A stretch of DNA of 64,000 nt from Ureibacillus manganicus DSM 26584. Its GTDB lineage: Bacteria > Bacillota > Bacilli > Bacillales_A > Planococcaceae. The DNA lies in the NCBI RefSeq assembly GCF_000772945.1, contig NZ_JPVN01000001.1:248001-312000 (forward strand), written 5' to 3'. Made by a program: the position numbers and the translations under genes. This document shows, piece by piece, positions 1 through 64,000 of the stretch. Position 1 is the stretch's first letter, and each line of letters begins with the position of its first letter. Below the pieces are notes generated by a model. The model saw nothing but the letters and a program-made list of their open reading frames with translations, ran no database searches and was not told the DNA's origin.

Positions 1-91
1 TCATAATAATAGTGTACATTTACTACAAAATGTAGTGATTATCCTTCTATAGCATAACGTAGGTTTGCTTATTTCAAGCGAATATTACTAA

Positions 92-145
92 AATACGCCT
101 TGGCGTAAGTAGTGGCCTAAACTTCATTCGGTTGAAAGTATATTC
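92..145. repeat. Truncated copy of the 2050-2290 intergenic repeat
   Basis: The small palindrome TACGCCTTGGCGTA at 94-107 and the stretch CTAAACTTCATTCGGTTGAA just after it match the two ends of the longer repeat at 2050-2290 (GCGCCTTGGCGTAT and CTAACTTCATTCTGTTCGAA). The middle hairpins are missing, so this looks like a deletion derivative. The rest of 1-263 holds nothing else I can name. Confidence 0.5.
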
Positions 146-263
146 AATTAAAAATCGTATCTTTGGCAAAATCTTATCACAATTATTTAACAAGAGACTA
201 CTTCTGGATAGAAGTTCATGCTATAGAGCAAGGGGTACATTTTAAAAAAGGGGGCAATTTTAT

Positions 264-413
264 ATGATTTCGACTGATACTTGGTGGGAGCAAATATTTT
301 CTGGACCATTGTCCGTTGGTCTAAATGAGGAAAAAACACATCTATTAGAAGACGAATCTTTTTTATTCTTAACAGAAGAACAATTGCCACATGAAGAAAC
401 ACAAACTGAATAG
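264..413 (+). CDS. Small acidic hypothetical protein (49 aa)
   Basis: An ATG at 264 follows an AAAAAAGGGGG Shine-Dalgarno-like run with about 9 nt spacing. It opens a 49-residue frame beginning MISTDTWWEQIFSGPL and ending in an acidic tail (EEQLPHEETQTE). The protein has no membrane segment and only a few basic residues. I do not recognise the family. A longer minus-strand frame overlaps here, but it has no convincing ribosome site. The short frame with a good ribosome site is the more likely gene, though this rests on the ribosome site alone. Confidence 0.4.
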   Translation: MISTDTWWEQIFSGPLSVGLNEEKTHLLEDESFLFLTEEQLPHEETQTE

Positions 414-505
414 ACATTGATTAAGTTGATTTTAAAAAATTAATAGGATTTGCTATTATTTCCTCCTCGTTATTAATATAATTTAATATGAGGAGGGATA
501 ATTCT

Positions 506-1000
506 GTGAGAAAATTTAATTTAATTTTTATGTTAATATTGACGCTATTTATCGTTGTTGGATTAGTTGGCGTTTTCATTAATGATACAGACCCGTTTAC
601 AAATTTAAATGACTTACCAGAGATAGAGTCTATGAATAGAGCACCAGGATATTCTACAATGATGACAGTAGCATCAATTGTTGAAAATGAAATATCTGAA
701 GATGCAATTCTCGATTTGCAAGTGTCTCCAACAGGTGAAGAAGAACATGTGTCGTTAAAACTCCTTAGTAAAGACATTTTAACTGAAGAAAACTTATTAA
801 GAGAAACTTATCCAATTTTACTTCAATCCTCAGAGGTCGAAAAGATTACCTCAATAACAGTGTCATGGAACTTAGATGAAAAACTCACTGTGATGTCCTT
901 AACTTTAGACAAATCTGATTTAGAGCATATTATGTTAGAAAACTACTCTACAATTCCATCTATTGCTGAAAATTATTATAAACATGAATCTATGGACTAA
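506..1000 (+). CDS. Hypothetical membrane-anchored protein
   Basis: The GTG at 506 is chosen as start because AGGAGGG lies at 491-497 with ideal spacing; the upstream ATG at 488 would precede that site. The 164-residue product has one N-terminal hydrophobic helix (about residues 5-25, FNLIFMLILTLFIVVGLVGV) without a clear lipobox or cleavage site. About 135 polar, acidic residues follow and should lie outside the membrane. There is no recognisable domain. It is monocistronic and followed directly by a strong terminator. Function unknown. Confidence 0.7.
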   Translation: MRKFNLIFMLILTLFIVVGLVGVFINDTDPFTNLNDLPEIESMNRAPGYSTMMTVASIVENEISEDAILDLQVSPTGEEEHVSLKLLSKDILTEENLLRETYPILLQSSEVEKITSITVSWNLDEKLTVMSLTLDKSDLEHIMLENYSTIPSIAENYYKHESMD

Positions 1001-1001
1001 A

Positions 1002-1038
1002 AAAACAAGGTTCCCTAAGTTTGGGAAACCTTGTTTTA
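1002..1038 (+). terminator. Rho-independent terminator after the 506-1000 gene
   Basis: AAAACAAGGTTCCC pairs with GGGAAACCTTGTTTT across a short loop, with one unpaired base, and runs into TTTTATTTA. It starts two bases after the stop codon. Confidence 0.85.
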
Positions 1039-1049
1039 TTTAGAGCAAA

Positions 1050-1381
1050 CAGGCTGGGACATAAGTGAAAAGGTGCGGTCCATCAATATAGATTGTATCT
1101 TTTTGATATAGTGACGTTCGTTTCCGATGCATGTCTTCGCGCATCCAAGGGAAGCCATGAGCCTCCGGGAGCTAAAGCTCTCCGGGGTCTCATGACTGCT
1201 TCTACGTCCTGCAGGACAAGGAATGCTTCCTTGAATAATCATCGCAACGAGAAAATGCTTTAGCATTTTCGAGAGAGTCTTCGCATGCCTCGGAAGCGAC
1301 GCCTTTCTAATAAAGCGTTAACAGATTTTTATTATACGTAATACGGACTTTTGGTTGAAAACTATCTTTTGTCCCAGCCTG
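1050..1381. repeat. 332-bp intergenic repeat with 12-bp inverted ends (copy 1)
   Basis: The element begins CAGGCTGGGACA (1050-1061) and ends with its perfect complement TGTCCCAGCCTG (1370-1381). Inside are several hairpins: GGGAGCTAAAGCTCTCC, the palindrome TCCTGCAGGA, and GAAAATGCTTTAGCATTTTC. A second copy of nearly equal length lies at 61046-61378. It carries no credible gene. It stops two bases before the stop codon of the YutG gene on the minus strand, so it forms that gene's 3' untranslated region. GC content is higher than in the surroundings. Confidence 0.9.
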
Positions 1382-1383
1382 TA

Positions 1384-1956
1384 TCAAATACTTTCTTCGT
1401 CTGTATCTAAAGCCACTGGTGGAACATCTGCGAAAGTGTCTCCTTCTTCTTCTAGGTCACGCATATTATGTGCGATTCTAGAGGCAGCACTAGCAGCAAT
1501 GCTTGCAACAAGATCATCTAAAAATGTATTAACTGATTCTCCGGCTTTTGTATCTAATTTCTTGATAATGCCAATTTTCTCTTTATCTAAATGACCGTAA
1601 GTTGTGAGTGCGATGCTCCCATAAGTTAAAACGGATCCAAGTGCTAATGTCTCATCAACACCAAATAACCCCTCATCAGACTCCACAATTTGTTGCAATG
1701 GATAAGATAACATTTTCTTTTCTGCAAGTTCATCAAGTTCAACACCAACTAAAACTGCATGTTGAACTTCCCGTTTACGTAAAACCCGAGATACCGATGT
1801 GATACAATGCTCCAATTCCAGTCCATCATTGTATTTTTTTTGCATTTCATAAACGATTTCCGCGATATCTTCGATTTTCACACCACGTCGCTCTAGAGCA
1901 TCTTTTGCAGCTTTCGTAACATCATTTGAATGTACGCGCGAATTTTTATCATCCAT
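1384..1956 (-). CDS. yutG: Phosphatidylglycerophosphatase A-related protein (YutG family)
   Basis: The 190-residue product matches the YutG/PgpA family of small helical phosphatases: RRGVKIEDIAEIVYEMQKK near the N-terminus and a later GSVLTYGSIALTTYGHLDKEK segment. PgpA-type enzymes dephosphorylate phosphatidylglycerophosphate to phosphatidylglycerol, but the soluble YutG branch is poorly characterised, so the substrate is inferred. The family core lies at about residues 15-160, followed by an acidic tail (DLEEEGDTFADVPP). The start codon is preceded by AAAGAGAGG. The 332-bp repeat begins just after its stop codon. Confidence 0.75.
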   Translation of the reverse strand: MDDKNSRVHSNDVTKAAKDALERRGVKIEDIAEIVYEMQKKYNDGLELEHCITSVSRVLRKREVQHAVLVGVELDELAEKKMLSYPLQQIVESDEGLFGVDETLALGSVLTYGSIALTTYGHLDKEKIGIIKKLDTKAGESVNTFLDDLVASIAASAASRIAHNMRDLEEEGDTFADVPPVALDTDEESI

Positions 1957-2049
1957 TAAAATTACCTCTCTTTAGTTTTATTTAATTTCCGTACATATAG
2001 CCTATCTCTATAGTACACGTCAATAATTCAATGTGATACAATTAATCAA

Positions 2050-2290
2050 ATGCGCCTTGGCGTATTTGAGCCCAGATTTTATCGAGCTAAGGCCAACAGG
2101 ATGTTGGTCACTTAGACGTTGCCACAGGACGTGGCGCTCTTAGTCTAAGTTCATCTTTTCAAACTTTAAAAATCTGTGGCATCCGCCGGAGGCTAACTTC
2201 ATTCTGTTCGAACCCCCAAGCAAATAGATTTAATGTTTGCATACAACTCACCACTAATAGAAATTAGTAACTTAAGCTGAATGAAGTTAA
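2050..2290. repeat. Structured intergenic repeat with two AGGA-loop hairpins
   Basis: The block contains nested inverted repeats: GCGCCTTGGCGT at 2052-2063; GCCAAC-AGGAT-GTTGGT around 2092-2108; GCCAC-AGGAC-GTGGC at 2121-2135, enclosed by the 8-bp stem ACTTAGAC/GTCTAAGT (2110-2117/2143-2150). CCAGATTTT near 2073 can pair with AAAATCTGTGG near 2170. TAACTTCATTC (2194-2204) pairs exactly with GAATGAAGTTA (2279-2289). A truncated copy lies at 92-145. There is no coding frame. It ends just upstream of the yjcH ribosome site. Confidence 0.75.
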
Positions 2291-2317
2291 ATAGTACTTA
2301 TGTAAGGAGGCATGAAT

Positions 2318-3040
2318 GTGGAAAAGGGAACGATTAATGACATTGCTTTTTACAGTGAATCGCTACAAGAAGAAATTGAATTATTAGTATATGTTCCAGC
2401 GAATTATACACCTCTAAATAAATATAACATTTTACTTGCTTCTGATGGAAAAGATTACTTCCAATTAGGAGGTATTACAAAATTAGCTGACGAATTGATT
2501 AATGAATTTGAAATTGAGAACATAATTATAGTTGGAATCCCATATAAAAATATACATGACCGAAAAAGTAAATACATTCCAACTGGCGAAAAACACGAAG
2601 CTTACTTACGATTTTTAGCTCATGAACTTGTACCCTTTATAGATAGAGAATATTCAACACTACAAATGGGGTCAACCCGTGGGCTAATTGGAGATTCGAT
2701 GGCAGCAACAGTATCATTATTAGCAGCTTTAAAATATCCAAACATATTTAGTAAAACTATTTTACAATCACCTTACGTTGACGAAAATGTATTAGAAATT
2801 GTTCAAGAGTCTCAAGCTCATAATCACATCTCGATTTACCACATTATTGGTAAAGAGGAAATTGAAGTACTCACAACAGATAAAACGATCAAAGATTTCT
2901 TAACACCAAACAGAAAGCTACATCAACTTTTAACCGAAAAAGGATATAAAACATTCTATGAAGAATTTGAGGGAAATCATACTTGGAAATATTGGAAGCC
3001 AGATTTACGAAGGGCATTAATAGAAAATTTTTCTTACTAG
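2318..3040 (+). CDS. yjcH: Putative esterase, alpha/beta hydrolase (YjcH)
   Basis: A member of the esterase-D-like alpha/beta hydrolase group. The likely nucleophile elbow is GDSMA (about residue 125), the region following the strand LLASDGKDYF near residue 45 is typical of the group, and the histidine in EGNHTWKYW near the C-terminus is the probable catalytic base. TAAGGAGG at 2303-2310 sits only one base before the ATG at 2312, so the GTG at 2318 is the better start (240 aa). It is followed by yjcG and yjcF, the same trio as in B. subtilis but with an unknown physiological substrate. The elbow has Ala where many esterases have Gly. Confidence 0.8.
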   Translation: MEKGTINDIAFYSESLQEEIELLVYVPANYTPLNKYNILLASDGKDYFQLGGITKLADELINEFEIENIIIVGIPYKNIHDRKSKYIPTGEKHEAYLRFLAHELVPFIDREYSTLQMGSTRGLIGDSMAATVSLLAALKYPNIFSKTILQSPYVDENVLEIVQESQAHNHISIYHIIGKEEIEVLTTDKTIKDFLTPNRKLHQLLTEKGYKTFYEEFEGNHTWKYWKPDLRRALIENFSY

Positions 3041-3116
3041 AGGGCTATAAATTTCGTATCTAGAGTCACTTTTGTTATACTTAAAATTAAGAAAATTCAA
3101 ATAAGGAGGTATAGTT

Positions 3117-3635
3117 ATGAAATATGGAATTGTTGCTTTTCCTTCAAAAAAAATCCAGGATTTAGCGAATACTTATCGCAAGCGTTATGATTCACACTAC
3201 TCTAAAGTAACACCTCATATAACATTGAAAGAAGCATTCGAGGTGGAAGATGTAGATATTCAGGCTATCTCTGAAAAAATATCATCTATTGCAAAAAAAT
3301 ATGCACCGTTAAAAATCCATGCCTCACGCATCAGCTCGTTCTTCCCTATTACTAATGTAATATATTTCAAAATTGAACCTACTGAACAATTAACTAATTT
3401 ACACGATGAGTTACACAGTGAAATTAAAATCGGTAAACCTAGACATGTTTTTGTACCGCATATTACAATCGCACAAGACATCACTGCATCTGAGCATGAT
3501 GATGTTTACGGACAATTACGCATGGTTGGTGTTAACCAACAAGATACAATTGACCGTATCCATTTACTTTATCAGCTTGAAGATGGATCATGGACAACTT
3601 ATGAAACCTATAAGTTAACTGGAGATGAAATTTAA
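3117..3635 (+). CDS. yjcG: 2'-5' RNA ligase family / 2H phosphoesterase (YjcG)
   Basis: The 172-residue protein carries the paired HxT motifs that define the 2H phosphoesterase fold: TPHITLKEAF at about residues 33-42 and VPHITIAQDI at about 115-124. The two histidines should face each other in the active cleft and act on 2',3'-cyclic or 2'-5'-linked nucleotide phosphodiesters; the real substrate of YjcG is not known. The ribosome site AAGGAGGT lies 6 nt before the ATG. The stop codon is 2 nt before the GTG of yjcF, so the two are translationally coupled. Confidence 0.9.
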   Translation: MKYGIVAFPSKKIQDLANTYRKRYDSHYSKVTPHITLKEAFEVEDVDIQAISEKISSIAKKYAPLKIHASRISSFFPITNVIYFKIEPTEQLTNLHDELHSEIKIGKPRHVFVPHITIAQDITASEHDDVYGQLRMVGVNQQDTIDRIHLLYQLEDGSWTTYETYKLTGDEI

Positions 3636-3637
3636 TA

Positions 3638-4102
3638 GTGTATACAGTAGAAAAAGTCGAAACAAAACAACAATTGGAACTTGCCTTTAAAGTTAGAAAA
3701 AAAGTTTTCGTAGATGAACAGGGCGTTCCTGAACATTTAGAATTAGATGAATATGATAAAACTGCAACGCATTTCATTATTCTTGATGGCGATCAAGTAA
3801 TAGCAGCCGCACGTATTAGAGAATATGAACCTAAAGTTGGTAAAATCGAAAGAGTATGTGTGTTATCTGAGTATCGTGGAAAAAGAATTGGTATTCTAAT
3901 GATGAATGAAGTGGAAAAATATGCAATAGAAAATAATTTTAGCAAACTGAAGTTAAATGCTCAATCATACGCTATTCCCTTCTATGAGAAATTGAGCTAT
4001 GTCGTTAGCTCTCCAGAGTTTTTAGATGCTGGGATACCTCATCGTTCAATGGAAAAATCACTTTTAGATGCCCATAGTTCCACTGAAAAATTAGCAAATT
4101 AA
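3638..4102 (+). CDS. yjcF: GNAT family N-acetyltransferase (YjcF)
   Basis: A 154-residue GNAT-fold acetyltransferase. The N-terminal VRKKVFVDEQGVPEHLELDE stretch is the ElaA/YjcF-type opening. The acetyl-CoA-binding motif A follows as KIERVCVLSEYRGKRIGILMM (about residues 68-88), then FYEKLSY in motif B. The start is GTG at 3638, using a GGAG inside the end of yjcG. Such proteins transfer acetyl from acetyl-CoA to an amine; the acceptor is unknown. It is the last gene of the yjcHGF operon, before a terminator-like hairpin. Confidence 0.88.
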   Translation: MYTVEKVETKQQLELAFKVRKKVFVDEQGVPEHLELDEYDKTATHFIILDGDQVIAAARIREYEPKVGKIERVCVLSEYRGKRIGILMMNEVEKYAIENNFSKLKLNAQSYAIPFYEKLSYVVSSPEFLDAGIPHRSMEKSLLDAHSSTEKLAN

Positions 4103-4137
4103 TACGCTATAATTTTCTTTGATTTCCCTTTTATAAA

Positions 4138-4176
4138 AAGCAAAGGCTGCTGCTTAAAAGCAACTGCCTTTTTTTG
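4138..4176 (+). terminator. Terminator after yjcHGF
   Basis: AAAGGCTGCTGCTT can pair imperfectly with AAGCAACTGCCTTT and is followed by seven T residues. The stem has mismatches. Confidence 0.6.
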
Positions 4177-4191
4177 GTGTGACTAACAATC

Positions 4192-4335
4192 GCGAGCGCC
4201 TTCCACTTTTCGTTTGTCTAGTTCCAGGCGCTAGCTCCTCGAAAACTTCAGAACTGCCATCAAGGGCAAAGAGCGCGCCCTTGTTGGCAGTTCTTCCAGT
4301 TTTTTTCGGAGCTGGGCGAGCGCCTTCCACTTTTA
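4192..4335. repeat. Intergenic long-hairpin repeat with direct-repeat ends
   Basis: GCGAGCGCCTTCCACTTTT occurs at both ends (4192-4210 and 4316-4334). Between them, AGCTCCTCGAAAACT (4233-4247) pairs with AGTTTTTTTCGGAGCT (4298-4313). Nested inside are AGAACTGCCA/TGGCAGTTCT and CAAGGGC/GCCCTTG, giving one long hairpin of about 80 nt. GC content is well above the surroundings. It fills the gap between the convergent yjcF and spoVIF genes. From general knowledge, similar GAGCGCCTTCC blocks occur between genes in many Bacillaceae. Confidence 0.75.
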
Positions 4336-4336
4336 G

Positions 4337-4588
4337 TTATTGTTTCATCATTTTTTCAATTTTGCTGAAATCTAATGCGTTTCCATCTTTTACAATAGAT
4401 TGCACAATCTTATCTTCTAAATCTCGCGTAATTGGTTTTTTTGCTAATTTACTAACACGTTGAACAATTTTACGAACTTGTTTCTCGTTTTTAAAATCTG
4501 CATTTTGAATCGCATTAGCTAGTTCAAAAATATCTTCCATTCCTACGCCTGTTTTATTTTCAATTTGTTTAAAAAAAGGGTTTTGCAT
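4337..4588 (-). CDS. spoVIF: Stage VI sporulation protein F (SpoVIF/YjcC)
   Basis: The 83-residue product starts MQNPFFKQIENKTGVGMEDI and continues with the KQVRKIVQRVSKLAKKPIT core of the SpoVIF family. In B. subtilis this small protein is made under sigma-K in the mother cell and is needed for proper coat assembly and resistance. AGGAGGGAGA precedes the chosen ATG at 4588; a longer reading upstream would bypass this site. It is next to yjcZ and the spoVA operon, in line with a sporulation block. Confidence 0.9.
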   Translation of the reverse strand: MQNPFFKQIENKTGVGMEDIFELANAIQNADFKNEKQVRKIVQRVSKLAKKPITRDLEDKIVQSIVKDGNALDFSKIEKMMKQ

Positions 4589-4610
4589 TTTCTCCCTCCT
4601 AACAATAACC

Positions 4611-4769
4611 CTACCAGCAAACAACACTTCCAACGATGATTAAAAGAATAAATAATACTACGATTAATACAAACATTGAGTTGTTTTTGCCGCCATGATC
4701 ACAGTAATCATTCCCCATATCATATGCAGGACTTACTTGATTGCAACCACAAAAATTGTTATTCCACAT
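4611..4769 (-). CDS. yjcZ: YjcZ family tiny sporulation membrane protein
   Basis: A 52-residue frame starting MWNNNFCGCNQ and ending with a single hydrophobic helix (FVLIVVLFILLIIVGSVVCW). This polar, Cys/Gly-containing head plus C-terminal helix is the hallmark of the tiny YjcZ-type proteins of spore formers. AGGAGGGG lies about 7 nt upstream of the ATG. It lies 22 bp upstream of spoVIF on the same strand. Molecular role unknown; members are expressed during sporulation. Confidence 0.9.
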   Translation of the reverse strand: MWNNNFCGCNQVSPAYDMGNDYCDHGGKNNSMFVLIVVLFILLIIVGSVVCW

Positions 4770-4834
4770 AAAAAAATCCCCTCCTTTCACTTTTTATCCT
4801 ATGCAAGGGTCAAAGTAAAAGTCGGGGTATTCGT

Positions 4835-5203
4835 CTAGTTTGCTTTTCCTTTTGGTTTAAAAATAAATGCTGCGATAAATCCAAATACGATTGCCGCGCT
4901 AATTCCAGAGCTTGTCACTTCAAACATACCTGTAAGTACACCTACCCAGCCATGCTTTTGGGCTTCTGCAATTGCGCCTTGAGTTAGAGAATGTCCAAAC
5001 GAAGTAATTGGGATAGTTGCACCTGCTCCTGCTAGATCAATAAGCGGTTGATATAAACCAAGACCTGAAAGAATCGCACCAGCAACTACTAAAATTGAAA
5101 GCGTATGCCCAGGTGTTAGCTTTCCAAAGTCCATTATTAACTGACCAATTAAACAGATGAACCCTCCAATTACAAACGCTAAGAGAAAATCAATGAATAT
5201 CAT
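4835..5203 (-). CDS. spoVAE: Stage V sporulation protein AE (SpoVAEb type)
   Basis: A 122-residue integral membrane protein of the SpoVAC/AE family, with repeated hydrophobic segments and the motif [19 protein letters not shown] that resembles GAGSAVPVTGFGNA in SpoVAC next door. SpoVA proteins form the channel that moves Ca-dipicolinate into the forespore and out at germination. The ATG at 5203 is preferred because GGAGTGAGG lies just upstream; a GTG at 5215 that overlaps the spoVAD stop is the alternative. Third structural gene of a compact spoVAC-AD-AE operon. Confidence 0.92.
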
Positions 5204-5211
5204 GTTTTGCC

Positions 5212-6207
5212 TCACTCCATCGTTAGTTCAATTGCATGTGCAGTACATGGGATAGATTCACCTTGTTGGAAAGAAAGTGGTGAAAGTAGTGCACCTGTGG
5301 CACATAATAATACCCGTTTAAATCGACCACTTTTCAATTGTTGAATAATGTAACTAAAATACACAGCTGCAGAACATCCTGCACCACTAGCACCTGCTTG
5401 AAAGGCTTGATCTTCTCCATAGAACTCCGCGCCTGCATCTCTTAGTAACTGTAACTCCTCTGGTGTTACTCCTGCTTGTGCGAACATCGCTTTCAGTATT
5501 TTTAATCCAATTTTCCCTAAATCACCAGTCATAATCAGGTCATAATCTTGAAACTTTTGATTTCGCTTTTTCAGATGGGCAACGATGGTATCATAAGCAG
5601 CAGGGGCCATTGCGCCACCCATATGAAACGGATTTGTATCTCCATAATCAACTACCTTCCCAACTGTTGCAGCTACAATAGAGGGATATTCTGGATTGTG
5701 TTTCCCTACTAACGCATATCCTGCAGCTGTTACAGTCCATTGTGCAGTTGCTGGCTTTTTAGCACCATAATAATTCGGATATCGGAATTGCTTTTCAATC
5801 GCATTATGTTGGCTTGCAGCCCCAGCAATAGCTAATTGGGATGCTCCCAATTCTGTTAACAAACTTGCAATAATAACAGAAGAAACTGAAGTAGCACATG
5901 CCGAAAATAATCCTATAAATGAAATAGCGAGTTCCCTTGCTGCAAAATTTGATGGTGTCATTTGATTGACTAAATCTCCACTTAGAAAAAAATCGACATC
6001 TAAATTTTTAATATTCGCTTTCTTCATGACAATATCACATGCATCTAAAATCATCGTGGAGTGACCTTGTTCGTTAGTCTTTTCATTCCATCGTTCATCT
6101 TCGACAATTGAGTCAAAATACGAATAAAAGACACTTTTCTTTTCTAAGGGACCTGCAACAGCGCCATTAGCTAAAATGGAGGGTTTAGATTTAAATTCGA
6201 TTACCAT
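5212..6207 (-). CDS. spoVAD: Stage V sporulation protein AD
   Basis: The 331-residue product has the thiolase-like fold of SpoVAD, a soluble SpoVA component known to bind dipicolinic acid. Visible signatures are [16 protein letters not shown] near residue 50, [18 protein letters not shown] near 100, [13 protein letters not shown] near 195 and [18 protein letters not shown] near 270. Length is normal for the family. Its start overlaps the end of spoVAC by 7 bp and its stop abuts the spoVAE start, so the three are translated together. Confidence 0.95.
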
Positions 6208-6656
6208 TGTACAACACCTATCGTTACGAGTATTAGTTTAATGAGGGCAACAAAAAAGGCAGATGCTACCCCAAATAGGATTACTGAACCGGCTAGTTTA
6301 AAGATGTTTCCACCTATACCGAGAACAACTCCTTCTGTACGATGCTCAATTGCAGCTGATATTACTGCATTACCGAACCCTGTAACAGGAACCGCACTAC
6401 CTGCTCCAGCAAATTGACCTAATTTTTTATATAATCCAAACCCAGTTAACAACATTGATAAGAATATCATAGTAGAAACAGTTGGATTACCAACAGTCTT
6501 TTCAGTAAAGTCAAAGAAGATGATATAAAAATATGTGATTGCATGTCCTATAGTGCAAATAATTCCACCTACAAAAAATGCTATTAAGGCGTTCTTCATA
6601 TAAGGTGTTGGAGGAGTAATCTGCTGTTCAAGATTTTTATACTGTTCTTGTTCCAT
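6201..6656 (-). CDS. spoVAC: Stage V sporulation protein AC
   Basis: A 151-residue membrane protein with about four hydrophobic segments and the family motif GQFAGAGSAVPVTGFGNAVISAA. In B. subtilis SpoVAC is a mechanosensitive-type channel of the forespore inner membrane that passes Ca-dipicolinate. Its ATG overlaps the stop of the upstream lipoprotein gene (TAATG), showing co-translation. spoVAA, spoVAB and spoVAF are absent here, giving the short form of the operon. Confidence 0.95.
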   Translation of the reverse strand: MEQEQYKNLEQQITPPTPYMKNALIAFFVGGIICTIGHAITYFYIIFFDFTEKTVGNPTVSTMIFLSMLLTGFGLYKKLGQFAGAGSAVPVTGFGNAVISAAIEHRTEGVVLGIGGNIFKLAGSVILFGVASAFFVALIKLILVTIGVVQW

Positions 6657-7060
6657 TACGTTTCCTCCTTTTCTAATTCTTTTAATTTCTTTACTTTGTC
6701 ATTTACTTTTTGTTGATCTTTTTCTTCCATAAGTTTGTTCGCTTCCCAAAATAACTTATAATCTGCAGAAACTAATACATCAAACTCTGTAAAACGTTCT
6801 TCAAACTGTTTGGTTAACTCTTTTTCGATTTTTTCTTTTTTATAGTCTAGCCATGGTTTCGCTTGAACGGCTACAAGCAATTGTTGATCTACAAATATTG
6901 CAGTTCCACTATAAACATCTTCATTACTATCCAGCACTTCTCGTACTTCAACACGTTTTTGTGCATCATCCAAAACGTCATATACTTCAATCGTTTTCTC
7001 ATTACCAGAACAGCCTGTTAGTAATAAAGGGACGAAAAAGAAAAATGCCATTTTTTTCAA
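6656..7060 (-). CDS. YhcN/YlaJ family sporulation lipoprotein
   Basis: The first 16 residues (MKKMAFFFFVPLLLTG) are a lipoprotein signal with lipobox LLTGC, so the mature 118-residue protein should be anchored through its first Cys. Its body (TAIFVDQQLLVAVQAKP, then a charged coiled-coil tail) fits the YhcN/YlaJ family of spore inner-membrane lipoproteins, some of which affect germination or outgrowth. It is the first gene of the spoVA operon, overlaps spoVAC by one base, and lies 22 bp downstream of a good sigma-G-type promoter. Confidence 0.82.
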   Translation of the reverse strand: MKKMAFFFFVPLLLTGCSGNEKTIEVYDVLDDAQKRVEVREVLDSNEDVYSGTAIFVDQQLLVAVQAKPWLDYKKEKIEKELTKQFEERFTEFDVLVSADYKLFWEANKLMEEKDQQKVNDKVKKLKELEKEET

Positions 7061-7082
7061 AATTCAACCCCCTTTTTGTAGT

Positions 7083-7112
7083 TATTATTCTCGTTTTAGA
7101 AAGAATCTATTC
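7083..7112 (-). promoter_or_regulatory. Sigma-G type promoter of the spoVA operon
   Basis: On the minus strand GAATA (7108-7112) matches the forespore -35 consensus GHATR fully. After 18 bp, AATAATA (7083-7089) matches the -10 CATnMTA in six of seven positions. The start codon of the first spoVA-operon gene follows at 7060. Sigma-G (or sigma-F) control agrees with known spoVA regulation. Confidence 0.65.
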
Positions 7113-7200
7113 TATATATATTTGCAATTACATTTACATAAATATTTAGGCCAAAATTTAGCGCCTATAGTCAAACGCCCTGTTTCAAATTTCAAAACGA

Positions 7201-7209
7201 CATATTGTA
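7201..7209 (+). promoter_or_regulatory. Possible sigma-K -10 element for the CotY/Z gene
   Basis: CATATTGTA matches the sigma-K -10 consensus CATAnnnTA exactly and lies 35 bp before the coat-gene start. I see no convincing AC at the -35 distance, so support is partial. Confidence 0.35.
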
Positions 7210-7243
7210 GATTGAAGCAAATAACAAGAGGGGTGAATTTAAA

Positions 7244-7819
7244 ATGGGTTGTGGTAGAAACCAAGATAGTAGTTCTTTCCATGGTGATAAACATAATGAC
7301 CGTGGGTGTGTTTGTGAAGTTGTGAAATCCATCTTAAAAATTCAAAATGCGGCAGTAAGACATGATTGCGATACTTGTGGAACAAGTTGCTTCCTTGAAC
7401 CACTTGGAGGACTTTCGCATCGTTCAAAAAATGCCGATACACGAGTTTTTATGTTGCTAGATGAATTAGGAAGACCATTTAAAGTAATGGCTAGAAGAGG
7501 CTATAACTTCTTCCCTACAATTTTCTTCCGAGTAGAAGATGTATTTGGTGACTGCTGTGCTACTCTACGCGCGCTTGAATACGTAGTAGTACCAAATGGT
7601 TCGGCTCCAAGCGGAGGTGGATCAGGTGCAGGTTCAGATATGGCAGACGGTTTTGATGTAGATAATTCTGTAGTTGATCTTGAAAATAATAATATTAATC
7701 CAGAGATTTTTGCTGACATTAGAAAATTCAAGAAAACAGAAACTTGTGTAACAGTGGATCTTAATAACTTTACAGCAATTCAGTGTGTTGCAGACTGTGA
7801 CTTAAACATTTGTGACTAA
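7244..7819 (+). CDS. CotY/CotZ family spore coat protein
   Basis: A 191-residue cysteine-rich protein (about 12 Cys) starting MGCGRNQDSSS. The family core includes CVCEVVKSILKIQN (about 22-35), HDCDTCGTSCFLEPLGG (40-56) and FRVEDVFGDCCATLRALE (95-112). CotY and CotZ form disulfide-linked lattices in the outer coat/crust. GAGGGG precedes the ATG. Between the two conserved halves is a flexible Ser/Gly run (SAPSGGGSGAGS, about residues 119-130) that makes it longer than the usual 150-160 residues. It is transcribed away from the spoVA operon. Confidence 0.9.
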   Translation: MGCGRNQDSSSFHGDKHNDRGCVCEVVKSILKIQNAAVRHDCDTCGTSCFLEPLGGLSHRSKNADTRVFMLLDELGRPFKVMARRGYNFFPTIFFRVEDVFGDCCATLRALEYVVVPNGSAPSGGGSGAGSDMADGFDVDNSVVDLENNNINPEIFADIRKFKKTETCVTVDLNNFTAIQCVADCDLNICD

Positions 7820-7828
7820 ATTAAGAAG

Positions 7829-7862
7829 TGGCTAACTCTACCTAGAGTTGGCCCTTTTTATT
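7829..7862 (+). terminator. Terminator after the CotY/Z gene
   Basis: GGCTAACTCT (7830-7839) pairs with AGAGTTGGCC (7844-7853), followed by CTTTTTATTT. Confidence 0.85.
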
Positions 7863-7895
7863 TATAACTTCATTTCACTTGGTGAGTTTAGCCCG

Positions 7896-7940
7896 AAAAA
7901 AAACGACAAATCCTTTATTTAGAATTTGCCGTTTTACTAA
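7896..7940 (-). terminator. Terminator after the CotO-like gene
   Basis: On the minus strand AAAACGGCAAAT pairs with ATTTGTCGTTTT and runs into TTTTTTTT. It begins a few bases after the stop codon at 7947. Confidence 0.8.
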
Positions 7941-7946
7941 TCGTTA

Positions 7947-8303
7947 TTACAATCTATTTGAAATTGTTATTGCTTTTATTTGGTTTCCATTTATTATTTC
8001 CAAGTTTGTAGATGTTTTTACTTTTACATTAAGGCCATCCACTTCTACAATAGCACCAACTATTTTCCCACCATCTTCCATATGAAAAACATAATTACGA
8101 CTTCGATAAAGAGGTTGGGAGAAATAATTTAATTGTCTTAAAATGACATCGTTTTGAATTTTTTCAACTTTTTCTGATCTCGCAATTTCGTAAACTGATG
8201 TACTTTCATCAAAGAAAGTATTCTCCTCTCCAGGAGATTCTTTTACTTCCACATAATAGAATGGTGGACTTTGAATAAAAAGTTTTGGTTGTTGCAGTTC
8301 CAA
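7947..8303 (-). CDS. Putative spore coat protein, CotO-like
   Basis: The frame is open further upstream, but AAAAAAGGATG at 8308-8318 places the start at the TTG at 8303, giving 118 residues that begin MELQQPKLFIQSPPF. The C-terminal half (LNYFSQPLYRSRNYVFHMEDGGKIVGAIVEVDG, then VKTSTN...INGNQIKAITIS) looks like a small beta-barrel of the kind at the end of CotO (YjbX). In B. subtilis cotO is next to cotZ/cotY, as here, and CotO organises the coat with CotH. The assignment rests on position and this tail, so it is tentative. A sigma-K-type promoter lies just upstream. Confidence 0.5.
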   Translation of the reverse strand: MELQQPKLFIQSPPFYYVEVKESPGEENTFFDESTSVYEIARSEKVEKIQNDVILRQLNYFSQPLYRSRNYVFHMEDGGKIVGAIVEVDGLNVKVKTSTNLEIINGNQIKAITISNRL

Positions 8304-8330
8304 TTTTGCACATCCTTTTTTTCCTATAAA

Positions 8331-8352
8331 TATGCAAAACGAAATTTTTCGT
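8331..8352 (-). promoter_or_regulatory. Possible sigma-K promoter of the CotO-like gene
   Basis: On the minus strand AC (8351-8352) is followed after exactly 16 bp by CATATTTATA (starting at 8334), close to the sigma-K pattern AC-N16-CATAnnnTA. The -10 has one extra base. Confidence 0.4.
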
Positions 8353-8393
8353 GACATAAACCTAGGGAAAAAGCTTCTTTCAAAATGTTTTTC

Positions 8394-9767
8394 TTAACTT
8401 ATTTGGGAAATAAGGGTAGTTGCTAATCCTAAATAAATTAATATACTCGTAATGTCATTTAATGTTGTTATAAATGGACCAGACGCTACTGCCGGATCTA
8501 CACCTAATTTGTGTATAAGTAAAGGAATGAAAGATCCTGCTATGGTTGCTACAACTATTGAACAGCATATTGCAGCTCCTACAAGTAAGCCAATAATAAG
8601 GGAATGTTGCCAAAAATAAATAATTCCAACTACAACGATTCCACAGACTATTCCAGTAATAAGTCCAGTACAAATTTCTCTAATCAATAATTTAAATTTA
8701 TTTTTCCCGTCAATTTCACCCGTAGCAATCCCGCGCACGGCAACGGCTAACGCTTGAGTACCGCTATTACCAGAAGTACCTGAGATTAATGGAATAAAAA
8801 GTGCCAAAAGTGCAACTTGATCTAAGGTTGCTTCAAATCTAGACATTAATGAAGCTGTTAATGTTCCTAAAAATAGCAACATGATCAGCCAAGGCAATCT
8901 TTTTCTTGCAGCCCTAAATGGATTTACATCAACGTCATCTACATCTGAAATACCAGCTAACTTTGAATAGTCATCAGATGCTTCTTCTTCAATAACATCG
9001 ATAATATCATCAACGGTAATTATTCCAACTAATTCATTATTTTCACTGACAACCGGCAATGCTAAAAAGTTGTAATCTTTAATGAGTTGAGCAACTGATT
9101 CTTGATCATCTGTTACTTTCGCAAACACGACACGTTCTTTCATAATTTCTTTTATAATTGTATCTTCGTTTGAAATAATTAAGTCTCTTAATGAAAGAAC
9201 CCCAGTCAAACGATGGTCATCGTCTACAACAAAAACATAGTATATAGTTTCAGCATTGGGTGCTTCTTTTCTAAGCACTGCCATTGCTGATCGAACCGTT
9301 GAATTTTCTAAAATAGAAACATACTCAGTGGTCATAATTGCCCCAGCAGTATATTCCGCATAAGCTAAAAGCTCATGAAATTCTTCAACTGTCTCGCTAT
9401 CCATCATCTCTAAAAAACTATCACGATGATCTTCATCAAGTTCATTTAATACGTCAACCGCATCATCAGTATTCATGTATGAAAGCATACCTGCAGCATA
9501 GGACGTTTCCATCTCATTTAAATACGCTTCATATTCATCATCTTCAATTTCTAGTGCCTCGAAGATTAAGGCCATTTCCTGAGGAGACAAAAATTGATAA
9601 ATCTTTTGTCGTATATCAGGTCCCACCTTTTCATAGAACTGAGCCTGATCATACTCATGTAGTGTAAAAAAGTTCTCTCTAAATTCCTCTATGTGGTCTA
9701 GTTGCAACAATTCCTTTAAGAACTCTTCGTTTAACTCCACAGCTGTATCGTTAAGATTTTCTCTCAT
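8394..9767 (-). CDS. mgtE: Magnesium transporter MgtE
   Basis: A 457-residue MgtE. An N-terminal helical Mg-sensing domain (about 1-130) is followed by two CBS domains (about 135-260; EYVSILENSTVRSAM and GIITVDDIIDVIEEEASDDY), a plug helix, then a five-helix membrane domain from about residue 290 with the conserved ISGTSGNSGTQALAVAVRG signature of the pore. It imports Mg2+ and closes when cytosolic Mg2+ is high. AGGAGGGGAC precedes the ATG. Only 33 bp separate it from the upstream yjbO, so it is the last gene of the relQ-nadK-yjbO-mgtE transcript and has no room for an M-box of its own. Confidence 0.95.
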   Translation of the reverse strand: MRENLNDTAVELNEEFLKELLQLDHIEEFRENFFTLHEYDQAQFYEKVGPDIRQKIYQFLSPQEMALIFEALEIEDDEYEAYLNEMETSYAAGMLSYMNTDDAVDVLNELDEDHRDSFLEMMDSETVEEFHELLAYAEYTAGAIMTTEYVSILENSTVRSAMAVLRKEAPNAETIYYVFVVDDDHRLTGVLSLRDLIISNEDTIIKEIMKERVVFAKVTDDQESVAQLIKDYNFLALPVVSENNELVGIITVDDIIDVIEEEASDDYSKLAGISDVDDVDVNPFRAARKRLPWLIMLLFLGTLTASLMSRFEATLDQVALLALFIPLISGTSGNSGTQALAVAVRGIATGEIDGKNKFKLLIREICTGLITGIVCGIVVVGIIYFWQHSLIIGLLVGAAICCSIVVATIAGSFIPLLIHKLGVDPAVASGPFITTLNDITSILIYLGLATTLISQIS

Positions 9768-9800
9768 ACTTGTCCCCTCCTTTCAAATTAGGTTAAATAA

Positions 9801-10718
9801 TCACGAACCTTCGAACAGTTCATTATTTATTAAATTTCTCATAGTTTCAAGTAGTTCACTAGAAAAATTTATTTTATGTTCTGTTAAAGGATGTATGAAT
9901 TCTAAAAAAACACAATGAAGGGCTTGTCTTTCAAAAAGCTCTCTACTTCCACCATATAGGTCATCACCGACCAAAGGATGACCTATATGCGCCATATGTA
10001 CCCTAATTTGATGTGTTCTTCCAGTATGCAGTTGTAATCTGACATGGGAAATTGGTTCTCCATTGCAAAAGCCCTTTTGTAGAACCTTTACATCTGTATG
10101 CGCATATTGCCCACTGTCCCTTACTTCTCTTTCAATAATACTTGTTTCTTTTCGACCAATCGGGGCAATGATTGATAGCTCAGATTCGGTGACATGTCCA
10201 TGTACAATCGCTTCATATTGCTTATCGATCTGTTGTTGTTTTTGTTGAACTCCCATTAAATGGTGTACATGACTGTGTTTAGCAATACATACGATGCCTG
10301 AGGTATCTCGATCTAATCGGGTCACAATATGAACAGTTGAATGAATCCCTTTTTCTAAGAAATAGCCACAAACAAAATTAGCCAAACTGCCTGTAGGGTG
10401 TTCTCTTGAAGGGATTGTATTCATAAAAGCTGGCTTATTGATGATTAAAAATGCATCGTCCTCAAAAATGATGTCCAACTTCCCCTTTTCGGGGATTAAT
10501 CCATCACTTACTTCCTCTTTGGGAAAGACAATGGTGATTTCATCATCTTTCTTTAACTTATAACGTACTGTTTTTTCTTCACCGTTGACAAGTATATTTC
10601 CACCACGATATTTAATCGCCGTTAAGCCACGTTTTGAAATACCATGACGTTCTATAGCTTTTCGGAGAAGTTCACCTTCTTCGTCAGCTGTAAATATAAT
10701 AATAAATCTTTGATCCAT
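9801..10718 (-). CDS. yjbO: RluA-family 23S rRNA/tRNA pseudouridine synthase (YjbO)
   Basis: The 305-residue product has an N-terminal S4-like RNA-binding part (about 15-75: LRKAIERHGISKRGLTAIK...ILVNGEEKTV) and the RluA catalytic domain with VTRLDRDTSGIVCIAKH, whose Asp is the nucleophile that forms pseudouridine. The end has the usual QLHTGRTHQIRVHMAHIGHP block. The target uridine is not determined by sequence. It starts 11 bp after the nadK stop, in the same order as B. subtilis yjbN-yjbO. Confidence 0.92.
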   Translation of the reverse strand: MDQRFIIIFTADEEGELLRKAIERHGISKRGLTAIKYRGGNILVNGEEKTVRYKLKKDDEITIVFPKEEVSDGLIPEKGKLDIIFEDDAFLIINKPAFMNTIPSREHPTGSLANFVCGYFLEKGIHSTVHIVTRLDRDTSGIVCIAKHSHVHHLMGVQQKQQQIDKQYEAIVHGHVTESELSIIAPIGRKETSIIEREVRDSGQYAHTDVKVLQKGFCNGEPISHVRLQLHTGRTHQIRVHMAHIGHPLVGDDLYGGSRELFERQALHCVFLEFIHPLTEHKINFSSELLETMRNLINNELFEGS

Positions 10719-10729
10719 GATTACTCCAT

Positions 10730-11524
10730 TTATTCGTTTGCAATAAATGATTCATGGACACGTTCCCAAAATGGGAATGGTCTGAATCTTGCAAAACGTA
10801 CTTTTTCTGTGGCAACCTTAAATGTTATTGATTGTAGGTCTGTTTGTTCGAGTTGGATATGATCTACAGTCATCATAAATTTCTGATCCGTAACCGGCCT
10901 TAAAATACATTTATGATGTGCAGGTAAAACTAGTGATGAACCCACTGTACGGAATACACGATTATTGATGGATGCCATTTCAGTTAACTGAAATGCTTGT
11001 AAAGTTGGGTGGATAATGGCTCCACCCAGTGCTTTATTGTAGGCTGTACTTCCAGAAGGCGTTGATAGACACAATCCATCCCCTCTAAAACGTTCAAAAT
11101 GATTCCCGTTTAACTCAATATCCATAACAAGAGTTACGTCAGGTGATTTCACTGTGGACTCATTTAGTGCTAAATAGGTATTTGTATCGGAATTATTATG
11201 ATGTACTTTAATTTCTAATAATGGGTATTCAACGACATTGAATTCTTTTTTCGCAATCGACAAGACTAGTTTTTCTAGTTCAGAAGGTTTCCAATCTGCA
11301 TAAAAACCTAAATGTCCTGTATGAATCCCTACAAACGCCACCTCATGTAATCGATGTGTATGACGATGAAACGCGTGTAATAACGTTCCATCTCCTCCAA
11401 TTGAAATAACTATCTCAGGTTCTTCTTCATCAAAAGTAAGACCAAAATCTTGCAAGTATGTTTTTGCAAGATTACTTAATTCATTGGATTGAGAATCTCT
11501 CCGTGATTGAATGGAAAATTTCAA
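10730..11524 (-). CDS. nadK: NAD kinase
   Basis: A 264-residue NAD kinase (PpnK/YjbN). The nucleotide-binding GGDGT motif is at about residues 44-48 ([16 protein letters not shown]). NEST appears as ALNESTVKS near 120, and the [21 protein letters not shown] segment near 150 is the second conserved region. It phosphorylates NAD to NADP using ATP. It lies 2 nt downstream of the relQ stop, so the pair is co-translated. Confidence 0.95.
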
Positions 11525-11526
11525 GT

Positions 11527-12198
11527 TTATTCACGCTCCTGTTCTTGTGTAGTAGGAATCGTTGGGTTTGTTGCTTCTTTAACCTCACTAAAGTATGCTT
11601 GGGCCTCTTGTATTTCACTACGAATAGATGACATTTCTTCATCTAATTGAAATGCTGCTTCTGCTGCTCTTTGTAAACGATTATTAATTTCCTCTGGAAA
11701 AACACCTTGATATTTATAGTTTAGTGAATGTTCAATAGATGCCCAAAAGTTCATCGCTAATGTACGAATTTGTATTTCAGCAAGCACTGAAATTCTCCCA
11801 TTAATTGTCTCCACTGGGTATTCAACAATCATATGATATGACCTATAACCACTTTGTTTTTTATGAGCAATATAATCAATTTCTTCTACTACTCGCAAAT
11901 CGTCTCTTTGTCGAATTAACCTCGTAACCGTAGATATGTCATCTACAAATTGACACATAATACGAATTCCAGCAATATCTTGCATTTGCTCTGCTAATTG
12001 CTCAGATGGCTCAAAAGGAATTCCCTTTTCGCGCGTTTTGTCGTATATACTCGCTAATGGTTTTACTCTCCCAGTGACAAACTCAATAGGAGAGGTATTG
12101 CCTTGTATTCCAAATTGAGTACGCATACCCTTTAATTTTATTTTTAATTCATCAACTGCTTGTTTATATGGACTTAAAAATACATCCCATTGTCCCAT
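11527..12198 (-). CDS. relQ: Small alarmone synthetase, GTP pyrophosphokinase RelQ (YjbM)
   Basis: The start at 12198 ([18 protein letters not shown]) follows GGGAGGAAAATTT, giving 223 residues. Synthetase-only RelA/SpoT motifs are present: [41 protein letters not shown] and the ATP/GTP-site [23 protein letters not shown]. There is no hydrolase, TGS or ACT domain. It makes (p)ppGpp from GDP/GTP and ATP, usually under transcriptional rather than amino-acid control, and RelQ forms tetramers. It heads the transcript leading into nadK, yjbO and mgtE. Confidence 0.95.
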
Positions 12199-12294
12199 AA
12201 ATTTTCCTCCCAGCAAAAAAGACTGTTCACCATTTCATGATGTTGAGGCACTAATTCCCCGTATTAGTAATCTAGAAATTATGTGTAAAATAAA

Positions 12295-12687
12295 TTATTC
12301 TTGTTCATTTGTTAAGAGCGGTTCAAATACGCTTTCAACTGCGCTTACGAAATCTGCTCCGTAGTTGTCATTGCCTTCAATATTAAATAGGAGCGTTCGT
12401 AATTCCTCATTAAAGTTGCTTAATTCAATCAACTGATTGCTTACTTGTAAGTAAGGGTCTTGTTCTGTTTTAAGTAGTTCCACTAATGATGGCCAAATTG
12501 ATTGTGGAATTTTTAAATAACTGTACTTATTTTCTTCTTCAATTAGATAGATGAAAGAAAAATCATCCGAATCAACTAGTACTTGACCTGCAGGTAGAAA
12601 TTGTTTTTCCTTAGCATCTTCGTTTAAACTAAAGTGAAGTTTGTTTTCTACAAATTGAATTTTTTCGATTATATATGTATTACGCAT
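12295..12687 (-). CDS. yjbL: UPF0738 family protein (YjbL)
   Basis: A 130-residue acidic protein starting MRNTYIIEKIQFVENKLHF and matching the YjbL/UPF0738 type. There are no membrane segments or catalytic motifs. Function unknown. It lies between relQ and the divergent yjbK, the same place as in B. subtilis. Confidence 0.8.
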   Translation of the reverse strand: MRNTYIIEKIQFVENKLHFSLNEDAKEKQFLPAGQVLVDSDDFSFIYLIEEENKYSYLKIPQSIWPSLVELLKTEQDPYLQVSNQLIELSNFNEELRTLLFNIEGNDNYGADFVSAVESVFEPLLTNEQE

Positions 12688-12806
12688 ATGTTAACATCCC
12701 TTCATGCTCGCTTTTCAATCATATTTTAACATAGCGCAAAGTATTGCGAAAAAGAATAATGGAAATCATGTGAAATGTTTTTAACAGAAAGGAAGTTAGT
12801 TCAAAA

Positions 12807-13394
12807 TTGAGTCAAGAAATTGAAATTGAATTTAAAAACCTTTTAACAAAAGAACAATACGAAAGGTTACTAAAGGAATTCAACATCGAAAAGCATTTAA
12901 TAAAGCGCCAGGTGAATCATTATTTTGATACGCCTGACTGGCATTTAAGGAAATTATCTAGTGGTTTAAGAATACGTGAAACAATTTCAAAAACTGTTTG
13001 CACATTAAAAGAAAAAACATCCGACCATACGCATTTAGAAACAACTGACATTTTAACAGCAGATCAAGCATCACTTATGTTACAAGCAAAAGGCTTTTAT
13101 GCACCTGATGTCGAGTCAAAATTAAAGCAACTAAATATCCCTATTCACGAATTAACAGTATTTGGTACGCTAACAACTGATCGAGTTGAAATATCCTATG
13201 AGGATGGGACACTTGTCCTTGATCACTCATTCTATTTAAATTGCGATGATTATGAAGTTGAATATGAAACAAATAATGAAATTATTGGTTCAACAATTTT
13301 CGACAACTTTTTGATAAAATATGAAATAGAGAAACAAACTACCGATAAAAAAATCGCTCGGTTTATGAAAGCACTCCATTCACAGAAAGGATGA
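12807..13394 (+). CDS. yjbK: CYTH domain protein, probable inorganic triphosphatase (YjbK)
   Basis: The N-terminus [11 protein letters not shown] is the ExExK signature of CYTH triphosphate tunnel enzymes. Basic and acidic tunnel residues follow ([39 protein letters not shown]). Members hydrolyse triphosphates or make cAMP/thiamine triphosphate; inorganic triphosphatase activity is the likely role. The start is a TTG at 12807 after AGAAAGGAAG. Its last four bases overlap an ATG of the next frame. Confidence 0.9.
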
Positions 13395-13399
13395 TTTCT

Positions 13400-14137
13400 T
13401 TGGATGCTACATCTATGAAACGACTTCTTGAAATACAAGCACTTCAATCCATCGGGTCTTCTACAAATCAAGTAAGTAATATAAATGGAAATAGCAACTC
13501 AATTTTCACCCAAATTTTAGAAGACTTAACCTTGGATTCTACTAACTCATTAGGCAGTCATGCCTCTGCATTATTGGGTAGTCAATCTTCATCGAATTTA
13601 GTTTTTAATCAAGAATCTGATTTAACAAATTTCGAATATCAATACATGTTAAATTCACAAAATCAGTCATACATCCCATCAGCGTATTACAATATGCTAA
13701 TGGACCGAACTGCTACAACCTCGAATATTAGTTATGACGATATTGGAGAAGATTACCAAGGACATGCCTTTGAAGATATCATCTCGAAGGCTTCTAAAAC
13801 ATATGGTATACCAGAAAATTTAATTGCAGCAGTAATTAAACAAGAGTCCAATTTTAACCCCAATGCGGTAAGTTCAGCAGGAGCTACAGGTTTAATGCAG
13901 CTAATGCCTGGAACAGCCCGTTATTTAGGTGTTGCAAATTCAAGTGATCCCGAACAAAATATTATGGGTGGTACAAAATATTTAAGCGAAATGCTTAGTC
14001 AATTTAACAATAATATCGAACTTGCACTTGCTGCTTATAACGCAGGTCCTGGAAATGTAAAAAAATATGGAGGCATACCACCTTTCAAAGAAACGGTGAA
14101 TTATGTAAAAAATATAGTAAACTCTTATCGTGTTTAA
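13400..14137 (+). CDS. yjbJ: Lytic transglycosylase domain protein (YjbJ)
   Basis: The Slt/GEWL lysozyme-like domain occupies the last 120 residues. [21 protein letters not shown] holds the catalytic Glu, and [19 protein letters not shown] and [12 protein letters not shown] complete it. The first 120 residues are Ser/Asn-rich with no signal peptide. The ATG at 13391 overlaps the yjbK stop but touches its own AGAAAGG, so the TTG at 13400 (245 aa) with 9 nt spacing is preferred. It would cleave peptidoglycan strands; how it leaves the cell is not evident from the sequence. Confidence 0.88.
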
Positions 14138-14190
14138 CAGGACATATAATAGTCTTTCCATTCAAGGGAACATTTCATCATGCGATTTGT

Positions 14191-14219
14191 TTGTGAAAAA
14201 AAGGCTAGGTTGTTAGAAT
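14191..14219 (+). promoter_or_regulatory. Sigma-A promoter for yjbI-spxH
   Basis: TTGTGA (14191-14196), 17 bp, TAGAAT (14214-14219). The -10 matches five of six and the -35 four of six. It lies 70 bp before the yjbI ATG. Confidence 0.55.
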
Positions 14220-14289
14220 GTATATAACACTTCACAAAAAACTTTATGAAGTAATGTTTTTTTCATAAAAGAAAGAAGGAGTTACACCT

Positions 14290-14688
14290 ATGAATCGAAA
14301 ATACACGATTCCTTACGAGGAACTTGGTCCTGAAAAACTTAAAGAGCTCATATATGCTTTTTATAGACGTGTTGATAAGCACCCATTGTTACGACCTTTG
14401 TTTCCTGATGATTTATCGGAAACGGCACGTAAACAAATTCAGTTTCAGACCCAGTACCTAGGTGGGCCAAATCTATTTACTGAAGAACATGGTCATCCAA
14501 TGATGAAAGCACGTCATTTGCCATTTAGAATCACACAAGATCATGCACAGGCTTGGCTTGAATGTATGAGTGAAGCAATGGATGAAGTTGGTCTTGAGGG
14601 TAAGTTTAGAGAGGTTTATTATAAGCGACTAGTTTTAACTGCTCATCATATGGTAAATACACAGGTAGTAGATGAGGGGGAATTTTAG
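14290..14688 (+). CDS. yjbI: Group II truncated hemoglobin (YjbI)
   Basis: A 132-residue truncated globin of the trHbO type. The B-helix FYRRVDKHPLLRPLFPDD, the FQTQYLGGPNLFTEEHGHPMMKARHLPF loop and AHHMVN near the C-terminus, which supplies haem-contacting histidines, are recognisable. Such proteins bind O2 and can have peroxidase-like activity; in B. subtilis YjbI has been linked to protection of a surface protein. GAAGGAG precedes the ATG. Its stop overlaps the GTG of spxH (TAGTG), the same pairing as in B. subtilis and staphylococci. Confidence 0.93.
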   Translation: MNRKYTIPYEELGPEKLKELIYAFYRRVDKHPLLRPLFPDDLSETARKQIQFQTQYLGGPNLFTEEHGHPMMKARHLPFRITQDHAQAWLECMSEAMDEVGLEGKFREVYYKRLVLTAHHMVNTQVVDEGEF

Positions 14689-15497
14689 TGAATAATATCC
14701 AATTATTATCTGAACCTATTGCACCTTCACAAATTACAAAGCCTATAGAATTGTATATCTTTATTGATCCCTTCTGTTCAAAAGCAGTAAAAATGCAAAC
14801 CATCTTAAGAAAGCTTCAAATTGAATACGATCATTACTTTACATGGCGGATTGTAATTAGTACGGATCTTACTACTTTGAATAACAATAGTCGGAGTACA
14901 AAAGGTTGCTTTTCAGGTGCTGAACTGGATATTTCACACCCTGTTTTACCTTCTATTGCGATCAAGGCAGCGGAACTACAAGGAAAACGTGCTGCTCTTC
15001 GTTTTATTCAAAAACTACAAGAACATATTATTTTACAAACAAAAGATGTTCAATTGTACTCTACACTTATTGACATTGCTATTGAGTGTCAATTGGATAT
15101 TAAAGAGTTTATTGCAGACTTTGGTTCAAAAGAAGCCTCCCGCGCATTTCAATGTGATTTACACATAACACGTGAGATGGAAATCGATGAAATACCAAGT
15201 ATTGTCTTTTTCAATGAATGTATTGAAGATGAAGGACTAAAAGTAAGTGGACTTTACGCATACGATGTATACGTTCAAATATTAAAAGAATTACTAAATA
15301 AAGAGCTTATTAGAAGTCCGCTTCCATCCTATGATGAGCTTTTTGACCGTTTTAATACAATGTCAACCGAAGAATTTGCAGAAATCTACTCTATGCCTCT
15401 AATTGAAGCAGAACGTGAATTAAAGAAACGTATGTTACAGCAAAAAATTGAATGCCTACGTAATGAAGATGTTACCCTTTGGCGTATGAAATTATAA
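14688..15497 (+). CDS. spxH: ClpXP adaptor SpxH (YjbH), DsbA-like fold
   Basis: The 269-residue protein is the YjbH/SpxH adaptor that presents Spx to ClpXP for degradation. The thioredoxin/DsbA-like part shows YIFIDPFCSKAVKMQ near residue 25-40 and the cis-Pro region DEIPSIVFFN near 165-175; an extra C-terminal helical part follows (about 200-269). Where DsbA enzymes have CxxC this copy has only a single Cys (CSKA), so redox catalysis is unlikely. GTG start overlapping yjbI, with GAGGGGG upstream. spxA itself is 5 kb away in this window. Confidence 0.9.
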   Translation: MNNIQLLSEPIAPSQITKPIELYIFIDPFCSKAVKMQTILRKLQIEYDHYFTWRIVISTDLTTLNNNSRSTKGCFSGAELDISHPVLPSIAIKAAELQGKRAALRFIQKLQEHIILQTKDVQLYSTLIDIAIECQLDIKEFIADFGSKEASRAFQCDLHITREMEIDEIPSIVFFNECIEDEGLKVSGLYAYDVYVQILKELLNKELIRSPLPSYDELFDRFNTMSTEEFAEIYSMPLIEAERELKKRMLQQKIECLRNEDVTLWRMKL

Positions 15498-15536
15498 ATT
15501 TATTTATTCATAGACTCATATATTATTAGATTCAAT

Positions 15537-15567
15537 AAAAAGCAGCCATAATGGCTGCTTTTTTATT
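15537..15567 (+). terminator. Terminator after spxH
   Basis: AAAAGCAGCCAT pairs with ATGGCTGCTTTT, followed by TTATTTTT. A very stable rho-independent terminator. Confidence 0.9.
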
Positions 15568-15589
15568 TTTACTATGATGTAAACAAACA

Positions 15590-15634
15590 AAAAAGAGGCG
15601 TCATTATTCTGAATAATAATGACGCCTCTTACAC
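15590..15634 (-). terminator. Orphan 14-bp hairpin with minus-strand T-tail
   Basis: GAGGCGTCATTATT pairs perfectly with AATAATGACGCCTC. Read on the minus strand it is followed by TTTTTTGTTTG, so it can terminate minus-strand RNA. pepF already has its own terminator at 15831-15858, so this second one suggests a separate transcript or backup termination. The following 15635-15830 region holds a possible tiny frame and an Fnr-type palindrome. Confidence 0.55.
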
Positions 15635-15650
15635 AAAGGGGATGGGAGAA

Positions 15651-15719
15651 ATGTTCACGTTCAAACAAAGGGGTGTATGTTTGTTATGTGATTTATTTCA
15701 CGTATTAAACTTACCATAG
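15651..15719 (+). CDS. Possible 22-residue leader-like frame
   Basis: GGGGATGGGAG sits 2-12 nt before an ATG that opens MFTFKQRGVCLLCDLFHVLNLP. The strong ribosome-site-like sequence and position right after a perfect hairpin are the only support. No promoter is evident. It may be chance. Confidence 0.2.
   Translation: MFTFKQRGVCLLCDLFHVLNLP
15687..15702. promoter_or_regulatory. Crp/Fnr-type palindrome
   Basis: TGTGATTTATTTCACG matches the Fnr/Crp pattern TGTGA-N6-TCACA in nine of ten defined positions. An Fnr-type regulator is encoded at 27718-28416. No promoter is evident at a suitable distance, so its role is open. Confidence 0.35.
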
Positions 15720-15830
15720 ATTAAGAGGTTAGTGCAATAAAACGACAACTATTTCACAAATTCGTCAAATAGAAAGCGATTTCATCATATAATTGCGAGA
15801 ACTTAGCGCAAAATGTCGAATTTTCACGTA

Positions 15831-15858
15831 AAAAAAGACTACAGATTTCTCTGTAGCC
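15831..15858 (-). terminator. Terminator after pepF
   Basis: On the minus strand CTACAGA-GAAA-TCTGTAG is followed by TCTTTTTTTA, eight bases after the pepF stop. Confidence 0.85.
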
Positions 15859-15866
15859 CATACACA

Positions 15867-17672
15867 TTATTTTAATAATAACGATTCAAGTTCAGCTAAT
15901 TTTTCCTCGAAAACTTTGCAAGCTTCTGCAATCGGTTGAGGTGATTCCATATCAACACCTGCAGCTTTAAGTACTTCGATTGGGAAATCTGAACACCCAG
16001 CTTTTAAGAAGTTGTTAATGTAACGATCTACAGCTGGTTGACCTTCTTCTAGAATTTGTTTACTTAATGCAGTTGCTGCACTTTGACCTGTTGCATATTG
16101 ATAAACATAGTAATTGTAATAGAAGTGCGGAATACGTGCCCACTCTAAACCAATTTCCTCATCAACAGTCATTGCATCACCGAAATACTGTTTATTTAAG
16201 TCATAATAGATTTTCGTTAATCCTTCAGCAGTTAATGCCTCGCCACGTGCATCCATTTCATGAATAATATGTTCAAATTCAGCAAACATCGTTTGACGGA
16301 ACACTGTACCGCGGAATCCATCTAACCACTGATTTAATAAATAAATCTTCATTTGAGGATCTTCTGTATTTTTTAATAAATAGTCAAACAATAATTCTTC
16401 ATTACATGTCGAAGCCACTTCAGCTACAAAGATGGAATAGCTCGCATAAGGATATGGTTGATTTTGTCTAGTGTAGTAACTATGCATACTATGGCCAAAT
16501 TCATGCGCTAAAGTATAAAGGTTATTTAAATTATCCTGCCAGTTCATTAATACATATGGGTTTGTTCCATATGTTCCAGATGAATAAGCCCCACTACGTT
16601 TCCCTTTGTTTTCAAGAACGTCAACCCAACGGCTATCAAGACCTTTTTTCACTAAAGTTTGATATTCTTCCCCAAGTGGAGCAAAGCTTTTCACCATTGT
16701 TTCTTTTGCTTCTTCATAAGGAATTTCAACATTCAATTCTTTTACTAATGGCACGAACAAATCGTACATATGGAGCTCATCCACACCTAATACTTCTTTG
16801 CGTAGCGCAACGTAACGGTGTAGAACAGGAAGAAACTCATGTACTGTAGAGATTAGTTGATCGTACACTTTTTCAGGAATATTGTTATTGCTAAGTGCTG
16901 CATGTCTTGCGGAATCGTATTTACGAATTTTCGCACTTACATTATGAGATTTCACATTTCCTGAAAGAGTTGAAGCAAATGTATTTTTAAACGTACCGTA
17001 AGTTTCATAAACTGCTTTAAATGCTTCACGACGAACATCGCGATCATAACTTTCTAAGAAAGAAATATAGTTTCCGTGAGAAAGCTGTACATCTTCCCCT
17101 TTATCATTTTTAATAACAGGGAATTGTAAATCCGCATTGTTTAATGCGCTAAATGTACCGCCTGATGCACCTTTAACTTCTGAGAACTGAGCTAACATTT
17201 CTTCCTTTTCCGCAGATAATACATGTGGACGTTGTAAGTTTAACTCTTTTAACATTTGTGAATATAATTGTAAAGGTTCATATTCTGTTAAAAAGCTATT
17301 AATTGTTTCTTCATCAACAGAAAGAATTTCTGGAGTCGTAAATGACCAAGCTGCACCTAATTTTGCACCTAATGATCTTACTCTTCCATCCATTGCTTGG
17401 TATCTACTGTTTGCAGTATCTTGATCGTGTTTTAAATGACTATAAACATAAAGCTTCCCGAATCTTTGGGATAATTGGTCACTAAATTGCAGTGTTTCAT
17501 ATAAGCTTTTCGCACTTTCAGTTACTTTCCCTTTAAATTTTTCAGCTTCTGGTAACAATTTTTCGATTTCTTTAAACTCGTTTTCCCAATCTTCATCTGT
17601 TGTAAAAATCGTAGTTAAGTCCCATGTTAGTTCAGCAGGAACTTCTTCACGAGATAATAGTTTTTTTGCCAT
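15867..17672 (-). CDS. pepF: Oligoendopeptidase F
   Basis: A 601-residue M3-family metallopeptidase. The zinc site is LAHEFGHSMHSYYTRQ (HExxH-like HEFGH) with the third ligand in EVASTCNEELLF about 25 residues on. The N-terminal ELTWDLTTIFTTDEDW is typical of PepF. It cleaves peptides of about 7-17 residues in the cytoplasm and acts with the Opp uptake system. GGAGG sets the start at 17672 (MAKKLLSREEV), six codons after the first possible one. It follows coiA by 60 bp and is probably co-transcribed, as in B. subtilis yjbF-yjbG. Confidence 0.95.
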   Translation of the reverse strand: MAKKLLSREEVPAELTWDLTTIFTTDEDWENEFKEIEKLLPEAEKFKGKVTESAKSLYETLQFSDQLSQRFGKLYVYSHLKHDQDTANSRYQAMDGRVRSLGAKLGAAWSFTTPEILSVDEETINSFLTEYEPLQLYSQMLKELNLQRPHVLSAEKEEMLAQFSEVKGASGGTFSALNNADLQFPVIKNDKGEDVQLSHGNYISFLESYDRDVRREAFKAVYETYGTFKNTFASTLSGNVKSHNVSAKIRKYDSARHAALSNNNIPEKVYDQLISTVHEFLPVLHRYVALRKEVLGVDELHMYDLFVPLVKELNVEIPYEEAKETMVKSFAPLGEEYQTLVKKGLDSRWVDVLENKGKRSGAYSSGTYGTNPYVLMNWQDNLNNLYTLAHEFGHSMHSYYTRQNQPYPYASYSIFVAEVASTCNEELLFDYLLKNTEDPQMKIYLLNQWLDGFRGTVFRQTMFAEFEHIIHEMDARGEALTAEGLTKIYYDLNKQYFGDAMTVDEEIGLEWARIPHFYYNYYVYQYATGQSAATALSKQILEEGQPAVDRYINNFLKAGCSDFPIEVLKAAGVDMESPQPIAEACKVFEEKLAELESLLLK

Positions 17673-17732
17673 ACAATAGCCTCCAAACAAATTAGAATAA
17701 AACTCTCTATTATTTTCTCAATTTCCAGAATA

Positions 17733-18857
17733 TTATGCAAGAAATTGTGTGTATAACAAATCTATTAAATTTACAGGTTTCATTGAACTATAAACATGTT
17801 GAATTTCAATCTGTTTCAACAGCTTACAATAATCTAGAACTAATGCTATGGATTCGTTTGTGTTACTTAGTTTTGCCCAATCTAAAAAATACTGAATCGC
17901 TCTTTTATCCAACAAATCTATTTCTAGTTTATTTACATGTGCAAAATAAAATAATGCAGTCTGCCACTCAACTGCAAACATTTTTAAAGATTCATTCCCT
18001 TTCAATGGTAATCCAAGAAAAGGTGGTAAAGATGATAAAGATAATCGTAATTCATAAACGCTTCTTAAAAATAAGTCATTAATCCCCTTCTTGCTAATTA
18101 ATAGCCGATAATTTAAAAAGTTTTCTTTCGAAACAAGATATGTCTTGTAGTAATGCAAAAATTCATTTCTCTTTAAATTTTTTGGCTGATAAAATGGAAA
18201 TAGTTGCTTTTCCAAAGGTAAATTTTGAACTTTAGTTAGATATAGGTTGTCCTTAATATGGAGCAAATTAGAGAAATAGATAAATTGTTGTTGATGGGGA
18301 TTGTAGGTTAATAAGTATCGTTGATTTTGCGTTGTTTGAACAAATTGTTGAAGTTGTTCACTTAAGGAGATTTTTAACATTCCAGTAGATAAGTTTTTTC
18401 TTGGTGGCGTACTCGGGATCCAGATTGGTTGAATATTTTCAGATTGATAGCCTTTATTCCTCGATAAGAAATATTCTTTTGAAATAGTGCTACATTGGAA
18501 TTCAATTACAATGCATTTTCCACTTTTCATCATTACAAGTAAATCGGGTCTTTGTTTAAGTGTCGGTAAGTAACTCTCTAACTCAACATCATATCCTAAC
18601 TGTTGAAACAATTGATATAAATGATGTTTTCCCAAAAGATGAGTGACAGTCTCTCCCTCTGAAAATTGACTCTCGCAATCATTTTTTGTTAAATGGGCAA
18701 AGTGAGGGATTTTAATGGATCCAATTTTTAATTGAACATTACTTTTGCATTGGGGACAGAAAAATAGTCTTTCTTTTCGAAGTTGTTTTAGTAGGTTTTT
18801 AGACATAGCTGCTTGGAGTACAAATCTTTCATTTTGGTCAGTCATTGCGACTAGCAT
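17733..18857 (-). CDS. coiA: Competence protein CoiA
   Basis: A 374-residue CoiA homologue. An N-terminal zinc-ribbon-like part (LFFCPQCKSNVQLKIGS, IPHFAH) leads into the nuclease-like core (GETVTHLLGKHHLY, RPDLLVMMKSGKCIVIEFQCS), where the Asp and E-x-Q resemble a restriction-endonuclease-type active site. CoiA is needed after DNA entry during competence and helps RecA-dependent integration. AAGGAGGG sets the ATG at 18857. The C-terminal 150 residues are diverged. It lies between mecA, which controls ComK, and pepF. Confidence 0.88.
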   Translation of the reverse strand: MLVAMTDQNERFVLQAAMSKNLLKQLRKERLFFCPQCKSNVQLKIGSIKIPHFAHLTKNDCESQFSEGETVTHLLGKHHLYQLFQQLGYDVELESYLPTLKQRPDLLVMMKSGKCIVIEFQCSTISKEYFLSRNKGYQSENIQPIWIPSTPPRKNLSTGMLKISLSEQLQQFVQTTQNQRYLLTYNPHQQQFIYFSNLLHIKDNLYLTKVQNLPLEKQLFPFYQPKNLKRNEFLHYYKTYLVSKENFLNYRLLISKKGINDLFLRSVYELRLSLSSLPPFLGLPLKGNESLKMFAVEWQTALFYFAHVNKLEIDLLDKRAIQYFLDWAKLSNTNESIALVLDYCKLLKQIEIQHVYSSMKPVNLIDLLYTQFLA

Positions 18858-18956
18858 AATTTCCCTCCTTTTCAACTATTCTATAAACCCGAGTATCTTT
18901 TGGCAATGAAATCTTTCATAAACGCTGAAAGTTATGATTTAAGCCATTTTTGAGGC

Positions 18957-18994
18957 AAAAAAATAAGCCAAAATCCTAAAGAATTTTGGCCGTT
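18957..18994 (-). terminator. Terminator after mecA
   Basis: On the minus strand GGCCAAAATTC pairs with GGATTTTGGC, followed by TTATTTTTTT. Confidence 0.85.
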
Positions 18995-18997
18995 CAA

Positions 18998-19639
18998 CTA
19001 ATCAAAATATTGAGTGACTGTTTGGAAACAATTATCCTGCATTATAAGTTCTCCATATTCCGCAAGTCGATAAATTGATAACTTTGAGCTATTCAAATAC
19101 TCATTAATAATTGCTTTTATATTTTGACGTAATGTTTTATCTTCAATTGTAGTAAAATCAACAGCAAGGTAATAACTGTTATCAAATTTATATAAAGATG
19201 AAGGAATACCGAAAGAAATGGCACGTCTTGCTAAAGGAATTATTTCATCAATATCTCTGAATTTGTAAGTGTAAACGCTCGTGAACTGTTGGTAACCATT
19301 TACTGACTCTTCATCCATTGAATCAAATAAAGAATTCTTATCTTTAAAATCCGAGGATTCGTCATAGTTCGGAGGTAATTGAGGGTCACCGTCAGAAGTA
19401 ATGTTAGCACGAGTTACGATCACTTCTAATCCTGTTTCAGATGCATTGACATGAATCCAAATTGGGCCATCAAGATCAAAATAATCTTCGGTATTGATTT
19501 CGCCAATCATATCCCAAAAAAGTTCCTCGCCTTTTGCTCTGTTGTACCATATTTCTTCTCGACTATATCCACGGTCCTCAATATCCCGATAAGAAATAAA
19601 TAGTTTTAGTGTATTTTCATTCACGCGTTCGATGTCCAT
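18998..19639 (-). CDS. mecA: Adaptor protein MecA
   Basis: A 213-residue MecA. The N-terminal target-binding part starts MDIERVNENTLKLFISYRDIEDRGYSREEIW. A linker of acidic residues (about 90-115) precedes the C-terminal ClpC-binding domain (YTYKFRDIDEIIPLARR...YLAVDF). MecA delivers ComK, Spx and other clients to ClpCP and activates ClpC assembly. GGGAG lies before the ATG. It sits near spxA, the usual order in Bacilli. Confidence 0.95.
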   Translation of the reverse strand: MDIERVNENTLKLFISYRDIEDRGYSREEIWYNRAKGEELFWDMIGEINTEDYFDLDGPIWIHVNASETGLEVIVTRANITSDGDPQLPPNYDESSDFKDKNSLFDSMDEESVNGYQQFTSVYTYKFRDIDEIIPLARRAISFGIPSSLYKFDNSYYLAVDFTTIEDKTLRQNIKAIINEYLNSSKLSIYRLAEYGELIMQDNCFQTVTQYFD

Positions 19640-20007
19640 TAAACTTCAACTCCCTTCTAGTCTTCGTTGAAAAACACGGAAAGCGTTATTAGTATTTGAA
19701 ATCGTTAACTTTTATATGTTAACAATTCAAAATAAAGATTGAACCACCAATTAAGAAAAAAGCTATTCTTTTTAGGGGTGATTCTATAACTCTATTGTAT
19801 GATGTTTGGACTTAAAATGGAAAGGAAAAACATCTATAAAAATAAATTATTTGAATATTGAAATTGTAGTTGAGTATCACTACGAAATCAAGTGATAATT
19901 CCATCAAACCATGGTTAAATTTATACAAAATTTCGACATATTTCTATGTATAGAAAAAATCGATAAAACCCTAACGTTTGGATTTTACCGATTTAATTGT
20001 TACTAAA
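19640..20007. other. Gap between spxA and mecA
   Basis: About 370 bp without a convincing gene. It holds the mecA promoter region, the symmetrical block GTTAAC-N8-GTTAAC at 19704-19723 (possible operator), and the spxA terminator at 19953-19997. A 20-codon frame near 19801 has no ribosome site. Confidence 0.5.
19953..19997 (-). terminator. Terminator after spxA
   Basis: On the minus strand AAATCGGTAAAATCC pairs with GGTTTTATCGATTT around AAACGTTAG, followed by TTTTC. Confidence 0.8.
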
Positions 20008-20406
20008 CTAATTGACCATTTTTTGAGCTTCAAGTAATTGGAAAGCACGTACTTTCCTAGGTAAGAAACGACGAATCTCGTCTTCATTATAACCAACTTG
20101 TAAACGCTTCTCATCGATAATAATCGGACGACGTAACAATCCAGGATATTCCTGAATTAACTCGTATAATTGTTGTAAAGGTAAACTTTCAACATCAACA
20201 TTTAGTTTTTGGAAAATTTTTGAACGTGTTGAGATAATTTCATCTGTTCCATCTTCAGTCATTCTTAAGATTTCCTTAATTTCACTGATAGATAAAGGTT
20301 CAGAAAATATATTACGTTCTCTATATGGAATTTCATGTTCTTCTAACCATGCTTTAGCTTTTCTACATGACGTACAACTAGGTGAAGTAAATAAAGTTAC
20401 GATCAT
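20008..20406 (-). CDS. spxA: Transcriptional regulator Spx
   Basis: A 132-residue ArsC-fold protein with the redox switch CTSC at residues 11-14 ([14 protein letters not shown]), one residue later than in B. subtilis. The [11 protein letters not shown] region contacts RNA polymerase alpha, and [26 protein letters not shown] is the C-terminal signature. Under disulfide stress Spx binds the alpha C-terminal domain and redirects transcription to thiol-homeostasis genes; it is degraded by ClpXP with SpxH. GAAAGGAAGTG precedes the ATG. Confidence 0.97.
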
Positions 20407-20803
20407 TGTTTACACTTCCTTTCAAGATATGATTATCTATCACAAATTTTTATTAATTTAGAATTAATTTAATTAAGAAGAATGTAATTATTATACAACA
20501 ATAAACCGCTTTTGAATATAGCAACTTAGAAAAACAACTTGATAAAATTAAAATAATTAACGTGTTTTCTCTTATATAATCATTATTCTTTCTTAACGAA
20601 CAATTTCACATATTCATTTATACCCTTTTTTTGCTGGAATAAAACATCTAATTTTCCATTAACTTATTCTCAATTAGATTATTTCAATCGAGAAGTATCA
20701 TAACATTCTGTAAACTTTTATACTTTTTTGGCATATGCTAACTTACTTTAAAAGATTGCCCATTCATACAATTTTTCATTCTTTTGTGATAAAGAAAATT
20801 TAT
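20407..20803. other. AT-rich divergent region between spxA and trpS
   Basis: About 400 bp, strongly AT-rich, with no gene. It contains the spxA promoter region on the minus strand, including a TATAAT at 20490-20495. Nothing else stands out before the trpS promoter. Confidence 0.6.
20490..20495 (-). promoter_or_regulatory. Probable -10 box upstream of spxA
   Basis: A perfect TATAAT on the minus strand, about 85 bp before the spxA start. No good -35 is visible at 17 bp; spx genes often have several promoters. Confidence 0.35.
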
Positions 20804-20832
20804 TTGCAAACATTTTTAATTTTTTATATAAT
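20804..20832 (+). promoter_or_regulatory. trpS: Sigma-A promoter of the trpS leader
   Basis: TTGCAA (20804-20809), 17 bp, TATAAT (20827-20832), just upstream of the T-box leader. Confidence 0.7.
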
Positions 20833-20839
20833 CGTTTCA

Positions 20840-21096
20840 ATATGGAAAATCGATGACAAAGAGTAGTACATTTGAATTTCGTGCATAGAGAATCTGTGGT
20901 TGGTGAAAACAGAGGACGAAACAAATGGAATGGACTTTGGAGTAGCTTTATGAACGTTAGTAGTAAAGCTCGTTAGCTTCACGTTACGAAGTCTAAGTGG
21001 TCGAGCAATCGACAAGCTGGGTGGTACCGCGGATTTTAAACATCATTCGTCCCATTACGTTATTACACGTATGGACGCATGATGTTTTTTTTATTT
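20840..21096 (+). promoter_or_regulatory. T-box riboswitch (tRNA-Trp) upstream of trpS
   Basis: The core T-box GGGTGGTACCGCGG is at 21019-21032. Stem I features are visible: AGAGTAGTA near 20860, AGAGAATCTGTGGTTGGTGAAAAC distal loop near 20890-20910, and GAA followed by the specifier codon TGG at 20932-20934. The terminator is AAACATCATTCGTCCCAT (21038-21054) with ATGGACGCATGATGTTT (21071-21088) and a T run. Uncharged tRNA-Trp should stabilise the antiterminator and switch trpS on. Confidence 0.95.
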
Positions 21097-21110
21097 GCGG
21101 ATATTTATGA

Positions 21111-22284
<1,174 letters not shown>

Positions 22285-22365
22285 AAATCGTAATAGAATA
22301 AGACCATCCTTTACTTTAATAAGTAGTGTAACAATAATTATTAAATTCCTATACTAAATCATATA

Positions 22366-22398
22366 AAAAAGCCCTCAGCGATATGCTAAGGGCTTTTA
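22366..22398. terminator. Bidirectional terminator-like hairpin
   Basis: AAAGCCCTCAGC pairs with GCTAAGGGCTTT, with an A run on one side and a TTTTATT on the other. It lies between the 22078-22284 frame and the fabF terminator. Confidence 0.7.
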
Positions 22399-22410
22399 TT
22401 AACTACCTAG

Positions 22411-22452
22411 AAAAAAACAACAACCGGGTCTTTTTTGACCTAGTTGTTGCCT
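22411..22452 (-). terminator. Terminator after fabF
   Basis: On the minus strand CAACAACTAGGTC pairs with GACCCGGTTGTTG, followed by TTTTTTT. Confidence 0.85.
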
Positions 22453-22457
22453 TATCG

Positions 22458-23693
22458 TTAGTCTACTTTTTTCAATAATATACTAGCGTTATGTCCACCA
22501 AATCCAAGAGAATTACTCATTGCATATTCAATGTTAGCTTGTCTTGCTTCTCCTGGAACATAGTCTAAATCACATTCAGGATCTGGTTCTGTTAGGTTAA
22601 TTGTTGGAGGTAAAATTCCCTCTTTTAATGCAAGTGCTGTAAAAATTGCTTCTACACCACCGGCTGCACCTAATAAATGACCAGTCATTGATTTTGTAGA
22701 GCTCATTGCTAAGTTATACGCATGATCTCCAAATACTGTTTTTACAGCCATTGTTTCATACAAGTCATTATATTGTGTACTTGTTCCATGAGCATTAATA
22801 TACCCTACTAGAGTTGGATCTATGCCACCATCTTCTATTGCTTGTTTAATAGCGCGAGCTGCACCTTCACCATTCGGAGCTGGGGCAGTAATATGATAAG
22901 CATCTCCTGTCGCACCATAACCAATGATTTCTGCATAAATTTTTGCGCCTCGAGCTTTAGCATTTTCATATTCTTCTAATACAAGAACTCCTGCACCTTC
23001 AGCAATAACGAAACCATCGCGATTCGCATCAAATGGACGAGAAGCAGTTGTTGGATCTGTATTTAATGATAATGCAGTACTTGCACAGAATCCTGCAACA
23101 GCCATATTCACTATTGGTGCTTCAGCTCCGCCAGTAATCATCACATCTGCATCACCACGTTGGATCACCTTAAATGCATCACCAATTGAGTTTGTTCCAG
23201 ATGCACAAGCTGTTACCGAACAAGAGTTAATCCCTTTAGCACCTAAATGAATTGAAACTTGGCCAGAAGCCATGTCTGGAATCATCATTGGTACAAAGAA
23301 TGGACTTACACGGCGAGCACCACGTTCTTTAAATACCTCAAATTGGTTTTCGTACGTCTCCATTCCACCAATTCCAGAGCCAATCCAAACGCCAACACGG
23401 TTAGCATTTTCTTCATTAATTTCTAAATTTGCATCTTTTACAGCCATAATAGCAGAAGCTAGAGCATAATGAGTAAAACGGTCCATTCTTCTAGCGTCTT
23501 TTCGATCAATAAATTGTTCAATATCAAAGTCTTTTACTTCCGCAGCAACTTTTGCTGAGAATTTTTCTGCATCAACACGTGTTAACGGCCCCACTCCGGA
23601 TTTACCAGCTTTAACGTTTGACCATGTTTCTTCAGCTGAATTACCTAGAGGAGTGACGGCACCAATACCCGTAATTACTACTCTTCTTTTCAT
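22458..23693 (-). CDS. fabF: 3-oxoacyl-ACP synthase II (FabF)
   Basis: A 411-residue elongating condensing enzyme. The Cys-His-His triad is visible: Cys in [14 protein letters not shown] (about 163), His in [11 protein letters not shown] (about 300) and His in [12 protein letters not shown] (about 337). It extends acyl-ACP with malonyl-ACP in fatty acid synthesis. GGGGGTAAA upstream supports the ATG at 23693. It follows fabH by 66 bp in one operon. Confidence 0.97.
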
Positions 23694-23759
23694 AATCAAG
23701 TTTACCCCCTATTTAGTAACCATACTCTAAAATTACTAAATTGATTCTATGAAATCAAT

Positions 23760-24695
23760 TTATTTACCCCATTTGATTACTGCAGCACCCCAAGTTAAGC
23801 CGCCGCCGAAACCAACTAAAACTACTATATCATCATCTTTAATATTACCAGATTCAATTTCATCTGTTAAAGCAATACCAATTGAAGCAGATGATGTATT
23901 CCCGTATTTGTGAATATGTTTAGATAGTTTTTCTTCAGGTAAATCTAAACGTTCACGAGAAGCCTCCATAATACGTATATTCGCTTGATGTGGAACTAAG
24001 AAGTCAACATCTTCTTTTGTTAACCCTGCTTTTTCAAGGACAGATACTGCGGATTCACCCATTTGGCGAACTGCAAATTTGAAAACTTCACGGCCATTCA
24101 TTGAAATGAAGTTTTGTTCATTTGTCGATAAATGTTTACCACCAGTACCATCTGCACCTAATTCGAATGCTAAAATTCCACGACCTTCTGAAACTTTTCC
24201 AATTACTGCTGCAGTTGCTCCATCACCGAATAATACTGCAGTGTTGCGATCTTTCCAATCAGTTATTTTGGATAGTTTTTCAGCACCGACGATTAATACA
24301 TAATCATACGCACCACTTTCAACAAATTGTTTCGCAGTAGCAAGTGCATAAATGAAACCAGAACAAGCAGCAGAAATATCCATTGCTGCAGCATTTGTAG
24401 CATCTAATTTTTCTTGGATTTGACATGCAATCGTTGGAAAAGCTTGATCTGGTGTAACTGTCGCAACTAAGATCAATCCAAGTTGACTTGGAGAGATTTG
24501 GGCATTTTCTAATGCTTGAAGGGCAGCTTTATACGCTAAATCAGACGTTTCTTCCCCTTCTGCAATTCTTCTTTCTTGAATACCAGTTCTTGTTCGAATC
24601 CATTCATCATTTGTATCTAAAACTTTTTCTAAGTCAAAATTTGTAACCACTTTTTCAGGAACATATTTACCTAAACCAATAATCCCTGCGTTCAT
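23760..24695 (-). CDS. fabH: 3-oxoacyl-ACP synthase III (FabH)
   Basis: A 311-residue KAS III with the catalytic Cys in [14 protein letters not shown] (about 110), His in [12 protein letters not shown] (about 235) and Asn in [13 protein letters not shown] (about 265). It starts fatty acid synthesis by condensing acetyl- or branched acyl-CoA with malonyl-ACP; branched primers are usual in Bacilli. GAGGGGGAAAG precedes the ATG. First gene of the fabH-fabF operon under FapR control. Confidence 0.97.
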
Positions 24696-24797
24696 ATTCT
24701 TTCCCCCTCATATAGTCAAAACATTAAACAGGTGTAAAGAACAACAATCAGTAGAAATAACTCCACATTGAAGTTCCCTTCACTTTATGACTAACAT

Positions 24798-24814
24798 TTA
24801 GTACTTGGTCTTAA
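24798..24814. promoter_or_regulatory. FapR operator of fabH-fabF
   Basis: TTAGTACTTGGTCTTAA closely matches the FapR recognition sequence TTAGTACCTAGTCTTAA known from B. subtilis lipid genes. It lies directly downstream of the -10 box, over the expected start site. FapR would repress fabHF until malonyl-CoA/ACP accumulates. Confidence 0.85.
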
Positions 24815-24842
24815 TTATAGCTCACATTTTTATAGCCGACAA
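24814..24842 (-). promoter_or_regulatory. Sigma-A promoter of fabH-fabF
   Basis: On the minus strand TTGTCG (24837-24842), 17 bp, TATAAT (24814-24819), immediately followed by the FapR site. Confidence 0.75.
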
Positions 24843-24872
24843 TAGTAATCTTTGTCATAATATGAAAACGTG

Positions 24873-24902
24873 TTGTTATTTTTTTAAAACATGTGGTATG
24901 AT
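24873..24902 (+). promoter_or_regulatory. Promoter of the DUF2929 gene
   Basis: TTGTTA (24873-24878), 18 bp, TATGAT (24897-24902) with an extended TGG in front of the -10. Start codon at 25018, leaving about 105 nt of leader. Confidence 0.5.
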
Positions 24903-25017
24903 ATTTTAGGGTAGAAAAGCATTACTTATTTAAAGTTTATTAAGTTAATGTATTTTCTTTCGCGGATTTATAAAAAATATAAAAAACTATTTAAAAAGTT
25001 CGTTAGAGGTGAAATCG

Positions 25018-25209
25018 ATGCAATATATCGCAACATTCTTCTGGTCTTTCTTGCTAGTGACAATGTTAAACTATGTAGTAAGTTCAGTATTAGGTGTAAA
25101 CTTTGATTTCGTTACTGGAGCTATAATCTCACTAATCTTCTCAGTATTAGTATTAATCGTAACAGCGATTATTCCAAATGAGCCAACTCCAGAAGCTGAA
25201 CATCATTAA
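25018..25209 (+). CDS. DUF2929 family small membrane protein
   Basis: A 63-residue protein beginning MQYIATFFWSFLLVTMLNYV with two membrane helices (about 5-25 and 35-55) and an acidic His tail. This is the DUF2929 pattern of small proteins found beside fabH in Bacilli. AGAGGTG precedes the ATG; a GTG three codons earlier overlaps that site. Function unknown. Confidence 0.85.
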   Translation: MQYIATFFWSFLLVTMLNYVVSSVLGVNFDFVTGAIISLIFSVLVLIVTAIIPNEPTPEAEHH

Positions 25210-25237
25210 TCGTTACCTAATAGCTAAAAGATTTTCG

Positions 25238-25275
25238 CGACCTGTCCTTTTACTAAGTTGATGGACAGGTTTTTT
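25238..25275 (+). terminator. Terminator after the DUF2929 gene
   Basis: GACCTGTCC pairs with GGACAGGTT, followed by TTTTTG. Confidence 0.85.
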
Positions 25276-25299
25276 GTATCGAATTACTTTATAACAAAA

Positions 25300-25342
25300 A
25301 TAAATCCAGCTTCGTTTTTTATCAACCAAGCTGGATATTTTT
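25300..25342 (-). terminator. Terminator after clpB
   Basis: On the minus strand ATCCAGCTTGG and CGAAGCTGGAT form the stem, followed by TTATTTTT. Confidence 0.8.
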
Positions 25343-25345
25343 ATA

Positions 25346-27472
25346 TTATTTTCTTACTTTTAGCTCATCCTTTTCAACTGATACAAAAAGTTTTTCTCCA
25401 GGAATTACTTCCCCTTTTAGAAGTTCCTTCGCAACAAGGGTCTCTAAATTTCGTTGGATAAACCGTTTTAGTGGTCTTGCACCAAATTGAGGATCTACTC
25501 CTTGTTCTACAACCCAGTTTACAACTGATTCGTCTACTAATAGTGTTATGTCTTGTTCTGCTACACGTGTTTGTAATTGCTTTATATACTTCCATGCTAT
25601 GGCAGTAAAATGATCAGCATTTAATGCATGGAACATAACAATATCATCGACACGATTTAATAACTCAGGTTTAAAGTGGAGCCTTAATTCAGACATAACC
25701 ATTTCATTGGAGTCATCACTTGCTGGATCTTGCTCTAATAGATATTGCGATCCAATGTTAGATGTCATTATTACAACTGTATTCGTGAAATTTACAAGTC
25801 TTCCTTGACTATCTGTAATACGTCCATCATCTAAAATTTGCAATAAAATATTTGCTACATCAGGATGGGCTTTTTCAATTTCATCCAATAAAATAACGGA
25901 ATATGGATTTCTTCTAACAGCTTCAGTTAATTGGCCACCTTCTTCATAACCAACATATCCTGGTGGTGCTCCGACTAATCGAGAAACGCTATGTTTTTCC
26001 ATGTACTCACTCATATCAATTCGAATGAAATGGTCTTCAGAATCGAATAATTGTGCTGCTAGAGCTTTCGCAAGTTCCGTTTTCCCTACTCCAGTTGGCC
26101 CTAAGAAAATGAAAGAACCTATTGGGCGATTTGGATCTTGTATTCCAGCACGCGCACGCCAAACAGCTTCGGTAACAAGTTTAACAGCCATATCTTGACC
26201 TACTACCCGTTCATGAAGGGTATCTTTTAACCTCAATAATTTCTCTCTTTCACCTTCAACAAGTTTAGTAACAGGGATTCCTGTCCATCTTGAGATAATT
26301 GAAGCAATCTCATCGGCAGTTACTTCTTCACGTAAAATTCTTGTCTCAGATTCAATTTTCAGATTTTCCTCTAATTTTACTAATTCCTTTTCTATAGCTG
26401 GAATTTTTCCATGACGGAGTTCTGCTGCTTTATTTAAATCATACTTACTCTCAGCATCTTCTAATTCGCGTCTAAAACGATTGAGTTGCTCCCGTTTTTG
26501 TTGAATCATTTGTAACCCTTGTTTTTCCTCGTCCCACTGCTGTTTCATTTTTTCATGAGATTTTTTTAAAGATAGTAATTCTTCTTTTAATGTGTCTAAA
26601 CGTTTTTTGCTCGCTTCATCCTTTTCCTTCGTTAAAGCTTGTTCTTCGATTTCTAATTGCATGACACGTCTTGTCACTGTATCTAATTCCTGAGGCATTG
26701 AATCGATTTCTGTACGGATCATAGCACACGCTTCATCGATTAAGTCAATCGCTTTATCAGGTAAAAAGCGATCAGTAATATAACGATTAGACAATTCACT
26801 TGCTGCAATAATTGCACGGTCATGTATACGAACTCCATGATGTAATTCAAAACGCTCTTTTAATCCACGTAGTATTGAGACAGTATCTTCAATTGAAGGT
26901 TCACGAACTAAAACTTGCTGGAATCTTCGTTCTAATGCAGGATCTTTTTCAATATACAGACGATATTCATCCAATGTTGTAGCTCCTATACAGTGCAATT
27001 CACCACGAGCCAACATCGGTTTCAACATATTCCCTGCATCCATTGCCCCATCTGATTTACCCGCACCGACAATAGTGTGAATCTCATCGATAAATAAAAT
27101 GATGCGCCCCTCTGCTTCTTTTACTTCTTTTAATACACCTTTTAAACGTTCCTCAAATTGCCCACGATAGCTTGCACCAGCAATCAATGCACTCATATCT
27201 AATTCATAGAGCACGCAATCCTTTAGCCCCTCTGGTACATCTTTTCGTACGATTCGTTGGGCTAACCCTTCAACGATCGCTGTTTTCCCTACGCCAGGTT
27301 CACCAATTAGAACAGGATTATTTTTCGTTTTTCGTGATAATATACGAATAACATTACGAATTTCTTCATCCCGTCCAATGACAGGATCCATTTTCCCATT
27401 TTTTACTTCATCAATTAAGTTCCGCCCGAATTTTTCTAAAGGATTACGATCATCTTGTTGTTGAAATTGCAT
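25346..27472 (-). CDS. clpB: ClpB-type disaggregase lacking the N-terminal domain
   Basis: A 708-residue double AAA+ protein. D1 Walker A GEPGVGKT is at about 57-64, Walker B ILFIDE about 125-130. A long coiled-coil M-domain follows (about 262-382), then D2 with Walker A GPTGVGKT (about 458-465) and [14 protein letters not shown]. The ClpP-docking loop of ClpC/ClpA is absent, so it is a ClpB-type disaggregase working with DnaK. Full-length ClpB has about 150 residues (Clp_N domain) before D1; here only about ten precede it and no remnant is seen upstream. GTTGAGGTG sets the ATG at 27472. A CtsR operator overlaps the transcription start region. Confidence 0.9.
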
Positions 27473-27509
27473 TATTTTCACCTCAACAGTTTATGTTATT
27501 TAAATAGTT

Positions 27510-27526
27510 TGACCTTTATTGACCAT
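27510..27526. promoter_or_regulatory. CtsR operator of clpB
   Basis: On the minus strand GGTCAATAAAGGTCAAA matches the CtsR heptad direct repeat RGTCAAA-NAN-RGTCAAA in 16 of 17 positions. It lies just downstream of the -10 box, so CtsR would block transcription until heat or protein stress. Confidence 0.88.
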
Positions 27527-27532
27527 TTTTAT

Positions 27533-27559
27533 TATAAGATGATTTGTAAAGATTTGCAA
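27533..27559 (-). promoter_or_regulatory. Sigma-A promoter of clpB
   Basis: A TATAAT on the minus strand (27533-27538) directly precedes the CtsR site. A TTGCAA sits about 15 bp further upstream, at short spacing, and is the best -35 candidate. Confidence 0.55.
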
Positions 27560-27717
27560 AAAATACTCCCAAAAATTTCACAATTGAAATTAACTGGAGT
27601 ATGTTATTATTTAAATGAAGTATTTTAAATATATATTTTACATGGAGTCTATTTAATATTTACATTTCCAATGTATTATTAATATCTACACTTAAACTTT
27701 TTAAGGAAGTGATGCAT

Positions 27718-28416
27718 TTGGTGGTATTAAATCATACATCATCAATGAATTTCCATACTCTATTTGAAGAACACGGGCAGCTATTGAAGTTTGATAAAGG
27801 AATTCAGATTTTTCAAGAAGGCGAAACAGCCGATGATATATATTTAGTAAAACACGGAAAAATCCAAATTAGTAAAGAATCTGAAATGGGTAAAGAGTTA
27901 ACTCTTCGTATTTGCGGTCGAGGCAGTATTTTAGGTGAGACTACGTTATTTAATAAGGAAATTATCCACTCCACATCAGCAATAGCTTTAACTGGCTCGG
28001 AAGTATATCTACTAAGTAAAAGCGCACTAGAATTGTTATTAACAGAACAACCAGCACTCTTGATTGAGTATTTAAAATGGCTACAAAACGAAAATATTAA
28101 AAATCAAAGTTTAATTCGCGATTTAGTAATGAATGGTAAAAAAGGAGCTTTATACTCTACGCTCATTCGATTATCAAACACTTATGGTGAAACAATTACT
28201 GATAATGTAGTTTATATAAATTTCAACTTAACGAATACCGAAATCGCCAACCTTTGTTCAACGAGTCGCGAAATGATCAATCGGATGTTAAACGAATTAC
28301 GGAAACAAAAGATTATTACATTAGATAAAGGTTTTATAACTATAAACGATTTGCAATTTTTAAAAGATGAAATTTGCTGTGAAAACTGTCCTTCTTCAAT
28401 TTGTAGAATTGATTAA
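27718..28416 (+). CDS. fnr: Crp/Fnr family regulator with C-terminal cluster cysteines
   Basis: A cNMP-binding-like beta-barrel (about 10-115: DKGIQIFQEGETADDIYLVKHG) is followed by a winged helix with LTNTEIANLCSTSREMINRMLNEL as recognition helix. The C-terminus reads CCENCPSSIC, i.e. C-x2-C-x4-C, the exact spacing of the 4Fe-4S ligands of B. subtilis Fnr. The Asp in SLIRDLV (about 135) is at the place of the fourth ligand Asp141. It is likely an oxygen-sensing activator of anaerobic genes. AAGGAAG at 27703-27709 favours the TTG at 27718 over earlier GTG/ATG codons. Confidence 0.85.
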   Translation: MVVLNHTSSMNFHTLFEEHGQLLKFDKGIQIFQEGETADDIYLVKHGKIQISKESEMGKELTLRICGRGSILGETTLFNKEIIHSTSAIALTGSEVYLLSKSALELLLTEQPALLIEYLKWLQNENIKNQSLIRDLVMNGKKGALYSTLIRLSNTYGETITDNVVYINFNLTNTEIANLCSTSREMINRMLNELRKQKIITLDKGFITINDLQFLKDEICCENCPSSICRID

Positions 28417-28451
28417 AAAAACCGTCTCAGTTTAATTGAGACGGTTTTTTA
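28417..28451 (+). terminator. Terminator after fnr
   Basis: AAACCGTCTCA pairs with TGAGACGGTTT, followed by TTTTAG. The stem starts right after the stop codon. Confidence 0.92.
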
Positions 28452-28520
28452 GTAGATTTAGCATTTTTTAATAGTTAACTTATAATTCGAAATTACTTCG
28501 AATTAATAAAAAATCGATTT

Positions 28521-28835
28521 TTATCGAATGCCTAAAGCCATTTTTGCATATCTTGACATCATATCCTTATTCCAAACAGGTTGCCAAACGATATTAACAT
28601 CCACTTTTTTAATCTCTGGAAGTTCGCTCAATGCAGTATTTACCTGATCTACAATCACTGGACCTAAAGGACAACCCATTGAAGTAAGTGTCATAGTAAC
28701 GGTACAAGTACCTTCCTCATCTAAATCTACTTTATATACTAAACCTAAGTTTACAATATCGATTCCTAACTCAGGGTCAATTACATTTTCTAATGCACCT
28801 AAAATACTCTCTTGCATTTCTTCACTTACTGCCAT
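28521..28835 (-). CDS. yitW: MIP18/DUF59 family Fe-S assembly factor (YitW)
   Basis: A 104-residue protein with the DUF59 core: ALENVIDPELGIDIVNLGLVY, then MTLTSMGCPLGPVIVDQV whose Cys is the presumed metal or cluster ligand, and VDVNIVWQPVWNKDMMS. Relatives (SufT, MIP18, PaaD) help insert Fe-S clusters. AAAGGGGAAAC sets the ATG at 28835. The promoter contains a Fur box (see 28892-28906), tying it to iron supply. Confidence 0.9.
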   Translation of the reverse strand: MAVSEEMQESILGALENVIDPELGIDIVNLGLVYKVDLDEEGTCTVTMTLTSMGCPLGPVIVDQVNTALSELPEIKKVDVNIVWQPVWNKDMMSRYAKMALGIR

Positions 28836-28878
28836 GATTGTTTCCCCTTTCATCACACATTAATTTGTCTCTAATTAA

Positions 28879-28907
28879 AATATACATTAATTGATAATCA
28901 TTTTCAA
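28879..28907 (-). promoter_or_regulatory. Sigma-A promoter of yitW
   Basis: On the minus strand TTGAAA (28902-28907), 17 bp, TATATT (28879-28884). Both elements match the consensus in five of six positions. Confidence 0.65.
28892..28906. promoter_or_regulatory. Fur-type box inside the yitW promoter
   Basis: TGATAATCATTTTCA matches the 7-1-7 Fur box TGATAATNATTATCA in all but one defined position. It overlaps the -35 and spacer of the yitW promoter. PerR and Zur boxes are similar, so the exact family member is not certain. Confidence 0.65.
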
Positions 28908-29071
28908 AGTTCCTGAACTTTTTCAATCTGTTAATAGTAATATTATATTCAAGACGTGCATAATATATCTGTCCAATATACTAAAAAATATACTGTTACA
29001 GCTCAATACTTTGACTGTAAATTCCATTTCGACATAAAATATATTCATGTAAGAGAAAGGAGTTTTCCTTT

Positions 29072-29881
29072 ATGGAAAGACATTTAATTGTTTTAGACTT
29101 AGACGGTACATTATTAACAGATCAAAAGACAATTTCAGAAAAAACGAAACAAACTTTAATGAAAGCAAAAGAAGCTGGCCATCAGGTAATGATTGCAACA
29201 GGAAGACCATTTAGAGCAAGCTCTCTCTATTATGAAGAATTAATGTTAACAACACCGATTGTTAATTTTAACGGTGCTCTTGTACACCACCCTAAAAATC
29301 GCTCATGGCAAATAAAACATTCCCCTATGGATCTAAGTGTTGTATATGACGTAGTTGATTCAGTTGATAAATATCAATATCAAAACCTAATTGCAGAGGT
29401 TATGGATGATGTATATATCCATGCAGAAGATAAAACTTTTATGGATATATTTAACATGGGCGACCCAAATGTGTTAATTGGTAACCTTAGAGGAAATTTA
29501 AATGAAGACCCAACCAGTTTATTAATACATGCAACAGAGGAAAATGTACCAACAATTAGAAGGCATTTAGAAGATGTACACGCTGAACTAATTGACCATA
29601 GACGATGGGGTGCGCCTTTTCACATTATTGAAATCGTAAGAAAAGGCTTAAATAAGGCTGTTGGAATCTCTCATGTAGCAAAAGAAATGGGTATCCCAAG
29701 AGACCGAATTATTGCCTTCGGTGATGAAGATAATGATTTAGAAATGATAGATTATGCTGGGATTGGCGTTGCGATGTCAAACGGAATTGACCAATTAAAA
29801 AGCATCGCAAATGAAATCACCTTAAGCAATAACGAGGATGGAATAGCGAAAATATTAATTGAACGATTAAAATTGAAATAA
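29072..29881 (+). CDS. yitU: Cof-type HAD-IIB phosphatase (YitU-like)
   Basis: A 269-residue HAD phosphatase. Motif I is LDLDGTLLTD (about 8-17), motif II ATGRPFRA, Lys motif III near KGLNKAVG, and motif IV FGDEDNDLEMI (about 216-226). The C2B cap lies between motifs II and III. Such enzymes hydrolyse small phosphorylated metabolites such as sugar phosphates or flavin nucleotides; the exact substrate is open. GAAAGGAG precedes the ATG. Shares the divergent region with yitW. Confidence 0.88.
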   Translation: MERHLIVLDLDGTLLTDQKTISEKTKQTLMKAKEAGHQVMIATGRPFRASSLYYEELMLTTPIVNFNGALVHHPKNRSWQIKHSPMDLSVVYDVVDSVDKYQYQNLIAEVMDDVYIHAEDKTFMDIFNMGDPNVLIGNLRGNLNEDPTSLLIHATEENVPTIRRHLEDVHAELIDHRRWGAPFHIIEIVRKGLNKAVGISHVAKEMGIPRDRIIAFGDEDNDLEMIDYAGIGVAMSNGIDQLKSIANEITLSNNEDGIAKILIERLKLK

Positions 29882-29980
29882 AACCGATTGTGGTAAATAA
29901 TAGAATTACTATTAAATAAATCATCCTAGAATCTCAAATAATAGATTTACAAATGATTGTAATAGTAAGGGGGAAAATAA

Positions 29981-30832
29981 ATGAAAATATTTGCAGACAG
30001 TGCTTGTGATTTACCAAAAGAGTTTTTGGAAGAAAATAATGTAGAACTATTTACACTTCGTGTACATTTAAATGACGCTGAATATCAAGATATCGATCCT
30101 AAAGAAGTATACGATGCTATGCGTCAAGGGGCTGTACCGAAAACTTCTCAAGTATCACCTGAAGAATTTTTAGTTGCATTTGAACAATTAGCTAAAAATA
30201 ATGAAGAAGGTATCTATATTGCATTTTCTTCCAATTTATCTGGAACTTATAACACAGCAGTCATGATCGCTACTCAATTGAAAGAACAGTATCCTAATTT
30301 CAATTTAAAAATTGTAGATACAAAATGCGCTTCTCTAGGATATGGATTGGTCGTTAAAGAAGCTGTAGCACTTAGAAATAGCGGCTTAAGTTTAGATGAA
30401 CTGACATCACGTACCGAAACAATAGCAAGCCATATGACTCAACTGTTTACAGTAGAAAAACTTGATTATCTAGCTGCAGGCGGTCGTATTTCAAAATCAA
30501 GTGCATTTATTGGTGGATTACTAAGTATTAAACCAATATTGCATGTTGAAGATGGAAAGTTGATTCCACTTGAAAAAATTCGTGGACGTAAAAAGGCCAT
30601 TCAGCGAATTATAGACATAATGGTAGAACGAGGCGGAGACTTCTCCAACAAAACAGTTGGAATCAGCCACGGCGATGATTTAGAGTTTGCAGAAGAAGTG
30701 AAATCTTTAATATCAGTGAAATTAAATCCCAAATCATTTGACATTACTTTAATTGGGGCTGTAATTGGGGCCCACGCTGGTCCAGGAACGATTGCAATCT
30801 TCTTTACGGATAAAGACTACAATCCACAATAA
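29981..30832 (+). CDS. yitS: DegV family fatty-acid-binding protein (YitS-like)
   Basis: The 283-residue product begins MKIFADSACDLPKEF, has SQVSPEEFLVAFEQL, and FSSNLSGTYNTAVMIA near 88, the usual lipid-head contact of DegV/FakB proteins. YLAAGGRISKSSAFIGGLLSIKPIL follows near 165. DegV proteins bind a fatty acid for the FakA kinase. GGGGG precedes the ATG with 100 bp to the previous gene, so the two may be one transcript. Confidence 0.9.
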   Translation: MKIFADSACDLPKEFLEENNVELFTLRVHLNDAEYQDIDPKEVYDAMRQGAVPKTSQVSPEEFLVAFEQLAKNNEEGIYIAFSSNLSGTYNTAVMIATQLKEQYPNFNLKIVDTKCASLGYGLVVKEAVALRNSGLSLDELTSRTETIASHMTQLFTVEKLDYLAAGGRISKSSAFIGGLLSIKPILHVEDGKLIPLEKIRGRKKAIQRIIDIMVERGGDFSNKTVGISHGDDLEFAEEVKSLISVKLNPKSFDITLIGAVIGAHAGPGTIAIFFTDKDYNPQ

Positions 30833-30839
30833 TATCGTG

Positions 30840-30874
30840 TTAAAAAGCGTCTAAATCATTTTAGACGCTTTTTA
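30840..30874 (+). terminator. Terminator after the DegV gene
   Basis: AAAAAGCGTCTAAA pairs with TTTAGACGCTTTTT. Confidence 0.92.
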
Positions 30875-30926
30875 GTTCAACAGTTTTAAATATATTAACT
30901 AAAATTGAAAATACCAATATATAATT

Positions 30927-30978
30927 ACAAAAAAGAGACTGTCATGAAAGGTTACCTTTCTAGACAGTCTCTTAATCT
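30927..30978 (-). terminator. Terminator after oppA
   Basis: AAGAGACTGTC pairs with GACAGTCTCTT with GAAAGGTAACCTTTC as an inner hairpin. The minus-strand side ends in TTTTTTG. Confidence 0.88.
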
Positions 30979-30989
30979 TTTAATAACTA

Positions 30990-32828
30990 TTATTTAACTG
31001 GGTTTTCAGAAACTAACTCAATTTCATGTAATTCAGTTGGCTCTGAATAGTCAATGCTATAGTTTTTCACACGTTTGTTAACTGGAACGATTTCATAACG
31101 GAATTGCATTGGAATTGTTGTTGCCATTTCTTCGATATGCTCTTGGAATGCTTTGAATTGCTCTGCACGCCACTCAGCATCGAATGCTTGTGGTGAGTCA
31201 ATACCAACTACATATCCTTCTAACTCGTCAGAAGTGTAACGGCTGAAGTTGTATTGGTCAGCTGCACCGTATAATCCTGATGGAGATGGGTTAGTACCTG
31301 TACCCCATGCACCCATAAAGATATCGATTTCTGGATCGTCAGCTTGAACTTTGTCATAGAATGAGTTGAACTCGATTAAACGACCTGTAGTTAAAGTTAC
31401 GTTTAAGCCAACATCTTTCCAGTTTTGTAAGTAGTAAGAAATAATATCTTCTTGTGTAGCGTCACCTGACATTGCAGCAAGTCTAATTTCTAATTTTTCA
31501 CCATTTGGATCTTCACGTAAACCGTCACCATCAACGTCTACATAACCAGCTTCGTCTAAGATAGACATAGCTTTATCTGGATCATAAGTGTATCCTTTTA
31601 ATTCAGCATTGTAGAATGACTCAAATACTGGTGGAATTAAAGAGTTTGCACGTTCACGTAAGTTGTTATAGTAAATTTCAGATACTGCTTCAATATCTAA
31701 AGCATAACCTAAAGCTTGACGTAATTTAACGTCACCCATTTTTGAACCTTCGAAGTCAGTTACTACTTTGCTATTTTCATAGTCGTATTTACCAACTTTG
31801 AAACCTAAATAAGAGTAGTAAAGCTCTGGACGGCCAAGAATTGTAATATTTTCATAGTTTTCAATTTCTGGCATTTTTGTTGCGTTGAATGATGATACGA
31901 TATCATATTCACCAGAACCAATCGCAACTGAAATTGAGCTAGATGGTACAACTTGAACGATTACGCCATCAAGTTTAGGCTCACCTTTCCAGTAGTGTTC
32001 GTTTTTCACGAATTGTACTGATTCACCTGGTACGATTTTATCGAATTTAAATGCACCTAAAGTAACTGGGTTTTTACGTACTGCATCATTTTCAACTAAC
32101 TCAGCAACTGGAATGTCACCAATTTGGTGAGCTGGAGCTGCATAAGTCCATAGACCATCTCCACCATAGAAGATCGATGGTGATAATGTTTTGAAGCTAA
32201 TTTCTAAAGTAGTTTCATCAAGTTTCTTTAAACCTGAAATTGTATCAGCTGTACCAGCGTTATACTCTTCAGCACCAATGATGTTTTTGAATTGAGTATC
32301 GTAACGTACACCTGTGTAGTCTTTATGACCAATAATTAAGTATGGAAGCATAACGTCTTCGATTGTTAATGGGTTTCCATCAGACCATTTTACGCCTTCA
32401 CGGATTTTAACTAATACTTTGTTGTTATCTTGGTCAACTTCTAACGTAGCAATACCTTCATCAGAAAGCATGAAGTTACCATCAGCTTCGAATAATGAGT
32501 TAGAAGCATATGCCATAATATCAGCATCATAAGCATCTTCATATAACTCAGCTAAGAAGATACCTGCAAATGGCTCATCTTTTACCATAGCTACTTTCAG
32601 CATTCCGCCACTAATAGCATCTCCGTCATGTGTAACTGCTAAATCAAATAGTGCATCTGAAGCAGTATCCGTTTCTTCAGGAGTTTCTGTTGTTTCTGTT
32701 GTTGTTTCTGAGTCTGCAGGTTTCTCTGTAGTGTCTGCAGGTTTTTCTGTGTTACCACCGCTACAAGCTGCTAAAGCTAATACAAGAGCGAATAATAACG
32801 CTAATAGAGACCAACGTTGTTTCTTCAT
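30990..32828 (-). CDS. oppA: Oligopeptide ABC transporter substrate-binding lipoprotein
   Basis: A 612-residue family-5 extracellular solute-binding protein. Signal peptide with lipobox LAAC (Cys about 22), then a Thr/Glu/Pro-rich flexible linker (EKPADTTEKPADSETTTETT) about 35 residues long, and the binding domain (VKWSDGNPLTIEDVMLPYL, GAFKFDKIVPGESVQFVKN, ALDIEAVSEIYYN). It captures peptides for the OppBCDF importer. AAAAGGAGG precedes the ATG. It is the last gene of the operon, separated from oppC by 121 bp with stem-loops, which would allow more mRNA for the binding protein. Confidence 0.92.
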   Translation of the reverse strand: MKKQRWSLLALLFALVLALAACSGGNTEKPADTTEKPADSETTTETTETPEETDTASDALFDLAVTHDGDAISGGMLKVAMVKDEPFAGIFLAELYEDAYDADIMAYASNSLFEADGNFMLSDEGIATLEVDQDNNKVLVKIREGVKWSDGNPLTIEDVMLPYLIIGHKDYTGVRYDTQFKNIIGAEEYNAGTADTISGLKKLDETTLEISFKTLSPSIFYGGDGLWTYAAPAHQIGDIPVAELVENDAVRKNPVTLGAFKFDKIVPGESVQFVKNEHYWKGEPKLDGVIVQVVPSSSISVAIGSGEYDIVSSFNATKMPEIENYENITILGRPELYYSYLGFKVGKYDYENSKVVTDFEGSKMGDVKLRQALGYALDIEAVSEIYYNNLRERANSLIPPVFESFYNAELKGYTYDPDKAMSILDEAGYVDVDGDGLREDPNGEKLEIRLAAMSGDATQEDIISYYLQNWKDVGLNVTLTTGRLIEFNSFYDKVQADDPEIDIFMGAWGTGTNPSPSGLYGAADQYNFSRYTSDELEGYVVGIDSPQAFDAEWRAEQFKAFQEHIEEMATTIPMQFRYEIVPVNKRVKNYSIDYSEPTELHEIELVSENPVK

Positions 32829-32949
32829 TATAATCCTCCTTTTGTGTATAACGTTGGGATTTGTACCAAAATTCCCAACTATATCTAAACATATTTACCA
32901 TTTCGATAAATATGATGGTACCAAATACCTTTTTTCTTCCAAATTTACT
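32829..32949 (-). other. oppC-oppA spacer with stem-loops
   Basis: On the minus strand CATATTTATCGAAATGGTAAATATG and GTTGGGA-TTTTGGTACAAA-TCCCAAC form hairpins before the oppA ribosome site. No gene. They may act as a processing or stabilising site so oppA mRNA exceeds that of the permease genes; this is inferred. Confidence 0.5.
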
Positions 32950-33855
32950 TTAACCTAAACGCTGTCTTGCATCTGCCGCACGTCTAAATGCTTGACCAAC
33001 GAAGTTAATTGCTAACATCATGATCAAAATAAATAATGCAGCTGGTAGCCAACACCACCAATATTGTTGAAGTATTAGAGGGTTATTCGCATAACTAACT
33101 AATGTTCCTAAAGATGGTGTAGATGGTGGTAACCCAAACCCTAAGTAAGATAAAACAGTTTCGATCCCTATATTTCCAGCAAAATTTAATGTCGTTTCAA
33201 CAATTAGAATCGAACTTAAGTTGGGCATAATTTCTCGGAAAATGATAATAAAATCATTTGTTCCAAGAGTTTTAGATGCATTTACATAATCTCGTTTACC
33301 CTCACTTAGCGCCTTTGATCGGACTAACCTCGCAATACCCGGCCATGCGAATAAACTTATTATCAATACAAGATCATATTGTGAATATTTAGGAATAATC
33401 GTAACAAAAACAATGATTAACATTAAAGATGGTATTGTGATGAAGAAGTCTATAATTCTCATAATAATATTGTCAATCCAGCCACCAAAATACCCACAAA
33501 TTAAACCAACAATAATCCCGAAAATACTTGTAATAATAGTAACGCCAATCGCGATTTCTAGAGAGTTTTTAGCACCAATGACTAGTTGGCCAAAAATATC
33601 TCGACCCCCTTGGTCCGCCCCTAACAGAAATTTCTCTCCTGGCGCAGCATACTTATCTCGTAAACTAACTCGCATAATTTCATCGACGTTTATGAAAAGA
33701 TAAGCCATGATAAATACGTAAGCAGTAACTAGAATAATCCCAATAAGGGAAACTAATGCAAGTTTGTCTTTAATAAACTCTCGGAAAATTACCTGGAATC
33801 CTGTTGGTGGAGAACTTGCAATATTGGAATTTTTATCATTTGAAACACTAACCAT
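32950..33855 (-). CDS. oppC: Oligopeptide ABC transporter permease OppC
   Basis: A 301-residue DppC/OppC-type permease. One N-terminal helix (LALVSLIGIILVTAYVFIM), a periplasmic-side segment, then five helices with the EAA cytoplasmic loop VNASKTLGTNDFIIIFREIMPNL. LLGADQGGRDIFGQLVIGAKNSL is a family signature. It forms the membrane channel with OppB. AAGGAGGGAG precedes the ATG. Confidence 0.94.
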   Translation of the reverse strand: MVSVSNDKNSNIASSPPTGFQVIFREFIKDKLALVSLIGIILVTAYVFIMAYLFINVDEIMRVSLRDKYAAPGEKFLLGADQGGRDIFGQLVIGAKNSLEIAIGVTIITSIFGIIVGLICGYFGGWIDNIIMRIIDFFITIPSLMLIIVFVTIIPKYSQYDLVLIISLFAWPGIARLVRSKALSEGKRDYVNASKTLGTNDFIIIFREIMPNLSSILIVETTLNFAGNIGIETVLSYLGFGLPPSTPSLGTLVSYANNPLILQQYWWCWLPAALFILIMMLAINFVGQAFRRAADARQRLG

Positions 33856-33885
33856 TAATTCTCCCTCCTTAACTCATATAAGTGT

Positions 33886-34848
33886 CTATTCAATTCTTAT
33901 CCGTGGGTCAACGATGCTCATAATAATATCGGATAAGAGACTACCTAATAGCGCTAAGAAGCCATATAACATTACAAGTGCTGTAATGACACTATAATCT
34001 CTTGAAAGAATGGCGTTTATAAACAATTGACCCATTCCAGGATATCCAAATATTGTTTCAATAATGATTGAACCACCTAGTAATCCAGTAATTGTAAAGC
34101 CTAAAAATGCTGCAATTGGAAGTAAAGAGTTTCTGAAAATATGTTTTGAATACACTTTTCTCATAGGAATACCTTTACTTCTAGCCGTTCTAACATAATC
34201 CAATGATTTTGCATCTATGATTTCAGAACGTAAATATTGAATAACCCCAGTAGTACCTAATACTGCAAATGTAGATGCAGGTAAAATTAAATGATAAATT
34301 TTATCCCAATACCAAGCTAGAGTACCTGGATCTAGCCCTACACTTACACTACCAACTGTTGGGAACCAGCGTAATGTATACCCAAATAGATATAAGAATA
34401 ATAAACCTAATACGAATGTAGGAATTGCATATGATATAAAACTATACAGTACAATTGACTTATCTAGTTTTGAGTTATTATATCGACCTGCCAATATTCC
34501 TAAAGGTATTGCAATTGAATATAATAAAATCACACTTAATAATGATAACCAAAGTGTATTTGTTGCTTTTTCCCCAATTAGGTCTCCCACACTACGTTGA
34601 AAAGTATAACTTTTACCTAGTTCACCTTGAACCAAATTTCCTACCCATCTTACATATTGTTCGTACCAAGGATCGTTAAGCCCTGCCTTTTCACGAAGTT
34701 CTTCAATTCTAGCAGGGTCTGTCTCAGGTGTAATTGCCCCTGAATAAGGATCACCTGGCATAAATTGAGCTAATATAAAAACTAGTAAGCTCAGAACAAA
34801 TAATTGTGGAATCATAATTACTACTCGTCTAACAACTGTTTTCCACAT
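33886..34848 (-). CDS. oppB: Oligopeptide ABC transporter permease OppB
   Basis: A 320-residue permease with the DppB/OppB N-terminus VVIMIPQLFVLSLLVFILAQFMPGDP, six helices and the EAA loop YVRTARSKGIPMRKVYSKHIFRNSLLP. The extracytoplasmic part contains EKAGLNDPWYEQYVRWVGNLVQGELG. It starts one base after the oppF stop with AGGAGGTC upstream, so it is tightly coupled to oppF. Confidence 0.94.
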   Translation of the reverse strand: MWKTVVRRVVIMIPQLFVLSLLVFILAQFMPGDPYSGAITPETDPARIEELREKAGLNDPWYEQYVRWVGNLVQGELGKSYTFQRSVGDLIGEKATNTLWLSLLSVILLYSIAIPLGILAGRYNNSKLDKSIVLYSFISYAIPTFVLGLLFLYLFGYTLRWFPTVGSVSVGLDPGTLAWYWDKIYHLILPASTFAVLGTTGVIQYLRSEIIDAKSLDYVRTARSKGIPMRKVYSKHIFRNSLLPIAAFLGFTITGLLGGSIIIETIFGYPGMGQLFINAILSRDYSVITALVMLYGFLALLGSLLSDIIMSIVDPRIRIE

Positions 34849-34849
34849 A

Positions 34850-35794
34850 TTAGATGACCTCCTTTATAGTCGGAGATGCTGCTACAAAATGTGTTTCAGT
34901 AACTGGTACTAAATCAAATACTCGTCCTTTTTCGTCGAATGATAGATTATGCTCTTTTTGATAATGAGTTTCTACATTCACTCGTTCACGCTTACGCTCT
35001 ATTCTTCCTATTGGTGATACTTCTGGAATAGCTGAAAGTAAACGTTTTGTGTAAATATGCTGTGGGTTTTCAAAGATTTCCTTCGTATTTCCAGTTTCAA
35101 CAAAGCGTCCCTTATACATTATTGAAATATGCTCACACATATGCTTTACAACGCCCAAATCGTGAGAGATAAATAAGTAAGTTAAGCCGTACTCATTTTG
35201 AATGTCTTTCATAAAGTTTAAAACTTGTGCCTGTACTGATAAGTCAAGTGCTGACACTGGCTCATCAGCAATAATTACTTTTGGATTTGTTGCAATTGCC
35301 CTAGCAATTCCAAGGCGTTGTTTTTGTCCACCCGAGAATTCATGTGGATATTTTAACTTTGCATCCTCTGGCATCCCAACGATTGCAAGAAGTTCGTTTA
35401 TTCTTTTTCGTTCTTCTTGTGGAGATAAGCTTAAAAAATTACGAATCGGCTCTGCTAAAATATCTTGAACACGCTTTCTTGGATTCATAGCAGAATGGGA
35501 ATCTTGGAATATCATCTGAATATCTCGGTTATATGCCGATTTTCGATCACGGCGTTTGTTTGTTACATCTTCACCTTCATATATGATTTTTCCAGAAGTT
35601 ATTTTTTCTAGTCCAATAATAGATTTACCAGTTGTTGACTTTCCACATCCAGATTCACCAACAAGCCCGTAAGCCTTTCCTTTTTCAAACTCCATACTGA
35701 TTCCATCAACTGCATGTACATGGTCTATTACTCTATTAAAAAATCCACCACGTACTGGATAATGTACTTTTAAATTATCAATCTGCATAAACAT
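34850..35794 (-). CDS. oppF: Oligopeptide ABC transporter ATPase OppF
   Basis: A 314-residue ABC ATPase. Walker [10 protein letters not shown] (about 45-53), signature FSGGQKQRLGIARA (about 150), Walker B VIIADEPVSALD, and the family C-terminal segment PQHIYTKRLLSAIPEV. Unlike OppD it lacks a CxC-type end. It powers peptide uptake together with OppD. The start overlaps the oppD end by 17 bp. Confidence 0.94.
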   Translation of the reverse strand: MFMQIDNLKVHYPVRGGFFNRVIDHVHAVDGISMEFEKGKAYGLVGESGCGKSTTGKSIIGLEKITSGKIIYEGEDVTNKRRDRKSAYNRDIQMIFQDSHSAMNPRKRVQDILAEPIRNFLSLSPQEERKRINELLAIVGMPEDAKLKYPHEFSGGQKQRLGIARAIATNPKVIIADEPVSALDLSVQAQVLNFMKDIQNEYGLTYLFISHDLGVVKHMCEHISIMYKGRFVETGNTKEIFENPQHIYTKRLLSAIPEVSPIGRIERKRERVNVETHYQKEHNLSFDEKGRVFDLVPVTETHFVAASPTIKEVI

Positions 35795-36803
35795 GATGGC
35801 TACCCCCTATATCACTCTTGAAATGGAAATGTTTCCAACAAGTACATCTTACGAAATGACCTGGTGAAATTTCATGTAAAGTAGGGTTATCCTCATGCGC
35901 TTCTTCAGGTATCCAAGAAATCCTTGAAGAAAAACGACATCCTTCTCTTGGTAGGTTCGTCAGAGAAGGTACAATTCCTTCAATTACATTTAATCGAGTA
36001 TTCTCCTGACTCATTTGTGGAATGGAATTAAATAAAGATCTTGTATATGGATGTTTTGGATTACTGAACAGTTCTTCAACTGGAGCTACTTCAATTATTT
36101 CCCCTGCATACATTACAGCTACACGATCCGCTATTTCAGCTACAACACCTAAATCGTGAGTGATTAATATAATTCCAGCACCTGTTTCGTTTTGTAAGTC
36201 AATTAATAAATCCAGAATTTGAGCTTGAATCGTTACATCAAGAGCAGTAGTTGGTTCATCCGCAATGATAATTTGCGGTTTACAAGAGATTGCAATGGCT
36301 ATTATTACCCTCTGTCTCATCCCACCAGATAATTGGTGTGGGAATTGACGAGCTACACGTTCAGGATTATTAATCCCCACTTGATTTAACAGCTCAAGTA
36401 CACGTTCTTTTCTTTGTTCTTTCGTTAACTTTGTATGATAAATCAAACTTTCTTCAATTTGATCTCCAATTCTCATTAGTGGATTTAATGCAGATAAAGG
36501 GTCTTGGAAAATCATACTGATATCTAAACCACGAACATCGTTTAGTTCTTCCTCTGTCATTTCTGCTAAATTTTTATTTTTGTATAGTATTTCTCCTTGA
36601 ATACGCGTTTTGTTTCGATCAAGCAATCCAATGATTGATGTTGCTAACGTACTTTTTCCACAACCAGACTCACCTACGATTGCGAGAATTTCATTTTTGC
36701 GAAGTGATAAAGAAACATTGTCGACTGCATCGAAGTATGTATCTTTAATACGAAACCCAGTATGTAAGTTCTTAATTCTCAACAGCTCATCAGTTGTCTT
36801 CAA
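35778..36803 (-). CDS. oppD: Oligopeptide ABC transporter ATPase OppD
   Basis: A 341-residue ABC ATPase. Walker [10 protein letters not shown] (about 43-51), signature [14 protein letters not shown], Walker [19 protein letters not shown]. The C-terminal oligopeptide-domain contains GCRFSSRI and [10 protein letters not shown]; the usual Cys cluster for this tail is partly kept. It is the first gene of oppDFBCA, an order different from the classical oppABCDF. The start is TTG at 36803, fixed by AAGGAGGAG. Confidence 0.93.
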
Positions 36804-36862
36804 AAAATACTCCTCCTTCCAAACTATTATTTAAATTTTACAAATCTTTTAAATTTATAAAA

Positions 36863-36892
36863 ATTATATTCAAGAAATTTACTTCTTGTCAA
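36863..36892 (-). promoter_or_regulatory. Sigma-A promoter of oppDFBCA
   Basis: On the minus strand a perfect TTGACA (36887-36892), 18 bp, then a perfect TATAAT (36863-36868), 60 bp before oppD. The rest of the 36804-37120 gap is AT-rich with no gene. Confidence 0.88.
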
Positions 36893-37120
36893 TGTAAATT
36901 ACGAGAATTTTTAAAATTTTCGTAAATTCGACAGAATTCGACACAAATATTACCAAAACTTTACATAAATATGATTACAATTAATTATATGTCTCGTTCT
37001 AATTTATTATTAAATTCACATTTTTTTGTATGAAATTTAATATTTTAAGAGAGTACCTTGTTTAAATTTCCCTTGTCAAATCTATGTTTATTGCGCTAGT
37101 GTAGTAAAGCATAAAATTAC

Positions 37121-37167
37121 AAAAAAAGAGCTTCCTAAAGAGAAAAATCAATTTAGGTAGCTCTTTT
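37121..37167 (-). terminator. Terminator after the GH13-like gene
   Basis: On the minus strand AGAGCTACCTAAA and TTTAGGAAGCTCT form the stem, followed by TTTTTTTG. Confidence 0.85.
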
Positions 37168-37179
37168 AATGAAATTCAT

Positions 37180-38637
37180 TTATTTATTATTTGCTGTTTT
37201 ATTTCGTTTAGCTTTTCTCATAATTGCAACAATAAAAGCAATAAAAATTATATATACTAGGCCTAAAGCAGCTAGATATGCAACATTAATACCTCTCTCA
37301 TCAATTACCTGAAAAATCTCTACGATTTCTCTGTCCAGTACGATTGGATATGTACCTTCATCATTTACACGGACAAGCTCTGATTCAAGCATTCCCTGAA
37401 GTTCCTTGCCCTCTCCAACCAAATCACCTGATATATCAATTCTTTGTGTCATACCGGTATTATTAATAACTACAATCCATTTTTCAGTGTCAGAAGATCG
37501 CATAAAAGTTAATAGACCATTTTCATTTTCTATTAATTTAAATTCTCCGTTTCGCAACGTGTCAGAACTATTTCTTAACGTTTGAACATTTTTAATATAG
37601 TCAACCAACTCTGAATCAGTTTTAAAATTGTAGATTTGATGCGATTCCGGACCAGCTTCACCATTCATTGCAATTTCTGTACCATATTGCATTACTGGAA
37701 GCCCTGGTAAAAGTAAAGTTGACGCTATAGATAGTTTTACCCTTGTTGGTGGGTGCGCTTCTACATCCATAATGAAGCGATCTGAGTTTGTATGGTCAAC
37801 CATAAGTTGTGTAGGTTGTCCTTCTCCATTCATAAATGCCTCTAAATTTTTTAATTGTTGTGAGGAATCTTGGTCAACATTTTTATAAATTGAACGGTAA
37901 ATTTGATACGTGTCATCAAAGTAACTAGCATCAAAATCAGCATCGCTTTGTTCGTTAGAGATGACATAAATAGAAGGATTCACTTCTTTTATAGCCGCAA
38001 TTAATTCATTGATGAAATCAGTGTTAGCTCCATCTAAATTGGTTAATCTTACCCCACCAATATCGTAAGTAGAGGCAAATTCAACAACTGATTTTAGTAA
38101 TGCTTGTTGCACATCTACATTCGATAAATCCCATTTTGCTTGTCCATCTGAAGTTTCTAGAACCCAGTTTGCTTTTGATGGGTCTTGAGCCCACTCATGG
38201 TTTTCACTCACAAAAGATATTGGGAAGTCAATCATCGTTTTAATCTTATTGTTGTTTAGTGTTGAAACTAATGTTTTAAATTCTTCTTCTGTACCAAATC
38301 GTGGTTCAAATCCTGTATAAGTTGTCACAAGGGAACCATCATATTGTTCTGTTGGGAAAACAGATCCTAAAGAAACGACAGTAAAGCCCATTTTAGTAAT
38401 TTGGGAAAGTTGTTGTATGATCCCCACAAAATCTCCACCTGTAAAGTACGTTGGGTCTTGTGAGTTTGAATCTAGATCGTTTGCACTTGTGCCATTGAAA
38501 TAACGATCGACTAATAAATCATATATACTTTCATCTGCAATTGTTCTTGTTTCCTCTGCACTCACTATTGGTGCAACTGATAAAGAGGCTGCAAGTACAG
38601 TCGCCGCAATGGTACTAATCCATTTTGTAATCTTCAA
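37180..38637 (-). CDS. Membrane-anchored GH13 (alpha-amylase-like) protein, probably inactive
   Basis: A 485-residue exported protein. A signal peptide (MKITKWISTIAATVLAASLS...VSA) leads a GH13-type barrel: opening SIYDLLVDRYFNG, region I DFPISFVSENH, region II GGVRLTNLDG, region III VISNEQSD, region IV VDHTNSDRF. A C-terminal helix (VAYLAALGLVYIIFIAFIVA) with a basic tail anchors it. The catalytic nucleophile Asp of region II (GxRxD) is Thr here, and the Asp of the NHD motif in region IV is also Thr. Only the Glu of region III remains. It probably binds but does not cut glucans. AGGAG sets the TTG start at 38637. Confidence 0.85.
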   Translation of the reverse strand: MKITKWISTIAATVLAASLSVAPIVSAEETRTIADESIYDLLVDRYFNGTSANDLDSNSQDPTYFTGGDFVGIIQQLSQITKMGFTVVSLGSVFPTEQYDGSLVTTYTGFEPRFGTEEEFKTLVSTLNNNKIKTMIDFPISFVSENHEWAQDPSKANWVLETSDGQAKWDLSNVDVQQALLKSVVEFASTYDIGGVRLTNLDGANTDFINELIAAIKEVNPSIYVISNEQSDADFDASYFDDTYQIYRSIYKNVDQDSSQQLKNLEAFMNGEGQPTQLMVDHTNSDRFIMDVEAHPPTRVKLSIASTLLLPGLPVMQYGTEIAMNGEAGPESHQIYNFKTDSELVDYIKNVQTLRNSSDTLRNGEFKLIENENGLLTFMRSSDTEKWIVVINNTGMTQRIDISGDLVGEGKELQGMLESELVRVNDEGTYPIVLDREIVEIFQVIDERGINVAYLAALGLVYIIFIAFIVAIMRKAKRNKTANNK

Positions 38638-38852
38638 GAATATCCATCTCCTATCAAATATTGCTCGACACTTTTTTATATAATTTCTGAACAATATTAA
38701 ATCCATCGTAATTTTACCAAACAATATAGTTAAAGTGCTATTATTTCCAAATAAATTGAGCATTTGCAAAAACAATTGCGACGAAAAGGTGACAAATGGT
38801 TGACTGATTAACAATACTGGTGGAGGACATCTCATCTTTAATTTCGCCTCGG

Positions 38853-39208
38853 ATATGTACTTGAGATGTGGCATCAAAGACTTTTCAACTTCATTTTCGT
38901 TCGGAAATGTTCTTGAGAAGCGGGATCAAAGACATTTTTTCAGTTGGAAATGTCCTTGAGAGGTCGTATCAAGGACATTTCACCATGGTTTTCAGTCGGA
39001 TATGTCCTTGAGAGGTCGTATCAAAGACATTTCACCATGATTTTCATTCGGAAATGTCCTTGAGAGGCGGGATCAAAGACATTTCACCATGGTTTTCAGT
39101 CGGATATGTCCTTGAGAGGCGGGATCAAAGACATTTCACCATGATTTTCATTCGGAAATGTCCTTGAGAAGCGAGATCAAAGACATTTCATGTTGATTTT
39201 TAGTCCCA
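38853..39208. repeat. 52-bp hairpin array, type I units
   Basis: Seven units, with TGTNCTTGAG beginning at 38856, 38908, 38951, 39003, 39055, 39107 and 39159. Spacing is 52 bp except one 43-bp unit. Each unit reads AAATGTCCTTGA - GAGGCGGGA - TCAAAGACATTT, a 12-bp arm pair with one mismatch, then a 19-20 nt linker such as CACCATGATTTTCATTCGG. Linkers alternate between ATGATTTTCATTCGG and ATGGTTTTCAGTCGG. The array is non-coding, since 52 is not a multiple of 3. It continues in phase into the type II units. Confidence 0.95.
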
Positions 39209-39545
39209 ATTTTCCCTAATCACATTCATGAATGACATTTTAACTGAGTTTCTACTTCCAAATGTTCTTCAGCACCCTGATGAACGACATTTCAACTGGA
39301 TTTCTTCTTCCAAATGTCCTTAATCACCCTAATGAATGACATTTTAACTGGATTTCTTCTTCCAAATGTCTTTCATCACCCTTATGAACGACATTTTAAC
39401 TGCGTTTCTACTTCCAAATGTCTTTCATCACCCTCATGAACGACATTTTAACTACGTTTCTACTTCCAAATGTCTTTCATCACCCTCATGAACGACATTT
39501 TAACTGCGTTTCTACTTCCAAATGTCCTTCATCATCCACCCTAAC
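39209..39545. repeat. 52-bp hairpin array, type II units
   Basis: Seven units beginning at 39211, 39263, 39315, 39367, 39419, 39471 and 39523, every one exactly 52 bp apart and exactly in phase with type I (39159 + 52 = 39211). The unit is AAATGTCTTTCAT - CACCCTC - ATGAACGACATTT plus the linker TAACTGCGTTTCTACTTCC. The arms are the same as type I but the core differs. The first unit is degenerate. The array ends near 39545, after which 50 bp precede the yisL terminator. Confidence 0.95.
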
Positions 39546-39595
39546 TCAAGATTATTGGCTACTCTTTAACCCAAGAAATCGCACCCAAAACATAA

Positions 39596-39631
39596 AAAAA
39601 AACGCAAAGTACATAGTACTTTGCGCAGATA
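39596..39631 (-). terminator. Terminator after yisL
   Basis: On the minus strand GCGCAAAGTACTATGTACTTTGCG forms the stem, followed by TTTTTTTT. Confidence 0.88.
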
Positions 39632-39632
39632 A

Positions 39633-39995
39633 TTAAAATAATTTCGCACCCATTGGTAATTTAAATCCATAGAATAAAGTTGCAAATAAGAATACAGCAA
39701 ATAAAATCCAGAATATCATTGTTGGCTTATCTTTTGATTTACGAACAAGTACCATTTCCATCATACCAATCGTTAAGATTCCTAAAAGGAACTTGATACC
39801 ATATTCCATACCCATACCATAACTCATTGTTTTATAGAACAGTGCGCCACCAGTAATAATAATTAAAATATAGAATAATCGTAAAACCATGTGAATCGCT
39901 TTTGAACTAGATGCTAGTGCTGCAACTAAAAATAATACGATTGCAATAACCCATGTAGCAATGTGTAAATGTGTTGAGTCAGTTAAAAAACTCAT
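39633..39995 (-). CDS. yisL: UPF0344 family membrane protein YisL
   Basis: A 120-residue protein starting MSFLTDSTHLHIATWVIAI with four membrane helices and the conserved MVLRLFYILIIITGG and MEMVLVRKSKDKP stretches of YisL. Function unknown. It follows yisK on the same strand as in B. subtilis (yisK-yisL). GTGGGG precedes the ATG. Confidence 0.88.
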   Translation of the reverse strand: MSFLTDSTHLHIATWVIAIVLFLVAALASSSKAIHMVLRLFYILIIITGGALFYKTMSYGMGMEYGIKFLLGILTIGMMEMVLVRKSKDKPTMIFWILFAVFLFATLFYGFKLPMGAKLF

Positions 39996-40091
39996 TGTTT
40001 CCCCACCTTTATTGTCATATCATTCATATCCTACCAGACTCAAGTTAGGGATTCAAATATAATAGTTTGTCTATATTATATAAAAGTTATG

Positions 40092-40994
40092 CTATTCAAA
40101 GCGGTTTACTAAAGTACCAATTCCCTCGATAGAAATCTTCACTTCATCACCAGCTCGTAAGAAAGTTGGTGGATTCATACCTTTCCCAACACCAGCAGGA
40201 GTACCTGTTAAAATAACATCACCAGGTTCTAATGTTACATATTGAGATAGTATTGAAATTAGATCTTCCACAGAGAACATCATGTCTTTTGTTGAACCGT
40301 TTTGACGTATTTCACCATTAACTTTTGTTACTACAGTTAGATTTTGTGGATTAGGAATTTCATCTTTTGTTACTAGATATGGACCCATAGGACAAGAGCC
40401 ATCTAAAGATTTTCCTAAGAAAAACTGAATATGACGTTCTTGAAGGTCACGAGCTGTAATGTCATTTGCAATCGTATAGCCAAATATGTAGTCAATTGCT
40501 TGGTTTTTAGGAATATCCTTCCCTGACTTTCCAATGACAACAGCAAGTTCACCTTCATAATCCAATGCATTTGTTTTGTTTGCATGAATAGGTAATACTT
40601 GTTGGTCTGCAGCGATGGAAGTTGGAGCTTTTGTAAACACGACTAAGTTTTTCGGTGCTTCTTTTGCACCCATTTCTTTTGCATGTTCATTGTAATTTTT
40701 ACCGATACAAATAACGTTTTTTGGCGTTCTTGGAATTGGTGATAACCATTCGATGGAAGAAAAGTCATATTTATATTGATTCTCTACACCTGACTCCTTA
40801 GCAGCTTCAATTAGTTGTCTAATTTTCTCAACAAAATCAAAGCCTATAGCGATTCCGCCGATAATATCTGATGGAAAAGAAGGGAAAACTTTCAAATCTT
40901 GTTGGATTTTTAATACATCCCACACTGCATCTTCTTTCTTAACTTTCGGTCCAAATTTAACTTCACCATTTAATTTAAAAGATAAAATCTTCAT
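40092..40994 (-). CDS. yisK: Fumarylacetoacetate hydrolase family protein YisK
   Basis: A 300-residue FAH-fold enzyme. The N-terminal cap (1-95) leads to the hydrolase/decarboxylase core: PKNVICIGKNYNEHAKEMG, DYEGELAVVIGKSGKDI with metal-binding Glu, GYTIANDITARDLQ with Asp, and GDVILTGTPAGVG. YisK of B. subtilis has been reported as an oxaloacetate decarboxylase that also interacts with the actin homologue Mbl. Mg/Mn enzyme in the cytoplasm. Confidence 0.9.
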   Translation of the reverse strand: MKILSFKLNGEVKFGPKVKKEDAVWDVLKIQQDLKVFPSFPSDIIGGIAIGFDFVEKIRQLIEAAKESGVENQYKYDFSSIEWLSPIPRTPKNVICIGKNYNEHAKEMGAKEAPKNLVVFTKAPTSIAADQQVLPIHANKTNALDYEGELAVVIGKSGKDIPKNQAIDYIFGYTIANDITARDLQERHIQFFLGKSLDGSCPMGPYLVTKDEIPNPQNLTVVTKVNGEIRQNGSTKDMMFSVEDLISILSQYVTLEPGDVILTGTPAGVGKGMNPPTFLRAGDEVKISIEGIGTLVNRFE

Positions 40995-41161
40995 TTTAAA
41001 TGCGCTCCTTATAGTTAATACTGCGTGAAGAATAGTAATAATATTATTAGATTAATAACATTTCCTTTTCTATCATGCAATTTGTAAATAATTTATTGAT
41101 TAAACTGCTCAATAAATTTGATTCCATCATACATCAAACATTTTCAATTTGCCTACTATTT

Positions 41162-42325
41162 TTAAAATGTTTTCTGATAATTTATTTTCTTTACTACTGC
41201 TTCAAGCGGTCCTTGTTTAAATTTCATGAACCAAGTAAGAGCAAATATAATCTGTACTATAAAAATAGCTATGGCAATTAGGACACCCATTTGTACAGTT
41301 ACACGACCATATAAACCAAAACCAAAGTCATAAAAAATAATCGAACAAATGATAGATTGCATAATATAAATAGTTAATGACATCCGCCCAACTTGTCCAA
41401 TAGGACGCAAAATCTTTGGTAATAGTGGTAACATGCAAATACAAACAATTAATGCCATATACCCTAATGATAAAATTGGTCCGCCTATATAAACTTTTAA
41501 ATATTCAAGTAAATAAGTTCTTTCAAATATATATGGCGCGCTTTTAATAAATAACCCTAGACCCATTCCTACAACAGCCAGTGTGATCCATAAGCCTATT
41601 AAATTTTTTGCCCTTTCAATTAAACGCCATTTTGCCAAGGCAGCCCCTATTAACATATACGGAAGAATTGTGAATAAAGCTGATAGCCACATTGCTGGGT
41701 TCATTTGAACAGATAGATCATTCAATCTCTGATTAAATGCATCAAACCAGTTTCCAATTCCGTAAGCAGTAATAGCATTTTCAACCATTACAATATCAAC
41801 TGACATCGCTTCGTAAACTTTATTTGCTATTCCAGCCATACCATAAACACTTAAAATTAAAAAGTGCATTAATCCGAAAATCACTAATCCAAACGTAAGA
41901 ATCATTTTAGGACTAAAAGGAATAAATAATAGTAGAAAAACACCACAAAATGCATACATTGCCAAAATATCGCCCCACCAAATAAAGAGGGCATGAATCA
42001 TTCCTAAAACAAATAGAATAATCATTCTTTTTCTTGCAAATGAATAGAACCGAATACCTGTATTCTCTGCTTTTACATATTGCATAGCAATACCATATCC
42101 AAACAACATTGAAAACAATGGATAGAAACTACTTTGAACATAGATATCCAATGTTTGAAGCCAAATAATATCCATAGCTTCTCTAAACCAGTCTTGCAAG
42201 TCAATATGTGGCATTGGCAAATAGAACCCAAACATGTTAACAAGTAAAATTCCTAATAAACTAAAGCCTCTTATTATATCTAATGAATCGATTCGCTCAT
42301 TTAATGTAGTTGGTTTAAAATCCAC
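41162..42325 (-). CDS. DUF418 family membrane protein
   Basis: A 387-residue protein with about ten membrane helices. The N-terminal RIDSLDIIRGFSLLGILLVNMFGF and QSSFYPLFSMLFGYGIAMQ, and a C-terminal GPLEAVVKKI, identify the DUF418/YeiB-type family, which is related to acyltransferase-3 membrane proteins. Substrate unknown. AAAGGGGTCGAATT favours the GTG at 42325. It lies downstream of addA, separated by about 110 bp. Confidence 0.85.
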   Translation of the reverse strand: MDFKPTTLNERIDSLDIIRGFSLLGILLVNMFGFYLPMPHIDLQDWFREAMDIIWLQTLDIYVQSSFYPLFSMLFGYGIAMQYVKAENTGIRFYSFARKRMIILFVLGMIHALFIWWGDILAMYAFCGVFLLLFIPFSPKMILTFGLVIFGLMHFLILSVYGMAGIANKVYEAMSVDIVMVENAITAYGIGNWFDAFNQRLNDLSVQMNPAMWLSALFTILPYMLIGAALAKWRLIERAKNLIGLWITLAVVGMGLGLFIKSAPYIFERTYLLEYLKVYIGGPILSLGYMALIVCICMLPLLPKILRPIGQVGRMSLTIYIMQSIICSIIFYDFGFGLYGRVTVQMGVLIAIAIFIVQIIFALTWFMKFKQGPLEAVVKKINYQKTF

Positions 42326-42437
42326 AATTCGACCCCTTTCTAACAATCATATTTTGACGATACCGACTTATAATGACCGTCGAATTGGTTTGGGAGAGGA
42401 TGTTTATTATAGAAACCTCCCATCCTCTCATCCTAAT

Positions 42438-45400
42438 TTACAGTTGTATATCCTTTACTGCGTTGTACAAATAAACAACTTTTTCATCAACATCAAATCC
42501 TAAAACAGCTTTTACAGCTTCACTATAAATTCTGAGTTGAACACCATAACGTTCAGTCATTTCTTTCGTAAGTAGAGGTTCCTCTGCAAAACGTGGTAAA
42601 ATTTTATCTGTTTTATAGTCCAGTAAGATCCATCTGTCATTTTCATCCAAGAATAAACAGTCGATAATCCCTTGTATAATCTGTCGGTCTCCATCTACAT
42701 CCGTTCTACTTAATGTAAATGGTAATTCTCGATAGATTTTTTTAGCATGGATAAAACGTTTCCCGATAGCTGACTCAAAAAACTGCATAACCTTTTCACA
42801 ATCAACTTCTTTCATTTCTTCTTCTGTTAACAGTTGTCGATTGACTAGATTTTGCAAGTACTCATTGATCTTTTCAATTGAGTCAAACCCTTCCTTAGGG
42901 GCATGTTGCATAACTGTATGAACAGCAGTACCTATTTCTGTACTAGTCAATCCTTCTTGATGGAGGAACACAGGTCTCTTTGCGACAGATTTAAATGTTC
43001 GGTGCTCCAAGAATTCCATTTCATCTTGTTCTTCTAAACGTTGCAGATTTTCGATTCGCTTAATTTCTGTAACACTTGTTTTAGATTTTTTTGTGATTGA
43101 CTGTTGGAACGGATAGTTTGCAGTAAATCTTTTATTGATTTCTTCATACAAGGTTTCATCTACTTCATGTAAAACTTGTCCTTCCTTTTCGTCTTCAACA
43201 TTCCAATTGTTACTATTTGAGAATGTTTCATTTGAAATAGCTGATATTTTCCATAAAGATGGATGTTGCACTGGCGAAAAAGAATGGTCATAGTATGATG
43301 AGAAGCATTCATGTCTTGCAATAGCTGGACCGATCCAATCTAGGTAAGTTTTTGCTCGTGCTCTTACATACTCTGGAAGCATTGCGCTTGATGAATGACC
43401 TGCTTCACACCATTTTGCGAAAGTTTTCTCATAATCCTTAACTGATCCAACTAAAATTAGGCGTTCTTTTGCACGGGTCATAGCGACATATAAAATACGC
43501 ATTTCTTCCGCTTTCATCTCTAAAATCTTCTTTTCCTTCATCGCTAAAAAAGGTAGAGATGTATACATAATCCTGTTTTCTGGATCTATAGCTTTTACAG
43601 CAAAACCATATTTTTGGTCGAACAAATAGGAGTTAGAGAAGTCTTTTTGATTGAATTCTCGTCCAAGTCCTGCAACAAATACAACAGGAAACTCTAGTCC
43701 TTTCGATGAGTGGATCGTGACTAATCGAACAACGTCATCTTTCTCACCAATTGATTTTGCTACACCTAAATCATCTCCCCTAGACTTCATTCGATTGATA
43801 AAGCGTAAAAATCGGAACAATCCTCGGAATGATGTTTTTTCATACATTAACGCACGATCATGCAATGTTCTTAAATTGGCCTGGCGCTGTTTGCCATTTG
43901 CCATAGCCCCTGCCATTTCATAATAGTTGGTGTCACTATAAATCTTCCATATTAAATCTGCTAGTGACCCTCTTCTTGCCATATCTCTCCATACTTCAAG
44001 GTTCTGTAGGAACACATGGAGTTTCTCTGCAGTCGTGTATGAAATGCCCGAGCGTTCTTCTTTGACAAACGTCTTCATAGCCTCATAGAAAGGCACATTT
44101 TTCTTCGCTAAACGAATAAGTGCTAGTTCATTTTCCTTTAATCCAACAAATGGTGAGCGTAAGACAGAAGCCAAAGGTATATCTTGATATGGATTATCTA
44201 CAACAGATAGAACATTTAACATAACCATGACTTCTAACGCCTCAAAATAACCTTTTGAGGATTCAGCATAAAGTGGGATTCCAGCAGCTTTAAATTCTTC
44301 GACCAAATCGCTAGACCAATTCATTGATCGCATTAGAATAACGATATCACTATACCGCAGTGGACGAACTCTTTTTTCCGGATCTTTTTCTTTGGCATTA
44401 TAAACAGTTGCTCCACTTGCCATTAATTCTTTAATTCGTTTAATAATAAATCTTGCTTCTTGTTGAGATTTTGCAATTTCTTCTTCACTAATTGTATCAA
44501 CTGCTTTAAATTCATCTTCTAGTTCTTCAGATTCCCCATTATCTTGATACTCATATAAAACTGCTAATTCAACAGGGGTTTCCACTTCATCATAAGGCGC
44601 ACTTGGTTTTAAGCCTGCTTTTTCGTCATAAACAATTTCACCAACTGATTGTCCCATAATTTGTTCAAATACAAAATTTGTTGCATGTAAAACTTCTTTT
44701 CGACTTCGGAAGTTAGCATTCAAATCTATTTTCAAACCAGATGAAACAGAAACAGGTTTTTCTTCAAAGGTTAAATATTTGTTTAAAAATAACATAGGCT
44801 CCGCTAGACGGAATCGATAAATTGATTGTTTAACATCTCCAACCATAAACAGATTTCCATCGGCTTCTTTACCAGACTTCACTAAATTCAAAATTGTTTC
44901 TTGAAGCATATTTGTATCTTGATATTCATCTACAAGAACTTCCTTAAACTTTGCTTGAAAATCATTTGCCACATCAGATGGTTGTAATTTTCCACTTTGA
45001 TTAACAGATAAAATTTCAAGAGCGTAGTGTTCTAAGTCTGAGAAATCTAAAAGTCCGCGCTCTAATTTAGCATCTTTAAATTTCTTACCGTAGTTTTCTG
45101 TCAGTTCAACTAATGTTTCAATCATAGGTGCCATCAAACGAATTTCTTCTATTAATCTTAAAGGTGTTCTAGTGAAAAAATCGTCTTTAATTTTAGAAAC
45201 TACTTTTTTCGCTTGGTCCCGTTTATCCTTGGCCAATTTCTTTAACTCAGGATCACTATCTTGTTTTTTTCGGGATAACGTCGCCCACTTTAACGAATGA
45301 AAGTATTCATACAATTCTTCCCATGTACTGTTCTCTAATCGTCTGAAAGCTTCCTGCAATAACACAAAGTCTAACTCAGCAGTTTCACCATATGGAGCAG

Positions 45401-46166
45401 GTCCATCTGGCAATAAAGCAAGTTCGCGTACTTCTTCTATATAAGAATAGGCTTCTTGGAGGCTGAATTTTATAGCACTTTTCACATGACTTATATAAGG
45501 TAAATCATCTATTTTGACATCATCTTCTAACTTGTACTGCTTTGATAATGAATGTAACCATTCATTAGGCTTTGGATGTACAAGTGAAGTTTGATATAGC
45601 TTATCAATTAATGTTTCGATTTCTTGATCATCTCGATCAGATGTAAAACTATCTACTAAACGATAGATAGCATTTACTTTATCTTCATCCTTGTTGTCAT
45701 AGGCTTCTTCAAGAACTTCTGCTAAAACATCATCTTTTATTAATGAAGATTCTCCTTCATTAGCAATTCGGAACCCCGGATCGATATTAAGTAAATAAGC
45801 ATATTGACGGACAATAGCTAAACAGAATGAATGTAGCGTTGAGATTTGTGCTTTATTCACCAAACTAAGCTGTCTTCTTAAATGCTGATTACTTGGGTCT
45901 TTGGCAATTTCTTTTTCTAATGCTTCTGCCATACGATGTCGCATTTCTGCTGCAGATGCATTCGTAAAAGTCACGACAAGCAATTCGTCAACATCAATCG
46001 GATTTTCTTTGTCTATTACTTTTTCAATCATTCGATTGATTAGGACTGCAGTTTTACCGGAACCAGCCGCGGCTGAGACAAGCGTATCTTGACCGGAAGC
46101 CCAAATTGCCTTCCATTGTTCATCTGTCCATGTTACATCTGGACCTTTAGTTGGAATCTCGCGCAT
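42438..46166 (-). CDS. addA: ATP-dependent helicase/nuclease subunit A (AddA)
   Basis: A 1242-residue AddA. The UvrD/Rep helicase core has Walker A SAAAGSGKTAVLINRMI (about 31-47), motif III VGDVKQSIYRFRLAEP, and VTIHSSKGLEFPVVFVAG. The C-terminal RecB-type nuclease carries GTAVHTVMQH and ILLDYKTDKI. AddAB processes double-strand breaks, cutting back to a Chi site and loading RecA. It overlaps the end of addB by 20 bp and has GGAGTTG upstream of the ATG. Normal length. Confidence 0.97.
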   Translation of the reverse strand: MREIPTKGPDVTWTDEQWKAIWASGQDTLVSAAAGSGKTAVLINRMIEKVIDKENPIDVDELLVVTFTNASAAEMRHRMAEALEKEIAKDPSNQHLRRQLSLVNKAQISTLHSFCLAIVRQYAYLLNIDPGFRIANEGESSLIKDDVLAEVLEEAYDNKDEDKVNAIYRLVDSFTSDRDDQEIETLIDKLYQTSLVHPKPNEWLHSLSKQYKLEDDVKIDDLPYISHVKSAIKFSLQEAYSYIEEVRELALLPDGPAPYGETAELDFVLLQEAFRRLENSTWEELYEYFHSLKWATLSRKKQDSDPELKKLAKDKRDQAKKVVSKIKDDFFTRTPLRLIEEIRLMAPMIETLVELTENYGKKFKDAKLERGLLDFSDLEHYALEILSVNQSGKLQPSDVANDFQAKFKEVLVDEYQDTNMLQETILNLVKSGKEADGNLFMVGDVKQSIYRFRLAEPMLFLNKYLTFEEKPVSVSSGLKIDLNANFRSRKEVLHATNFVFEQIMGQSVGEIVYDEKAGLKPSAPYDEVETPVELAVLYEYQDNGESEELEDEFKAVDTISEEEIAKSQQEARFIIKRIKELMASGATVYNAKEKDPEKRVRPLRYSDIVILMRSMNWSSDLVEEFKAAGIPLYAESSKGYFEALEVMVMLNVLSVVDNPYQDIPLASVLRSPFVGLKENELALIRLAKKNVPFYEAMKTFVKEERSGISYTTAEKLHVFLQNLEVWRDMARRGSLADLIWKIYSDTNYYEMAGAMANGKQRQANLRTLHDRALMYEKTSFRGLFRFLRFINRMKSRGDDLGVAKSIGEKDDVVRLVTIHSSKGLEFPVVFVAGLGREFNQKDFSNSYLFDQKYGFAVKAIDPENRIMYTSLPFLAMKEKKILEMKAEEMRILYVAMTRAKERLILVGSVKDYEKTFAKWCEAGHSSSAMLPEYVRARAKTYLDWIGPAIARHECFSSYYDHSFSPVQHPSLWKISAISNETFSNSNNWNVEDEKEGQVLHEVDETLYEEINKRFTANYPFQQSITKKSKTSVTEIKRIENLQRLEEQDEMEFLEHRTFKSVAKRPVFLHQEGLTSTEIGTAVHTVMQHAPKEGFDSIEKINEYLQNLVNRQLLTEEEMKEVDCEKVMQFFESAIGKRFIHAKKIYRELPFTLSRTDVDGDRQIIQGIIDCLFLDENDRWILLDYKTDKILPRFAEEPLLTKEMTERYGVQLRIYSEAVKAVLGFDVDEKVVYLYNAVKDIQL

Positions 46167-49100
46167 CGTTATTCAACTCCTCACTAATTTTGGTCACCAC
46201 AACATCTGATTTTTCAGTTTGTAATTTATGATATTTTTGCATATTATCAGAAACGTCAAATTGACAGACTGATTTAAATGAGCAAAAATCGCAAGCCGTT
46301 TTAGATTTTAATTTATAAGGGCGGATTGAAGTTTCCCCACTTAAAATTCCATTCCCAGCTTCTTGATGTTTCTTTCGAACAAATTGTTGTAAATTTTGCA
46401 TATCTAATGGCTGAACAACACGAGAATTTCTTTGGTAAACAGATCCATCATTTTTAAATTGAACAGGAACAATAATCGACTTTCCTGATACTTCTAATTC
46501 TTCATCCATTAAAACAAGAGCAGTTGGATCTTCTGAGAGCAATCCTTTCATTCGATATTGTCTTAATCGTTCAATTTCAAGTTTACCTTCGTCCAATTCT
46601 TCTTCCAATTTTAGTAGAGGATTGTGAACATGCACATACAAAACTCCTGCTGGTTGTGCAATGCCTTCTATCCAATGGCTAGCATTATCTACAGCAACAT
46701 TTAAATACGTTAATAATTGTAGAGATAAGCCGTGATAAACTTCATTTAAATCTAAGTCTCTGCTGGAAGATTTATAGTCGACCACTCGTAGATAGGATTT
46801 TTCGTTAATTTCCGCACTATCAATTCGGTCAATTCGTCCGCGCAATCGCATTTTTCTTCCACCGTCTAAGTCAATTTCAAGAGGAGGTAACATCTCTTTC
46901 CCAGGTCCAAATGATGCTTCAATCGCAATTGGTTTAAAGCCTGAAGATTTCGCTTGATGAGACAAAGCAATCATCGTTTTTTCTACAATGCGCATTAACT
47001 TATGTTGGATATATCGATAGCGGGCACTACTTAATAATATTTGGTGTGAGAAAACAGGTACTATGTGTTCGACAGCTTGTCTTGCTAGAAGAGTACACTG
47101 TTCACGGGATAGTTTATTCCAATGAATCTTATGTTTGTTCGTCTCCATGGAGATCCATTTTAACGCCTCATGGAATAAATCCCCCATCGCAAAGGTTTCT
47201 AACTTATATTCAACACGTTCTTCTAACCCTAAACCGTAAGTAGAAAAATGAGCAAATGGACAGCTATAGAACTTTTCAATACGAGAAACACTTGAATTCA
47301 AATCTGTTCCATACAATTCATCTGTAATGTCTTGGGTAAGATTTTCCGCTTCGTTTTTCTTTTCTAACGGTCGCATGACAGCTTCCAGCATGATTTTCCA
47401 CTTAGCATCTTGCTCATAAAATCTTTTTAAAGCTACCCACTCTGGTGATAATTCATGTGTGTACTGGGCTTGTCTCAGTTGCATCATTAAATACGCAACA
47501 GATGTCCGTGGGTGTCTAATATAAGAAAGAACATTATCCTGTTCTAATTCTTCAATAGGGTCAATTAAAATTCGTTGATGAGGCAATGTTTTTTGTCCAT
47601 CGACCTCAAATAATTTGTGTAATCGATTAACATATAAAGATGGTAATAATGATTTACTCTCCTCGTCGGAGCTTGCAAAGGTCACATATAGCCGATCAGT
47701 AGGTGATGAAAACGCACGATAAATTAGAAATGCTTCTTGTAATAGTCGGTGCTTCGATGTAGGTGACAGCTCTGTATCAACAGCAGCAAACCATCCACGT
47801 TCTGTATCGGTAATTAAACCTTCATAGTCCATACGCATCGGATATACACCATCATTGACACCGATGACAAATACAACTTTCATATTATCATAGCGAGAAT
47901 ATTCTACTGTCCCGACTTTTACTTCATCAACTGCAGGCGGGATATTTGAAAACTCTAACGTATCGTAGCCCTCGTCTAAGATTTTCGCAGCTTCTTCAAC
48001 GGTCATTTTTTGATCGCCAAACATGATGACAAACTGATCTAGAACGTTTACCCATTTGTTCCAAGCTTGATCATGTTCACTTGCTTCATTTAACTGATGT
48101 TGACCAAGTTCTGAATCCTTTAACGCTTGAAGTTTCTCATAAATTTGTAACTCTTCGATAAATTGATAAAGGCAAATTGCAATCTCACGACCTGTTTCAG
48201 CATTTGCTAGTTTGTTCTGCAATTGTTCAAGTGGTCCACGGATCATATCCCTTATCTCGTCAATAATTTTTTGGATTGATAATTCTTCATCCGTTTGACG
48301 ATTTGTTAAGAACTCTAATCCCCTATATTTTTTGTACAACCATCTTGATTTCTCAAACCATCTATACCCATAAATCCCTTGTGCAATTACAAAGTTTTCG
48401 AAGCGGTCAGCTTTTTCCCGCATTTCATTTACATCACTTTTCAATGGGAAAAACAAATCCGTCTTTACACTTCTAAAGACTGGCTCATACTGCCATTTTG
48501 AAGTTACTACTTCAAGAATTGAACGACTAAATTCAATTAAAGGGTGGTGTAACATCGTTTTCTTTTCGTTTGTAAATACTGGAATATCGTATTGAGAAAA
48601 TGTCGTTAATATCAGTGGGTCATAAACATCTGCTTGACGATACATAATCCCAATATCTTTATAACGTACATTTTCCTCCTTCACTAATCGACATATTTCC
48701 CGGGCAATCGCGTGAACCTCTGCACGTCTATTTGCGCCTTCAAATATACGAACAAATCCTTGTGCTTTTCTTGAGTTCCAAATCGGCTCATGAAAATTCG
48801 CTTCTATATGTTTTAAATCAAGATTGTTATATCGATAGCTTCCAAAAAAATGTTCCCGCGGTTCAATATCGACTTGTAGATTTTTTGCTTCTTCCATTAA
48901 TTTATCGTACATTACAGCACCACGGAAAAATAACGCTTGGTCATCATCTTTGTCGTGCTCATCTTCGAGTGGAAGCACTACCGTGACACGTTCAGCAAAT
49001 AATAATAACTGTTTAATAATTTCAAACTCACGAACCGTAAATTGAGTAAATCCATCAATATAAATATGTGCCTCTTTAACTTTTTGCGAGTTTTTCAATT

Positions 49101-49671
49101 GCTCTAACAAAACTGGATAATAGGCTTCTCCGTCTACATAAGTATCCCCAAGCTCCTGCTCTAACTCTTGTAAAATAATTTGCAAATCTTTTGTTTTTGA
49201 AAGCAATGTATGTGGGGCTTGTTTTTCTTCGAGTTGTGCGATAATTTCATTTAAAGTATTACTTTGGATATTAAATTGACTGAATTCTTTTATTAACTGT
49301 ACTACTTCATTTGTAAATCCTCGCTTATCCGCAGCTTGACGAAATAGTGAGAATTTATCTTTATTTTCCATTAATAATCTTCGTATTAACATTTGGTAAC
49401 CAATTTTGTCTATTCTATCTCTAGCGATACCACCTGTTTCCTGCAATATGTACCATGCAAGACGTTTAAATGTCATTACTTGGGCACGCATAATACCACT
49501 GATTTCATATTTGTTCGTTAAGTCATATTCTGTTGAGAAGGACATTTGGTCTGGAACAATGATATAAATCGGTGCACCAAGTGGATCTTTCTTTAGCTCT
49601 TTTACAATCTCCTTATGAATGGTACTTGTTTTCCCTGCACCCGCTCGTCCACTAATGACTCTTAAAGACAT
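46147..49671 (-). CDS. addB: ATP-dependent helicase/nuclease subunit B (AddB)
   Basis: A 1174-residue AddB. Walker A GRAGAGKTST (about 8-17) starts the protein. The Chi-recognition inactive helicase parts follow, and the C-terminal nuclease has VVDYKSSSRDLD. Cysteines of the iron-sulfur staple are present: FYSCPFAHFSTYGL and ACDFCSFKSVCQF. It degrades the 5' strand at broken ends and recognises Chi. GGGGGAGAGG precedes the ATG. First gene of addB-addA. Confidence 0.97.
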   Translation of the reverse strand: MSLRVISGRAGAGKTSTIHKEIVKELKKDPLGAPIYIIVPDQMSFSTEYDLTNKYEISGIMRAQVMTFKRLAWYILQETGGIARDRIDKIGYQMLIRRLLMENKDKFSLFRQAADKRGFTNEVVQLIKEFSQFNIQSNTLNEIIAQLEEKQAPHTLLSKTKDLQIILQELEQELGDTYVDGEAYYPVLLEQLKNSQKVKEAHIYIDGFTQFTVREFEIIKQLLLFAERVTVVLPLEDEHDKDDDQALFFRGAVMYDKLMEEAKNLQVDIEPREHFFGSYRYNNLDLKHIEANFHEPIWNSRKAQGFVRIFEGANRRAEVHAIAREICRLVKEENVRYKDIGIMYRQADVYDPLILTTFSQYDIPVFTNEKKTMLHHPLIEFSRSILEVVTSKWQYEPVFRSVKTDLFFPLKSDVNEMREKADRFENFVIAQGIYGYRWFEKSRWLYKKYRGLEFLTNRQTDEELSIQKIIDEIRDMIRGPLEQLQNKLANAETGREIAICLYQFIEELQIYEKLQALKDSELGQHQLNEASEHDQAWNKWVNVLDQFVIMFGDQKMTVEEAAKILDEGYDTLEFSNIPPAVDEVKVGTVEYSRYDNMKVVFVIGVNDGVYPMRMDYEGLITDTERGWFAAVDTELSPTSKHRLLQEAFLIYRAFSSPTDRLYVTFASSDEESKSLLPSLYVNRLHKLFEVDGQKTLPHQRILIDPIEELEQDNVLSYIRHPRTSVAYLMMQLRQAQYTHELSPEWVALKRFYEQDAKWKIMLEAVMRPLEKKNEAENLTQDITDELYGTDLNSSVSRIEKFYSCPFAHFSTYGLGLEERVEYKLETFAMGDLFHEALKWISMETNKHKIHWNKLSREQCTLLARQAVEHIVPVFSHQILLSSARYRYIQHKLMRIVEKTMIALSHQAKSSGFKPIAIEASFGPGKEMLPPLEIDLDGGRKMRLRGRIDRIDSAEINEKSYLRVVDYKSSSRDLDLNEVYHGLSLQLLTYLNVAVDNASHWIEGIAQPAGVLYVHVHNPLLKLEEELDEGKLEIERLRQYRMKGLLSEDPTALVLMDEELEVSGKSIIVPVQFKNDGSVYQRNSRVVQPLDMQNLQQFVRKKHQEAGNGILSGETSIRPYKLKSKTACDFCSFKSVCQFDVSDNMQKYHKLQTEKSDVVVTKISEELNNDARDSN

Positions 49672-49757
49672 TTCCTCTCCCCCTTTTTAGGTCTTTTCTA
49701 TATGATTAAGTTTTAATAATATTATTTTACTATATTTATAACTTGCTGTTATGAATA

Positions 49758-49797
49758 CAAAAAAGCGATTTACATAACACTTTATTGTAAACCGCAT
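49758..49797 (-). terminator. Terminator after the TVP38 gene
   Basis: On the minus strand GCGGTTTAC pairs with GTAAATCGC, followed by TTTTTTG. Confidence 0.8.
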
Positions 49798-49817
49798 GAT
49801 GTATAGAAACAAATATA

Positions 49818-50456
49818 TTACTTCGCCTTTTTCTGGTAGGATGCTTCTTTTAAATCTTTTTCAACTCTCTTATTTAATCGTTTCTCCACGGTTTTACTTA
49901 TTATCCATAGAAGGAATATACCAATCGCAACGAATAGAAGCTTTATTGGATTTGTAAAGTAGGAAGCAATATCATATCCGAGCACACTAATACTTAAAAC
50001 CATGACAAACTTCCCTGCTAAAATAACAAAAAGATAATATTTTTTTTTTATGTGAGAAAGTCCAGCGACAATATTCACAAGGACAGATGGTGTAAATGGA
50101 AAGCATAATAAAATAAATAAGGGACTTAGGCCTCTCATATCGACAAATTTTATGAGCTTTTGGACATTTTCTCTTTCAATAAATCGCTTTAGCTTAGGAT
50201 GTCTTCCGAATTTTCTAACAATTAAAAAGACAACATACGAGCCAAGCACAGTTCCAACCCACGATAGGAAAAAACCTAACCATAAACCATAAGAACTAAC
50301 ATTTGCTACAACGATGACGACAAGGGGCAAAAAGGGTAATAATGCTTCCAAGAAAGGAAGCAAAATTCCAATTAGCGGTCCGAGTGTACGATAACTTGAA
50401 GCCAATGATTGGATATTTTCTTCTGTAAACCATTCACTCAATTGGTACCACCTCAA
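49818..50456 (-). CDS. yhjE: TVP38/TMEM64 family membrane protein (YhjE-like)
   Basis: A 212-residue VTT/DedA-superfamily protein with about five helices. The conserved LGPLIGILLPFLEALLPFLPL re-entrant region and FVDMRGLSPLFILLCFPFTPSVLVNIVAGLS match the TVP38/YhjE type. Members of this superfamily are linked to membrane lipid scrambling or ion homeostasis. It lies upstream of addB on the same strand, as yhjE does in B. subtilis. Confidence 0.88.
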   Translation of the reverse strand: MRWYQLSEWFTEENIQSLASSYRTLGPLIGILLPFLEALLPFLPLVVIVVANVSSYGLWLGFFLSWVGTVLGSYVVFLIVRKFGRHPKLKRFIERENVQKLIKFVDMRGLSPLFILLCFPFTPSVLVNIVAGLSHIKKKYYLFVILAGKFVMVLSISVLGYDIASYFTNPIKLLFVAIGIFLLWIISKTVEKRLNKRVEKDLKEASYQKKAK

Positions 50457-50551
50457 CTCACAATGATGTTTTAAATCTAAATCTGATGATTGGATAACTT
50501 TATATCTATGTACGACATAACATTAACGTGATAAAATTACAATTGGTTCCA

Positions 50552-50581
50552 TAGACATTCTTTGGCACTATTTATTATAAT
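50552..50581 (+). promoter_or_regulatory. Sigma-A promoter of azlCD
   Basis: TAGACA (50552-50557), 18 bp, TATAAT (50576-50581). The start codon is 57 bp downstream. Confidence 0.65.
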
Positions 50582-50637
50582 ATAAAACCAAATATTTTGA
50601 ACATTATACTCCCTATTTTTGAAAGGAGATATTTCAA

Positions 50638-51357
50638 TTGGTATCACAAACTGAAATGAAAACAGTGACTACAGATTCATTTTCTCAAGGAATACGAGAT
50701 TGTATACCAACATTACTCGGATACATAAGTATTGGACTAGCTTTTGGAGTTATAGGAATCACATCTAACTTATCAATATTAGAAATTTTCTTATTGTCTG
50801 TTTTTGTTTATGCAGGCTCAGCTCAGTTTATTTTTTGTGGATTGTATGTTGCAGGTGCACCTGTATCCATCATTATTATTACAACATTCATCGTAAATCT
50901 TCGACACTTCTTAATGTCATTGACAGTTGCGCCTCATTTAACTAGATACTCGTCACTTCGCAATATTGGTTTCGGTTCATTATTAACAGATGAAACATTT
51001 GGTGTAGCTGTGACAAAGCTAATGAAAGAAAATCACCTTGGTGGCAGGTGGATGGATGGGTTAAATTTAACTGCTTATTTATCATGGATTGCTGCTTGTA
51101 CATTAGGTGGAATTGTTGGTAAATGGATTCCTGATGCAGAAAGTTGGGGGTTAGATTTTGCCCTGGTTGCGATGTTCGTTGCTTTACTTGTACTTAACTT
51201 GGTGGATGTAGGAAAATCTAAACTAATGCATTATTTAAAGTTGATCGGTTGCGTCGCGGTTTGTATGTATATCCTTTCTTATTTTTTACCTGGCCACTTA
51301 GCCGTTTTGTTTTCAACAATTATTGTTGCAACAATTGGGGTGGTGACTGAGAAATGA
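50638..51357 (+). CDS. azlC: AzlC family branched-chain amino acid exporter subunit
   Basis: A 239-residue AzlC. Signatures are GLAFGVIGITSNLSILEIFLLSVFVYAGSAQF and VNLRHFLMSL, with five or six helices. With AzlD it forms a LIV-E type exporter of branched-chain amino acids and analogues such as azaleucine. The start is TTG at 50638 after GAAAGGAGAT. Its stop overlaps the azlD ATG by four bases (ATGA). Confidence 0.92.
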   Translation: MVSQTEMKTVTTDSFSQGIRDCIPTLLGYISIGLAFGVIGITSNLSILEIFLLSVFVYAGSAQFIFCGLYVAGAPVSIIIITTFIVNLRHFLMSLTVAPHLTRYSSLRNIGFGSLLTDETFGVAVTKLMKENHLGGRWMDGLNLTAYLSWIAACTLGGIVGKWIPDAESWGLDFALVAMFVALLVLNLVDVGKSKLMHYLKLIGCVAVCMYILSYFLPGHLAVLFSTIIVATIGVVTEK

Positions 51358-51677
51358 CAACTAATCTAGCTATGTTTCTAATTATTTTAGGGTGTGCTGT
51401 GGTTACTTGGTTACCAAGGGTCATCCCATTTATGCTTGTTCGAAGCGTTCAATTGCCAGATGTTGTACTTAGATGGTTAACATACATACCGGTTTGTATA
51501 TTAAGTGCGCTAGTTATAGAATCCCTTCTTAATGCTGAGGGGAAATTTGTTACCTTTGAGTGGCTAAATTTAATGGCATTTATCCCAACGGTTTTTGTTG
51601 CGATTTTCACTAAGAGTTTATCTCAAACCGTGATTGCTGGTGTGTTGACGATGGCGGTTTTAAGAAATCTATTTTAA
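51354..51677 (+). CDS. azlD: AzlD family branched-chain amino acid exporter subunit
   Basis: A 107-residue membrane protein with four helices and the family motif VTWLPRVIPFMLVRSVQLPDVVLRWLTYIP. It is the small partner of AzlC. The overlapping start and stop show translational coupling. Confidence 0.92.
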   Translation: MTTNLAMFLIILGCAVVTWLPRVIPFMLVRSVQLPDVVLRWLTYIPVCILSALVIESLLNAEGKFVTFEWLNLMAFIPTVFVAIFTKSLSQTVIAGVLTMAVLRNLF

Positions 51678-51712
51678 GCTAGTAGTTATATAGAGGGACA
51701 AACTGTACATAA

Positions 51713-51747
51713 AAATGCGATGGATTATAGAATCCATCGCATTTTCG
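51713..51747. terminator. Bidirectional terminator between azlD and csbA
   Basis: AAAATGCGATGGATT pairs with AATCCATCGCATTTT. The A run on the left and T run on the right allow use by both convergent genes. Confidence 0.9.
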
Positions 51748-51750
51748 TTG

Positions 51751-52005
51751 TTATTCATCATCACGATTACTATTCTTAACACGTTTTATCATTCTCGTAG
51801 CGTACCAAAAACCAATTGTTAATGATAATGCATCAACAACAAAAACAATTGCTGGAGTAGAATATCCGGCATAAACAGATGCTGCAATAAGGGCAATCGA
51901 TAAAATTAGTGCTACGATGTGATTATAGGTTAATCGTGTAAAAAGAACGACTAATAATCCAGGTAAAAATAGTGCAAGTATTATTTTATCTACGACTGAC
52001 TCCAT
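51751..52005 (-). CDS. csbA: CsbA family membrane protein
   Basis: An 84-residue protein with about three helices and the CsbA core FLPGLLVVLFTRLTYNHIVALIL, ending KRVKNSNRDDE. In B. subtilis csbA is a sigma-B stress gene near uvrBA; here it sits with minJ, with uvrA 10 kb away. AAGAGGAG precedes the ATG. Function unknown. Confidence 0.85.
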   Translation of the reverse strand: MESVVDKIILALFLPGLLVVLFTRLTYNHIVALILSIALIAASVYAGYSTPAIVFVVDALSLTIGFWYATRMIKRVKNSNRDDE

Positions 52006-52045
52006 AATAAGACTCCTCTTGTACCCCTTGCTTTGATTCCCGGAA

Positions 52046-53212
52046 CTATTCAGCTACTATAAGACCAATTTGATGATGATCTTTACTATAAACAACTTGT
52101 TGCGTTAACCTTAACTCATCTTTATGATCAAGTACTTCTAATTTACAATGGGCTGCATTTATTTGTAATGCTTCATAAAGCTCTTGTTTCGTTTGAACAT
52201 CTACACCGTTTACTTTACGAATCACTTCCCCAGCTTTCAATCCCATTTTTTCTGCTGGAGATACTGGTAGAATTGCTGCAATCATTACCCCATTAGATTT
52301 TTGTGATACGGCATACACATCTTTTCTTTCCTTTAATGTGTAATTAAACGAAATCATTAATCGTAAAACTGCCCCGCCAAATAAAACAATCAGACCGATA
52401 ATTGGCATGAAATATGCAAATAAACCGCCAATCACAACAATTTGACCTAATATTAGAACTGTTCGACCTAATTTAGGATATAAATAGACTGGTAATGTCT
52501 TTCTTGCCATTTGTTGATATCCAATTACTATAGGGAAAAGAATGATTGAAAACTCGTTAGACCCTAAAGTGAATTGTGGCCAGTACGGTAAAAAGGACTG
52601 TATGGCATCACCAGGGACGATGAAAAAGATCGGTAACACCCAAAACTTTTTACTGAAAAAGGACACTGCTTTTAAGCCTCGTTTTGTTTGTTCAAATCGA
52701 GGAGATGCGTATTGGGCACCCTTCTTCCGTATAAGTAACCCTTCAGCAATAAGTAATAGACCTACTATTACCGTAATCGTTAAAGCGAACCCATCATTTA
52801 TTGCTAATCCATTGAATTCTATTCCTAATACGTTAAATGACCAATTTTGCCATCCTATGATAAGAAGGGCTAAGACGCTTATGGCAACGTAAATGATCGG
52901 TGAAAGTAAATGGAAGAAGAAGGTTAGTAGCGATAATATACTAACTATCGTTACGATGTATAGTAGTTCTACTGGTAATGTTAATCCAATAAGTAGGCTG
53001 AGTACTGAAATACATAATGAGAATAATAGACTTTCACTTACAAGTCCTTTTACCTCAGCCCAACCAGATAATATTCGAATATGAAAATGTCTTCGCTCAT
53101 TTTTCACACGTCTATATCCTACATAAACAGCCATTAATAATGTTAAATATAGAATTGGGTTAACAAAAACGCGACCAACCGCTCTTAAAAATTCGTACAA
53201 TATATCTATCAT
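52046..53212 (-). CDS. minJ: Cell division topology protein MinJ
   Basis: A 388-residue membrane protein with about eight helices and a C-terminal PDZ domain (about 305-388; VSPAEKMGLKAGEVIRKVNGVDVQTKQELYEAL). This matches MinJ (YvjD), which links DivIVA to MinD and restricts division to mid-cell. It is in its usual place upstream of csbA and downstream of ctpB, but the second 52-bp array separates it from ctpB. Confidence 0.9.
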   Translation of the reverse strand: MIDILYEFLRAVGRVFVNPILYLTLLMAVYVGYRRVKNERRHFHIRILSGWAEVKGLVSESLLFSLCISVLSLLIGLTLPVELLYIVTIVSILSLLTFFFHLLSPIIYVAISVLALLIIGWQNWSFNVLGIEFNGLAINDGFALTITVIVGLLLIAEGLLIRKKGAQYASPRFEQTKRGLKAVSFFSKKFWVLPIFFIVPGDAIQSFLPYWPQFTLGSNEFSIILFPIVIGYQQMARKTLPVYLYPKLGRTVLILGQIVVIGGLFAYFMPIIGLIVLFGGAVLRLMISFNYTLKERKDVYAVSQKSNGVMIAAILPVSPAEKMGLKAGEVIRKVNGVDVQTKQELYEALQINAAHCKLEVLDHKDELRLTQQVVYSKDHHQIGLIVAE

Positions 53213-53366
53213 CTATTAAACACCCACCGTTCGCTACTCACTATTATTGTCATTGTATCATTCTAATAGATTAGTTGCGTAGTGAAAAAGGGATTATTTG
53301 ATAAATTATTAGAAAAAGTTTTTTCTTATGGTAGATTACGTTACGGGGGGTGCAATAATCATGAAA

Positions 53367-54064
53367 CGGCATTCATCTGAGTTATGAAGGACATTTCGGG
53401 TGTGTTTCGGGTTTCGTTTACACTTTCTAAACGAGTGGTTACTTTTTCCATCAGATTTTCATGCCCAAAAGGTCTTCATCATCCTTATGATAACCTTTTC
53501 TAACCGATTTCCCGGCCCAAAAGGTCTTCATCTCCCTTATGATGACCTTTTCCAACCGGTTCCCTGGCGCAAAAGGTCTTCATCACCCTCATGATGACCT
53601 TTTTCAACCGATTCCTTAGCCCAAAAGGTCTTCATCTCCCTTATGATGACCTTTTCCAACCGATTTCCTGGCGCAAATGGTCTTCATCACCCTCATGATG
53701 ACCTTTTCCAAAAGATTTCCCGGCGCAAAAGGTCTTCATTAGCCTTATGATGACCTTTTCTTGCGGATTTTCTGGTGCAAATGGTCTTCATTACTCTTAT
53801 GAAGACCTTTTCCTGCGGATCTTCTGGCGCAAATGGTCTTCATTACCCTTATGATGACCTTTTCTTACGGATTTTCTGGTGCAAATGGTCTTTTCATTAC
53901 CCTTATGAAGACCTTTTCTTGCGGATTTTCTGGTGCAAATGGTCTTCATCACCCTTTTGATGACCTTTTCCTACGGATTTTCTGGCGCAAATGGTCTTCA
54001 TCACCCTTATGATGACTCTTTCCAACCGATTCCCTGGCGCAAACGTCCGTCATAGCCCACTTAA
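53367..54064. repeat. 52-bp hairpin array, type III units
   Basis: Eleven clear units begin (GGTCTTCAT) at 53471, 53523, 53575, 53627, 53679, 53731, 53783, 53835, 53887, 53941 and 53993: every step is 52 bp except one of 54, caused by two extra T in TCTTTTCATT. Degenerate units lie at about 53367, 53419 and 54044. The unit is AAAAGGTCTTCAT - CACCCTT - ATGATGACCTTTT plus a linker such as CTTGCGGATTTTCTGGTGC. The core is nearly that of type II, while the arms carry GG/CC in place of TG/CA. It is non-coding. Confidence 0.95.
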
Positions 54065-54070
54065 ACAGTA

Positions 54071-54120
54071 AAACCATCAGCAGAGACTCTCCTTTCTCTC
54101 CACTGATGGTTATTTCTTTT
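54071..54120 (-). terminator. Terminator after ctpB
   Basis: ACCATCAGCAGAGA pairs with TCTCTCCACTGATGGT with two unpaired bases; on the minus strand it leads into TTTTACTG. Stem strong, T-tail weak. Confidence 0.65.
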
Positions 54121-54122
54121 AA

Positions 54123-55565
54123 TCAAATATTCCCCTGTATCGTATGAATCATTACGCTTATACCCATCTGTAATTGCAAATCGTGTTGTTGCTCTTGTTT
54201 GTAAGCAACTACTTTCTCGCTAATGCTATTAAATAATTCGTCGTTCATTTGACGGCCTTCCGCTAAGTTGCTTCTTTCACGATATAATGCCACTGCATCT
54301 GCTGTTTCTTTATCATAAAAACCGTCAGTTCTCGTCACAGTATATCCAAGTCCGTTTAATACTTTTTGGACATACGCTACTTCTTCACTAAAGTCTCCTT
54401 CTTCAAAGTTACCTTTGAGAGGGATTACTTCTAGTAAAAATAATGGATGTTGCTCTACTTCAATATCTACTTTAATGCCTGTTCCATGGATCCAATCACG
54501 TTTTGGCGTTAACCATTTATTCGTCGAAAGCTTTAATTCGCCTCCATTTTGTAAATCCATTGTTTCTTGAACAGTCCCTTTACCAAAGCTTTGAACGCCT
54601 ACAATCGTCGCGCGATCCCAGCTTTGCAGTGCGCCTGACATTACTTCACTTGCCGAAGCACTTCCTTCGTTTTGAAGAACGATGATTGGAATGTCATTCA
54701 TTTTATTTATATATTCTTGTTCTACTTCTATTTTAGATGTATGCAGTGGTTCCATCGCACCTGCACCATTTTGCATATAAGCAAATACTTCTCCCTCTTT
54801 TTCAACACTACTTACAACAGCTGCAACGCTATGTAGATAGCCTCCTGGGTTATCACGTAAGTCTACTAACAAGCCATCAACATCTTGGGATAATAATTCA
54901 TTTGTTGCTTCAACCCATTCATTTGCTGTTTTTTCGCCAAAAAGTGATATTGAAATGTAGCCAATTTTAGCATTTTCCACTTCAATTACTTGCGATTCAA
55001 CAGTATCGTTCTTTATTTCCATTCTTTCTAATGTTACTGTAATATGCCTGTCTGTGCTTGGACGATAAATGACGAGTGTTACCTCTTGACCAGCTTCACC
55101 TTGAATAAGGTTTAACAACTCTCCCATAGTTTTTCCATCTAGTCTTTGATCATCAACTTGTACAATTTCGTCGAATGGTCGAATACCTGCTTTTTCTGCA
55201 GGAGAGGACTTCACCGGTGATACAACGATAAAACGCCCATTCTTTTCGGTTACTTCAATCCCTATTCCAACTCTTTGACCAGCAAGCGACTGCTTATGAA
55301 GTGCAGCTTCTTTCTCCGTATAGTATGTACTATATGGATCTTCTAGCGCATTTGTCATTCCTCGAAGTGCCCCTTCGATTAGCTTTTCTTGGGTAATGCT
55401 ATAAACCGATTTCTCTGAAATCAATGAATATACCTCATCAATTACAGCTACATTACTAACACTTGTTTCTACCTTACTTTTACTATTCAAACTCTGCCAA
55501 ACTATAAATAATGCAATCATTAAACAAACAGTACCTAATAAAATAAAAATTCGACCTTTTTGCAA
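54123..55565 (-). CDS. ctpB: C-terminal processing protease CtpB (S41 family)
   Basis: A 480-residue secreted protease. An N-terminal signal anchor (IFILLGTVCLMIALFIVW) is followed by a PDZ domain (about 95-180; PVKSSPAEKAGIRPFDEIVQVD) and the S41 protease core with catalytic Ser in GSASASEVMSG and Lys in SFGKGTVQ. A C-terminal peptidoglycan-binding-like domain (VQKVLNGLGYTVTRTDGFYDKETADAVALY) completes it. CtpB of B. subtilis cleaves SpoIVFA to fire sigma-K. GGAGAGGAGG sets the TTG start. Confidence 0.93.
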   Translation of the reverse strand: MQKGRIFILLGTVCLMIALFIVWQSLNSKSKVETSVSNVAVIDEVYSLISEKSVYSITQEKLIEGALRGMTNALEDPYSTYYTEKEAALHKQSLAGQRVGIGIEVTEKNGRFIVVSPVKSSPAEKAGIRPFDEIVQVDDQRLDGKTMGELLNLIQGEAGQEVTLVIYRPSTDRHITVTLERMEIKNDTVESQVIEVENAKIGYISISLFGEKTANEWVEATNELLSQDVDGLLVDLRDNPGGYLHSVAAVVSSVEKEGEVFAYMQNGAGAMEPLHTSKIEVEQEYINKMNDIPIIVLQNEGSASASEVMSGALQSWDRATIVGVQSFGKGTVQETMDLQNGGELKLSTNKWLTPKRDWIHGTGIKVDIEVEQHPLFLLEVIPLKGNFEEGDFSEEVAYVQKVLNGLGYTVTRTDGFYDKETADAVALYRERSNLAEGRQMNDELFNSISEKVVAYKQEQQHDLQLQMGISVMIHTIQGNI

Positions 55566-55661
55566 AGATTAACCTCCTCTCCTTCAATTTATGAAAGAAG
55601 GTGGTCACCTAACACTTGCATAGGTCGAATTTCTTTTTCTTATTACAATCGTCATATTTTG

Positions 55662-56264
55662 TTAATCAATTTGTCTTACATATTCATGGATTGAATCTAC
55701 GTTTAATGGACCTATAATTTGACGTTGAATTCTGCCTTCCGTATCAATCATAAATGTTGAAGGTATAGTAATTATTTGATAAGTTTTACTAATCGAATCT
55801 TCCTTCATTAACGGAATTGGAAACGTAAGATCGTAGCTTTCAGCAAATAGTTTAACATTCTCAACAACATCTGTTGTAGAAATAGTTCTCTCTGTATGGG
55901 TCAAGTTTACTGCTACAATTTCAACATTTTCTTCATTTGCAAATTTTTCATAGTAATGTTGTAAATCTGGCATTTCTTTTTTGCATGGAGGACACCAAGT
56001 TGCCCAAAAATTGAGTAATACCTTTTTCCCCTTTAAATCAGATAATGTAATAGGTTCACCTGATAGTGTTTCCAGTGTGAAATCTGGTGCATACTGTCCC
56101 TTTTTTAGGCCATACTCTGCTTTACTTAAATCTACTTCGTAACCTTTTACAAGGGATTTTTCATTGACCGTTTCACTTGCTTCTATCTGATTTTTTATAT
56201 ATCCTCCTAGCATAATAGCCACAAGTCCAAGTATGACGATTACACCAATAATGGATTTTTTCAC
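55662..56264 (-). CDS. Membrane-anchored thioredoxin-like protein (TlpA/ResA type)
   Basis: A 200-residue protein with a single N-terminal helix (SIIGVIVILGLVAIMLGGYI) and an extracytoplasmic thioredoxin-like domain. The active site is NFWATWCPPCKKEMPDLQ (CPPC, about 90-107), with the cis-Pro in ITIPSTFMIDTEG. TlpA/ResA proteins reduce disulfides such as those of apocytochrome c or spore proteins (StoA). The substrate here is unknown. AAGGAGGATTATT supports the GTG start. It is unusual to find it between ctpB and the ftsEX cluster. Confidence 0.88.
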   Translation of the reverse strand: MKKSIIGVIVILGLVAIMLGGYIKNQIEASETVNEKSLVKGYEVDLSKAEYGLKKGQYAPDFTLETLSGEPITLSDLKGKKVLLNFWATWCPPCKKEMPDLQHYYEKFANEENVEIVAVNLTHTERTISTTDVVENVKLFAESYDLTFPIPLMKEDSISKTYQIITIPSTFMIDTEGRIQRQIIGPLNVDSIHEYVRQID

Positions 56265-56407
56265 AATAATCCTCCTTACATAAAGAAACCATTATATCAA
56301 ATATAACTCGTATGTTTTCGTATAGTATTTTCCAATAGAATAACACATATTTCCTTAACTTAGTCAGAATAGACAATGACAATTTTCCAAATTATTATGG
56401 TATTCAT

Positions 56408-56458
56408 AAAAAAAAGTGACTCAATCGGTCAATTAACCTAATGAGTCACTTTACTATT
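56408..56458 (-). terminator. Terminator after the M23 gene
   Basis: On the minus strand AAAGTGACTCATT pairs with AATTGAGTCACTTT with a long inner loop, followed by TTTTTT. Confidence 0.85.
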
Positions 56459-56461
56459 TTT

Positions 56462-57700
56462 TTATAAAGAGATATAACGTAATGGGTTTACGTTCCCTGC
56501 CTTTTGGCCATTCCAAGGACCAGTATGGATTTCAAAGTGTAGGTGAGGACCTGTAGAGCGTCCAGTACTACCCATTAATCCAATTTGTTGACCCTTACCT
56601 ACAGATTGTCCAGGACTTACTTGAATTGAACTTAAGTGAGCATAAACAGTTGTAAAGATCTGTCCGTTAACTGAGTGAGTAATAATTATACAATTACCAT
56701 AAGTTGATAACGGCGCAGCATAAGTGACGATACCACCTGCTGAAGATACAATTGGTGTACCTGTGCTATTGGCAAGGTCAATTCCATAGTGGAATTCTGC
56801 ACCAAAGCCTAGATTACGCCATCCCCAAGGACTTGTTAATCTACCGTTTGCAGGCTTTGTAAATGTACCATCAGAAGTACTCGGTAAATTCCCAGCATTT
56901 TGCTTTCTTATTTCTTCTAGTATTCTTTGTTGCTCTGCTTTAATTTTCTGGTCTAATTCTTTATCTAAAATTAGAGCTTCTGAATATTCTTCTTCAAGTA
57001 ATTGCTTTTCATTCTTTAATTTTTCTTGCTCAGCTTCTAATTGGCTAATATAACGATCTTTTTCAGCTTTTTGACTACTTAATGATTCTTTAAGTCTTTG
57101 AAGCTCTGCTTGTTTTTCTTCAAGTTCTTTTTTCGTATTCTCTAATACTAGTTTTTGTTCTTCTAATTGTTTTTGATCGTCTTGTTGTTCGCGCATGATT
57201 TGGCGATCTGCTTCGATTAATGTATTCACCGCAGAAAAACGGTCAATAAAATCTACGAAACTATTAGCACCAAGTAAAACGTCTAAATAATCGACCGTCC
57301 CATTTTCTTGAATGGCACGGGCACGATCTTGTAAAAGTAGATCTCGCTGATCAATTTTCTCTTGTAGAATTGCTATTTCTTCTATTAATGCATTGATATT
57401 ATTTGTCGCTTCTTCAATTTCAGCATTTACTGTAGTAATTTCTTTGTTTGTAGATGTAATTTTTGCACTCAATGTTTCTATTTGAGCTACTAATTCATCG
57501 AGTTTTCCTTCGATTGTGTTAATCTCTGAGGATTTTTCTTTAATTTCTGAGTTTAATTCACTTTTTTGTTTCTCGATTTCACTTTTTTGCCCTTTTAGCT
57601 CAGACAAACTAGTTGCATATGTAATCGGAACTTGTACGATCAGTAGTATAGCTACAATCGCAGCGAATAAACTTATACGCTTTTTAATTTGTTTCTTCAC
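56462..57700 (-). CDS. M23 metallopeptidase with long coiled coil (EnvC/PcsB-like)
   Basis: A 412-residue exported protein. Signal peptide (LFAAIVAILLIVQVPITYATS), then a coiled coil of about 230 residues (KGQKSEIEKQKSELNSEI ... QRILEEIRKQ), and a C-terminal LytM/M23 domain with zinc ligands in HYGIDLA and HLHFEIH. This is the architecture of EnvC and PcsB-type hydrolases, whose activity is gated by FtsEX through the coiled coil. It lies 18 bp after ftsX in the same operon, which supports that partnership; B. subtilis uses CwlO, encoded elsewhere. GTG start. Confidence 0.9.
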   Translation of the reverse strand: MKKQIKKRISLFAAIVAILLIVQVPITYATSLSELKGQKSEIEKQKSELNSEIKEKSSEINTIEGKLDELVAQIETLSAKITSTNKEITTVNAEIEEATNNINALIEEIAILQEKIDQRDLLLQDRARAIQENGTVDYLDVLLGANSFVDFIDRFSAVNTLIEADRQIMREQQDDQKQLEEQKLVLENTKKELEEKQAELQRLKESLSSQKAEKDRYISQLEAEQEKLKNEKQLLEEEYSEALILDKELDQKIKAEQQRILEEIRKQNAGNLPSTSDGTFTKPANGRLTSPWGWRNLGFGAEFHYGIDLANSTGTPIVSSAGGIVTYAAPLSTYGNCIIITHSVNGQIFTTVYAHLSSIQVSPGQSVGKGQQIGLMGSTGRSTGPHLHFEIHTGPWNGQKAGNVNPLRYISL

Positions 57701-57718
57701 TCACAAGACTCCCTTCAA

Positions 57719-58615
57719 CTAAGCTTTTAAAAACTTACGAACTGACATGAAACTTCCCCATAAACCAATGAAGATTCCTAGAATAATCATTAATCCATTC
57801 ACTTGCCAAATTAACGGTGATACTTCAAGTAGTTGTAGTAATTGTCCTTTTAGTCTTGGTGCTAACGCATCGTATATATTGTGGTAGGCAACAGACACTG
57901 CAATCATAGGAATAATTGATCCTAAAATTCCAATCCATATTCCTTCAAGTAAAAATGGAATCCGAACAAAGGAATTTGTAGCACCTACAAGTTTCATAAT
58001 CTCAATTTCATCTTTTCTAGCGATAATTGTAATTCGAATCGTGTTGGAAATTAAAAATATTACTGTAAATAGCAGACCTAAAATTAATACTAAACCTATA
58101 TTTCTAGCAGTTTCTAAGAAACCAAATAGATTTTCGACAGTATCTTTTCCATCTACAACGCTATGTACGTTTTCAAGTTTTCTAATCTTTTCTGAGATTG
58201 TTAGTATTTCTAATGGGTCTTCCGCTTTAACATAAATGGCACTACGTAGCGGGTTACTTTGTTCATAAAGCTTGAATTCTTCACCAAGTTTTTCAATGAG
58301 CAGGTTTAATTCTTCATCTTTAGAAGAATATCTTGCCTCAGCTACACCTGAAATACTCTTTACCTGTTGGATTAGCTTGTCCTCAGCAGCTTTTAATTGT
58401 TGCTCGTCTTCAATAATATTAATAAGGACTTTAACTTCCACGTCTTCTTCTACAGAACTAGCAGTATTGTTTAAGTTCAACATAATGATGGCAAATACCC
58501 CAACCAGTAATAGCGTAACAGTTACTGCACTAATTGACGCAAAAGACATCCAACCATTTCTACTGAGTGATTTTAGACTCTCACGGAAATGTCGACGAAT
58601 TGTTCTAGCCTTCAT
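57719..58615 (-). CDS. ftsX: Cell division ABC permease FtsX
   Basis: A 298-residue FtsX. Cytoplasmic N-terminus RTIRRHFRESLKSLSRNGWM, a first helix (ISAVTVTLLLVGVFAIIML), an extracellular loop (about 40-170) that engages a peptidoglycan hydrolase, then three more helices. With FtsE it transmits ATP hydrolysis to the wall hydrolase. The ATG at 58615 is preferred over one four codons earlier. It overlaps ftsE by 11 bp. Confidence 0.93.
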   Translation of the reverse strand: MKARTIRRHFRESLKSLSRNGWMSFASISAVTVTLLLVGVFAIIMLNLNNTASSVEEDVEVKVLINIIEDEQQLKAAEDKLIQQVKSISGVAEARYSSKDEELNLLIEKLGEEFKLYEQSNPLRSAIYVKAEDPLEILTISEKIRKLENVHSVVDGKDTVENLFGFLETARNIGLVLILGLLFTVIFLISNTIRITIIARKDEIEIMKLVGATNSFVRIPFLLEGIWIGILGSIIPMIAVSVAYHNIYDALAPRLKGQLLQLLEVSPLIWQVNGLMIILGIFIGLWGSFMSVRKFLKA

Positions 58616-59291
58616 AACCGTAATCACCCCCGTCTATATCCCTAGCAATCATGCCGCCTTCAATTGCTATAACACGTTTACGAATTGTATTTACAATTTC
58701 TCTATTGTGAGTTGCCATGACAACTGTAGTTCCACGTGTATTAATTTCTTCGAAAATTTTCATAATTTCCCAAGAGTTTTCAGGATCAAGGTTACCAGTT
58801 GGCTCGTCCGCGATAACAATTTTCGGAACATTAACAATGGAGCGAGCAATTGAAATTCTTTGTTGTTCGCCACCGGATAATTCACTAGGTAACATACGCA
58901 TTTTATGTTTTAACCCTACTAAATCAAGTACTTCCATCACTCGTTTTTTAATCACTTTTGGGTGTTCCTCAATTACTTCCAATGCAAATGCCACGTTTTC
59001 AAATACACTTAGTTTAGGTAATAATTTAAAATCCTGAAAGACTACCCCTAATTCCCTTCTTAGTTGAGGAATTTGGTTTCTTTTCATTTTAGTTATATTT
59101 TTTCCATTTATAATAACATCACCAGATGTTGGTTTTTCTTCACTGTACATCATTTTTATAAAAGTGGATTTCCCCGCACCGCTTGGTCCAACCACGTATA
59201 CAAATTCGCCTTGTCGAATATCAACTGAAATACCGTTCGCAGCTACAACGCCATTCGGATATTTTTTGTAGACATCTTTCATCGAAATCAT
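58605..59291 (-). CDS. ftsE: Cell division ATP-binding protein FtsE
   Basis: A 228-residue ABC ATPase. Walker A GPSGAGKST (about 36-44), signature LSGGEQQRISIARSI (about 140), Walker B KIVIADEPTGNLDP. FVYVVGPSGAGKSTFIKMMY is typical of FtsE. It energises FtsX. TTTAGGTG lies before the ATG. First gene of ftsE-ftsX-M23, preceded by an unexplained leader. Confidence 0.95.
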   Translation of the reverse strand: MISMKDVYKKYPNGVVAANGISVDIRQGEFVYVVGPSGAGKSTFIKMMYSEEKPTSGDVIINGKNITKMKRNQIPQLRRELGVVFQDFKLLPKLSVFENVAFALEVIEEHPKVIKKRVMEVLDLVGLKHKMRMLPSELSGGEQQRISIARSIVNVPKIVIADEPTGNLDPENSWEIMKIFEEINTRGTTVVMATHNREIVNTIRKRVIAIEGGMIARDIDGGDYGYEG

Positions 59292-59506
59292 GTATTCACC
59301 TAAATTCTATCTTTTTTTCCCGTTGTGAGCGTCCTATGTTCCCTACTACCAAATTCAAAAAAGTACGCAGAAGTTGGGTTGGAGTCACCGGATGCTAACA
59401 CACTGTTCGGTTCAACTAACCACAAATGAATAATCGCAGGATTACTAAAAGTAACCCTGTAGTTTCCACTTATGGATGTTTCACTTCATTCCTTTTTTGA
59501 TTATAT
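59292..59506 (-). promoter_or_regulatory. Long leader and extended -10 promoter upstream of ftsE
   Basis: On the minus strand TGATATAAT (TATAAT at 59501-59506, extended by TGA) is the only good promoter. The RNA from about 59493 would run 200 nt before ftsE. This part is visibly richer in GC than the surrounding AT-rich DNA and contains a hairpin CAGGGTTAC-TTTTA-GTAATCCTG and GGTT-AGTTG-AACC. An open frame of about 60 codons ends at 59302 but has no start codon with a ribosome site. 59507-59671 holds nothing I can name. Confidence 0.45.
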
Positions 59507-59671
59507 CACTCTTTCAAACTCATATTATTACATTTTTATTTCATATTCCGTTTAGAATTGTTTTTTCTTCAAGCAAATGACAAATTTCTACTTACATAGA
59601 CCGTCAAATTCAGATATATTGGCATTTTCATAAGTGAAAATTAATTTTCCCTTTAATATAAACAAAAACAT

Positions 59672-59716
59672 AGAAAAAAGAGTGAACCGCGTTATTCACT
59701 GCGATTCACTCTTTAT
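59672..59716 (-). terminator. Terminator after the YvlB-like gene
   Basis: On the minus strand AAAGAGTGAATCGCAGTGAA and GCGGTTCACTCTTT form the stem, followed by TTTTC. Confidence 0.82.
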
Positions 59717-59724
59717 ATTTGTAC

Positions 59725-60948
59725 CTATTCTTTGTGGTCTGATTGTACTGTGTAGCGAACGATTATGCTACCTGTTCGCGATTCACCTAATAATTTCAAT
59801 GTAGGAGCCCCTTCGACAATTTTACCAAAGGATAAAGTTTTACTTAAAAATTGGTCTTCTTCTGAACGATGTGTTACATCAGTTAAACCAATATCGGATT
59901 TTCCAAAGTTCGTTGAAACTTGTCCGTCAATACTAACATTCCTAGGAACATAAATTTCAACTGAACCAGCTACTGTATTGGCTTTAATCTTGCGTGGAGC
60001 TTCCGAAGTCGTTGTCACAACTACTGCTCCATTTACGGATTCAGCTTCTACTTCTTGCAAATTACCATCAATATAAATGCGTCCATTGACAGTTTCTGCT
60101 TCTATATCATCACCTGTCACGTTGCGTAAATCGATTGCTCCGTTACCACCATTTATCGTAGCTGTTTCGAATTTAATATGATCTAGTTTAACTGCGCCGT
60201 TATATGTTTTAATTTTTAATAATTTCGTATCTAGTTGTGAAACTGTAACTCCACCATTTAATAATCGGAACATTACTAAATCATAGTGCTTTTCAGGTAA
60301 TGCTAAACGAATTGTAACTTGTGACATTTTAGAAGGTGTTGAAATATCTAATTTTCCTTCTTTTAGAGAGATAAATTGCTGTTCAAAGTCTTCTTTCGTC
60401 TTTGCCTCATCGTTATTAACAAGTGCAGCTTTTACATTTGTTTCAACGATGACTTGATCTGTTTCACTTTTTACGACATCAATTTTCCCTGTAGGAAGGT
60501 CAACTTCAATTCCTCTTACTTCATCACTATTGAATTCATAAGTGTTACTAAATTCTACTTTTTCACCGAAGGGAAATTCGAAATCAAAATCCTTAACTTT
60601 CGTGAATGTGGTATTTACTAAGTCCATCATTTTACTACTAAATTGAGACAAATCTTGCTTTAAGTCATTAATAAACTCATTCATTTTCTTATTTGATTCT
60701 TTATTGTTAAACATATTGCTGAACATTTCTTCAAAGTTATGTTTTGATTTATGCTCTTTGTTGTATTTTTCAAATTTTGGTTGATCTGATTCTTTTTCTT
60801 GGTTAGAAACCGCAGATGGTACTGGAACAGGTTTCCCCTGAGTGGATTCTTTTTCTTTTGATAACGCTTCTAATAATACAATAGCCTCTTCTGCTGAAAT
60901 GGTTCCATTTTCAACTAAATTTAAAATGCGTTTTCTTTCATTTTCCAT
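59725..60948 (-). CDS. yvlB: YvlB-like protein with DUF4097 beta-helix
   Basis: A 407-residue protein. The N-terminal ENERKRILNLVENGTISAEEAIVLLEAL is the SHOCT-like helical motif of YvlB. A charged, low-complexity linker follows (about 35-110), then a right-handed beta-solenoid DUF4097 domain (SVNGAVVVTTT, ATINGGNGAIDLRNV repeats). In B. subtilis yvlB is in the yvlABCD cluster near uvrA and responds to envelope stress; neighbours yvlA, C and D are absent here. GGAGG precedes the ATG. Confidence 0.82.
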   Translation of the reverse strand: MENERKRILNLVENGTISAEEAIVLLEALSKEKESTQGKPVPVPSAVSNQEKESDQPKFEKYNKEHKSKHNFEEMFSNMFNNKESNKKMNEFINDLKQDLSQFSSKMMDLVNTTFTKVKDFDFEFPFGEKVEFSNTYEFNSDEVRGIEVDLPTGKIDVVKSETDQVIVETNVKAALVNNDEAKTKEDFEQQFISLKEGKLDISTPSKMSQVTIRLALPEKHYDLVMFRLLNGGVTVSQLDTKLLKIKTYNGAVKLDHIKFETATINGGNGAIDLRNVTGDDIEAETVNGRIYIDGNLQEVEAESVNGAVVVTTTSEAPRKIKANTVAGSVEIYVPRNVSIDGQVSTNFGKSDIGLTDVTHRSEEDQFLSKTLSFGKIVEGAPTLKLLGESRTGSIIVRYTVQSDHKE

Positions 60949-61045
60949 ACTAAAAAGCCTCCCTCAACTTTGTATACCAAGTATACGTCAAGGGAAGCTA
61001 AAAAGTTTCATTTCTCTGTTGACAATTTCAAATATTTTGGAATAA

Positions 61046-61378
61046 CAGGCTGGGCAATAAGTGAAAAGGTACAATCATTCAATTTGAATTGTACCTTTTT
61101 GATATAGCGACGTTTGTTTCCGATGCATGCTTCGCTTTCCGCAGGGAAGCCATGAGCCTCCGGAAGCTAAAGCTTTCCGGGGTCTCATGACTGCTTCTAC
61201 GTCCTGCAGGACAAGGAATACTTCCTTGAATAATCATCGCAACGAGAAAATGCTTTAGCATTTTCGAGAGAGTCTCCGCATGCCTCTCCAACAAACGACT
61301 TTCTAATATAGAAATAGCAAATTTTTATTATACTTAATTTTGACTTTTGATTAAAAGTAATATTTTGTCCCAGCCTCG
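61046..61378. repeat. 333-bp intergenic repeat (copy 2)
   Basis: Second copy of the element at 1050-1381: starts CAGGCTGGGCAA and ends TGTCCCAGCCT. It shares the GGAAGCTAAAGCTTTCC hairpin, the TCCTGCAGGA palindrome and GAAAATGCTTTAGCATTTTC. Near its left end AAAAGGTACAAT pairs with ATTGTACCTTTT as a perfect hairpin that is degraded in copy 1. It lies 13 bp after the uvrA stop codon, again downstream of a minus-strand gene. Confidence 0.92.
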
Positions 61379-61391
61379 TTGTTTTTAGTAA

Positions 61392-64000
61392 CTACTTGCT
61401 ACTTGCGTTTTCTAGTAACTCTTCCATTCGTTTTCGATCTCGGTCTAAAATCGGCTTTAAATAAAGACCTGTATAAGAACCTTTTGCCTCAGCAACTACC
61501 TCTGGAGTACCTGTTGCAATAATTGTGCCACCCATATCGCCACCTTCAGGTCCAAGATCAATAATGTAATCTGCAGTTTTGATAACATCTAAATTGTGCT
61601 CGATGACCAAAACAGTATCACCATTTTCAACCAATCTTTGAAGGACTTTTAACAGTCTTGCGATATCATGAGCGTGTAAACCAGTTGTAGGCTCGTCCAA
61701 AATATAGAAGGACTTTCCTGTAGATCGGCGGTGGAGCTCAGAAGCAAGTTTTACACGCTGTGCTTCCCCACCTGATAAAGTTGTCGCCGGTTGTCCAAGT
61801 TTCATATAACCTAGCCCCACATCAACAATGGTTTGTAACTTTCGTTGAATTTTAGGTACATTTTCAAAGAATTTAACGGCATCTTCAATTGTCATGTCCA
61901 AAATTTCAGCAATATTTTTTTCTTTGTAGCGTACTTCTAGCGTTTCACGGTTGTAACGTTTCCCGTGACACACTTCACAAGGAACGTAGACATCAGGCAG
62001 GAAGTGCATTTCAATTCTTATAATCCCATCCCCACTACAAGCTTCACAACGTCCACCTTTAGTGTTGAAGCTGAAACGTCCTTTTTTATATCCACGGATT
62101 TTTGCTTCATTTGTTGAGGCAAATAAATCACGGATATCATCAAACACTCCTGTATATGTTGCCGGGTTTGAACGTGGTGTTCGACCAATTGGCGACTGGT
62201 CAATATCAATGACTTTATCTAAATGCTCCATCCCAGTTATTTCTTTATGTTGACCTGGTTTACTTCTTGCCCGGTTTAAATTATGAGCAAGGGATTTATA
62301 TAAAATTTCATTAATTAATGTTGACTTTCCTGAACCTGAAACGCCTGTTACTGCAATGAATTGTCCTAAAGGAATATCAACTTTTACGTTTTTTAAGTTG
62401 TTTTCCTTCGCACCTTTAATCGTTAGCTTTCGTCCATCAGATGCTCTACGTTCTTTTGGAAGTGGAATGAATTTTTTACCACTTAAGTACTGTCCAGTGA
62501 TGGAATCGTCATTGTCCATCACTTCTTGCGGAGAACCTGCAGCAACAATCTCGCCTCCATGTACACCTGCATGTGGCCCAACGTCGATTAAATAATCGGC
62601 TGCAATCATTGTATCTTCATCATGTTCTACTACTATCAATGTATTTCCCAAATCTCGCATTTCTTTCAGTGTAGAAATTAAACGGTCATTGTCACGTTGA
62701 TGTAGTCCAATCGAAGGTTCATCGAGTATATAAAGTACACCAGTTAAGCGTGAGCCAATTTGAGTGGCAAGTCTAATTCGCTGTGCTTCCCCACCAGATA
62801 ATGTACCTGCTGAACGAGATAATGTTAAATAATCTAACCCAACATTAATAAGGAAACTTAAACGCTGTGTAATTTCGCGAATAATGAGTTTTGCAATTTG
62901 CATTTCCTTTTCAGTTAAAGTCAATGTTGAGAAGAAGCCGTACATTTCTTGAATGGAATGTTGTGTTGCTTCGGAAATATTTAATCCTTCTACTTTAACA
63001 GCCAATGATTCTGGCTTTAAACGAAATCCTTTACAAGAAGGACATTTTTGTTCTGCCATGTATTTCGCCATTTGTTCGCGAACATATTCGGAAGAAGATT
63101 CACGGAAACGGCGATCAATATTGTTCACGACGCCTTCAAATGGAATTTTTTTATTATGAACACTACCGTAGTCACTTTCATAATAGAAATAAATTAGTTC
63201 TCCATTTGAACCGTATAAAATCTTATCCATTTGTTCCTTTGGAATTTCGGATACTGGAACGTCCATTGGAATTTCATAATGATCGCAAACAGACTTTAAC
63301 AGCTGAGGATAATATTGCGAGCTTGTTGGCTCCCATGGTGCAATTGCATGTTCTTCTAATGATTTACTCCAATCAGGGATGACTAAATCTAGATCCACTT
63401 CTTGTTTAAATCCTAAACCGTCACAGGATGGACATGCTCCGAACGGACTGTTGAATGAAAACATACGAGGTTCTAGTTCACCAATGGAGAAACCACACAT
63501 TGGACATGCATGATGTTGACTAAATAACAATTCCTCTTGTTCCATGACATCAACCAACACACGTCCCTCTGCTAAATTACAAGCTGTTTCTATGGAATCA
63601 TATAATCTTGAATCAATTCCGTCTTTCATCACGATACGGTCAATTACTACTTCAATATCGTGTTTTTTATTTTTATCTAATTCAATGAGGTCGTCTAAGT
63701 CACGCATCTCCCCATCAACTCGCACGCGTACATACCCTTGTTTTTTTAAATCTTCAAGCAGTTTGACATGAGTTCCTTTTTTCCCCGAAACAATTGGTGC
63801 CAACAGCTGCATTTTTGTTCGTTCTGGGTATTCTAATAGTCGATCTACCATTTGCTCAATTGATTGTGATGCAATTTCAATACCATGGTTTGGACATATA
63901 GGTCTCCCAACTCGTGCAAACAATAGACGGAAATAATCGTAGATTTCTGTGACGGTACCAACAGTTGAACGCGGATTACGACTTGTTGTTTTTTGATCTA
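61392..64000 (-). CDS. uvrA: Excinuclease ABC subunit A (UvrA), 5' end outside window
   Basis: The frame is open to the window edge and reads [20 protein letters not shown] at its start, so roughly the first 100 residues, including the first Walker A, are beyond it. Present are the zinc site CPMCGFS...CPSCDG, signature [11 protein letters not shown], second Walker [11 protein letters not shown], second zinc finger CEACSGDG...CEVCHGK, and [15 protein letters not shown]. UvrA finds bulky DNA lesions and loads UvrB. It ends next to repeat copy 2. Confidence 0.97.

Follow-up and report, generated by a model that had tools for sequence, protein, structure and literature searches.

Repeat arrays within the Ureibacillus manganicus window

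The window, a 64,000-nucleotide stretch of the Ureibacillus manganicus DSM 26584 genome (GCF_000772945.1, contig NZ_JPVN01000001.1, positions 248,001 to 312,000), contains a tandem array of 14 units, array 1, in the gap between a gene for a DUF1516 protein and a gene for a GH13 alpha-amylase-family protein (Table 1). Each unit consists of a 33-bp dyad, AAATGTCCTTCAT-N7-ATGAAGGACATTT in its ideal form, and a 19-bp spacer. The last 12 units, beginning at 38948 + 52n for n = 0 to 11, are in exact 52-bp phase, and this step is kept across the boundary between the type I and type II units (39156 to 39208); the one irregular step in the array is that of 43 bp between 38905 and 38948. Tandem Repeats Finder gave a period of 52 on both halves of the array (scores of 418 and 478), and the self-match of the array was 0.80 at a lag of 52 and fell along its multiples, with no other lag from 20 to 319 exceeding 0.40. 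The array described in the sequence-only reading is therefore real. That reading did not include a second 52-bp array in the window, array 2, which has arms AAAAGGTC/GACCTTTT, or a dyad lying outside array 2 at 103 bp from its first dyad, which is two periods less one base. Comparison of the window with Rfam returned three matches, none of which was at the arrays.

Table 1. Features of the 64,000-nucleotide window that are relevant to the 52-bp arrays, and Rfam matches.
Feature	Position	Strand	Details
Array 1, type I units	38853..39207	.	7 units, at 38853, 38905, 38948, 39000, 39052, 39104, 39156; one 43-bp step, the rest 52 bp
Array 1, type II units	39208..39545	.	7 units, at 39208 + 52n to 39520; first degenerate, last only a left arm
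Terminator-like hairpin with T run	39602..39626	-	After the DUF1516 gene, directly before array 1 on the gene strand; terminator scan, 1 found, 0.8 expected from shuffles; folds at -14.6 kcal/mol
DUF1516 protein gene	39633..39995	-	Upstream neighbor of array 1
GH13 alpha-amylase-family protein gene	37180..38640	-	Downstream neighbor of array 1; start taken near 38640
Array 2	53444..54043	.	Period 52, 11.5 copies, dyads AAAAGGTCTTCAT-N7-ATGATGACCTTTT
Outlying dyad	53364..53396	.	103 bp from the first dyad of array 2
Strong hairpin	54072..54111	-	After CtpB, between CtpB and array 2; not listed by the terminator scan (loop over 8)
Region before the PDZ gene	53213..53300	-	Conserved in congeners with and without an array; promoter role inferred
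T-box leader	20844-21057	+	Rfam match
RsaE/RoxS sRNA	15595-15701	-	Rfam match
Bacillaceae-1 RNA	2093-2159	-	Rfam match

Distribution of the dyad family

A core pattern of the dyad had 73 hits in the window's own genome, versus one for the reversed control. A 52-position covariance model had 168 matches at E<=0.1, and grouping by eye gave about 24 arrays. Four contigs of this genome (C13, C14, C20, and C43) end inside or next to 52-bp arrays, so the arrays seem to break short-read assemblies and are probably under-counted.

A single pattern scan of GTDB genomes identified the dyad in 12 other species of the Bacillaceae/Planococcaceae: Neobacillus (5), Peribacillus asahii, Metabacillus lacus, Ureibacillus acetophenoni (the congener G006), Terrihalobacillus insolitus, and three Bacillus species. 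In nine of the 12, neighboring dyads are 52 bp apart, while in the loci retrieved N. bataviensis has a 50-bp step and Terrihalobacillus and N. fumarioli have solitary dyads (L046 384-416 and L049 143-175, respectively). These solitary dyads, of the same sequence, are followed by T-rich DNA, look like terminators and could be ancestors of the array unit. With the strict dyad model, matches at E<=1e-4 were found in 5 of 398 genomes of the class and 2 of 398 of the phylum, own genome included (17 candidates scored per genome). In the order there were matches in 33 of 261 genomes at E<=0.01 (27 candidates scored), including 12 of 25 in the own genus; outside the genus there were only one to three weak hits per genome, the 21 hits of genome G001 having the appearance of another element. 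The dyad family itself is, therefore, narrow and patchy.

The sequence-only reading had proposed that spacing is under selection, as opposed to the array being simply a recent duplication, and had named the retention of the 52-bp period in related genomes as the observation that would bear on this. Counting gaps of 170 bp or less with a dyad-only pattern, 85 of 92 neighbor gaps are exactly 52 bp in 16 loci of other genera (chosen by the dyad pattern), as are 156 of 167 in the own genome. Over all catalogued arrays, 298 of 309 single-unit gaps (those between 45 and 59 bp) are exactly 52 bp. In comparisons between genomes (281 pairs from 32 arrays, 21 of these in the own genome) the dyad is 77% identical, a value that is raised by the fact that the loci were found with a dyad pattern. 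The spacer, which was not used to find them, is only 31% identical, with 27% expected from composition, yet its length stays at 19 bp. Neutral drift that erased the letters should also have changed the length. The interpretation is thus supported, although selection is inferred and not shown, and at its own site array 1 is shared only with the nearest sampled relative, G006, in the 25 congeners examined.

The 52-bp period in arrays of unrelated sequence

The period is not tied to this sequence. We sampled about 2.4 Mb from the own genome, congeners and other Bacilli. In a first 1.5 Mb, 20 of 30 intergenic arrays have period 52 and one has period 51; this count sets apart the chosen regions of the own genome, but includes one locus (L185) near known hits in genome G264. 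In 2.28 Mb, 33 of 61 tandem arrays of at least 150 bp have period 51 or 52, with many unrelated units; this count left out the eight chosen regions of the own genome, L185, and arrays shorter than 150 bp. A larger catalog of 64 arrays, of which 60 have a period of 52 bp, includes loci chosen because they carry the dyad and is not an unbiased count. In the window's contig there are eight arrays of period 51/52 in 304 kb, which extrapolates to about 100 per genome. None was seen in 240 kb of four other genera of the family, and 60 kb of genome G020 had one 51-bp array of 18 copies.

The 62 catalogued arrays of period 51/52 outside G020 fall into 19 families by shared 9-mers. Inverted repeats scored better than shuffles in 44 of 64 array consensuses (based on 100 shuffles from a seed that is not repeatable), often with a span of 27 or 33 and a TGTCC..GGACA-like core, and so some families may be distant kin. 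Others, such as several in the congener G014 and one in genome G013, have no such core. Another repeat family was seen in G014 (L150, L161, and L164) and in the congener G002 (L146), which have short arrays of 34-45 bp built on a palindrome like TGTACCTGGTACA / GTGCCTGGCAC.

Helical phase

A unit of 52 bp is five turns of the DNA helix at 10.4 bp per turn. With one unit per family (19 families), the fifth harmonic of the A+T-step signal holds 0.155 of the power, versus 0.078 in intergenic 52-mers (P = 0.0004) and 0.063 in shuffles, while the purine/pyrimidine signal shows nothing. The families may share ancestry and so are not fully independent. In 28 of the 33 arrays of period 51/52 the A+T/G+C pattern peaks at 10.2-10.5 bp, although only three harmonics of 52 lie in the scanned range of 8-14 bp, so about one in three would do so by chance. 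Of the five exceptions, four are among the eleven arrays of G014, including the array at the array 1 site (13.0 bp). As controls, a family of 126-127-bp tandem repeats in M. lacus (L219, L220, L222, and L224) peaks at 8.4-8.5 bp, and only 10 of 26 open-frame arrays fall in 10.0-10.8 bp, versus 27 of the 35 others.

A second kind of array has steps of about 20.5-21 bp, or two turns. Of 14 further arrays with periods of 21 to 143 bp, which we selected ourselves, 12 peak at 10.2-10.6 bp; however, seven of the 14 have a frame open through nearly the whole array, so coding is not excluded for those. Long arrays with steps of 21 bp (L083 143-1120, congener G009) and about 20.5 bp (L096 1-1030, congener G266) lie near the sites of arrays 2 and 1, respectively. 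In L096, which has no such open frame, gaps are mostly 21 bp with some of 18-19 (mean 20.57), and the motif stays in phase (R = 0.90 at 10.25 bp). Although higher-order repeats mean that the gaps are not independent, a fractional unit held through unequal gaps is hard to explain by simple duplication.

Static curvature does not fully explain the arrays, as a wedge model placed only 3 of 19 families above the 95th percentile of shuffled sequence; an AA/TT-only model placed 7 of 19 there, and together these values do not settle whether the units are intrinsically curved. Similarly, the A+T/G+C pattern of the spacers is barely conserved between genomes (0.52 agreement, about 0.49 at random shifts).

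Genomic position and turnover at orthologous sites

Of 63 arrays, 11 lay at an edge; of the 52 that were placed, 34 are in co-directional, 13 in convergent and 5 in divergent gaps, compared with 480, 121, and 142 background gaps, respectively. At the CtpB-PDZ site of array 2 the gap is 914 bp in the window and 832 bp in G002, which has an array of 73-bp period, versus 138-322 bp in the 21 other congeners in which both genes were seen. The region upstream of the PDZ gene is recognizable with or without an array in the five loci compared.

Beside the DUF1516 gene, a repeat scan identified arrays in 5 of 25 genomes: that of the window, G006 (52 bp, same kind), G014 (52 bp, unrelated sequence), G266 (about 20.5 bp), and G268 (102 bp). 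By eye, G004 has an additional two or three 52-bp copies. The GH13 gene follows in G006, G268, and G014, while in G266 the contig ends in the array. Different species, therefore, carry different arrays or none at these two orthologous sites; variation between strains of one species was not examined.

Hairpin or dyad

The sequence-only reading described the units as hairpins. Stem cells with changes on both sides exceed those in all 500 shuffles (65 vs. 34), but related sequences can do so without structure, and the number of pairs with such a change was reached by 30 of 500 shuffles. In addition, 372 of 3107 stem cells (12%) are non-wobble mismatches, often fixed across an array. G.T pairs (126) exceed A.C pairs (58) on the CCT-loop strand, which is opposite to the genes in 15 of 19 co-directional arrays, a count that includes one array (L121) assigned on a single pattern match and probably mis-signed. 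The AGG-loop strand is the G-rich strand of its surroundings in 28 of 35 arrays, which may reflect replication strand composition. The window units fold at -8 to -11 kcal/mol, weaker than the adjacent terminator-like hairpins at -14.6 and -21.6, and a terminator scan flagged one unit of array 2, with 0.9 expected. As no RNA data were consulted, these values leave it undecided whether the units could act as intrinsic terminators. The element behaves more like a symmetric double-stranded site than a sense RNA stem, and "hairpin" is better read as a dyad-symmetric DNA element.

Comparison with known repeats

REP elements and bacterial interspersed mosaic elements (BIMEs) are, like the dyad family, palindromic, extragenic, present in many copies and mostly in co-directional and convergent gaps downstream of genes (PMC3733652; PMC2817692). 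However, a search for the REP-associated tyrosine transposase (Y1_Tnp, PF01797) had no match in the own genome at E<=0.001, with 5 of 14 control genomes positive. The units of an array run head to tail and do not alternate as in BIMEs, no GTAG or CGTC tag was seen beside the dyads by eye (no scan was run), and unrelated sequences share the one fixed 52-bp period. The arrays also resemble intergenic VNTRs or minisatellites, as tandem non-coding arrays whose presence differs between species, but one period dominates across unrelated units and genera, with helical phasing inside the unit.

As the sequence-only reading held, CRISPRs, ISs and protein-coding repeats do not explain the array: the spacer repeats with the rest of the unit (0.19 spacer divergence within arrays) and 52 is not a multiple of 3. 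There was no match to array 2 in plasmid and phage collections, to array 1 in plasmids (it was not searched in phages), or to the dyad pattern in viral contigs.

An A+T pattern in step with the helix and concentrated between genes has been described (PMC516772; PMC3940949; PMC4060949), but as a diffuse statistical signal, whereas here there are discrete tandem arrays of whole-turn units with weak predicted static curvature. In a search of the PMC literature, in which subscription papers are mostly absent, we recognized no report of 52-bp or helix-phased intergenic arrays in Bacillales. Whole-turn spacing of sites, as in these arrays, is a feature of plasmid centromere and iteron arrays (the 43-bp sopC repeats, the 20-bp parC repeats and replication iterons), in which repeated sites are spaced by near-whole helical turns for a protein that oligomerizes along one face. 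Those are single loci with a known binder, while these are many chromosomal arrays for which no binder is known, binding not having been assayed here.

Interpretation

Array 1 belongs to a genome-wide class of intergenic tandem arrays held in register with the DNA helix, which suggests that cells keep the DNA in step with its own helix between genes for a reason not yet known. Our best reading, to which we assign a probability of about 0.45, is that these are DNA-level architectural arrays, probably same-face docking sites for a DNA-binding protein. In this view, a 33-bp dyad-symmetric core plus 19 bp of filler of fixed length but free sequence would put every core of the window's family on the same helical face. 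As the arrays sit between the end of one gene and the start of the next, and in the two window cases between a terminator-like hairpin and the next gene's upstream region, they are probably not transcribed and act as double-stranded DNA. Most likely a nucleoid-type protein would bind the dyads and oligomerize along one face, making a phased, bendable protein-DNA block that separates neighboring transcription units in supercoiling or nucleoid terms. The sequence itself demonstrates the period and its conservation, the dyads, the helical phasing of A+T/G+C, the position of the arrays and their turnover at orthologous sites; in contrast, selection on helical phase, the lack of transcription, the existence of a binder and an insulating role are our inferences, there being no known binder, expression or phenotype. 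A bolder and less likely, though not excluded, possibility is a sequence-independent structural code, in which these Bacilli seed their intergenic regions with roughly a hundred arrays per genome whose shared property is a helix-integral unit length (five turns, in others two), acting as a genome-wide scaffold of same-face docking blocks that separates transcription units, with the length rather than the letters under selection.

The main rival, which we consider possible but less likely, is a neutral satellite without function that grows and shrinks by slippage and unequal exchange, its length inherited from one ancestral dyad unit or set by a mutational process that measures DNA in helical turns. 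The fast gain and loss between congeners, the likeness of units within an array and the TGTCC..GGACA-like core shared by many families are consistent with this. However, spacers have lost their letters but not their length, arrays without the core and those with periods of 20.5-21 bp also keep helical phase, and we know of no mechanism with such a ruler.

The remaining alternatives fit worse. Tandem RNA hairpins in read-through transcripts from the upstream gene, which would stop transcription or protect RNA, are unlikely: the location of arrays after gene ends, the both-sided stem changes, the terminator-like unit of array 2 and the solitary dyads with T runs favor this idea, but the fixed mismatches, the excess of G.T pairs on the strand opposite to the genes, the weak folding, the terminator-like hairpin that the arrays follow and the occurrence of the same period in unrelated arrays without hairpins do not. 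Similarly unlikely is an origin as REP/BIME-like remnants of a palindrome spread by a Y1-type transposase or another mobile element, for although the dyads are palindromic, intergenic, patchy in species and present in hundreds of copies, the own genome has no Y1_Tnp at E<=0.001, the units are head to tail with constant period, and there was no match to array 2 in plasmids and phages, to array 1 in plasmids, or to the dyad pattern in viral contigs. That array 1 is an operator region of the GH13 gene only, as its place directly upstream of that gene might indicate, is very doubtful given that about 24 arrays of this dyad family in one genome lie beside various genes and that the repeat scan found an array beside the DUF1516 gene in only 5 of 25 congeners.

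Whether bacterial intergenic DNA is shaped by helical phase as a structural signal is an old question that has been argued from faint genome-wide periodicities. These arrays would turn it into discrete objects with constant unit length, natural empty sites in sister species and amenability to simple tests. If a binder exists, it would be a new kind of bacterial chromatin element; if none does, the arrays would expose a mutational process that measures DNA in helical turns.
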